Source: Fimbriimonadaceae bacterium (GTDB lineage: Bacteria; Armatimonadota; Fimbriimonadia; Fimbriimonadales; Fimbriimonadaceae). Taken from it: a stretch of DNA of 32,749 nucleotides. The translations under genes and the position numbers were made by a program. The DNA is taken from assembly GCA_019638775.1 (NCBI GenBank), contig JAHBTD010000008.1, forward strand, positions 1 through 32,749. Direction: 5' to 3'. Below, piece after piece: positions 1-32,749 of this stretch; position 1 is the stretch's first letter, and the number at the start of each line of letters is the position of its first letter. The notes below the pieces were generated by a model, which was not told where the DNA came from, made no database searches, and saw only the letters and a program-made list of their open reading frames with translations.

Positions 1-1
1 T

Positions 2-43
2 GTGCTCGGCGCAGTCCTGATTTCGATCCCGATGCCCGAGTGA
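2..43 (+). CDS. C-terminal tail of an upstream gene (partial)
   Basis: An open frame enters from the left edge and ends at a TGA at 41-43, giving the last 13 residues VLGAVLISIPMPE. The hydrophobic tail would suit the end of a membrane protein, but 13 residues are too few to name a family. It may also be a chance open frame. Confidence 0.3.
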   Translation: MLGAVLISIPMPE

Positions 44-365
44 GCGCCGCATTATTTGGCATCGTGCCTTGAGTATTGGTGCGAGAGCCTCGCTCGGTAC
101 GCGTGAGACCGAATTGGCGACCGTGGGGGCGCCGACCTCTGCGCTTCGCGTGACGGAACACATGTCCAATCACAGGTAACGGAGGGCGGGAATCCGTATG
201 CAGCGGCTGCACCGGATGTCGTCGCTGCGTGCGTACGATGTGCGCAACATCCGGGGTTGTGGTGTCGATGACCTTGCCGGAAATCCGAGTTACATGACGC
301 AAGGGGAACAGTCCGTTCAGGTTCCTGTCGCCTGCCGCCGCCCTTATCAGTCATGAGGGGCGTCC
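44..365. other. Intergenic region upstream of the ferritin-like gene
   Basis: About 320 bases without a convincing gene. The only long open frame, on the - strand, encodes an arginine-, histidine- and proline-rich product typical of antisense noise. An imperfect dyad lies at 239-253 (GATGT-N5-ACATC). A GAGGGG ribosome site sits just before the ATG at 366. I could not identify a clear -35/-10 or -24/-12 promoter. Confidence 0.5.
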
Positions 366-866
366 ATGATCGATGAGAAGACCAAGACCATGATTCTCCA
401 GGCGCTCGACGACGAGTATAAGGCGCGGGCCTTCTATCGGCTGGTGATCAAGGCATTCGGTCCGGTGCGGCCGTTCATCAATATCGTGGAGGCCGAGCAT
501 ACGCATGCACGAGCGGTCGAAGCGCTCTGCTCCCGCTATGGGATTCCCCTCCCGAGAAATGACTGGGACACAACGCTTGAGCCGCCGCGATCGATTCTGG
601 ACGCCTGCCGAGCCGGCGTCGAGGGAGAGATCGAGAATATCGCGATGTATGATCGGTTTCTGCGCGAGACGCATGAGCCTGAGGTGAGAAGTCTCTTTCA
701 ACGCCTCCAAGCCAGGTCACGGGAGGCCCATTTGCCCGCGTTTGAACGCTGTGTCGCACGGGGTGGCGAGGCAGGGCAGGGAGAGGGGTCCGGTAGAGGG
801 CCGCAGCAGACGCCGCCGGCCCGGTCCGGTCCGAAACGACTCCGTCGTCAGGGGAGGACTCCATGA
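366..866 (+). CDS. Ferritin-like protein, DUF2202 type
   Basis: A 166-residue soluble protein with the helical layout of the ferritin-like superfamily. Possible metal ligands are spaced as in a four-helix di-iron bundle: E17 in the first helix, E42/E44 with H45/H47 in the second, E88/E90 in the third and E120/H122 in the fourth. DUF2202-type proteins are usually put in this superfamily, but their reaction is not established. The last 30 residues are arginine-, glycine- and proline-rich and look disordered. The stop overlaps the start of the aminotransferase gene by four bases (ATGA), so the two are probably co-translated. Iron binding is inferred from ligand spacing only. Confidence 0.82.
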   Translation: MIDEKTKTMILQALDDEYKARAFYRLVIKAFGPVRPFINIVEAEHTHARAVEALCSRYGIPLPRNDWDTTLEPPRSILDACRAGVEGEIENIAMYDRFLRETHEPEVRSLFQRLQARSREAHLPAFERCVARGGEAGQGEGSGRGPQQTPPARSGPKRLRRQGRTP

Positions 867-1876
867 CCTCATTGCTCGAAAAAGGCGGCGGGGCATTTGC
901 CGGCATCAAGATGCTGCTTTGCGAGAATCCGCTCCCGCCGTTGGACGAAGCGATTGTCGCCGCACAGGAGGAACTGGCCCGGAGCAACTACTATACGGAA
1001 GCCTACTCGGCGTCGCTTCGCCGCGTATTGAGCGAGCAGATCGGTGTCCCCGAACGGCTGATTCATGTCAATGCCGGCTCCGAATTGATCCTGCGCCAAC
1101 TGTTCGGGAGGCTCGGTCAACGCGTCCATTTGCTGACGCCGACCTATGTGCTCTTCCCCGAGATCGCCGAATCCTACACGGAGACACGTCTCCTCCCGCA
1201 GGAGAATTTCTCGTTCGACCTGGCCAAGCTGATCGTTCCGCCCGAGACGACGCTCATGGTGATCGTCAATCCCAACAATCCCAACGGCGGGACCTTCGAT
1301 ATGACGCCGCTCCCCGATCTATTGGCTCGTTATCCGCGGACGCATTTCCTGGTGGATGAAGCCTTCGTCGGCATGGCCGGTCAGTCAGTCGCCTCGTGGG
1401 TGCCGCGTTATCGGAACCTGCTGGTCACGCGTACGCTCTCGAAGTCCCACAGCTTGGCCGGGTTTCGTGTGGGCTACGCGATTCTGCCTGAAGCACTGGC
1501 CGACGATCTCAATCATCACAACGATGCCTATCCCTTGGCCAGACCGAGCGAAGCGGCGGCGGTCGCCACGTTGCGGCATGAAGAGAAGATTCGAGCGCGG
1601 GCGGTCGAGTTGCGCGGATGGGCCGAGGACCTGGCGGGCCAATTGACAACGATCGGTGTGAAGACGTATCCCTCTGAAACCTATTTCTTTCTCGCGGATG
1701 TGGCGCCGCACGACGCATCCGTCGTGGCCGCGAAGTTACGTGAGCAGGGCATTTTGATCAAGGCGCTGAACGATGGCATGCTCGGTCCGGGATTCATGCG
1801 TGTGACGACGGCCTTGCCGGCGGACAACCGGCGGTTCCTCGATGCGATGCGGGCGGTGTTGGCGGAGGCCTATTAA
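863..1876 (+). CDS. Class I/II PLP-dependent aminotransferase, HisC-like
   Basis: A 337-residue fold-type I aminotransferase. The NPNNPNGG signature begins near residue 136, the conserved VDEAF follows, and the PLP-binding lysine is K194 in TLSKSHSLAGFRVG. This is the histidinol-phosphate/aromatic aminotransferase branch, although the protein is a little shorter than typical HisC (about 350-360 residues). No histidine-biosynthesis gene is nearby, so a role in histidine synthesis is not supported by context and the substrate could be another amino or phosphono acid. It starts inside the stop of the ferritin-like gene. Confidence 0.88.
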   Translation: MTSLLEKGGGAFAGIKMLLCENPLPPLDEAIVAAQEELARSNYYTEAYSASLRRVLSEQIGVPERLIHVNAGSELILRQLFGRLGQRVHLLTPTYVLFPEIAESYTETRLLPQENFSFDLAKLIVPPETTLMVIVNPNNPNGGTFDMTPLPDLLARYPRTHFLVDEAFVGMAGQSVASWVPRYRNLLVTRTLSKSHSLAGFRVGYAILPEALADDLNHHNDAYPLARPSEAAAVATLRHEEKIRARAVELRGWAEDLAGQLTTIGVKTYPSETYFFLADVAPHDASVVAAKLREQGILIKALNDGMLGPGFMRVTTALPADNRRFLDAMRAVLAEAY

Positions 1877-1889
1877 AGGAGGAGAGATG

Positions 1890-2960
1890 ATGGACGGACG
1901 GAGATATGTGTGTGTGATGCTCGGCGGGCTGGCGGCGACCCTGTTGGCCGGTGTGGGGTTTCTGGCGACACAGTCGCAGGCGGAATCGCCGGTCTCGGCC
2001 GGGACGGTCGTGGTGGACGGCGTGACCGTCCCTGACATCGCACCCCTGCCGACGGTCGTGCCGATTCCAGCCACGAACCTCAACTACAAGGCCAAAGTCG
2101 ATTTGGGGAAACAACTCTATTTCGATGGGCGGCTCTCCAAGAACAACGCGATCTCCTGCGCCTTTTGCCACAATCCGTTTACCGGTTTCGCCGATCCGCG
2201 CCAGACATCGATCGGAGTGGGTGGAGGCATCGGGGGCCGCCAGGCGCCGACCGTCTACAACACGGGACTCATTCCGCTCCAGTTTTGGGATGGACGCGCC
2301 GGATCGCTGGAGGAGCAGGCGCTGGGGCCGATCGCCAATCCCGTGGAGATGGCCGAGGTGCTCGAGCACGTCGTGAAAAAGTTGGCCAAGATCAAGGGAT
2401 ATCAACAGCAATTCCGGGCGGTGTTCGGCACAGACGTCAATCTCCAAAGCCTTGCCGAGGCCATCGCCGCCTACGAGCGGACGGTCGTGTCGACCAATTC
2501 CGCCTTCGATAAGTATGTGCTGGGGGATGCGAAGGCCATGGACGAGTCGGCAGTGCGGGGAATGGGGCTGTTCAAGGGGAAGGCCCGGTGCGTGCTCTGT
2601 CACAACGGGCCGAATTTCACCGACAATCAGTTTCACAATCTTGGCGTGCCCCAAGCCGGGCCGATGAAAGAGGACCTCGGCCGGTTTTATGTCACCAGGC
2701 AGGAACAGGATAAAGGAGCGTTCAAGACCCCGACGCTTCGGAGCATCACCGAGACCGCTCCCTACATGCATGACGGTGTCTTTAAGACGCTGGAAGAGGT
2801 GATCGATTTCCTGGATCAGGGAGGCGGGTCGAATCCGCATCTGAGTCCGATGGTGAAGCCGCTCGGGTTGACGAAGGAGGACAAGGCGGATTTGGTCGCG
2901 TTTCTGAAGGCGCTGGCGGGGGAGCCGATCAAGTTCGAGATGCCGAAATTGCCGCAATGA
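1890..2960 (+). CDS. Di-haem cytochrome c peroxidase (CcpA/MauG family)
   Basis: A 356-residue secreted protein. A signal peptide covers roughly residues 1-31 (hydrophobic core, then SQA). Two haem sites are visible: C90-A-F-C93-H94 in the N-terminal domain and C234-V-L-C237-H238 in the C-terminal domain, as in bacterial di-haem peroxidases that reduce hydrogen peroxide in the periplasm with electrons from small cytochromes. Conserved blocks include FDGRLSKN before haem 1 and FKTPTLRSITETAPYMHDG near the C terminus. Two ATGs compete (1887, 1890); 1890 leaves a better 7-base spacing from AAGGAGG. MauG-type activity on a protein substrate cannot be excluded. Confidence 0.92.
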   Translation: MDGRRYVCVMLGGLAATLLAGVGFLATQSQAESPVSAGTVVVDGVTVPDIAPLPTVVPIPATNLNYKAKVDLGKQLYFDGRLSKNNAISCAFCHNPFTGFADPRQTSIGVGGGIGGRQAPTVYNTGLIPLQFWDGRAGSLEEQALGPIANPVEMAEVLEHVVKKLAKIKGYQQQFRAVFGTDVNLQSLAEAIAAYERTVVSTNSAFDKYVLGDAKAMDESAVRGMGLFKGKARCVLCHNGPNFTDNQFHNLGVPQAGPMKEDLGRFYVTRQEQDKGAFKTPTLRSITETAPYMHDGVFKTLEEVIDFLDQGGGSNPHLSPMVKPLGLTKEDKADLVAFLKALAGEPIKFEMPKLPQ

Positions 2961-2985
2961 CCTGGCGCTGAAGGAGTCGCGACTC

Positions 2986-3353
2986 ATGGCACGGTGCAGA
3001 GGCTGGTGGGTGTGGATGGTGGTCGCCCTGTGTTTCGATGCCGGGTCTGTGACCGCGCAGGAGGTCCTGCATGTATACGGTCCCGGGGGCCGGCTCCGGC
3101 CCTGCGAGAGGCGGCGGCGGAGTTCAGTCGAACCACCGGCATTCAGGTTGAGGTGACGGCTGGTCCGACCGCCAAGTGGCTGGCGAAGGCCAAGTCCGAG
3201 GCCGATCTCATCTATTCGGGTTCAGAGTTCATGATGACGGACCTGATTGCCGCGATGGAGGGAGCGGTCGATGAGGCGGCGGCTGCGCCCCGTTATCCTG
3301 ATGCCGAACCGACAGGAGGCAACCATGAAAGATCTTGTCCGGTATCCCGGTGA
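2986..3353 (+). pseudogene. Decayed AcfC-like periplasmic binding-protein gene
   Basis: Reading from ATG 2986 gives a signal peptide (hydrophobic, ending VTAQ) and the mature start EVLHVYGPGG. The frame then breaks: the next residues only make sense one frame over, where PAPALREAAAEF, GIQVEVTAGPTAKW and ADLIYSGSEFMMTDL follow. This order matches the N-terminal half of AcfC-type (ModA-like) solute-binding proteins. The break lies in the G-run at about 3085-3091 and looks like a one-base deletion. Similarity ends near 3290 and the C-terminal half of the roughly 250-residue family is absent. The shifted frame runs into the cupin gene and stops at 3353. A sequencing error could explain the frameshift but not the truncation. 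Confidence 0.72.
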
Positions 3354-3651
3354 CCTGTTGTGGGAAGCGTTGCGGGAATTCCCCGGCAAGGGCGAGGTGA
3401 CGGTATTGCGGGACGAGGGCAAGGGGAAGGCCAAGACCATCATCGTCCGGTTGCCGGCCGGAGGGCAGGTCCTGCCGCATAGCCATGTTGCCCCCGTGCA
3501 GCACTATGTGCTCGAAGGGGAATGCGAGACGGAAGGGAAGACGCTGGGACGAGGCGCCTATCGGCTCATGCCGGAACATGCCGATGTGTCGGCCATCTTG
3601 ACGAAGGAGGGCGCCACCATTCTCATGATCTACGATGCGGCGTCTGGGTAA
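3325..3651 (+). CDS. Small cupin-domain protein
   Basis: A 108-residue single-domain cupin. The first cupin motif is clear: G48, H52, H54, H60 and E64 in VLPHSHVAPVQHYVLEGE, which would bind one metal ion. H85 may supply the second-motif ligand. The start at 3325 is chosen because CAGGAGG lies five bases upstream; the longer frame back to 3247 overlaps the AcfC remnant. The stop is three bases from the ZIP transporter start, so the two probably share a transcript. The substrate is unknown; a sensor or small-molecule binding role is as likely as catalysis. Confidence 0.82.
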   Translation: MKDLVRYPGDLLWEALREFPGKGEVTVLRDEGKGKAKTIIVRLPAGGQVLPHSHVAPVQHYVLEGECETEGKTLGRGAYRLMPEHADVSAILTKEGATILMIYDAASG

Positions 3652-3654
3652 CCG

Positions 3655-4380
3655 ATGGTATCAGGTCTGTGGGTCCCCCTCTCCGCCAGCCTACTCGCTG
3701 CGCTGGTCACGACGATCGGGATCTATGTCATTCGCCACTTCGAGAAATGGGGACGCAGGAACAGTACCTACTTTTCGTGTTTTGCGGCGGGTGTCCTGAT
3801 CTCCGTGTCCTTCTTGCACATCATTCCAAAATCATTTGGGATGAACGAGCAGGCGCCTCTGTACCTGCTCGCCGGCTATGTCTTCATGCATCTGTTCAAC
3901 CGGTTTCTCACGGCCTATGTCTGCGACAAGAATCCCGAGTTCGCCATTGGGCTGGTGCCGCTGTTGGGGATCGGCTTCCATTCGTTCCTGGACGGCGTCG
4001 TCTATTCGATTACGTTTAGCGCCAGCATGCTCACCGGAGCCCTTGCTGCCATCGGTATGGTGCTCCATGAGTTTCCTGAGGGGATCATTACCTATCTCTT
4101 GCTCCTTCGGGGCGGCGGCAGTTCGAAGCAATCGTTGTGGCTCGCGTTCCTGGCTGCCGCCGTCAGCACACCATTGGGGACCCTGCTGTCGTACCCGATG
4201 ATCAGCCGCATTGACCCATCCTTGCTGGGAACTCTGTTGTCGATTTCGGCCGGGGCTCTCATTTATGTGGGGGCGACACATCTGCTTCCTCAAGCGGAGC
4301 GGGAGTCGGCCAAGTACAGTCTCATCGCGCTGGCCGCCGGGATACTGGTGGCGGCCGGCATCATCGTGAGTAACGGCTAG
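3655..4380 (+). CDS. ZIP-family metal transporter
   Basis: A 241-residue integral membrane protein with about eight hydrophobic helices. The paired ZIP signatures of TM4 and TM5 are present: H109-S-F-L-D113-G and H138-E-F-P-E142-G, which form the binuclear metal site. ZIP proteins import zinc, iron or other divalent metals. It follows the cupin gene by three bases. A second, different ZIP gene converges on it from the - strand at 4705-5496. Metal specificity cannot be read from the sequence. Confidence 0.9.
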   Translation: MVSGLWVPLSASLLAALVTTIGIYVIRHFEKWGRRNSTYFSCFAAGVLISVSFLHIIPKSFGMNEQAPLYLLAGYVFMHLFNRFLTAYVCDKNPEFAIGLVPLLGIGFHSFLDGVVYSITFSASMLTGALAAIGMVLHEFPEGIITYLLLLRGGGSSKQSLWLAFLAAAVSTPLGTLLSYPMISRIDPSLLGTLLSISAGALIYVGATHLLPQAERESAKYSLIALAAGILVAAGIIVSNG

Positions 4381-4398
4381 CGGGACCGCCGGGAATCT

Positions 4399-4416
4399 GC
4401 GGCCGGCAGCGGCCGC
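4399..4416. terminator. GC-rich hairpin between convergent genes
   Basis: GCGGCC (4399-4404) and GGCCGC (4411-4416) form a perfect six-pair stem with a six-base loop in the 37-base gap between the stops of the + strand ZIP gene and the - strand gene at 4418. Position and symmetry suit a bidirectional terminator. There is no T-run on either side, so Rho-independent termination is uncertain. Confidence 0.45.
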
Positions 4417-4417
4417 G

Positions 4418-4732
4418 CTAATTCTCTTCATGGATGGGGATACGGGTCAGAAACTCGCTCACATCGGGGTTTGCGTATGTCCCGTAGGCATCGACGAAGA
4501 CCCCTCGGGTGCCGTCGCGCGCTTCCAGTGCGTAACAGACGGACATGTCGTCCGGATCCGAGCTTCCTTCGAAACGGTGGTGCTCAACGATCGTGAGTTC
4601 GCCGGCCTGGAAGCTTCGTCCGCTCTTCACGTCGTGAACGAGCCCCGCGGCAAACTCGAAGTTTGCCGTGAACCCACGCTCCTGGAGCCCTTTCACCGCC
4701 TCGGTCATCGTGCGGTAGGTATGAACAGCCAT
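4418..4732 (-). CDS. Small conserved protein of unknown function
   Basis: A 104-residue soluble protein beginning MAVHTYRTMTEAVKGL, with the blocks GFTANFEF, IVEHHRFEG, DPDDMSVCYALE and GVFVDAYGTYA. Homologues in several phyla share this pattern and are often labelled phosphoribosylpyrophosphate synthetase, but no PRPP-synthetase motif is present, so I do not use that name. It begins 28 bases inside the 3' end of the ZIP gene on the same strand, which suggests translational coupling with that transporter. Function unknown. Confidence 0.8.
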   Translation of the reverse strand: MAVHTYRTMTEAVKGLQERGFTANFEFAAGLVHDVKSGRSFQAGELTIVEHHRFEGSSDPDDMSVCYALEARDGTRGVFVDAYGTYANPDVSEFLTRIPIHEEN

Positions 4733-5496
4733 GAGATCTCATTCCTTTCATGCGGGAATAGAGCCTGTAGGGCCAAGTAGACCAGGACACTGCCGGCAAC
4801 GCCTAGCGCGAAAGATCCCATCTTGCCATATCTTCCGGCCAGTGGGATGAGCTCGAAGGCGGAGACCGTGACCATCGCGCCGGCCGCGAAGGCCATAAAG
4901 GACGGGTTGAGTACGGGATGGAGATGCACCGCCACCAAGCCAAGCATGGCGCCGACTGGCTCCGCGAGTCCCGAGAGCAGCGCCGCTTTGAATAGGAGCG
5001 CCCGGTTTTGGACGGCGACGGCGGGGACCGCCATGGCGAACTCCTCGGGAATATTGTGAATGGCGATCGACAGAGCGACCAGCAGGCCGAGAGAGGGCGA
5101 AGAAACGAAGGCATTGGCCATCGCAAAACCTTCCGGGACGTCGTGCAGGATCAGACCGAACACAATGAGGTAGGCGGCTCGCAGTTCCCTGGCCGGCGCT
5201 GTCGAGTCTTGTCCCAGATGGATGTGTGGCATGAGGATATGGAGGGTCAGAATCAGCGCGGCTCCCAGGCCGACCGACAGGCTCGTCGTCCCCGGCCCCG
5301 CAGTCCTCAAGGCTTCCGGCACCAGTTCGCAGAGCGAAATCAGGACCATGATACCGGTTGAGAATCCGATACCCATCGCGATCATGCGGGGGTTCTCGCC
5401 AAGAGTTATGGCAAGTGAGACGCCGATGAGCGTCGTGCCACCTGATAGGACGGCAAGCACCATCACCGAGATGGGGGAGGCAGGGAGTGAGTCCAT
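4705..5496 (-). CDS. ZIP-family metal transporter, ZupT-like
   Basis: A 263-residue membrane protein with eight predicted helices. The ZIP metal-site motifs are H118-D-V-P-E122-G and H147-N-I-P-E151-E, as in the bacterial ZupT branch. A histidine stretch (H86, H91, H93) lies just before the central loop and may bind metal. It is read away from the blue-copper-like gene across a 135-base divergent spacer and towards the other ZIP gene. Likely substrates are Zn2+, Fe2+ or Mn2+. Two unlike ZIP genes so close together suggest metal homeostasis rather than simple duplication. Confidence 0.9.
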   Translation of the reverse strand: MDSLPASPISVMVLAVLSGGTTLIGVSLAITLGENPRMIAMGIGFSTGIMVLISLCELVPEALRTAGPGTTSLSVGLGAALILTLHILMPHIHLGQDSTAPARELRAAYLIVFGLILHDVPEGFAMANAFVSSPSLGLLVALSIAIHNIPEEFAMAVPAVAVQNRALLFKAALLSGLAEPVGAMLGLVAVHLHPVLNPSFMAFAAGAMVTVSAFELIPLAGRYGKMGSFALGVAGSVLVYLALQALFPHERNEISWLFIPTAR

Positions 5497-5631
5497 CGCA
5501 AGCTCTCCTGGAAGGTTTCCTCGGTACGAAGCATACGGATGGTCCTGTCGGCTCGACGTGTCCGGCCATGTGTTAGCATGAATCGTATTCCCGGTTCACC
5601 ATGGAGACATCAGCCAAAAGGAGTAGGACGT

Positions 5632-6576
5632 ATGTTCGAACACATTGGTGCGACGCGTTATGCGCTCTGGGTGTTGCTGCTGGCCATGTCGGCGAGCGGA
5701 GGTCCGGCCGCTGCATACGAAGAAATCACCGTCGCCGACGGAGGAACCGTCAGCGGAAGAGTCACCATGGTCGGCAAGGTTCCTCACCCCAAGGGGTACA
5801 ACCTCACGACGCTTCCCGATGCGGTGTACTGCGGCCGGATTTCGGACGGGCAGGGCTGGCGCTTGATGCAACCGTTTCGAATCGGTCTTTCCGGAGAGTT
5901 TCAGGAAGTGGTCGTCTATATCGAATCCATCGAACGCGGAAAACCGTTCCCTGCATTTACGGCCCCGCGCATCGAGGCGATCGATTGCCGGTTCCTTCCG
6001 TTCCTCAGTCTCGTCCGTGATCGGCATGATGTGTCGGTGGTGAACATGGACCCCGCCATGCACGACATCCAGGCCTATGAGACGTCGCATCTAGGACCGC
6101 GCGTCCTGTTCAATTTGCCCTTGCCGATCAGTTCCAGATATCCGGCCCAAGCCCAGCTGAGCGCGCAGGTTTCGAAGCATTACGAGGGCACTCCGGTGAC
6201 GGGAACCGTTCATATGACGAAGGGGCGTAACATGTTCGTGATGCAGTGCGGCTTCCATGCGTACATGGAGAGTTGGGGATTGGTGATGGATCATCCCTAC
6301 TATGCGTTGACCGATAGTGACGGGCGGTTCCAACTCTCAGACATCCCGCCCGGCACCTATGTAGTCAAAATCTGGCATCCCTACGTCCGGGAAGAGATTG
6401 TGCAGACGGTCACGGTCGAACCGAAAGGCCGGGCAACACTGAATGTGAATGTGCCCGCTCCCGCGGGCCGACTGTATGCCAATCAAATGGTGGAGAACCC
6501 GTATGTTCGTTACCAGATCACGGGTGCCGAGCAGACGGCAATCGTGCCGACGTTGGAAAAGCAGACGTACCGGTGA
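5632..6576 (+). CDS. Secreted cupredoxin-like protein with carboxypeptidase-regulatory domain
   Basis: A 314-residue exported protein (signal peptide to about residue 28). It has a type-1 copper ligand set with amicyanin-like spacing: H144 in NMDPAMHD, then C206-x2-H209-x2-M212 in MQCGFHAYMESWG. The segment that follows, ALTDSDGRFQLSDIPPGTY with KIWHPY, is a carboxypeptidase-regulatory-like beta-sandwich. Similar proteins are often annotated as methylamine-utilisation or plastocyanin-like. The start is ATG 5632 because AAAAGGAG lies upstream and the signal peptide begins there. A role as a periplasmic electron carrier or copper-binding protein is inferred; a monohaem cytochrome gene lies downstream. 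Confidence 0.82.
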   Translation: MFEHIGATRYALWVLLLAMSASGGPAAAYEEITVADGGTVSGRVTMVGKVPHPKGYNLTTLPDAVYCGRISDGQGWRLMQPFRIGLSGEFQEVVVYIESIERGKPFPAFTAPRIEAIDCRFLPFLSLVRDRHDVSVVNMDPAMHDIQAYETSHLGPRVLFNLPLPISSRYPAQAQLSAQVSKHYEGTPVTGTVHMTKGRNMFVMQCGFHAYMESWGLVMDHPYYALTDSDGRFQLSDIPPGTYVVKIWHPYVREEIVQTVTVEPKGRATLNVNVPAPAGRLYANQMVENPYVRYQITGAEQTAIVPTLEKQTYR

Positions 6577-6621
6577 GAGTGGTGAAAGGCGTTCAGGATC
6601 GATCGTCAGCGCTGAAATGTG

Positions 6622-6650
6622 CCGGACGGGGTTCTAGCCGATTCGTCCGG
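6622..6650 (+). terminator. Possible hairpin after the cupredoxin-like gene
   Basis: CCGGACG (6622-6628) pairs perfectly with CGTCCGG (6644-6650) around a 15-base loop, 45 bases after the stop of the cupredoxin-like gene. There is no T-run, so it is at best a weak terminator or a chance dyad. Confidence 0.3.
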
Positions 6651-6692
6651 TCATGAGTTCAAGGGAGTTCCGATAGCCTCGCGACGATCATG

Positions 6693-6709
6693 GGTGTTCA
6701 CTGAACACC
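6693..6709. promoter_or_regulatory. 17-base palindrome, likely operator
   Basis: GGTGTTCA-C-TGAACACC is a perfect 8+1+8 palindrome 68 bases before the cytochrome start at 6778. A one-base loop cannot form a hairpin, so a dimeric DNA-binding protein is the natural reading. The regulator is unknown. Confidence 0.5.
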
Positions 6710-6718
6710 GCGTGAAAT

Positions 6719-6747
6719 CGGGGCGACATATCATCCGGGGCGACATA
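6719..6747 (+). promoter_or_regulatory. Tandem 12-base direct repeat upstream of cytochrome gene
   Basis: CGGGGCGACATA occurs twice without mismatch, at 6719-6730 and 6736-6747, with a 17-base period, ending 30 bases before the ATG at 6778. It may be a pair of binding sites for a response regulator or similar protein. It lies just downstream of the 6693-6709 palindrome, so this promoter region looks controlled by more than one factor. Confidence 0.45.
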
Positions 6748-6777
6748 CCAAATGGTTCGGTGTATGGGGAGGCTGCG

Positions 6778-7143
6778 ATGCGTCGATATCTCATTCCAGC
6801 AGGGGCGGTCCTGTGCGTAGTGGTGATGAGCGGCTGGATCGGAGCCCAGGAGTTTCGCGGGAATCCCGACAAAGGCGAGGCGGTCTACAAGGCACAGTGC
6901 CTCAGGTGTCACGGCAGGCTCGGAGACGGGAACGGACCGGATGCCCAGGGCTTGATCGTGCAGCCCAAGGACTTTCACACGTTGCCGTCCCGCGGCCGAA
7001 CCGATTTCGAGTTGCTGATCGCGATTTCGAACGGGGTCCTGTTCAGCCCGATGCATTCCTGGAGGGGGCGACTGAAGGATCAGGAGATGTTGGATGTCAT
7101 TCAGTACATTCGTGCCTTGGCCCCCGAGCGGGGGACGTCGTGA
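6778..7143 (+). CDS. Monohaem cytochrome c, periplasmic
   Basis: A 121-residue class I cytochrome c with a signal peptide (about residues 1-24), haem site C41-L-R-C44-H45 and probable axial M92 in LFSPMHSW. The start is ATG 6778, five bases after GGGGAGG and at the head of the signal peptide. It is a close paralogue of the cytochrome at 25706-26068, with the same length, the same haem-to-methionine spacing and shared blocks such as CLRCHG, DGNGPD and MLDV. It probably shuttles electrons among periplasmic partners. The upstream palindrome and direct repeats point to dedicated regulation. Confidence 0.9.
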   Translation: MRRYLIPAGAVLCVVVMSGWIGAQEFRGNPDKGEAVYKAQCLRCHGRLGDGNGPDAQGLIVQPKDFHTLPSRGRTDFELLIAISNGVLFSPMHSWRGRLKDQEMLDVIQYIRALAPERGTS

Positions 7144-7176
7144 TGTCATGCATGGATTCCCTCCCTCGTTAGCCTG

Positions 7177-7209
7177 CACCTGACCGCGCCGCTTGGGGGC
7201 GGTCAGGTG
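7177..7209 (+). terminator. Strong hairpin after cytochrome gene
   Basis: CACCTGACCGC (7177-7187) and GCGGTCAGGTG (7199-7209) form a perfect 11-pair stem with an 11-base loop, 33 bases after the cytochrome stop. No T-run follows directly, so it may stop transcription with Rho or protect the mRNA 3' end. Confidence 0.55.
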
Positions 7210-7227
7210 AGTGCCTCAAGAAAATTT

Positions 7228-7243
7228 ATTCAACATGCTGAAT
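7228..7243. promoter_or_regulatory. Imperfect dyad ATTCA-N6-TGAAT
   Basis: ATTCAACATGCTGAAT has five-base inverted arms around a CATG core, in an AT-rich patch of the 310-base gap between the cytochrome gene and the TsdA-like gene (start 7454). It could be an operator; no regulator is implied by the context. Apart from this and the hairpin at 7177-7209 I see no gene in the gap. Confidence 0.3.
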
Positions 7244-7453
7244 CCTTTCGTTCCAGTTTGACCCTAACAGGACAGCGTGAGGAAAGGCTGTGTGGCAGAC
7301 GCGCTGTGGCGTGATGCGCCAAGCGGGGAGGCAGGTCTGTAGCGTTTGTCGTCAGGCGGGTATGATGGTAGTGATTGCCGGTCCCGATGGAACCGTCTTT
7401 TGTTTCGCCCTGTTGTGACCGGCGTGGTATGTAGTTTGCGAGAGTCGCTACGT

Positions 7454-8299
7454 ATGAGACCAATACTATCGATCGCCGTCGCGATGGTCCTGTTCCTCGC
7501 AGGCTGTGTCGACTCGAAGGAGACACGAAGCGGTGCGCCCTCTGCCCTGAACCAATTCGAGCCTGAGAGGCTCGATGCGCTGTTCAGTCACCCTTCCCCC
7601 GATTCCATCCCCGGCGGACAACGCGGAGAGCAGATCCGGTTAGGCTATCAGCTGGTCGTCCATACTCAGGAATTTGCCGCGCCCTACGTAGGCAACCGAC
7701 TCACCTGTGCGAATTGCCATTTAGACGCAGGGCTCGATCCCAATTCAGCGTCCTACGTCGGCCTCTCGCGGGCCTATCCCGAATATCGTGCGCGGACCGG
7801 GCGCGTCGTGACGCTGGCCGACCGCATCAATGACTGTTTCGAACGCAACTTGAACGGCAAGCCGATTCCGCAAGACAGTCACAAACTGCAAGCGATCGTC
7901 GCCTATATCGAATGGTTGTCGAAGGATGTGCCGGCCGGCAGCCGGATGGCCTGGCGGGGGATTCCCACCATTCAATCGCCCAAGCCGCCGGACGCGGTGA
8001 ATGGAGTCAAGGTGTTCACCGCCCGTTGTGCCTTTTGTCACGGAGCCGACGGACAGGGCACGATGGCGGGGCCACCCCTGTGGGGACCTCAGTCCTACAC
8101 GCTGGGCGCGGAGCTGGTCCGTGTTCCGGTAGCGGCTGCGTTCATCAAGTCGAACATGCCGAGAACCAGGGGATGGGCTCTCTCGGATCAGGATGCATAT
8201 GACGTCGCGGCCTACATCAACGCGCAACCACGCCCGGACTTTCCCGATAAAGGCCAGGATTGGCCGAAGGGAGGAAAGCCGGCGGATGTGCCCTACTAA
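7454..8299 (+). CDS. Di-haem cytochrome c lipoprotein, TsdA (thiosulfate dehydrogenase)-like
   Basis: A 281-residue lipoprotein (lipobox LAGC, C18). It has two cytochrome domains with haem sites C85-A-N-C88-H89 and C192-A-F-C195-H196. The segment after haem 1 (YPEYRARTGRVVTL, then DRINDCFERNLNGKP) matches the TsdA family, including C128, which sits where TsdA has its unusual cysteine ligand to the active-site haem. M235 in SNMP is placed as the ligand of haem 2. TsdA oxidises thiosulfate to tetrathionate or runs the reverse reaction. The neighbouring sulfite-oxidase-like gene supports sulfur chemistry, but relatives of this family may act on other substrates. Confidence 0.8.
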   Translation: MRPILSIAVAMVLFLAGCVDSKETRSGAPSALNQFEPERLDALFSHPSPDSIPGGQRGEQIRLGYQLVVHTQEFAAPYVGNRLTCANCHLDAGLDPNSASYVGLSRAYPEYRARTGRVVTLADRINDCFERNLNGKPIPQDSHKLQAIVAYIEWLSKDVPAGSRMAWRGIPTIQSPKPPDAVNGVKVFTARCAFCHGADGQGTMAGPPLWGPQSYTLGAELVRVPVAAAFIKSNMPRTRGWALSDQDAYDVAAYINAQPRPDFPDKGQDWPKGGKPADVPY

Positions 8300-8403
8300 G
8301 TACATGCCCTGTGGCTCGTGAAACAGATCCCGGCCCGACGTCGGAGATAGTGAACCATCGGAAGCCACGCACGAGCGGCCGCAGACCGGAAGAGGAGAGG
8401 GAG

Positions 8404-8802
8404 ATGAAGCTGAGTGTGGCCTATCAGGGAGGCGCCCGCTACGACATTCTCAGCGACCGGCATCGCGTCGTCACGGACCAACCGGTCGACGATGGCGGCG
8501 CCGACGCGGGCATGAGTCCTGTGGAGTTGTTTGTGGGATCTGTGGCCGGCTGTGTGGGCTATTTCGTGGGTAACTTTTGCGCGCGACACGACATTTCCCG
8601 TGACGGCCTGAAAGTGGAGGCGGAGTGGACGATGGCGGAACAGCCTCACCGTGTCGGGCAGATTCATCTGTCGATCAGGCTGCCCCACCGGATCACGCCG
8701 GAATTGAAAGAACGATTGTTGAAAGTCGCTCACGGATGTACGGTGCATCAATCGGTCGTGGTGCCGACGGGCATTGCGATTGAGTTGAATCCTCATACGT
8801 AG
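8404..8802 (+). CDS. OsmC/Ohr-family protein
   Basis: A 132-residue protein with the OsmC fold. The two redox cysteines are C50 in GSVAGCVGYF and C112 in HGCTVHQS, the pair that reduces organic hydroperoxides in OsmC and Ohr. The start is ATG 8404 after GGAAGAGGAGAGGGAG; the frame upstream of it has no family similarity. It lies between the TsdA-like cytochrome and the sulfite-oxidase-like gene, so a role with sulfane-sulfur or persulfide species is also conceivable. Cytoplasmic, no signal peptide. Confidence 0.87.
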   Translation: MKLSVAYQGGARYDILSDRHRVVTDQPVDDGGADAGMSPVELFVGSVAGCVGYFVGNFCARHDISRDGLKVEAEWTMAEQPHRVGQIHLSIRLPHRITPELKERLLKVAHGCTVHQSVVVPTGIAIELNPHT

Positions 8803-8833
8803 CTGGCGATGGAGGCAGGATGAAAGGACGATC

Positions 8834-10015
8834 ATGGCGGTGACGCGGCGGGCGTTGTTCGAACGGGTACTGCAAGGCATCGGAGCGGGTGTGGTGGCGG
8901 GCGCCGTCGACCGAGCGCTCGCCGATAGCCCGGTTGAGACGACCGGACAGGCGAGCGGCCCGCTCACCGTTCGTGTTTCCCGGCCGTTCGACGCGGAAAC
9001 GCCGGTGCGGGAATTTACCTCCTGGTTGACCGCCAATGAACGGTTTTTTGTGCGCAGTCACTTCGGGCCACCCAGTGCGGAGGCCATTGAGCCGGAGTCG
9101 TGGCGTCTGACGGTGAAGGGACTCGTGAAAGATGAGTTGACGCTGAGTCTGTCCGAGCTGAAGAAGTTCGAGTCGGTGACCGTCGCCGCTGTGTTGCAAT
9201 GCAGTGGCAACGGTCGCGCGCACCATCGCCCTAAGGTTCCCGGTGTCCAATGGGAACGGGGCGCGGCTGGAAATGCGCAATGGACCGGGGTGCGTTTGCG
9301 CGACGTCTTGCAACGTGCCGGCGTGAAGCCGCAAGGACTGCATGTGCAACTGCAAGGCGCGGATCGCCCGGCTCTGCCCAGCGTGCCCCTGTTCACGCGA
9401 AGTATTCCCATCGCCAAAGCGCTCCATCCGGATACGCTTCTTGCCTATGAAATGAATGGTCGCCCTTTACCGCTCCTGCATGGCGCACCGTTGCGGGTGA
9501 TTACGCCGGGCTGGATGGCGGAATCCTGCATGAAATGGTTAACGGAGATCACCCTGCGTGCAGACGAAACGCCCGGATATTACATGCAGCAGGCCTATCG
9601 GATACCGGAGACGTCGATCCAGCCTGGGTCGGGGTTGCCGGGGAGCGTGATGGTGCCGGTCGAGCAGATGCCGGTGAAATCGCTCATCGCCGCGCCCGCC
9701 GAAGGGGACACGCTGAAAACCGGTCCGGTGACCATTCAAGGGGTGGCCTGGGCGGGTGAATCGCCGATCACCAAGGTGGAAGTCTCGTGCGACGATGGGA
9801 AGACCTGGGCGCCCGCTCGGTTGGTGGGTGAAGAACAGCCCTACGCCTGGCGGCAATGGCAATATTTGTGGAATGCGCGTCAGGTGGGTCCGACGGCGAT
9901 TCTCTGTCGGGCGACGGATGCGCAGGGGACTCAGCAACCGGAGAAGAGTCCGTGGAATCCCGGGGGGTTTTTGTGGAACGGGTGGGATCGCCTGTCTGTG
10001 ACGGTGGCCGCATGA
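8834..10015 (+). CDS. Sulfite-oxidase-family molybdopterin enzyme, Tat-exported
   Basis: A 393-residue protein. The N terminus carries a twin-arginine signal (VTRRALFERVL followed by a hydrophobic stretch). The Mo-pterin domain follows: ANERFFVRSHFG near residue 70, the molybdenum-ligand cysteine C123 in LQCSGNGR, and RVITPGWM further on. The last 120 residues form the dimerisation beta-sandwich (GVAWAGESPITKVEVS). The family oxidises sulfite to sulfate and passes electrons to cytochrome c. The stop overlaps the start of a di-haem cytochrome gene by four bases, the SorAB or SoxCD arrangement. The sequence looks closer to SorA than SoxC. Sulfite as substrate is inferred from family and partner. 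Confidence 0.88.
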   Translation: MAVTRRALFERVLQGIGAGVVAGAVDRALADSPVETTGQASGPLTVRVSRPFDAETPVREFTSWLTANERFFVRSHFGPPSAEAIEPESWRLTVKGLVKDELTLSLSELKKFESVTVAAVLQCSGNGRAHHRPKVPGVQWERGAAGNAQWTGVRLRDVLQRAGVKPQGLHVQLQGADRPALPSVPLFTRSIPIAKALHPDTLLAYEMNGRPLPLLHGAPLRVITPGWMAESCMKWLTEITLRADETPGYYMQQAYRIPETSIQPGSGLPGSVMVPVEQMPVKSLIAAPAEGDTLKTGPVTIQGVAWAGESPITKVEVSCDDGKTWAPARLVGEEQPYAWRQWQYLWNARQVGPTAILCRATDAQGTQQPEKSPWNPGGFLWNGWDRLSVTVAA

Positions 10016-10659
10016 GGGGCCTGATGGGGGAGGCGAGAAGAGCGCGAGGACGATGGTCTCCGTTGGTGGCGGGGCTGGTACTGCTCCTCGGCATCGCGGC
10101 CGGGACGGCGGCTCAAGAAGATGACAAGCATACGATCGAACCGGCGCAGGCTCGACGGGCGGTGACGTTGATTCATGCTCGTTGCGCCGTGTGCCACACG
10201 ACCGATCTCATCGTGCAACAGCGGTTGCCGCCGGATCGATGGCAGGTCACGGTCGAGAAAATGATGCATTGGGGCGCGGACCTGTCCAAGGACGAGGCCG
10301 CCGCCCTGCTTCAGTTCGTGACGGCTCGCTACCATCCGGGTGCGCCGGACCAGTTGCCGTCCATTGAAGAAGAGTTGGCGATGACGGCTCCGGCGGGAGG
10401 GCCCAGCACTGCGAGCGACGGCCCGCTAGTCGGGGTGTCGGCACGAGGCGCTGAAATGTTTGCACGGAACTGTCAAGCGTGCCATGGCGAGGGCGGGATG
10501 GGAGGCGCGGGGCCCAAATTGGCCCGCAATAAAATCTTGAAGAACGAGGGAGCGTTTTGGGAGACGGTACTCCATGGCCGAGGCCCGATGCCGGCGTGGG
10601 GCTCTGTCTTGAGTCATCAGGACATTGCAGATATCCATGCCTGGTTGGCATCACGCTGA
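10012..10659 (+). CDS. Di-haem cytochrome c, partner of the sulfite-oxidase-like enzyme
   Basis: A 215-residue exported protein (hydrophobic segment at about residues 18-33) with two haem sites: C58-A-V-C61-H62 and C154-Q-A-C157-H158. The N-terminal domain has the short form with RWQVTVEKMMHWG; the C-terminal one is a class I domain with PMPAWG as probable axial methionine. It starts in the stop codon of the molybdoenzyme gene (ATGA), so it is the likely electron acceptor. SorB of known sulfite dehydrogenases has one haem and SoxD has two; this protein resembles SoxD in haem number but is much shorter. Confidence 0.87.
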   Translation: MRGLMGEARRARGRWSPLVAGLVLLLGIAAGTAAQEDDKHTIEPAQARRAVTLIHARCAVCHTTDLIVQQRLPPDRWQVTVEKMMHWGADLSKDEAAALLQFVTARYHPGAPDQLPSIEEELAMTAPAGGPSTASDGPLVGVSARGAEMFARNCQACHGEGGMGGAGPKLARNKILKNEGAFWETVLHGRGPMPAWGSVLSHQDIADIHAWLASR

Positions 10660-10695
10660 CCGGTCGCGCAGTGGGGTGAACGAAAGGGGTGGTTC

Positions 10696-12111
10696 ATGGG
10701 TGGAAGACGGACGGTGATGATCGGGTGTGCGTTGGTCATGCTGCTGGGGCTCTTTTCATTCCCCCGCTTGCTCTTGGGCAGTGATCAGACTCGCGTCAAG
10801 GAGATGATCCAGAACAACTGTGCCGGATGTCACCGCCTGGAAGGGAAAGCGGAGTCGCGGTTCAACTTGAAGGCACCCGATCTGATTTGGGCCGGGAGTA
10901 AATATCAGCGCGCGTGGTTGCTTCGCTACCTGACCGGGAAAGAGGCGCCGCTGTATCCCAAAGGGTACCGGTGGGATTTGTCGGAGGGGCCGACGCGGCA
11001 CCCGGTCGTCACGGAGGATGAAGCCCAGGGAATTGCCGAGTATTTCGAGCAGCACAACAAGGATTCGCGGGTGACGGTGGGCGCCTTCGATGTCTCGAAA
11101 ATCAGTAAGTTCGATGCCACGTTCGGCGGGATGGCCTATAAGGCCCACGCCTGTCTCGGATGCCACCTGATCGAAGAGAACGGCAAACTGATCGGCGGAC
11201 CGCAAAGCATCTCGTTGGCCGATTCCGGGCAACGGTACAACATGGATTGGCTCTTCCGCTTCGGACAAAACCCCCAGGATTTTATCACCCACACCGGGGA
11301 GTTCCTGGCCGATGCCACGGAGCCGCAATTGCGAGCGGTCATCGGGTTTCTGGCGGTGCAAGGGGTCAAGGACTTCAAGTATTACGAACCGTGGAAGGCG
11401 CCGGAGTTCGGCATGGCAAGCGTCGATCGAGGAAAGGTGCTGTACAAAGAATATTGCGCCCAGTGCCATGGGTTCACCGGAAAGGGCGATGGTCCGGCCG
11501 CCTCGGGGTTGGACCCGAAGCCGGCCATTCATGCCAACATTCCCTTCGACAAGGTGCCGACCGACTATCTCTACAATGTGATCAATCATGGCGGCGCCGC
11601 GATGGGGAAGTCGCCGAACATGCCCTATTGGGGCTTGACCATCGGCCAGCAGGGTGTGGCCGACGTGATGGCCTATCTGAAGGCCACCTTCAAGGGCGGA
11701 GCGGACGTCGCGCAGGCAGCCGCAGGGTCCGGGGAAGGTCCGAGCGGGGTGTGCCCGCAGCCCAGGAAAACGGCGAAGGCGCCGGCCGATTTCCTGTCCA
11801 AGACCAATCCGCTGCCGCAGTCGGATGCGACCATCAAGGCGGGGAAAACGCTGTTCCTGCAGACCGCTCAGCCGGTGGCTTGTGCGATGTGCCACGGTGA
11901 GAAGGGCAATGGGCAGGGCTTCATGGGGGCGGCATTGATCCCGCCGCCCAGAAACTTCACGTGCGGCTCGATGATGAAGGATCTGCCTGACGGCCAACTG
12001 TTCTGGATCATCAAGAACGGCTCACCGGGCACCGGTATGATGTCGTTCGCCGGGTTGCCGGATGACCAGGTGTGGCAATTGATCGCCTATATCCGAAGTT
12101 TGGCGAAATGA
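10696..12111 (+). CDS. Tetrahaem cytochrome c, multi-domain
   Basis: A 471-residue exported protein built from class I cytochrome domains. Haem sites are C42-A-G-C45-H46, C153-L-G-C156-H157, C254-A-Q-C257-H258 and C396-A-M-C399-H400. A hydrophobic N-terminal segment at about residues 6-28 acts as signal or anchor. A linker rich in A, G and P (about residues 335-370) separates the third and fourth domains. The fourth domain has GSPGTGMMSF as probable axial-methionine loop and resembles the cytochrome at 13760-14335. It lies 36 bases after the sulfite-oxidase partner and may be the next electron carrier in that chain. I do not recognise a named family. Confidence 0.87.
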   Translation: MGGRRTVMIGCALVMLLGLFSFPRLLLGSDQTRVKEMIQNNCAGCHRLEGKAESRFNLKAPDLIWAGSKYQRAWLLRYLTGKEAPLYPKGYRWDLSEGPTRHPVVTEDEAQGIAEYFEQHNKDSRVTVGAFDVSKISKFDATFGGMAYKAHACLGCHLIEENGKLIGGPQSISLADSGQRYNMDWLFRFGQNPQDFITHTGEFLADATEPQLRAVIGFLAVQGVKDFKYYEPWKAPEFGMASVDRGKVLYKEYCAQCHGFTGKGDGPAASGLDPKPAIHANIPFDKVPTDYLYNVINHGGAAMGKSPNMPYWGLTIGQQGVADVMAYLKATFKGGADVAQAAAGSGEGPSGVCPQPRKTAKAPADFLSKTNPLPQSDATIKAGKTLFLQTAQPVACAMCHGEKGNGQGFMGAALIPPPRNFTCGSMMKDLPDGQLFWIIKNGSPGTGMMSFAGLPDDQVWQLIAYIRSLAK

Positions 12112-12126
12112 GTTGACTGAAGAGGT

Positions 12127-12200
12127 GCAGATGGCCGACGCGTATGGCACGAGCAAGAGATCTCCCACGGGGTCATTGCCATCGGCCATACGCGATCTGC
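12127..12200 (+). repeat. Long inverted repeat between tetrahaem cytochrome and DsrE genes
   Basis: GCAGAT (12127-12132) plus CGCGTATGGC (12139-12148) pair with GCCATACGCG (12185-12194) plus ATCTGC (12195-12200): 16 perfect pairs with a six-base bulge on the left. The bulge is part of ATGGCCGA (12131-12138), which can instead pair with TCGGCCAT (12182-12189), so two exclusive folds exist. It may be a dispersed intergenic palindrome, a terminator for the cytochrome run or a switching leader for the DsrE gene at 12265. Confidence 0.5.
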
Positions 12201-12264
12201 CGTCAGCTCCGATTGTGACGGACGAGAGATGCTTCACGAACGACGATTCACAGGAGACTGAGCA

Positions 12265-12624
12265 ATGGCGACGTTTATCATTTCCGGCAGTCGTGGTACC
12301 GACGATCCCACAATGGCGACGTTACCGTTTATGGCGGCCAAGACGGCCAAAGAGCAGGGGCATGATGTGGTGCTCTGGTTGTGGAACGAGGCCGTCACGC
12401 TGGGGCGCAAGGGCACGGCTGATCATGTGACCGGTGTGAACCTGACCCCGTTGAAGGATCTGCTGACTGCCGTGCAAGCGGCGCAGATTCCCATCTGGGT
12501 CTGCGGGGCTTGTGCCGTCGCCCGTCAAATCAGTGCTGCTGATCTCGTCGCAGGCGCCACGATCAAGGGTATGGCTGATTACATCAAGGCCGTGGCTGAG
12601 CGTGACCGGAACGTGGCATTCTGA
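12265..12624 (+). CDS. DsrE-family protein
   Basis: A 119-residue cytoplasmic protein of the DsrE/DsrF-like superfamily. It starts with MATFIISGSRGTDDP, has a hydrophobic core strand DVVLWLWNEAV, and carries two cysteines at C80 and C83 in WVCGACAVAR, where sulfur-carrying DsrE and TusD proteins have their active cysteine. DsrE-like proteins move sulfane sulfur in sulfur oxidation and tRNA thiolation; many paralogues have no known role. Its position after a sulfite-oxidase and TsdA-like block fits sulfur handling. The ATG follows a CAGGAGACTGAGCA ribosome site. Confidence 0.85.
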   Translation: MATFIISGSRGTDDPTMATLPFMAAKTAKEQGHDVVLWLWNEAVTLGRKGTADHVTGVNLTPLKDLLTAVQAAQIPIWVCGACAVARQISAADLVAGATIKGMADYIKAVAERDRNVAF

Positions 12625-12651
12625 TCCGGCATGAAAGGACAGGGGGCGCGC

Positions 12652-13707
12652 ATGGCAGGAAACGGACAAGGAAACGGCAAAGCCAAGGGGCGAAAGGACC
12701 GCGAGCCGATGGAGCCGGATACGGTGCTCGGGCCAGAGGATTTGGAGAATGACGACCTGGAGGTGATCCCCACTGCCGTGCCCCGGGTGGGCGACGGATA
12801 CGAGGCGGCGCGTGACCCCGGCGGCGCCATGGCGGCGGGATTCATCGGTGAAGCGGGCCGGATCTTGAGCGAAGAGGATCTGCGTCGTATCAATACGCCG
12901 AGGGGCCTCATCCAACTGATTAAGAGCAAGAACATCAATCTGGAAGAGGTGCGCAAGACGCTCTTATACGAACAGGAATTGCGGCAGTTACAGGTGGAGC
13001 TGGTCCGCCTGCAGCGCTGGGTGCAGTCGGATGGTCAGCGCATTGCGATTCTTGTCGAGGGGCGTGATGCGGCCGGCAAAGGCGGGACCATCCGCCGGTT
13101 CACCGAACATCTCAACCCGCGTGCGATGCGGGTCGTGGCCCTCCCGAAGCCGACGGACGACGAACGGGGGCAATGGTATTTTCAGCGGTACATCCGGCAA
13201 CTGCCCAACAAGGGCGAAATCGTCTTCTTCGATCGGAGTTGGTACAACCGGGCCGTGGTGGAGCCGGTCATGGGATTCTGCAGCAAAAAGGAGCACCAGC
13301 GGTTCCTGCAGCAGGTGACGGAATTCGAGCACATGCTGTACGAAGACGGCGTCACGATCATCAAGTTCTGGTTCTCGATTTCCAAGGAGGAGCAGGCAAA
13401 ACGGTTTGAGGCCCGCCGGCAGAATCCGCTCAAACAGTGGAAGCTGAGCCCGGTCGACGAAAAGGCGCAGGAGATGTGGGATTCCTATACGCGCTTCAAG
13501 GAAGAGATGTTCAGCAAAACCCATACGACGTTCAGCCCATGGATCATCGTGAAGGCGAACGATAAGCAGGCGGCTCGCCTGGAAGGTCTGCGGTATGTCT
13601 TGAATCTCCTCCCGTACAGGGGGAAGGATGAAGCGCAGATTCGCCTCACGCCGGATCCCAACGTGATCACCCGTTTTCATCGGAAGATGGCGGAACTGGA
13701 TTTCTGA
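12652..13707 (+). CDS. ppk2: Polyphosphate kinase 2
   Basis: A 351-residue PPK2 of the one-domain, NDP-specific type. The Walker A region is E136-GRDAAGKGG with K143, the lid and Walker B segments include FFDRSWYNRAVVEPVMG, and RRQNPLKQWKLSP follows as in the family. These enzymes use polyphosphate to phosphorylate GDP or ADP, or run in reverse. The first 60 residues are charged and glycine-rich and look disordered. The start at 12652 is preferred over 12631 because an AGGGGG element precedes it, while nothing precedes 12631. An energy-storage role would suit the stress-related genes further right. Confidence 0.9.
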   Translation: MAGNGQGNGKAKGRKDREPMEPDTVLGPEDLENDDLEVIPTAVPRVGDGYEAARDPGGAMAAGFIGEAGRILSEEDLRRINTPRGLIQLIKSKNINLEEVRKTLLYEQELRQLQVELVRLQRWVQSDGQRIAILVEGRDAAGKGGTIRRFTEHLNPRAMRVVALPKPTDDERGQWYFQRYIRQLPNKGEIVFFDRSWYNRAVVEPVMGFCSKKEHQRFLQQVTEFEHMLYEDGVTIIKFWFSISKEEQAKRFEARRQNPLKQWKLSPVDEKAQEMWDSYTRFKEEMFSKTHTTFSPWIIVKANDKQAARLEGLRYVLNLLPYRGKDEAQIRLTPDPNVITRFHRKMAELDF

Positions 13708-13759
13708 CTCCGATCAGGTACGCGGCCGATCAGAGGTGTGTCCCCGGAGGGGGCGAGGT

Positions 13760-14335
13760 ATGGTGGAGCGAAGAGGAAGTCTGGCGGTGTCGGCGATGCC
13801 GCTTGTCGCGCTGCTCTGTGGTTCGTCCCTGGCGTGGGCGGCCGGGCATGATCTCATGCGGCCTCGCGTCCCGGCGGACAAGATGGCGGAAGCTCGGGCT
13901 CTGAGAAGCCCAGTGCCGGACTCACCTCAGACCATTGAACAGGGCAAAGCGCTCTATGCGGGGAAAGGCACCTGTATCAATTGTCATGGAGCGGAAGGGG
14001 ACGGCAATGGCCCGCTCGCGGCTCAGCTCAATCCTGCGCCTCGCAACTTCCAGCATCATGGATTCTGGCGCCATCGGACGGAAGGCGAAATCTTCTGGGT
14101 GATCAAACATGGGTCCCCGGGGACCAGTATGGTCGGTTTCGGCGAGCAACTCACCGACGAGGAGATCTGGGCCTTGATTCACTACGAGCGGACCTTCCGA
14201 CGTCATCATGGCATGCGCGGACGCGGCCCAATGGGGCACGGGGGCATGCGCGACTCCCGCAAGAGCGATCGTGGGAATGGAGCTGAGGAGGACTCCGTGG
14301 CGACAGAGACGCCGTCGTCGCCGGAAAAAGAGTGA
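13760..14335 (+). CDS. Monohaem cytochrome c with His/Met-rich tail
   Basis: A 191-residue exported cytochrome c. The signal peptide ends at about residue 28 (AWA). The haem site is C72-I-N-C75-H76, with the axial-methionine loop HGSPGTSMVGF. After the fold ends at about residue 150 there is a tail RRHHGMRGRGPMGHGGM rich in His, Met and Gly, which could bind copper or another metal, and a charged low-complexity end. The domain is most like the fourth domain of the tetrahaem cytochrome. GGAGGGGGCGAGG precedes the ATG. Confidence 0.87.
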   Translation: MVERRGSLAVSAMPLVALLCGSSLAWAAGHDLMRPRVPADKMAEARALRSPVPDSPQTIEQGKALYAGKGTCINCHGAEGDGNGPLAAQLNPAPRNFQHHGFWRHRTEGEIFWVIKHGSPGTSMVGFGEQLTDEEIWALIHYERTFRRHHGMRGRGPMGHGGMRDSRKSDRGNGAEEDSVATETPSSPEKE

Positions 14336-14693
14336 ATGGGTCCCAACGCGCCGTCTGCTGTATCTTCCTCCGCTCCCTTCGCAGATTGATCACCACCTCC
14401 AATAGACCGTGAAGTCCCGCAATGAGCTCGGCGTACCGGCCGGGGTGCCTCCGTCGACCGTTGCCACTGATGCGTTTTGCGACAGTGCCGCGTTCCTGCG
14501 GTTCTGGAATTCCCCAGTCGAGCTAGGGATCGCGCATGTTGCTGCGCGACGCACGGAAAATCCTCGCCAAAGTCGCCATTTGTCTCCGGTGCAGGCCTCG
14601 GTGCCTGGCACGTCCTCTGCTTTCTCCAAGAGCGGGTGGTAACCGCGCATACCGATGCCCGATTCATACATTAGCCGGGAAGGAGACAGCACC
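14336..14693. other. Intergenic region upstream of the YtxH/oxidoreductase operon
   Basis: A 358-base gap. Its right half holds a -24/-12 promoter at 14606-14621. Its left end (about 14340-14447, - strand) holds a 36-codon open stretch reading RYAELIAGLHGLLEVVINL and then RRERRKIQQ, which resembles the basic C-terminal tail of family 2 glycosyltransferases. Stops appear upstream and no further domain is visible, so at most it is a gene relic. Nothing else coding is seen. Confidence 0.45.
14606..14621 (+). promoter_or_regulatory. Sigma-54 (-24/-12) promoter for the YtxH-oxidoreductase operon
   Basis: TGGCACGTCCTCTGCT matches the -24/-12 consensus TGGCAC-N5-TTGCT with one mismatch and has the required GG-N10-GC spacing (GG at 14607-14608, GC at 14619-14620). 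It is on the coding strand, 72 bases before the ATG at 14694, leaving a leader of about 60 bases. An enhancer-binding activator would be needed; none is in the window. Confidence 0.62.
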
Positions 14694-15002
14694 ATGGCCG
14701 ATCAGAGTCACAATTGTTCAGGTGCCGGGATGTCGATCGCGTTTCTCAGCGGTGCCGTGCTGGGGGCGATAGCCGCCGTTCTGTATGCGCCCAAGTCCGG
14801 CGTCGAAACGCGTGCGGCATTACGTGGGTATGCGCGCCGCACGGAGGAAGAGATGTTGGAGAAAGCTCGGGAGGTTCGACAAGACATCTCTCACAGCGTC
14901 GATGAAGCGAAACGGTACTTGAAGGAAACCGAGGCGACGATTGCCGCGGCAGTGGCGGCCGGCAAAGAAGCTTTCAAGAAGGAGCGGGCGGATCGAGCCT
15001 GA
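14694..15002 (+). CDS. YtxH-domain small membrane-associated protein
   Basis: A 102-residue protein. Residues 10-32 form one hydrophobic, glycine/alanine-rich helix (FLSGAVLGAIAAVLYAPKSG), the hallmark of YtxH-type proteins; the rest is a long charged amphipathic helix that could form a coiled coil. Family members in other bacteria are linked to general stress responses, with unknown mechanism. It is the first gene after the -24/-12 promoter, and its stop is one base from the oxidoreductase gene, so it should be co-expressed with that enzyme. GAAGGAG lies upstream of the ATG. Confidence 0.83.
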   Translation: MADQSHNCSGAGMSIAFLSGAVLGAIAAVLYAPKSGVETRAALRGYARRTEEEMLEKAREVRQDISHSVDEAKRYLKETEATIAAAVAAGKEAFKKERADRA

Positions 15003-15003
15003 G

Positions 15004-15921
15004 ATGGTGGCTGTACGATTTCACGGGCGCGGCGGACAGGGGGCGAAGACGGCCAGCCGGATTCTCGGCACCGCGGCGTTTATCAGCGGGTATGTGGCCC
15101 AAGATGCCCCGATCTATGGCGCGGAGCGAAGGGGAGCGCCGGTCGCGGCATTCACGCGCTTCGGTCGTGAGCCGATTCGGGAACGGGGGGCGATCGCGCA
15201 TCCTGACGTCATCGTGGTGGCCGATGCCTCGTTGCTGGACGATGCGGTGGCGCATGTGTTGGACGGAGTGACCGGGCAGACGGTCCTGTTCGTGAACTCG
15301 TCGCTGAGCGCGGACCTGTTGCGCACCCACCTGTCCTTGCCTGAGCAGGTGACGGTGAGAGATGTGACGGGGATTGCGCTGCAACAGCTGGGAGCGCGTG
15401 AGGCCATCAGTGCGCTGCTCGGCGCAGTTGCCGCGCGGTTGGTAGGGTTGGCGTGGGAGCCTGTGCGCTCGGCGATCGATGGTGAGCTTCGCGACCTCGG
15501 CCTGGCCGAGCCGGTGATCGAGCGGAATCTGACGGTGGCGCGGCAGTGTTACGACTCGGTTGAGCCGGCCACATTGCCTCAAGGCACCGCCCAAGCCGTC
15601 GGCGCGGCGTCCTTGCACCACCCGACCTATGAACCGCCCACGAAGGGCACAGCCAGGATCGCCGCGGCCGGAAATTCGGTGTTACGTGAAACCGGTGGAT
15701 GGCGAACCTTTCGCCCGGTGTTGGTGGCAGACAAGTGCAACGGATGCTGGCTCTGTTTCGTCTATTGTCCGGACGGCGTGATTACCATGAATCAGGAAGA
15801 TCGCCCCGTCGTCGACTATGACCATTGCAAAGGCTGTCAGATTTGTGTGCACGAATGTCCGACTCACGCATTGATTGCGGAGCGGGAGCAGGAAGGCGGG
15901 GTCGCATGGACAGCCAAATGA
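15004..15921 (+). CDS. 2-oxoacid:ferredoxin oxidoreductase, fused gamma and delta subunits
   Basis: A 305-residue fusion. Residues 1-190 are the gamma subunit, starting with FHGRGGQGAKTAS and containing GAERRGAPVAAF. After a linker, residues 240-295 form a 2[4Fe-4S] ferredoxin (delta subunit): C245-x2-C248-x2-C251-x3-C255 and C275-x2-C278-x2-C281-x3-C285. The complex oxidises pyruvate or another 2-oxoacid to acyl-CoA and CO2, passing electrons to ferredoxin, and can run as a CO2-fixing synthase. In many four-subunit enzymes gamma and delta are separate. The alpha gene begins 16 bases inside this gene. Confidence 0.92.
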   Translation: MVAVRFHGRGGQGAKTASRILGTAAFISGYVAQDAPIYGAERRGAPVAAFTRFGREPIRERGAIAHPDVIVVADASLLDDAVAHVLDGVTGQTVLFVNSSLSADLLRTHLSLPEQVTVRDVTGIALQQLGAREAISALLGAVAARLVGLAWEPVRSAIDGELRDLGLAEPVIERNLTVARQCYDSVEPATLPQGTAQAVGAASLHHPTYEPPTKGTARIAAAGNSVLRETGGWRTFRPVLVADKCNGCWLCFVYCPDGVITMNQEDRPVVDYDHCKGCQICVHECPTHALIAEREQEGGVAWTAK

Positions 15922-17144
15922 TGACGGGGAATCTGGCGGCTGCCTGGGGCGCCCGGCTGGCCGACGTTGACTACATCCCGGCGTTTCCCATTACGCCGCA
16001 GACGGAAATCGTGGAGGCCTTGGCCAAGTGGTGTGAGCGGGGGGAGTTGGCCGCGCGATTCGTGAGCATGGACTCCGAACATTCCATGATGACGGCGGCC
16101 GGTGCGGCGGAAGTGACCGGCGCGCGAGTCTTTACGGCCACCTCCAGTCAAGGGTTGCTGCATGCGTTCGAGGTGCTCTATTCCATTTCGGGGTGGCGTG
16201 CGCCGCTCGTGCTCGTCAATGTCTCGCGAGCCCTGGCCGCACCGATTACGTTGGAGTCCGATCACAACGACGTGTTGGCCGCGCGCGATGCCGGGTTTCT
16301 GCAGATCCATGCCGAGACCTGCCAGGAGGTGTTGGATTCGATTCTGATGGCCTATCGGATTGCGGAAGATGAGCGTGTGATGTTGCCGGTGATCGTGAAT
16401 CTGGACGGGTTTACCCTGTCGTTCACCCGTGAGCCGGTCACGGTGCCCGATCCGGACACCGTACGACGGTTTTTGCCGCCCTTCCGTCCGTCTCATCTCG
16501 GGTTCACGGCCTCGTCGCCGCATGCGTTGGGTGTGGCCGTGATCGGCGGCACCACGTATGCGTACTTCCGTCATCAGGTGCACCTGGCTGCCCAGAATGC
16601 GCTCGACGTACATCGAGAGGCAGCGGAATCGTTCCACGCCTTGTTCGGCCGCCGGTATGACCTGGTCGAAGGGTACCGGTTGGATGATGCGGAAGATGTG
16701 CTCGTGATGACCAATGCGGGGGCAAGCACAGGGAAGGCGGCGGTCGATGTTGCCAGAGCGCAGGGGAAGCGGGTAGGGCTGCTTCGGTTGCGCATGATCC
16801 GCCCCTGGCCGGCTGATGCCATTCGAGAGGCCCTACGTGGGCGACGGGCCGTGGCCGTGCTGGATCAGAACCTGGCGCCGGGGCAGGGCGGGATTCTCTA
16901 TCAAGAAATCGCCGCCTGTGTGTACCACGAGACCGCCAGGCCGCGGGCCCTGTGCTCGTTCATCGGCGGGTTGGGAGGCCAGAATCTTTCGGCCGGCGCG
17001 TTTCAGGCCCTGTTTGAGCAGACGGCGCAGGCAGGACTCACGGGAAAAGGCTGCGGACCGGTGTTACTCTACAGTGCTGAGGAACATCGGGAGATGACGC
17101 AATTGCAGATGGTCGCGGCGGGAAGCGTGGAGCGTACAAACTGA
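15906..17144 (+). CDS. porA: 2-oxoacid:ferredoxin oxidoreductase alpha subunit
   Basis: A 412-residue alpha subunit. The N-terminal domain has the signature FPITPQTEIVEALAKW, then the SMDSEHSMMTAAGAA and TATSSQGLL blocks of the pyrimidine-binding region. The transketolase-C-like domain lies beyond residue 270 (EDVLVMTNAGAS, LRMIRPWP). It forms the active site with the beta subunit. The start at 15906 overlaps the gamma-delta gene by 16 bases. I cannot tell pyruvate from branched-chain or other 2-oxoacids from the sequence, so the por symbol follows the common label. Confidence 0.92.
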   Translation: MDSQMMTGNLAAAWGARLADVDYIPAFPITPQTEIVEALAKWCERGELAARFVSMDSEHSMMTAAGAAEVTGARVFTATSSQGLLHAFEVLYSISGWRAPLVLVNVSRALAAPITLESDHNDVLAARDAGFLQIHAETCQEVLDSILMAYRIAEDERVMLPVIVNLDGFTLSFTREPVTVPDPDTVRRFLPPFRPSHLGFTASSPHALGVAVIGGTTYAYFRHQVHLAAQNALDVHREAAESFHALFGRRYDLVEGYRLDDAEDVLVMTNAGASTGKAAVDVARAQGKRVGLLRLRMIRPWPADAIREALRGRRAVAVLDQNLAPGQGGILYQEIAACVYHETARPRALCSFIGGLGGQNLSAGAFQALFEQTAQAGLTGKGCGPVLLYSAEEHREMTQLQMVAAGSVERTN

Positions 17145-17146
17145 GA

Positions 17147-17185
17147 CGTGAAACGCAGAACGTGAACCGCGAGAGACGCTTCACG
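17147..17185 (+). repeat. CGTGAANCGC repeats and hairpin in the alpha-beta spacer
   Basis: The 57-base spacer contains CGTGAAACGC (17147-17156) and CGTGAACCGC (17161-17170). CGTGAACCG (17161-17169) can also pair with CGCTTCACG (17177-17185) with one mismatch around a seven-base loop. The same motif (CGTGAAGCGC) is at 32208-32217. It is probably a short dispersed intergenic repeat that could tune beta-subunit expression. Confidence 0.45.
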
Positions 17186-17201
17186 AGAGACGAGAGACAC
17201 G

Positions 17202-18128
17202 ATGTGGCAGCGTGAGACCTTCAAGAAGATCAAACAGATTCCCCGCGAAGAGCACGTCCTTCCCGGCACGGCCTTGTGCGCCGGATGTGGAGGCCTCGAA
17301 GCGTTGCGACTCGCCGCGAAGGTGCTGGGCGATCATGTCGTCTACGTGAATGCCGCCGGCTGCTTTACCATGTTGGCGGCCTACCCCTACAGCTCGTTCA
17401 AGGGATCCTGGTTGTATACCACTATGGGCTCGGCGCCGGCCGGCGCGCAGGGGATTCGCGATGCCTTGGATGTGCTGATCGCCAAGGGGAGAGTGCCGAA
17501 GGATGAAGATGTGAAGGTCATCGTGTTGGGAGGTGATGGCTCCACGTACGATATGGCCCTCTCGTCGACGTCCGGCGCTCTGAATCGCAAGCTTGATTTT
17601 TATTACCTCTGTTACGACAACGAAGCGTACGGCAACACCGGCATGCAGCTCTCCTCCGCCACCCCCTTTGCCGCGAGTACGGCGACATCGCCCTGCAGTC
17701 TGCAGCATCCCGCCGCGACGACGCAGGAGAAGAAAGACATCTTTGAGATCTGGCGGGCGCATCGTCCGCCCTACATCGCGACGGTCGCCCCACGGTATCC
17801 GCTGGATTTGGAGGAGAAGTTCGCGCGCGCCGCCGCCTTCACCGGACCGAAGATGTTCCTGGCCCTTGCCGCCTGTCCGACGGGCTGGTTGTACGATCCG
17901 GGAGCCACGCCGGAGGTGGCCAAGTTGGCTGTGGAGACCGGCCTCTGGCCGCTGAAAGAGGCGATCAACGGGGTGGTCACCCACACGTATATTCCCAGGC
18001 GCAAGCCGGTCGAGGCGTATCTGCAACTGCAGGGACGGTTTCGGCATCTGTTCGAGCCGACGGTACAAGCGGACGCCATCCGGCACATCCAAGAGCAGGT
18101 GGATGCCTACTGGCGGCTGGCGACCTAG
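17202..18128 (+). CDS. porB: 2-oxoacid:ferredoxin oxidoreductase beta subunit
   Basis: A 308-residue thiamine-pyrophosphate-binding subunit. Cysteines C26 and C29 (CAGCGG), C54 and the later one in AACPTGW are placed as ligands of the [4Fe-4S] cluster near the cofactor. The TPP/Mg motif is G111-D112-GSTYD, followed by CYDNEAYGNTGMQLSSATP, the block typical of pyruvate and 2-oxoisovalerate enzymes. It catalyses decarboxylation and transfer to CoA together with the alpha subunit. A 57-base spacer with repeats precedes it. The next gene starts eight bases after its stop. Confidence 0.93.
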   Translation: MWQRETFKKIKQIPREEHVLPGTALCAGCGGLEALRLAAKVLGDHVVYVNAAGCFTMLAAYPYSSFKGSWLYTTMGSAPAGAQGIRDALDVLIAKGRVPKDEDVKVIVLGGDGSTYDMALSSTSGALNRKLDFYYLCYDNEAYGNTGMQLSSATPFAASTATSPCSLQHPAATTQEKKDIFEIWRAHRPPYIATVAPRYPLDLEEKFARAAAFTGPKMFLALAACPTGWLYDPGATPEVAKLAVETGLWPLKEAINGVVTHTYIPRRKPVEAYLQLQGRFRHLFEPTVQADAIRHIQEQVDAYWRLAT

Positions 18129-18136
18129 GACCAGGC

Positions 18137-18628
18137 ATGAGGCGAGTGCGAATAAGTGTAAGGGTGGGGGTATCGTGCCTGCTCGTGCTCTTCGTCCTGG
18201 CGAGCGGTTGCGCAGAACAGAGGCCTGCATCCGGCACTGGTCGTGTCACGCCGGCGCATTTGCCGGATGTACGAACGCCCATTCCGTTGGGGGCAGAAGC
18301 GCGGCAGGAACATCGCGCCGTCATGCTCCAGCATCTGGAGACGATCCAGGCGATTGTGGCGGCCTTGGCGGAAGAGGACTACCGGCTGGCCCAAGGATTG
18401 ACCGAAACGCATCTGGGATTCTTTATGCATCGGCATGCGATGGCTCGGCAGCAGCCGGAGAATTTTCCTCCGGCCTATCACGATCTCGCGATGGCGCATC
18501 ATGCGGCTGCCGAGCAGTTGGCCGATGTGATGCCGACGAACGATCTGAAGCGGATCCTGCCCGAGTTCAATAACGTGCTGAAGGCCTGTGTCGCCTGTCA
18601 CTTGGAATATAGACTCCGTCATTCATAA
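18137..18628 (+). CDS. Cytochrome c'-like monohaem lipoprotein
   Basis: A 163-residue predicted lipoprotein (lipobox LASGC, C25). The mature part is mostly alpha-helical with a haem site only at the very C terminus, C151-V-A-C154-H155-LEYR. This is the arrangement of the four-helix-bundle cytochromes c' and c-556, which bind NO or CO or carry electrons. It begins eight bases after the beta-subunit stop and 13 bases before the hemerythrin gene, so it belongs to the same operon. Gas binding is inferred from the fold only. Confidence 0.82.
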   Translation: MRRVRISVRVGVSCLLVLFVLASGCAEQRPASGTGRVTPAHLPDVRTPIPLGAEARQEHRAVMLQHLETIQAIVAALAEEDYRLAQGLTETHLGFFMHRHAMARQQPENFPPAYHDLAMAHHAAAEQLADVMPTNDLKRILPEFNNVLKACVACHLEYRLRHS

Positions 18629-18641
18629 CAAGGAGAACGGC

Positions 18642-19124
18642 ATGTCGGATGCAAAGATCAGTGTCACGTTCGAGCAAGACCATGACCGGCTGGACGCGCT
18701 CTTCACTACCTTCCAGCAACAGAAGCGCACGGATTTCGCCAAGGCCAAGGAGGCCTTCGTCGAGTTTAAGTTTGGCCTGCAGCGGCATATCGTCTGGGAG
18801 GAAGACGTGCTGTTTCCCAAGTGGGAGGAAAACTCCGGCATGGCGGAAGGCGGGCCCACGCAAGTCATGCGGACCGAGCACCGGATGATCGGCGATTGCC
18901 TGGAAGCCATTCATGAAAAAGTGCAGGCACAGAATCCCGACAGCGACCGAGAGGAGCAACGATTGTTGGAGATTCTGAAATCGCACAACATGAAGGAGGA
19001 GCGGATTCTGTACCCCTCGATCGATCAGGTGATCAGTGACGGGGAGCGGGCAGAGTTGTATCAGGCCATGAAGGAGATTCCGGAGGAGCGGTATCGAACC
19101 TGTTGCGGGAGTGAACGGTCATGA
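18642..19124 (+). CDS. Hemerythrin HHE-domain protein
   Basis: A 160-residue cytoplasmic four-helix protein with the hemerythrin di-iron ligand pattern: H14 in QDHDRL, H49 and E53 in HIVWEED, H80 in TEHRM, and H115 and E119 in HNMKEERILYP. Such proteins bind or sense oxygen or NO, or repair iron clusters. A CC pair (CCGS) lies near the C terminus. Next to an oxygen-sensitive ferredoxin-linked oxidoreductase, oxygen scavenging or sensing is a reasonable inference. AAGGAG precedes the ATG; the stop overlaps the next start (ATGA). Confidence 0.9.
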   Translation: MSDAKISVTFEQDHDRLDALFTTFQQQKRTDFAKAKEAFVEFKFGLQRHIVWEEDVLFPKWEENSGMAEGGPTQVMRTEHRMIGDCLEAIHEKVQAQNPDSDREEQRLLEILKSHNMKEERILYPSIDQVISDGERAELYQAMKEIPEERYRTCCGSERS

Positions 19125-19507
19125 GGGGGCGGGGCTTTCTTGCGCTGGGTGGTCTGCTGGCACTGCTCTGCATGGCCGTCGCGCCCGGAGGGAATGCGTT
19201 CTCCCCCGATCGAGCAGGAGAGAATTCCCCGTCGAAGGAACCGTCGGTGGTGTGGACGGTGGCCGATTCGAGCGGAATGACGGCGAATCCTCACAGCGAT
19301 TTGATTTTTCGTGCGACCGGCGCGAAGACATGTATGGATTGTCATCGTGTCGGAAAAGACGGCCTGATGTTGGCGCAGGTGGAAGACAATCGGTTGGTGC
19401 AGGAACTCAAGGCCAAGGCGAAGGGTGTGCACGGGCCTGGGCGTTTCGCAGACTGTTTGCGCTGTCACGCCGGCGGCAACAAGGGGGTTGAGAAATACCG
19501 GAAGTAA
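19121..19507 (+). CDS. Di-haem cytochrome c, paralogous to the C-terminal half of the pentahaem protein
   Basis: A 128-residue exported protein with a signal peptide ending near residue 26. Haem sites are C71-M-D-C74-H75 and C112-L-R-C115-H116. Residues 56-117 (NPHSDLIFRATG..., then GVHGPGRF...CLRCH) match residues 119-180 of the pentahaem protein two genes downstream, so the two share a duplicated di-haem module. H58 in the NPH motif could be a haem ligand. It overlaps the hemerythrin stop by four bases and lies three bases before the membrane protein gene. Confidence 0.84.
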   Translation: MRGRGFLALGGLLALLCMAVAPGGNAFSPDRAGENSPSKEPSVVWTVADSSGMTANPHSDLIFRATGAKTCMDCHRVGKDGLMLAQVEDNRLVQELKAKAKGVHGPGRFADCLRCHAGGNKGVEKYRK

Positions 19508-19510
19508 CCG

Positions 19511-20125
19511 GTGCGTGATGACACGCGGGTATCATCTATGACAGGAGTGCGGTCGCGCCTGTTCGCGGTGGTCGCGGCGACGGTCGGTGCGGTTCTCAGC
19601 GCATTGGCCTTTGAAGCGCTGCTCAGTCTCGACAAGGTCACGCCCTTCGGCCATACGCAGTACGGGCACGGCGTCGGCTGGGCGGGCTTGGCCGTCACGC
19701 TGCTGGTGTTCGTCTATCCGCTTCGGAAACGGACCAGTCCCTCGCGTCGATGGCCGCGCGGGTGGTTTCGAGTTCACATGGTGGCGGGCGTCCTGGGGCC
19801 GCTGCTGATTTTTCTTCACTCCGGTGCCCATTACCATGCGATCGTTCCGATCCTGGCCATGGGGTCCATGGTGATCGTGGTCTTGAGCGGAATCGTGGGG
19901 CAGTTGGTGCATGCCGTGAGTCTGAGGGCGCTCAACGAGGAACGTCACCACCTTCAGCATCAAGGCCTCTCTGAGAGTGAGGTCGACGCCCAGTTGCACG
20001 GGATGGCGTCTCAGGAAGAGGCCTTTCGTCTTTGGCAGGCTATCCATGCACCGATGACGCTGATGTTCTTGGTCTTCACCGTCCTGCATGTGGTAGGGGC
20101 GTTGTTCTTTGCCGGAATGTCGTGA
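19511..20125 (+). CDS. Four-helix membrane protein, possibly b-type cytochrome
   Basis: A 204-residue integral membrane protein with four strong hydrophobic segments, near residues 12-35, 52-70, 90-125 and 180-200. Histidines fall in or beside helices: H48/H52 (GHTQYGH), the one in RVHMVAG, those in SGAHYHAI and VHAVSL, and those in IHAPM and VLHVVG. This pattern recalls cytochrome b561 and ferric-reductase-like domains. It sits between two multihaem cytochrome genes with three-base gaps on both sides, so it may anchor them and exchange electrons with the quinone pool. I do not recognise the family. The GTG at 19511 follows GGAAG; ATG 19538 is an alternative start. Confidence 0.78.
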   Translation: MRDDTRVSSMTGVRSRLFAVVAATVGAVLSALAFEALLSLDKVTPFGHTQYGHGVGWAGLAVTLLVFVYPLRKRTSPSRRWPRGWFRVHMVAGVLGPLLIFLHSGAHYHAIVPILAMGSMVIVVLSGIVGQLVHAVSLRALNEERHHLQHQGLSESEVDAQLHGMASQEEAFRLWQAIHAPMTLMFLVFTVLHVVGALFFAGMS

Positions 20126-20128
20126 CTC

Positions 20129-20683
20129 ATGCGCTACCTCCCGCTTCCGAGAACAGCGGTTCCGGCTGTGGCGTTGACAACCCTGGTGCTGGTGATATGG
20201 ATAGGGTGGGGGACGGTGCGGAGCCCCGCCGCCTTCTGGGCTCCGGGCGACCTCAGCCGCTACCATGTGGATCGAGGCGGGTGCACCAATTGTCACGAGC
20301 CGTTTCGAGGGCCCAGTCCCGCCCGTTGCATCGCTTGCCATACTGAAGGGTACTTTGAGGCTCGAGCGACGCCTGCCGTGGCCGGGTGGCATCGCGCGCT
20401 GGTCGTCGAACGGCAGGCCTGCACCGGTTGCCATTCGGAGCATCGCGGAACGCTGGCTCAGATTACCGAGCAGACGCGTACCAATCCCCATGGAGAATTT
20501 ATCTTTCGCGCGACGGGGACCAACTCCTGCACGGTCTGTCATGAATTTGGAAACAGGATAGCCACCCATCCGACGCTGCGAGACGAGGCGGTCGTACGGC
20601 AATTGTATGAGAAGGGGCGCGGGGCCCATCGACCGGGTCGGATGGGACATTGTCTCGTCTGTCATGGCGGGGGTGGGCCATGA
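20129..20683 (+). CDS. Pentahaem cytochrome c, membrane-anchored
   Basis: A 184-residue protein with one N-terminal hydrophobic helix (about residues 10-30) and five haem sites: C52-H56, C67-H71, C98-H102, C134-H138 and C175-H179. The spacing of haems 1-3 resembles small NapC/NrfH- or c7-type modules. The C-terminal part (residues 119-180) is homologous to the separate di-haem protein at 19121-19507, so this looks like a trihaem domain fused to that module. It is likely a periplasmic conduit working with the four-helix membrane protein just upstream. Its donor and acceptor are unknown. Confidence 0.85.
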   Translation: MRYLPLPRTAVPAVALTTLVLVIWIGWGTVRSPAAFWAPGDLSRYHVDRGGCTNCHEPFRGPSPARCIACHTEGYFEARATPAVAGWHRALVVERQACTGCHSEHRGTLAQITEQTRTNPHGEFIFRATGTNSCTVCHEFGNRIATHPTLRDEAVVRQLYEKGRGAHRPGRMGHCLVCHGGGGP

Positions 20684-20703
20684 ACGGAGGTGAACCGAGG
20701 CCT

Positions 20704-21240
20704 ATGCAGCTGAATCTTGACCAGGCCTTTCCTACTGAGCAGTCTCTTCGCGACATGATCGTGAAGCACAAGGTCTGTTTCGACCATGACCCATTTTACG
20801 TCAAGACGGGAGGGGGCGAGGTCGTTCAGATCGGATTTCAGCTCAACCTGTATGGGGCGTTCGACAATCCCGCCCAGTTGCCGCTGGGCGATGATGAGGA
20901 ACATCGGGCGATTCTCGGCGATCTGCAGCGACTCTGCCGAGTGTTTTTCCAGACGCTCGATTTGCTCAAGCCCTGCGAGCATCCGCAACCGCCTGCCCAC
21001 CGCATCGTGTTTTCACCGGAACGAAAGAATCGGGCGGAAGTCTGTCTCCAGATTCCCATTTTCGATCTGGCGCATTTTCGCGACAGTTCAGCGCGCCAGG
21101 TGCAGGACCTGCTGGCCACGGCCGAATGTTTGTTGACGCATGTCGGCGCGAGACGGCGGGTCTGGGACGACGACGTGAGCAAACCGGCGTCGTCCTCCAC
21201 CGCTGGTTGTGAAGGCCGTCAGGGGGCAGAGGGACGCTAG
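20704..21240 (+). CDS. Unrecognised soluble protein at the end of the oxidoreductase operon
   Basis: A 178-residue protein I cannot assign. It begins MQLNLDQAFPTEQSLRDMIV, has VCFDHDPFYVKTGG, QIGFQLNLYGAFDNP and later FSPERKNRAEVCLQIPIFD, then a helical stretch and a low-complexity tail. No signal peptide, membrane segment or CXXCH is visible, so it is probably cytoplasmic. Start 20704 is chosen for the GGAGGTGA site ten bases upstream; ATG 20680, overlapping the pentahaem stop, would add eight residues. Regular beta/alpha patterning and coupling to the operon indicate a real gene. Confidence 0.75.
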   Translation: MQLNLDQAFPTEQSLRDMIVKHKVCFDHDPFYVKTGGGEVVQIGFQLNLYGAFDNPAQLPLGDDEEHRAILGDLQRLCRVFFQTLDLLKPCEHPQPPAHRIVFSPERKNRAEVCLQIPIFDLAHFRDSSARQVQDLLATAECLLTHVGARRRVWDDDVSKPASSSTAGCEGRQGAEGR

Positions 21241-21340
21241 GTCTGCCGAAGCCGGATCGAGGTGAACCGGTCTCTGCAATAGCCATATTTCCCTATGGCA
21301 TGTAGGATTGCCTTGTGGGAGTTTGTGCGGAAGGCCATGA

Positions 21341-21472
21341 CGAAGCCACGCTTTGAATAGCGTCCAGACCGTCCGGTTTGCCTATCGAGCGTCCGCGATT
21401 CGTATCATCGGTGCCGGTTATTGGCGAAAAGGAAAGGCTGTGTATGAACACGAAAATAAAATATCGAGATGA
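21341..21472 (+). pseudogene. C-terminal remnant of a BrnT-type toxin
   Basis: An open stretch without its own start begins after a TGA at 21338-21340 and ends at a TGA at 21470-21472. Its end reads AIRIIGAGYWRKGKAVYEHE, which matches the C-terminal strand and helix of BrnT-like RelE-fold toxins. The first 50 or so residues of the roughly 90-residue family are not found in any upstream frame. Its 3' end overlaps the antitoxin start by 29 bases, as in intact brnTA pairs. The toxin is therefore probably inactive. Confidence 0.6.
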
Positions 21473-21725
21473 ACCATTGGGCGCGATTCGTATCATTCCG
21501 GATTTTCTGCCCTCGCCTGCCGAATTGGCTTTTCGTGATGAAGGTATCAAGGTGACCCTGGCCTTGAGCAAAAAGAGTGTGGACTTCTTCAAGGCCGAAG
21601 CCTCCCGGCATCACACGCAATACCAGCGCATGATTCGCCGTTTGCTCGATGCGTATGTCGAGAGGCAGCCTCAGGACGCTTCCTTCACGTTCGCCACGAA
21701 CGGCTCGCCCGCGTGGGGCTCGTAA
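21444..21725 (+). CDS. brnA: BrnA/CopG-like antitoxin
   Basis: A 93-residue protein starting MNTKIKYRDEPLGAIRIIPD. The C-terminal half has VTLALSKKSVDFFKAEA and HTQYQRMIRRLLDAYV, a ribbon-helix-helix type DNA-binding domain of the BrnA/CopG antitoxin group. AAGGAAAGG precedes ATG 21444. BrnA normally neutralises BrnT and represses its own promoter. Here the toxin upstream is reduced to a fragment, so this is an orphan antitoxin that may persist as a repressor or protect against a related toxin elsewhere. It lies between the ends of two large convergent operons. Confidence 0.78.
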   Translation: MNTKIKYRDEPLGAIRIIPDFLPSPAELAFRDEGIKVTLALSKKSVDFFKAEASRHHTQYQRMIRRLLDAYVERQPQDASFTFATNGSPAWGS

Positions 21726-21749
21726 GCGCAGTACCGCGTAAGTCACGAA

Positions 21750-24482
21750 TCACTTCCCTGCTACCCTGATCCTCGCATCCACAATGCTGTAGCCCTGTCC
21801 CGGCGGAAGGGCGAAGATCGGATTGAGGTCCAGTTCCACGATCTCCGGCACCTCTTCGACTAACCGCGAGAGCCGCAGCAGCAGATCCTGAATCGCATCG
21901 ACGTCGGCCGGCGGGTGCCCGCGATACCCTTGCAGTAGGCGATAGCCCTTTATGCTGCGAATGAGGTCGGCGGCATCCAGCTCCGTCAGCGGGGTGATCC
22001 GGAAACGCACATCTCCCAGAATTTCGACATGGATCCCGCCGAGCCCGAAGCCGATCAAGGGGCCGAAGGAGGGATCTTGAACCATCCCCGCCATCATCTC
22101 GACGCCGCCTTTCACCATCGGCTGGACGAGCACGCCTTCCATCGCGTCCGTCTGCTGCTCTTGAGACAGGCGTGCGGCGATCTCCTCATACGCATGGCGC
22201 ACCTCGGCCTTACTCGTGAGATTCAGATGCACGCCGCCGATCTCCGTCTTATGGACGAGGGTATGCGAGGCTAATTTCACGGCGACCGGAAAGCCGATCT
22301 GCGCAGCAAGTGCGGCGGCCTCCTCGGCGCTGGTCGCCACTCCGCCCGGAGGCAGCGTGATTGCCATGGCGGACAAGACCGCGCGCGTTTCAGTGACCGT
22401 CAACCAGCCGCCTCCCCTGGTGGCCAGCACGTCGCGGCAGATGGTCTGAACGGCCGGCAGATCCAGATCGTCGAAGTCGGGCACCATGCCGAGCGGGCGA
22501 TCGCGCCACTGGACGTATCTGGCGATGGTGCCTAGGACACGCGCGGGGAGTTCAGGCAGGCCGAACGTCGGAATGGTTTCCCCGGGCAGGGATAATCGGC
22601 GCTCGCGATCGGACTCCACCATCCAGCCCACATAGACCGGCTTCTTGATCGGCTGTGCCGCCCGCGCCGCAGCAATCCCTCGGGTGATGCCTGCCGCAAT
22701 CGGATCGACGTCGGTGCTGGTGACGGCGATGTACAAGATGATCAAAGCGTCGATGTCGTCGGAGGTCAGGAGCGTGTGGATGGCCTCATGGTACTGCTCA
22801 GGGCCGGCCGAAGCGATTAAGTCGACCGGGTTGCGCAGCGAGGCGGAGGCGGGGAGAAACGGCGAAAGCCGCGTGATCGTCGCCTGAGACAACTCCGGCA
22901 CCTCCAGGCCGGCTGCTTCACAGGCATCCGCGCAGAGAATGGCCGGCCCGCCTGCATTGGTCAGGATGCCGACCCGTGTGCCTTTGGGCAAAGGCTGCTC
23001 CGACAGAGCCGCCGCGAGCGCGAACATATCTTCCAGCGTATCGGCCCGCAGAATGCCAGTTTGTTGAAACAAGGCCTCGACCGCGACATCGTTGGCGGCC
23101 AGCGCGGCGGTGTGTGAGCCGGCGGCACGTTTGCCGGACGATGTCCGGCCTGCTTTGAGTGCGACGATCGGTTTGTTGCGGCTGACTCGCCGCGCGATGT
23201 GCGCGAACCGCCTGGGGTTCCCGAACGATTCCACATACAACAAAATGACGGTTGTGGCGTGATCACTCTCCCAATACTGCAACAGGTCGTTCACGGAGAC
23301 ATCCGCCTTGTTGCCGACGCTGACGAAGGTCGACAGGCCGAGTTGCAATCGTCGTGACGCCGCGAGCAGGGCCAGCCCCAAGGCGCCGCTTTGGGATGAC
23401 ATCGCAATCGAACCGGCGAGCGGAAAGGTGGAGGTGAAGGTGGCGTTGAGCTGCACCGACGGGTCTGTATTCAGGATGCCGAAGCAGTTCGGCCCGACCA
23501 TGCGCATGCCATGCTGCCGGACCTTGTCCAACAGTTGCGCTTGCAGTCGACGCCCTTCCTCGCCGACCTCGGCGAACCCGGCAGTGATGACCACCAGGGC
23601 GCGGACTCCGGTTGCCGCGCAGTCGTCCACCACGGAAAGGACCGCGTCTTTGGGCACGGCAATGACTGCGAGATCGGCCGGTTCCGGCAGGGCATGGAGC
23701 GAGGGAAAGGTGTCGACCCCCGCGATTGTGGATGCATGCGGGTTGACGGCGTAGCAGCGCCCGCGAAATCCATTGCTGTGGAGCGCGTCGAGGAGGCGAT
23801 ACCCGATACTCTGCGGAGAGCGAGAGGCGCCGATCACGGCGACGGTGCGGGGATGGAAGAGGGGACGCAGTGAGGCGGTTGTGGCGACCCGCTCGCGCCA
23901 TTCCGATTGCCGCACGCTCTCATCGGTTGGGGTCAGCGATAATTCGACCTCCATGTCGCCGCCGTCAAGATGTTCTTCCATGGTGAAGCCGGATGTGGCG
24001 AACACCTCACGCATCGCCAGATTGTCGGCATGGGTGATGGCCCAGAGTTTGGTGAACCCGTGCCGGATGGCGAGTAGGGCCAGACGTTCGAGCAGAATCG
24101 TGCCGAGCCCGTGCCCATGGAGCCGGTCGTCGACGGCCATGGCGACTTCCGCCTCATGCGGGTTTCGCGCATGGTACGACCCTGAAGCGATAATGCTCAG
24201 CGTATCGTCCTGGCGCCGGAGAGCGAGCAGCGTGAGGCTCCGCTGTGGCTGCGACGAATCGCAGAGTGTGCGGATCACCTCGGCGGGGGGATCGGTTTCC
24301 GAGAAAAATCGATGGCGCGTTGCCGCCGGAGAGAGACGTTCGACGAAGCGTTGCAACTCGTCGGCGTCGCCTGGTTGCGCGATCCGCAGCAAGGCCGTGG
24401 TGCCATCGCTCAGGATCGTGTGCCCCGCGTCTGGTCCATCGTCCCGTAGGGGGGGTATGTGGCGCGGGCGAAGACGTTGCAT
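21750..24482 (-). CDS. GNAT acetyltransferase fused to ADP-forming acyl-CoA synthetase
   Basis: A 910-residue multi-domain protein. Residues 20-185 are a GNAT acetyltransferase domain (acetyl-CoA loop around R120-LHGHGLG). Residues 205-300 are a CoA-binding domain (TVAVIGAS), residues 320-490 a succinyl-CoA-ligase-like domain, and residues 670-905 an ATP-grasp domain (GFPVAVKLAS, HKTEIGGV). The phospho-histidine of ADP-forming acetyl-CoA synthetases appears kept as H457 in GSHTAALAAND. Fusions of this kind include lysine acetyltransferases (Pat/PatA) that silence acetyl-CoA synthetase; as far as I recall, some have lost this histidine. The enzyme may make ATP and acetate from acetyl-CoA, regulate by acetylation, or both. 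It is last in the Hsp20 operon, four bases after the upstream gene. Confidence 0.9.
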   Translation of the reverse strand: MQRLRPRHIPPLRDDGPDAGHTILSDGTTALLRIAQPGDADELQRFVERLSPAATRHRFFSETDPPAEVIRTLCDSSQPQRSLTLLALRRQDDTLSIIASGSYHARNPHEAEVAMAVDDRLHGHGLGTILLERLALLAIRHGFTKLWAITHADNLAMREVFATSGFTMEEHLDGGDMEVELSLTPTDESVRQSEWRERVATTASLRPLFHPRTVAVIGASRSPQSIGYRLLDALHSNGFRGRCYAVNPHASTIAGVDTFPSLHALPEPADLAVIAVPKDAVLSVVDDCAATGVRALVVITAGFAEVGEEGRRLQAQLLDKVRQHGMRMVGPNCFGILNTDPSVQLNATFTSTFPLAGSIAMSSQSGALGLALLAASRRLQLGLSTFVSVGNKADVSVNDLLQYWESDHATTVILLYVESFGNPRRFAHIARRVSRNKPIVALKAGRTSSGKRAAGSHTAALAANDVAVEALFQQTGILRADTLEDMFALAAALSEQPLPKGTRVGILTNAGGPAILCADACEAAGLEVPELSQATITRLSPFLPASASLRNPVDLIASAGPEQYHEAIHTLLTSDDIDALIILYIAVTSTDVDPIAAGITRGIAAARAAQPIKKPVYVGWMVESDRERRLSLPGETIPTFGLPELPARVLGTIARYVQWRDRPLGMVPDFDDLDLPAVQTICRDVLATRGGGWLTVTETRAVLSAMAITLPPGGVATSAEEAAALAAQIGFPVAVKLASHTLVHKTEIGGVHLNLTSKAEVRHAYEEIAARLSQEQQTDAMEGVLVQPMVKGGVEMMAGMVQDPSFGPLIGFGLGGIHVEILGDVRFRITPLTELDAADLIRSIKGYRLLQGYRGHPPADVDAIQDLLLRLSRLVEEVPEIVELDLNPIFALPPGQGYSIVDARIRVAGK

Positions 24483-24486
24483 CGAA

Positions 24487-25686
24487 TCACCTCGTCAGCA
24501 GGCTCGGTTTCACGATCAGCAGCAACCCCAGTGCGATCATGACCGCGCCGCTGAGGAGTTTCAACCACCGGCCTTCGCGTTCGTCCAACTTGCGGCGTCC
24601 CAAGGTGACGACCGCCAGCGTGACCATCAGCGCATCGTCGGCGATGTAGGCGAGATTGTAAAGCCCGAGGTAGGCATAGTAGTGCCAGGTTGGCAGATGG
24701 TAGGTGCTCAACACCTGGGTGTAGAGGGCGGGGAATCCGGCCGTGCACAGTAACTCGACGAGGTTGACCAAGCCCGCCAGCACGATCACGCCGACCAGGG
24801 CGCCGGCTCGATGTTCCGCCTGGACGATCCGGCGGATCCTCGCATAGAGCCCAGGCTTGGCGGCGTCCGGAATGCTCAACGAAAATCCCCGCCGGAACGC
24901 GAAAAAGTCTTTCACGTTCACCAGGCCGATCCCTATGGCCAGCGCTCCCAATATGAACTGGACGGCATGGGACAGGCCGATCAGTAGAAACAGGTTCAGC
25001 CAGGCCGCCATAAAGGCAAAATAGATGAGACCGCTCACCAGCACGAAGGTGCCGGAGATGAGCACCATGCCGAAGCGGTCGCGCAGGGTCGCCAGCAACG
25101 ACAAGAGAAACAGGAGGACCCACATCGCACAGGGATTGAAGCCGTCGAGCAGGCCGATGGCGAGCGTGAACAGTGGAAGGCCCAACTCAGCGACGCCGAC
25201 GCGGCCCACCCACGGCAGCACGATGGTATCCGCCTCAGCCGTGGCTTGGGCTTTGGCCTGGCAGTCCGGCTGGGCCGGGCGGCAGGCGACAAACGGTTCG
25301 GCGGCTGGCGTGGTGGGGGGATGCTCGAGCATGGCGAGGAGACGGGCGCCGGTGGTGTGATCGTCCTGGTATCCGACGATCAGTTCCCCATTCAGATAGA
25401 ACGCCGGCACTCCGACCACCGAGAGGGCCTGGTCTTGCGCGAGCCTGTGCAGTCGTGCCAACGCATCGCGATCGACCGCGATGTCGTGAAACAGGATGCG
25501 GAGGTCGGGATGAGTCCGTCGAAGCTGTTCGAGAAAGACTTTCGCCGCCTCGCAATGGGGGCAGCCGGTACGTACGAACACTTCCACATCGGGGGCCGGC
25601 TCCGAGGTCATGCCGACTCCCGGCCTTATGACCAGACAGAAGAGGAGCAGGAGCAGGCCGGTGCCCACGTGTCCATACCGAACCAT
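24487..25686 (-). CDS. Thioredoxin/glutaredoxin-domain membrane protein, DsbD/CcdA-like
   Basis: A 399-residue protein. After an N-terminal signal or anchor comes a thioredoxin-fold domain with the redox pair C42-P-H-C45 and a cis-proline loop VVGVPAFYLNG. The second half has about six membrane helices beginning GLLDGFNPCAMWVLLF, the NPC motif of DsbD/CcdA-type electron conductors, with a second membrane cysteine in ELLCTAGFPALY. Such proteins carry electrons across the membrane to keep periplasmic thiols reduced, as needed for cytochrome c maturation. Its place after a cytochrome c gene fits. The thioredoxin domain at the N terminus rather than the C terminus differs from DsbD. Confidence 0.86.
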   Translation of the reverse strand: MVRYGHVGTGLLLLLFCLVIRPGVGMTSEPAPDVEVFVRTGCPHCEAAKVFLEQLRRTHPDLRILFHDIAVDRDALARLHRLAQDQALSVVGVPAFYLNGELIVGYQDDHTTGARLLAMLEHPPTTPAAEPFVACRPAQPDCQAKAQATAEADTIVLPWVGRVGVAELGLPLFTLAIGLLDGFNPCAMWVLLFLLSLLATLRDRFGMVLISGTFVLVSGLIYFAFMAAWLNLFLLIGLSHAVQFILGALAIGIGLVNVKDFFAFRRGFSLSIPDAAKPGLYARIRRIVQAEHRAGALVGVIVLAGLVNLVELLCTAGFPALYTQVLSTYHLPTWHYYAYLGLYNLAYIADDALMVTLAVVTLGRRKLDEREGRWLKLLSGAVMIALGLLLIVKPSLLTR

Positions 25687-25705
25687 ACGGCCTCCGGCCC
25701 GTCGG

Positions 25706-26068
25706 CTAACTCACAAATTCGGGTGCCGCGACGGAACGGATATAGGACAACACGTCCAGCATTTGTTGATCCGTCAATTTCCCCCGATAGCCGTGCATGG
25801 GGCTGAACAGGGCCCCGTTCGCAATCGTGATCAGCAATTCCCAATCGGTTTTCACCCGCGAGTTGACCGACTGAAAATTCGCCGGCCGCACGATCAGATA
25901 CTGCCCATCCGGTCCGTTCCCGTCCAGTTTGTCGCCATGGCACCGGAGGCAGTTTTTTTCATAGATGGCCTGGCCGTCGCGAGGATTGCCGCGATTGGTC
26001 TGGCCGGCGGCCCAGGTGCTTCCCAGGATCACGAGGCAAAGAGCGCAGAGAATACTGAAGGTTTTCAT
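25706..26068 (-). CDS. Monohaem cytochrome c, periplasmic
   Basis: A 120-residue cytochrome c with a signal peptide (about residues 1-22), haem site C40-L-R-C43-H44 and axial M91 in LFSPMHGY. It is a paralogue of the cytochrome at 6778-7143: haem and methionine are in register within one residue and most of the fold is conserved. AAGGAG lies before the ATG. It sits between a universal stress protein gene and the thioredoxin/DsbD-like gene, 19 bases from the latter. The two paralogues probably serve the same type of partner under different conditions, since their upstream regions differ. Confidence 0.9.
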   Translation of the reverse strand: MKTFSILCALCLVILGSTWAAGQTNRGNPRDGQAIYEKNCLRCHGDKLDGNGPDGQYLIVRPANFQSVNSRVKTDWELLITIANGALFSPMHGYRGKLTDQQMLDVLSYIRSVAAPEFVS

Positions 26069-26127
26069 GCGGGACTCCTTTATGGTTCGACGATGATTCG
26101 ATGTCTTCCGAAAGATTGCCGCTCACC

Positions 26128-26985
26128 TCATCGTACTAACAACACGGGACAGGGGACCTGGTGGAGCAGTGCGTGAGAAATACTCCCCAGAAGAAACCGC
26201 TCCAGTCCTTTCCGTCCGTGTGAGCCGATGATCAACAGGTCTGCCGATTTGGCGCGTTCCGTCAAAATGTCCGTGGGATCGCCCACACTCACCTGCGTCC
26301 CGACCGTATACCGGTTGTTCATCACCGAGGCGGCGAGCTGTTTGACCAAATCTTCCGCCGAGCGTACGGCGATGCCGGTCCAGTCTTGAAGCGGAAAGAG
26401 GCTGAAGGGATCGGTGGCGGGAATGGGCCGCACCACGCTCACAATGGTGAGATCGACCGGATTTCTAAACGGGTGGGCGAGCAGCCAGGATTTGATGCGC
26501 TCGGCGTCCTCATGTCCTTCGACGGCCACCGTGACTCGCTTGACCGGTCCCTCCCGTTCCTTCACGATCAACGTCGTACAATCCGCATGCAGCGCGACGC
26601 GATGGGAGACACTGCCCAGGACGAATTCGCCGACACGCCCGCGTCCCCGCGCGCCGAGCACGATCAGCTCCGGACGAAGATCCCGCGCCTTGTCCAGAAT
26701 CAGCGATGCCGGTTTGGCGAACTCACAGACGCGGGTGATGGACACTCCCTTCGCGGGCAGGAGCGTGGTGGTGTGATCCAGGAGCTGCTCGCCCGCCTTC
26801 TTCATGGCAGTGCGGAAGTCGTCATAGCCCTGCATGCTGCTCACTTCCGCGACGATGGGATATTGAAACATCCCGAGGTCGATTCCATGCAGCAGAACGA
26901 CCTCATGCAGATCGTAGAGATACGAGGCTTCTCGAACGGCCGCAAACGCCTGCTCCGACCAGTCCAGTGCGATCAGAACGCGCAT
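26128..26985 (-). CDS. Tandem-domain universal stress protein
   Basis: A 285-residue protein with two UspA domains (about residues 1-145 and 150-285). Both keep the nucleotide-binding pattern G-x2-G-x9-G-S: GARGRGRVGEFVLGS in the first and GSHGRKGLERFLLGS in the second, so ATP-binding Usp types are likely. It begins RVLIALDWSEQAF, the usual Usp first strand. These proteins accumulate under starvation, oxygen limitation and other stresses; the biochemical role is poorly defined. GGAAGGAGG precedes the ATG. It fits the stress character of this - strand run. Confidence 0.92.
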   Translation of the reverse strand: MRVLIALDWSEQAFAAVREASYLYDLHEVVLLHGIDLGMFQYPIVAEVSSMQGYDDFRTAMKKAGEQLLDHTTTLLPAKGVSITRVCEFAKPASLILDKARDLRPELIVLGARGRGRVGEFVLGSVSHRVALHADCTTLIVKEREGPVKRVTVAVEGHEDAERIKSWLLAHPFRNPVDLTIVSVVRPIPATDPFSLFPLQDWTGIAVRSAEDLVKQLAASVMNNRYTVGTQVSVGDPTDILTERAKSADLLIIGSHGRKGLERFLLGSISHALLHQVPCPVLLVR

Positions 26986-26998
26986 AGGCCTCCTTCCT

Positions 26999-27550
26999 TT
27001 AGAACAACGGATGCGGCGACGTGCCGAAGGGCATCAACCGCGGGGAATCGCCGACGTTGCCTCGAATGCGCCACTGTCCGTCTTCGAACGTCATGTAGTG
27101 AACTTCTTCATACCAACTATCGATCGGGACACGTAAGCCGCCGGTCTTTGAGCGTCCGGACAAGCTGCCGGTGCAGGTGACTTCGATGATAGTGTTCGAG
27201 CCGCTGCCGACCTTGGCCAGCCTTGAAAAGTGATGGGTATCGGTGAGGTCCTGGAATTCATCGAAGAGATCGGCCCACACCTTCCGCATGTCGGATTTTT
27301 TGAGTCCGTGATAGTCGTACTGTTCCGAATAGAGGGCCATCACGCCATCGAGGTCGCGTGTGCGGATGGCCTCATCAGCCGCACGAAAGGTGCGCATGAC
27401 CGCCTCTGTCGTCGCCTGATCCAGCTCAGCGGCCGCGTCCGGCAGCATCCGCACCTCGGCCCTCGCTGCCGGTAGGATGGCGAGTAGAACCAGGATTCCA
27501 CCGATCAGCAATCCGCTCCATTGTATCCCTCTCCGCCGCCGTTCCCCCAT
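26999..27550 (-). CDS. Secreted SnoaL/NTF2-like protein
   Basis: A 183-residue exported protein. An arginine-rich start and hydrophobic core (residues 10-28, ending ARA) form a signal peptide. The mature domain has the NTF2-like cone-fold pattern: helix AVMRTFRAADEAIRTRDLDG, then MALYSEQYDYHGLKKSD, and C-terminal strands WYEEVHYMTFEDGQWRI. Such domains are found in nuclear-transport-factor-like binding proteins and small isomerases; no catalytic residues are clear. The start at 27550 is set by GAGGGGG and the signal peptide. Function unknown. Confidence 0.77.
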   Translation of the reverse strand: MGERRRRGIQWSGLLIGGILVLLAILPAARAEVRMLPDAAAELDQATTEAVMRTFRAADEAIRTRDLDGVMALYSEQYDYHGLKKSDMRKVWADLFDEFQDLTDTHHFSRLAKVGSGSNTIIEVTCTGSLSGRSKTGGLRVPIDSWYEEVHYMTFEDGQWRIRGNVGDSPRLMPFGTSPHPLF

Positions 27551-27615
27551 GACCCCCTCGCCTCGACCGTTCCGATTACTGCGTGCACCCGGCGCGCCCT
27601 GTTCACGCCGAGGGC

Positions 27616-28110
27616 CTAACCGGTCCAGGTGATCCGGACAAACTCTTCGTCCTGATCGTATTGAATGTCCAATTCTCCATGGTGTGCATGTTTGAGCGCT
27701 TCGCCGATGCGCCGGGGCAAATGGGCGTCGGTGGTGAGGACGACCAGCCCCTCGGTCCGGTCTTCGATCGTCATGATGCGAGCCATGGGGTGGGAGTTCT
27801 TTTCCTGCGCCTCGGTATTGTGAATCAGCCCCATCACCTGATCGCGATGCTGGGTCGTATATGGCCCTTTCAGGGTCACGAATCCCTTGGGATTCTTGTC
27901 CTGGATCCGCAGGCATGCGGGACAGGTGATTGGTTCGGCATCTGCCGGTTTGGCTTCCCAGGTCCAGCGACCTTTTTGGTAGAGGGCGCCGCACGTGGTG
28001 CAGACCGTCGGCTCCTTCAACTTGCCCGGCATCTTGTACGAATCGTGTTTATATTCCTCAACGAATCGATCGCGGCGCGCGCTGTGGCCGCCTTCCGTCT
28101 GTTTGTTCAT
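27616..28110 (-). CDS. Zinc-ribbon protein, BCAM0308-like
   Basis: A 164-residue protein with a treble-clef or zinc-ribbon: C37-T-T-C40 and C63-P-A-C66. The N-terminal end is basic; after the ribbon come KGFVTLKGPY and a C-terminal alpha/beta domain with EGLVVLTTDAHLPRRIG. This matches small proteins annotated BCAM0308 or NMD3-like, often next to stress and anaerobiosis genes. Nucleic-acid or ribosome binding is a guess from the ribbon. Start 28110 is preferred over 28116 because AAAGGGG is then nine bases away rather than three. Confidence 0.75.
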   Translation of the reverse strand: MNKQTEGGHSARRDRFVEEYKHDSYKMPGKLKEPTVCTTCGALYQKGRWTWEAKPADAEPITCPACLRIQDKNPKGFVTLKGPYTTQHRDQVMGLIHNTEAQEKNSHPMARIMTIEDRTEGLVVLTTDAHLPRRIGEALKHAHHGELDIQYDQDEEFVRITWTG

Positions 28111-28131
28111 TGCCATACGCCCCTTTCCTGG

Positions 28132-28161
28132 CCGGAGCGCCGGTTCGTGGCGCTCTCCCGG
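28132..28161 (-). terminator. Hairpin between phosphoribosyltransferase and zinc-ribbon genes
   Basis: CCGGAGCGCC (28132-28141) pairs with GGCGCTC (28149-28155) and CGG (28159-28161), with a three-base bulge and seven-base loop. It lies in the 54-base gap after the phosphoribosyltransferase stop. There is no T-run; it may cause partial termination or stabilise a processed mRNA end. Confidence 0.35.
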
Positions 28162-28164
28162 CGC

Positions 28165-28818
28165 TTATGACCTGCTCACAAATGCTTCTTCTGCGAGGTT
28201 GAGATACTGCAACACTTCTCGGTCTTCGACCTGTTCGAATTCCCGGTAGAAATTGCCGACGGCATAAAACGGGTCCGGTGTTCGGAGCACCACCAATTGA
28301 TCCACGATCGCCCGCGCCTGTTCCACGGTGCTGTGCGGACCGACCGGAACGGCCCCGATGACACGGCGGGGATGCGCCTGACGCACCGTCGCGACCGATG
28401 CAAAGAAGGTGGCGCCGGTTGCCAGTCCGTCGTCCACGAGAATCACCGTCCGGTCCTTGAGTGAGGGGAACGGCCGCCCCTGCCGGTAGAGGGCCACACG
28501 CCGGGCGACTTCCTTTTGCTGCGTCTGTACGGCGGCCGCCAGGTCTCGATCCGTCAATGAGAGGCCGGAGAGCGCCTCCCGATTCCAGTAGACCGCTCCC
28601 GTTTCACTGACCGCCCCCAGCGCATATTCCGGATTGCCGGGCGCGCCGATTTTACGTGTGATCAGCACATCCAGAGGCAGATGCAGCGCCAGACTCAATT
28701 GATAGGCTACTGCCACCCCTCCGCGCGGGAGCGCGAGCAGGATCGCCGCAGGATCGTTTCGGTATGCGGCTAATTCCTGTGCGAGCAGTTCGCCGGCTTC
28801 TTCACGGTTCTTGAACAT
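28165..28818 (-). CDS. Phosphoribosyltransferase-fold protein
   Basis: A 217-residue protein with the type I phosphoribosyltransferase core. The PRPP-binding loop is VILVDDGLATGAT near residues 125-137, preceded by the ILLALPRGGVAVA strand-loop and LITRKIGAPGNPEYALGAV. This branch is commonly annotated only as phosphoribosyltransferase and often occurs with Hsp20, Usp and dormancy-type genes, as here. The base accepted is unknown; a regulatory role is possible. It lies 52 bases after the small membrane protein gene. Confidence 0.87.
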   Translation of the reverse strand: MFKNREEAGELLAQELAAYRNDPAAILLALPRGGVAVAYQLSLALHLPLDVLITRKIGAPGNPEYALGAVSETGAVYWNREALSGLSLTDRDLAAAVQTQQKEVARRVALYRQGRPFPSLKDRTVILVDDGLATGATFFASVATVRQAHPRRVIGAVPVGPHSTVEQARAIVDQLVVLRTPDPFYAVGNFYREFEQVEDREVLQYLNLAEEAFVSRS

Positions 28819-28870
28819 GTCGCGTGCCCCTTATTCGCCTGTGTCGCACGGTGTGTCAGTCTTGTGCTGT

Positions 28871-29020
28871 CTACCAGAGCCCGCTGGTCACTCCCACGCC
28901 GATCAAAAAGAGTGCCACAACAATCATGAGGAACACCAACCACCGGTGATGGTGCGACGACCCCTCAGGATGCCAATGCATTTCCCAGGGAATATCCAAG
29001 TACCGAGGATGTTTGAACAT
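28871..29020 (-). CDS. Small single-pass membrane protein (49 residues)
   Basis: A short gene between Hsp20 and the phosphoribosyltransferase. AAGGAG lies seven bases before the ATG at 29020-29018, which begins 16 bases after the Hsp20 stop. The protein starts MFKHPRYLDIPWEMHWH, has a His-rich polar patch (HWHPEGSSHHHR) and ends in one hydrophobic helix (WLVFLMIVVALFLIGVG). The good ribosome site, helix and operon position argue that it is translated. The His cluster could bind metal. I recognise no family. Confidence 0.68.
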   Translation of the reverse strand: MFKHPRYLDIPWEMHWHPEGSSHHHRWLVFLMIVVALFLIGVGVTSGLW

Positions 29021-29036
29021 GGTCTGCTCCTTCCGC

Positions 29037-29510
29037 TCAGGAGACCTTGACCTCGATGGATTTCGGTTTGGCCTTCTCCGATTTCGGCAGATGGACCTTC
29101 AGCACACCGTCTTTGTACTCCGCCGCGACCCTGCTGCCATCGGCATCTTCCGGCAGCGTGAAGCTCCGCAGAAAACTGCCGTAGGCGCGCTCCACCCGGT
29201 GGTACTTCTTGTCTTTTTCTTCCTTCTCGTATTTCCGTTCGCCGGAAATGGCGAGCACATTGTCCTGCACGGTCAGCTTCACGTCTTCCTTTTTGATCTC
29301 CGGCAGCTCGGCTTTGATCAGATATTCCTTGTCGTCCTCCGTGATATCGACCAGCGGAGCCCATTCGGCTACCGAGATCGCTTCCTTTTGTCCTTCGACC
29401 TTCCCCTGGGGCCGTCCCCAGAGTGCCGACAGACGCTTCTCCACATCTTCCAGTTCTTTCCAAGGGTTCCACTGCGCGCGAAACGGTTCCCAGCGTGTCA
29501 GTCCACTCAT
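29037..29510 (-). CDS. Hsp20 small heat-shock protein
   Basis: A 157-residue small heat-shock protein. Residues 1-50 form the variable N-terminal arm (LTRWEPFRAQWNPWKELEDV), and residues 50-145 the alpha-crystallin domain with DITEDDKEYLIKAELP and the closing motif GVLKVHLPK. It holds unfolding proteins in a refoldable state. The canonical C-terminal I-x-I anchor is weak (IEVKV). The start at 29510 follows AAGGAG by eight bases. A -24/-12 promoter lies about 100 bases upstream and no sigma-32 promoter is apparent, so control by sigma-54 is suggested. First gene of a nine-gene run. Confidence 0.93.
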   Translation of the reverse strand: MSGLTRWEPFRAQWNPWKELEDVEKRLSALWGRPQGKVEGQKEAISVAEWAPLVDITEDDKEYLIKAELPEIKKEDVKLTVQDNVLAISGERKYEKEEKDKKYHRVERAYGSFLRSFTLPEDADGSRVAAEYKDGVLKVHLPKSEKAKPKSIEVKVS

Positions 29511-29601
29511 GATGCCGTCTCCTTTGTGCAAGCCTGTGGATGGTGCATCTGCGCCTGACCATCGACCATTCGTTCGTCACGCGCAACTGCTTCCGGACTA
29601 T

Positions 29602-29617
29602 TGCAGGCCCGATGCCA
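29602..29617 (-). promoter_or_regulatory. Sigma-54 (-24/-12) promoter for the Hsp20 operon
   Basis: On the - strand, TGGCATCGGGCCTGCA matches TGGCAC-N5-TTGCA with two mismatches and exact GG-N10-GC spacing (GG at 29616-29615, GC at 29604-29603). The start codon of Hsp20 is at 29510, leaving a leader of about 80 bases. A weaker similar site lies further upstream at 29740-29755. Confidence 0.58.
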
Positions 29618-29970
29618 GGAAGAAATCCTGCGATGGCCGCATCCGGGAGTGGCGAAAGTTCACTCGCTTAGAGCAATCGGCGAGGCGTCCTCCCGGTTGT
29701 CAGTGCCGGAGGGTGGGGCGATACGGGGCAGCAGCGCGGAGCGGCAATGGTGCCAATTACCTCATTGATTCCAGGCCGACCGTGCTTACATGAATAGGTG
29801 AAGGGAGGTGGAGCCAGGATAAGGTCGACATCCCCGCTTCCGTGCAGCGAAGAGTTGGTTCGGGGATTGCGTCTGTGCCGGTTTCGGGATCAGTTCTGAA
29901 GGGACGCGCTTCCATCTCGGTGCCAGTATGAGGCACGGCTCCAGTGGGAGCCCGATGAACGGGAGGCGCG

Positions 29971-30057
29971 GGACATCCGGCGTGAGCGTGGTGCCGGGGT
30001 GTCCGGATGGATCTCGCTCGGTCGGCAGGCCCGATCTCCACACGGAAGCGGGTTTTT
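29971..30057 (+). ncRNA. Candidate structured RNA with terminator-like end
   Basis: GGACATCC (29971-29978) pairs with GGGTGTCC (29997-30004) with one G-U, extended by GGC/GCC inside, giving about 11 pairs. Downstream, GGCCCG and CGGGTT flank a loop and are followed by six Ts, like a weak intrinsic terminator for a + strand transcript. No + strand gene lies upstream to use it, and no clear promoter is seen. This is a weak, structural call only. Confidence 0.22.
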
Positions 30058-30085
30058 TATGTTCGCGCTGCCGGTCGTTCGGTCG

Positions 30086-30766
30086 CTAACGCAGAAACGC
30101 CTTCCGCAGTTTGAGCAGGTATGCATCGGCGAGGTCCGGGCGCGCCTGTTGCGTGCAGGTGCGAAGACGGCGAGCGGCCTCTTCACTCCAGTACTCCCCT
30201 AGATCGATGACTTCACCGGGCCGGTACTGTCCCGACTTGATCCGACGCACGACTTCGCCGACCGGAGTTTCCGAAATCCTGATACTGAAGCTGCCGCGTT
30301 CCAGCAACTCGCAGAGATTAAACAGCACGCGCACGTAGGCCGCGGCGTATTTCGCCGGCCTGCCGTCCTTTTTCTCCAGCATCTTCTTGCGCTGGTTCTC
30401 GCAGTAGTTGAGAAAGGAGTCATAGGCGGTCTGTGCGGACCAGAGACGGGGGAAGAGTTGCCGGAGCTCCGTGCCCCAGTCGTCCATCGTGACGACCGGA
30501 GCGACCAGCGTTTCCAGCACCAAGGGATGGCCCTGCAGCGCGAGCTGGAGAAAGTGCCCGATTTCCCAGGCGGTCTCGTCGTCTTCTTCCTTCATCATCC
30601 TCGTGCCTTGGTATTTGAAACCTACACGAAACAATTCAGCGGTGGGCAGCACGAACACGCTGCGGAAATCCTTGTCGCTGTCCGGTCCGGCCAGGCCGTG
30701 CGCATGCGAGCCGACGACGACTTTCAGGATGCAGGTGTCGCTTGCTGGCAAGTGGGGGTTGGTCAT
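30086..30766 (-). CDS. Nucleotidyltransferase-superfamily protein
   Basis: A 226-residue protein with the polymerase-beta-type nucleotidyltransferase signature near the N terminus: G19-S20-HAHGLAGPDSD31-K-D33-FRSVFV. D31 and D33 are the metal-binding pair. The rest is helical (AYDSFLNYCENQRKKM, KYAAAYVRVLFNLCELLERG), as in the predicted nucleotidyltransferases that modify RNA or other small targets. The start at 30766 shares ATGA with the stop of the acyl carrier protein gene. Its link to pyruvate dehydrogenase genes is by position only. Confidence 0.83.
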   Translation of the reverse strand: MTNPHLPASDTCILKVVVGSHAHGLAGPDSDKDFRSVFVLPTAELFRVGFKYQGTRMMKEEDDETAWEIGHFLQLALQGHPLVLETLVAPVVTMDDWGTELRQLFPRLWSAQTAYDSFLNYCENQRKKMLEKKDGRPAKYAAAYVRVLFNLCELLERGSFSIRISETPVGEVVRRIKSGQYRPGEVIDLGEYWSEEAARRLRTCTQQARPDLADAYLLKLRKAFLR

Positions 30767-31020
30767 GTTCGCGATGCGGCAACTTGGGCGACGCAACCGT
30801 TCAAAGTCATGTATTTGGGATAGTCGGTTTCAGGGATCTCGATGTGGAATGCCTTGTGCAGTGCGACCACGAAGTTGAGGAAGTCCATCGAGTCGAGGTC
30901 GAGCTGGTCTCGAAAGCTGACATCGGGGTTGAGGCAGGCCAAGTCTGCCTCGGGGGCGATCTCGCCGAGAAGACGGAGAATTTGCGCGCGGGTGTCGGCG
31001 TCGGATGGTGTGGTCGTCAT
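30763..31020 (-). CDS. Acyl carrier protein
   Basis: An 85-residue acyl carrier protein. The phosphopantetheine serine is S44 in [11 protein letters not shown], with the usual acidic helix II after it and a preceding helix [14 protein letters not shown]. It is coupled on both sides: its ATG overlaps the E2 stop and its stop overlaps the nucleotidyltransferase start. It diverges from fatty-acid-synthesis AcpP (DSMDF instead of DSLDT), so a special role, perhaps in lipoyl or acyl transfer linked to the dehydrogenase, is possible. Confidence 0.9.
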
Positions 31021-32189
31021 AACGATTGAGGCTCTTGTAGAAGACGATCGATTTCAGCCAGAAACAATCCGCCGCGATGGCCGTCGCTGACACGGTGATC
31101 CGCGGACAACGACAGGGTCACGACCGGTCGTGGGACGACCTGCCCGTCGGCCACCCAGGGCCGTTCGACCACCTTGCCGAATCCGACCAACGCCACTTGC
31201 GGAGGATAAATGACTCCGAACACGGTTTCCACCCCTTGTTCGCCAAGACTGGTGACGGTGATGGTGGCGTCCGACAGTTCCGAACTTCGTAACGAACCGG
31301 CACGGGCCCGTTTGACCAGGTCCTGGAACCGTTGCATCAAGTCGCCGAGGTCGGCGCGGTCGGCGTCGTGCAGGGCCGGTGCGACGAGCCCTCCCTGGCG
31401 CAGAGAAATGGCCGTGCCGATGTGAATGCGCTCGCTTCTGACTGCATCGCCGTCCTTCCACAGGGCATTGAGTTCGGGTACCTGCCGAAGTGCGAGGGCG
31501 ACGGCCTTGATGAAGAGGACGCTCGATAACAATCGTTCCGTCACCGGGCGACGCTGATTTTCCGCTGTCAGCCAAGCCAAGGCACGGCTCATGTCGATGG
31601 TGGTGCTCAGGTAGTAGTGCGGGATCTCGCGTTTGGAGCGAGCCATGGCGGCGGCGATGGTTTGCCGCATGCGCGCCTGGCGCTCGGCCATGGTGAGTGG
31701 TGCGGCGACCTTGACGTCGCTCGCGAGCGCACGGGTGACATCGTCCAGCGTGATGGCCCCTTCCGGCCCCGTTCCCTGAAGGCCCGCCGGATCAATCCCT
31801 CGCTCGGCGGCCAGCGTTCTGGCTGCGGGAGAGATGCGCAGGCGGGTACCCGGCGACGATGCGGGAGCAGTCTTGGCAACGGGCGGGATTCTGGAAGGAG
31901 TGACCGGCTGGGGCGCGATGTGCTGTGGCTGGGCCGCGGCGGCTGCCGGTTGCCCTGCTTCGCGAATGATCGCCATCACGGTGCCGACCGGGACTTTGTC
32001 TCCGGGTGTGCTCAGCAACTGTTCGACGATCCCGCTGGCATGGCATTCGACCTCGATGGCCGCTTTTTCCGTATCGACCTCCGCGATGATCTCGCCCTTG
32101 GCGATCCGGTCGCCGATCCGCTTTTTCCATTGTACCAAGGTCCCCTCGGTCATGTCCGCGCCGAGGGTGGGCATGACGAATTCAGCCAT
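31017..32189 (-). CDS. pdhC: Pyruvate dehydrogenase E2, dihydrolipoamide acyltransferase
   Basis: A 390-residue E2. One lipoyl domain (residues 1-78, lipoyl-lysine K42 in [12 protein letters not shown]), an Ala/Pro linker, the peripheral-subunit-binding domain ([16 protein letters not shown], about residues 120-155), and a catalytic domain ending with H365-RVSD369-G. It moves the acyl group from E1 to CoA. Serine replaces the usual residue in the HRVxDG box. The start at 32189 follows GGGAG. It lies 88 bases after the E1 beta stop; this spacer has the CGTGAAGCGC repeat. Pyruvate is the likeliest substrate, but 2-oxoglutarate or branched-chain types cannot be ruled out. Confidence 0.92.
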
Positions 32190-32207
32190 GAAAGAGACTC
32201 CCTGAAG

Positions 32208-32217
32208 CGTGAAGCGC
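32208..32217 (+). repeat. CGTGAAGCGC repeat copy
   Basis: CGTGAAGCGC lies in the 88-base spacer between the E1 beta and E2 genes, preceded by the partial copy TGAAGCG. The related CGTGAAACGC and CGTGAACCGC are in the oxidoreductase alpha-beta spacer (17147-17170). Likely a dispersed short repeat. Confidence 0.4.
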
Positions 32218-32277
32218 GAATGGTGACACGTAAAATGGAACGGCCGATGCGTGACGGAGCAAGAGCCGAGCCATCGA

Positions 32278-32749
32278 TTATCCCAGCAACCGGCGAACCG
32301 CCTGCACGATGTTCTCCACGGACGGCAGCGCCGCCTCCTCCAGATGTTTCGGATAGGGAATCGGGACCTCTTCACTGCATACGCGCGCGACCGGGGCATC
32401 CAACTCGTAAAACGCCTGTTCCATGATCACGGCGGAGATTTCCGCGGCGAAACTGCCGGTGCGCCAGGCTTCGTCGATCACGACCGCTCGGTGAGTCTTT
32501 CTCACCGACGCCAGAAGGGTGTCGCGATCAAGCGGGCGCAGGACCCGCAGATCCACGACTTCAGCCTCGATGCCTGCCTGCGCCAGTTGTGTGGCGGCGG
32601 CCAACGCTTTCCAGAGGCTGCCGCCGAAGGTGAGCAGGCTGACATCTTTCCCAATGCGACGGACGGCCGCATGCGAGATCTCGACCGGAACCGGGCCCTC
32701 TTCCAGAGTGCCTTCCATGGAATAGAGGTACGCATGTTCAAAGATAAAA
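32278..32749 (-). CDS. pdhB: Pyruvate dehydrogenase E1 beta subunit, C-terminal part
   Basis: The C-terminal 156 residues of a transketolase-like E1 beta subunit; the 5' end lies beyond the right edge. Visible blocks are [13 protein letters not shown] at the edge, then [41 protein letters not shown] and [16 protein letters not shown]. This is the part that packs against E1 alpha and binds E2. With the E2 gene downstream, this completes the thiamine-dependent half of a 2-oxoacid dehydrogenase. The organism thus has both a dehydrogenase complex and a ferredoxin-linked oxidoreductase within one window. Confidence 0.92.

Follow-up and report, generated by a model that had tools for sequence, protein, structure and literature searches.

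A conserved gene cluster of Nitrospira predicted to act in thiosulfate/tetrathionate and sulfite redox chemistry

Genes for a TsdA-like cytochrome, an OsmC protein, a sulfite-oxidase-family (SO) molybdenum enzyme, further cytochromes and a DsrE protein stand in a row on a contig of assembly GCA_019638775.1, and they raise the question of what sulfur chemistry, if any, they perform and for which organism. The window analysed here is the entire contig of 32,749 bases. The first-pass annotation read the row as a putative periplasmic sulfur-oxidation block and suggested that, if the host is a nitrifier, reduced sulfur could serve it as an extra electron donor.

The guess of a nitrifying host is supported. 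A search of genome contigs with the SO protein recovered 46 loci, the best 16 of which are 79-96% identical and nearly all titled Nitrospira. The top matches, at 96% identity, belong to 'Nitrospira defluvii isolate NOB1' and N. sp. CR1.2, and the contig itself aligns with the former at 94% over 5.4 kb. In contrast, the RpoB of the bin is ~77% identical to that of two genomes of the bin's own family set and, over the longest aligned segment, 53% identical to that of Ca. N. defluvii. Because the SO protein and the contig match Nitrospira but the RpoB of the bin does not, the contig is, by these matches, Nitrospira DNA from the lineage of Ca. N. defluvii that was placed in a foreign bin. The tetrahaem cytochrome gene occurs in the source assembly only among 291 genomes of the bin's phylum set, and relatives of the source bin otherwise lack the SO, TsdA and tetrahaem genes or carry versions ~40% alike. 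The bin's relatives were therefore dropped as a comparison set, and the first impression of a lineage-specific or horizontally acquired block was abandoned once the Nitrospira matches to SO were found. A second contig of the same assembly, which is another strain carrying the same stretch, repeats positions 8015-32748 of the window at 98.3-99.2% identity. Since this repeat exists and the gene order recurs in other Nitrospira, the block is not a chance arrangement. No tRNA or Rfam matches lie within the window, and a plasmid collection yielded distant homologues only, all below 60% identity.

The six genes named in the first-pass annotation are all open frames, with Pfam domains that agree with their names, and all lie on the forward strand. 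They encode a TsdA-like di-haem c-type cytochrome and lipoprotein of 281 aa (7454..8299; Pfam SoxA-TsdA_cyt-c, 4.5e-15), an OsmC-family thiol protein of 132 aa (8404..8802; Pfam OsmC, 1.7e-12), a Tat-exported molybdopterin enzyme of the SO family, SorA-like, of 393 aa (8834..10015; Oxidored_molyb, 1.5e-58, and Mo-co_dimer, 2.5e-18), a di-haem cytochrome of 215 aa with a SorB-like and then a cbb3/c6-type domain (10012..10659; Pfam cytochrome c domains), a tetrahaem c-type cytochrome of 471 aa (10696..12111; Pfam Cytochrom_C, 2.5e-32) and a small DsrE/YchN-like protein of 119 aa (12265..12624; Pfam DsrE, 8.4e-20). The ATG of the di-haem cytochrome gene overlaps the stop codon of the SO gene. The block extends past dsrE, and thus beyond the end at 12624 given earlier, to a polyphosphate kinase 2 gene (ppk2, 12631..13707, forward strand; NCBIfam TIGR03707, 358.4 bits, above the cut-off of 301.8) and a mono-haem c-type cytochrome gene that is often the last of the cluster (13736..14335, forward strand; Pfam Cytochrome_CBB3).

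This arrangement is widely conserved. Searches of 147 genomes sampled from the family of Ca. N. defluvii matched SO in 72 genomes at E <= 1e-60, TsdA in 100 at E <= 1e-30 and the tetrahaem protein in 108, again at E <= 1e-60. Gene order was compared in 100 stretches, of which 99 were taken around TsdA and the remaining one around SO; one genome (G403) was left out for its short TsdA match. The order tsdA–osmC–SO–di-haem cytochrome–tetrahaem cytochrome–dsrE–ppk2 is the same in most of these 100 Nitrospira-family loci; ppk2 adjoins dsrE in many, and the position of the mono-haem cytochrome is likewise kept in many. On the same strand, SO follows TsdA within 3 kb in 49 of the 54 genomes with both, the tetrahaem gene follows SO within 3 kb in 55 of 64, and it follows TsdA within 5 kb in 86 of 91. 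The exceptions include two genomes with SO after the tetrahaem gene (G296, G313) and three with SO on a separate contig (G301, G385, G428). Eighteen SO-positive genomes have no TsdA match. SO has no match in 46 of the 100 genomes that carry TsdA, which means that the two reactions are not strictly tied to each other. Pairwise identities of SO are correlated with those of TsdA (rho 0.86, a value reached in 0 of 500 permutations), and the correlation between SO and the tetrahaem protein is weaker (rho 0.40). The cluster genes are under purifying selection, with dN/dS of 0.03-0.21 for seven genes (window against four relatives; one pair undefined).

The TsdA-like protein matches Pfam PF21342 with 55.9 bits and PF13442 with 42.6 bits (cut-off 27 in each case), and its alignment with the solved A. 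vinosum TsdA (AvTsdA, 4wq7; E 1.8e-54) covers both haem domains. An alignment of 100 rows, made up of 99 loci plus the window, shows every haem cysteine and histidine to be invariant, with H89 and H196 in 100/100. C128, which the first-pass annotation had already picked out as a retained cysteine ligand, occupies the position of the active-site Cys in the A. vinosum structure and is present in every row. The substrate arginines are nearly as constant (R114 in 99/100, R124 in 94/100 with six Gln, R223 in 97/100); R114 and R124, both present in the window protein, correspond to A. vinosum Arg109 and Arg119 in precursor numbers. Passages of PMC4423706 describe the active-site and substrate residues of TsdA and call Ser127 among them invariant. 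At the equivalent position the window protein has Asn132, and the rows carry 82 Ser, 16 Asn (the window included) and two Gly. Because Asn132 replaces Ser127, the protein is named TsdA-like; apart from that position, its aligned residues are those of the TsdA active site. The protein thus resembles the A. vinosum (4wq7) and C. jejuni enzymes in its di-haem layout, Cys/His haem 1, substrate arginines and haem-2 Met. It differs from them in carrying a lipobox, whose Cys18 recurs in 97 of 99 aligned rows, and in lacking a TsdB fusion. Its haem-2 Met (M235, in 99/100 rows) is preceded by Asn (N234, in 98/100), as in C. jejuni TsdA and unlike in A. vinosum. Conversion between thiosulfate and tetrathionate is predicted without a direction, since TsdA enzymes run both ways.

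The Mo enzyme is best compared with SorA. NCBIfam profiles rank SorA (321.5 bits) above SorT (254.8) and SoxC (214.8), all below their cut-offs, and the best PDB match is SorA 2blf at 241 bits, against 122 for SoxCD 2xts. Because 321.5 bits falls below the curated SorA equivalog cut-off of 600, the enzyme is classed by these scores as a distinct SorA-like protein. R74, H76, C123 and R128 are invariant in 53 aligned rows, Y255 is found in all 52 rows with a letter there, and the twin arginine R5-R6 occurs in 53/53. The equivalents of SorA Arg55, His57, Cys104 and Tyr236 (positions from PDB mutant chains) are accordingly kept as R74, H76, C123 and Y255, Cys104 being the Mo-ligand cysteine. The di-haem partner matches NCBIfam SorB over residues 44-107 with 41 bits (cut-off 93) and SorB 2blf_B in a profile search (E 4.8e-4). 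An extra haem domain follows this SorB-like first domain, and two CXXCH motifs are present in 51 of 52 rows. A Foldseek search with its AlphaFold model, a weak one of mean pLDDT 68, gave no match at E <= 0.001. The pair is therefore like SorAB (2blf) in its Mo active site, dimer domain, Tat-type twin arginine and co-encoded cytochrome with a SorB-like domain, and unlike it in the second haem domain of the Nitrospira partner and in scores far below the equivalog cut-offs for both proteins.

In the OsmC protein, Cys50, Cys59 and Cys112 are invariant across the 95-96 rows that have a letter at these positions. DsrE matches YchN 1jx7 (E 1.8e-5) and retains Cys80 in 84/84 and Cys83 in 83/84 rows. 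Neither has a signal peptide visible by eye, so that both are probably cytoplasmic and the label 'periplasmic' is probably wrong for these two members of the block. Of the 98 rows of the tetrahaem protein, a probable electron hub, 70 have four CXXCH motifs and 17 have three, the other 11 being short or poorly matching sequences with at most one; the AlphaFold model of the protein (mean pLDDT 66, weak) gave one Foldseek match at E <= 0.001, 6h5l_B, which is uninformative on function.

Of the context evidence, a transporter pair speaks most strongly for a sulfur function. In 25 of the 100 loci, the window not among them, two genes are inserted between tsdA and osmC, and a Pfam scan of two such inserts assigned each of the four proteins to Sulf_transp. 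In one locus the two proteins score 77.5 and 61.3 bits (cut-off 27), and their nearest NCBIfam family is TsuA, although the two halves of what is here a split gene reach 43.8 and 42.7 of the 400 bits set for that equivalog. Sulf_transp exceeds its cut-off in 28 of the 147 genomes, at this cluster in 26 of them; beyond the 25 loci it adjoins the tetrahaem gene in one genome (G420) and lies elsewhere or is unplaced in two (G340, G416). No Sox core genes are present among the window genes scanned, as the first-pass annotation had stated, and SoxB exceeds its cut-off in 0/147 family genomes; matches below the cut-off occur in 19 of the 147 and in 10 of 14 control genomes as well.

The cluster most likely constitutes a thiosulfate/tetrathionate and sulfite redox module, and as the best explanation of the locus a sulfur-oxyanion redox module of Nitrospira is given a probability of roughly 0.6. 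In the periplasm, the lipid-anchored TsdA-like cytochrome would couple two thiosulfates to tetrathionate at its Cys/His haem, and SO with its SorB-like di-haem partner would convert sulfite to sulfate. Both would donate electrons to the tetrahaem protein and the pool of c-type cytochromes that feeds the terminal oxidase. OsmC and DsrE may handle thiol-bound sulfane sulfur in the cytoplasm, and in some species the TsuA/YeeE-type pair may carry thiosulfate across the membrane. Gene identity, order, catalytic residues and purifying selection are observed; the substrates, direction and electron path of this scheme, like the compartment of OsmC and DsrE, are read from sequence. The favoured view is that such a module would scavenge thiosulfate and sulfite as an additional source of electrons and would at the same time serve detoxification, to which sulfite oxidation could contribute. 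The earlier sulfur-oxidation reading thus holds for the sulfur role, given the retained TsdA and SorA residues and the transporter pair. Its 'oxidation' and 'extra electron donor' exceed the sequence, because TsdA runs both ways and the Asn-Met motif is that of C. jejuni.

Several other readings compete with this one. Pure detoxification or sulfur homeostasis, with SO clearing toxic sulfite, OsmC and DsrE quenching sulfane sulfur and no net energy role, is possible if rather unlikely. The linked OsmC and DsrE are soluble thiol proteins, DsrE is strongly conserved (identities mostly of 87-95%, against 59-70% for SO), and a passage of PMC11033732 gives detoxification as one reading; however, two c-type cytochrome partners and a tetrahaem cytochrome indicate respiration, and detoxification has no need for a lipoprotein TsdA. 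It is improbable that the TsdA-like protein works in reverse as a tetrathionate reductase, an electron sink at low oxygen. The Asn-Met motif would suit this role, since the tetrathionate-reducing C. jejuni enzyme has Asn-Met and the A. vinosum enzyme Lys-Met at haem 2, but the motif alone is indecisive: according to passages of the same source (PMC5146829), the Lys position varies among TsdAs and neighbouring residues shift the direction. The SO and cytochrome neighbours, moreover, suit an oxidative role.

A departure from sulfur chemistry altogether, leaving the TsdA-like protein as an electron carrier and SO acting on another substrate, is decidedly improbable. It would fit the isolation of SO, which is at most 43% identical outside Nitrospira-titled loci save for one 64% match with Nitrospira gene order (L073), but not the invariant catalytic residues or the sulfur transporters inserted in the cluster. 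There is very little to recommend the idea that the Mo enzyme and its cytochrome are SoxCD-like and oxidise carrier-bound sulfane sulfur. SoxD is a di-haem protein, so that SoxCD (2xts) likewise joins an SO-family subunit to a di-haem partner, and 'soxCD' is described as prevalent among Nitrospirales in a passage of PMC11033732. Against this, the Nitrospira SO is nearer SorA than SoxC by both profile score and PDB sequence match, the partner matches SorB, with 2xts absent among the 60 of 184 matches listed, and no family genome has SoxB over the cut-off.

The family genomes also show a contrast between canonical and comammox Nitrospira. AMO is present in 46 of the 147 family genomes, and SO occurs in 1 of these 46 against 71 of the 101 AMO-negative genomes (Fisher p 1.8e-16, a value overstated by kinship). 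Among the 91 genomes with TsdA and the tetrahaem protein, SO is found in 0/34 AMO-positive and 51/57 AMO-negative genomes; a looser count that admits any tblastn match gives 1/36 and 50/60. In many AMO-positive loci the gap from TsdA to the tetrahaem gene holds osmC alone, or the transporter pair and osmC, so that the absence of SO from those loci is no assembly gap. One AMO-positive genome (G379) has kept the SO pair. A FastTree tree of 96 rows requires five changes in SO, and independent pairs give a median p of 0.25; with so few events, the contrast was rejected as a statistic on independent events. It is a pattern, and the association is unproven once relatedness counts. A passage in the literature also speaks against general absence from comammox. 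The larger proposal, that a thiosulfate/sulfite locus, overlooked or recorded as orphan 'soxCD', runs through Nitrospira and that canonical nitrite oxidisers retain its SorAB-like pair whereas comammox lineages have lost the pair but still carry TsdA, OsmC, the tetrahaem cytochrome and DsrE, a sulfur shift accompanying the gain of ammonia oxidation, is tentative and on balance doubtful.

Parts of this locus have probably been met before. Passages of PMC7078480 report a sulfite dehydrogenase in Nitrospira, and a figure legend of PMC5767232 gives 'SOR' for the genus; both are probably in part the SO described here, and the available passages of the two papers make no mention of TsdA, the YeeE pair, the OsmC/DsrE linkage or loss in comammox. 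The 'soxCD' calls of PMC11033732 are probably the SO and di-haem pair of this cluster. No assignment of TsdA to Nitrospira was found in the passages available, including those of PMC9239080, which assigns tsdA to Ca. Nitrotoga, PMC8115675 and PMC10367259. Compared with these passages, the cluster itself, tsdA in Nitrospira, the SorAB-like pair in 72/147 genomes and its near absence (1/46) from AMO-positive genomes appear to be new. The spread of the pair questions the 2025 survey PMC12342949, a passage of which, two exceptions aside, describes SorAB as mostly limited to lineage IV.

In soil, water and treatment plants, Nitrospira rank among the principal nitrite oxidisers. Known enzyme families are here brought together in a key nitrifier, in an arrangement that is both uncommon and conserved, with functions that we infer from the genes alone. 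A conserved thiosulfate/sulfite module would tie the nitrogen and sulfur metabolism of the genus together and would supply a reason for 'orphan soxCD' calls, and the genetic contrast between canonical and comammox Nitrospira is testable in existing cultures. A side observation concerns ppk2: in Erythrobacter, PPK2 regulates TsdA, according to a passage of PMC12172448 that leaves gene neighbourhood unmentioned, and PPK2 as a regulator of TsdA is a lead only.

The genome bin that holds the window contig and its strain twin, the second contig C12, carries an RpoB that is not of Nitrospira. The presence of these two Nitrospira contigs inside a non-Nitrospira bin is assembly contamination.

Within the block, the tetrahaem protein (10696-12111) has a short form with three haems in some relatives (17 of the 98 aligned rows), exemplified by the relatives' loci L137, L138, L140 and L151. 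In these short-form relatives, matches to the tetrahaem protein stop near residue 335.

Upstream of the block lie genes for a CarboxypepD_reg-type protein and a c-type cytochrome (5539-7143), both of which adjoin the block in one other locus, that of genome G291, while the cytochrome gene without its CarboxypepD_reg-type partner does so in genomes G340 and G372. A c-type cytochrome gene contains the first copy (6925-7055) of an inverted repeat (133 bases, 76.7%), the second copy of which is at 25794-25924. The window also encodes a CCP/MauG di-haem peroxidase (1842-2960) and an SBP_bac_11 substrate-binding protein (2994-3353); the latter gene looks broken, judging from its partial profile coverage (positions 7-72 of 227 only). 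Downstream of the block, pyruvate/2-oxoacid:ferredoxin oxidoreductase subunits are encoded at 14941-17144.
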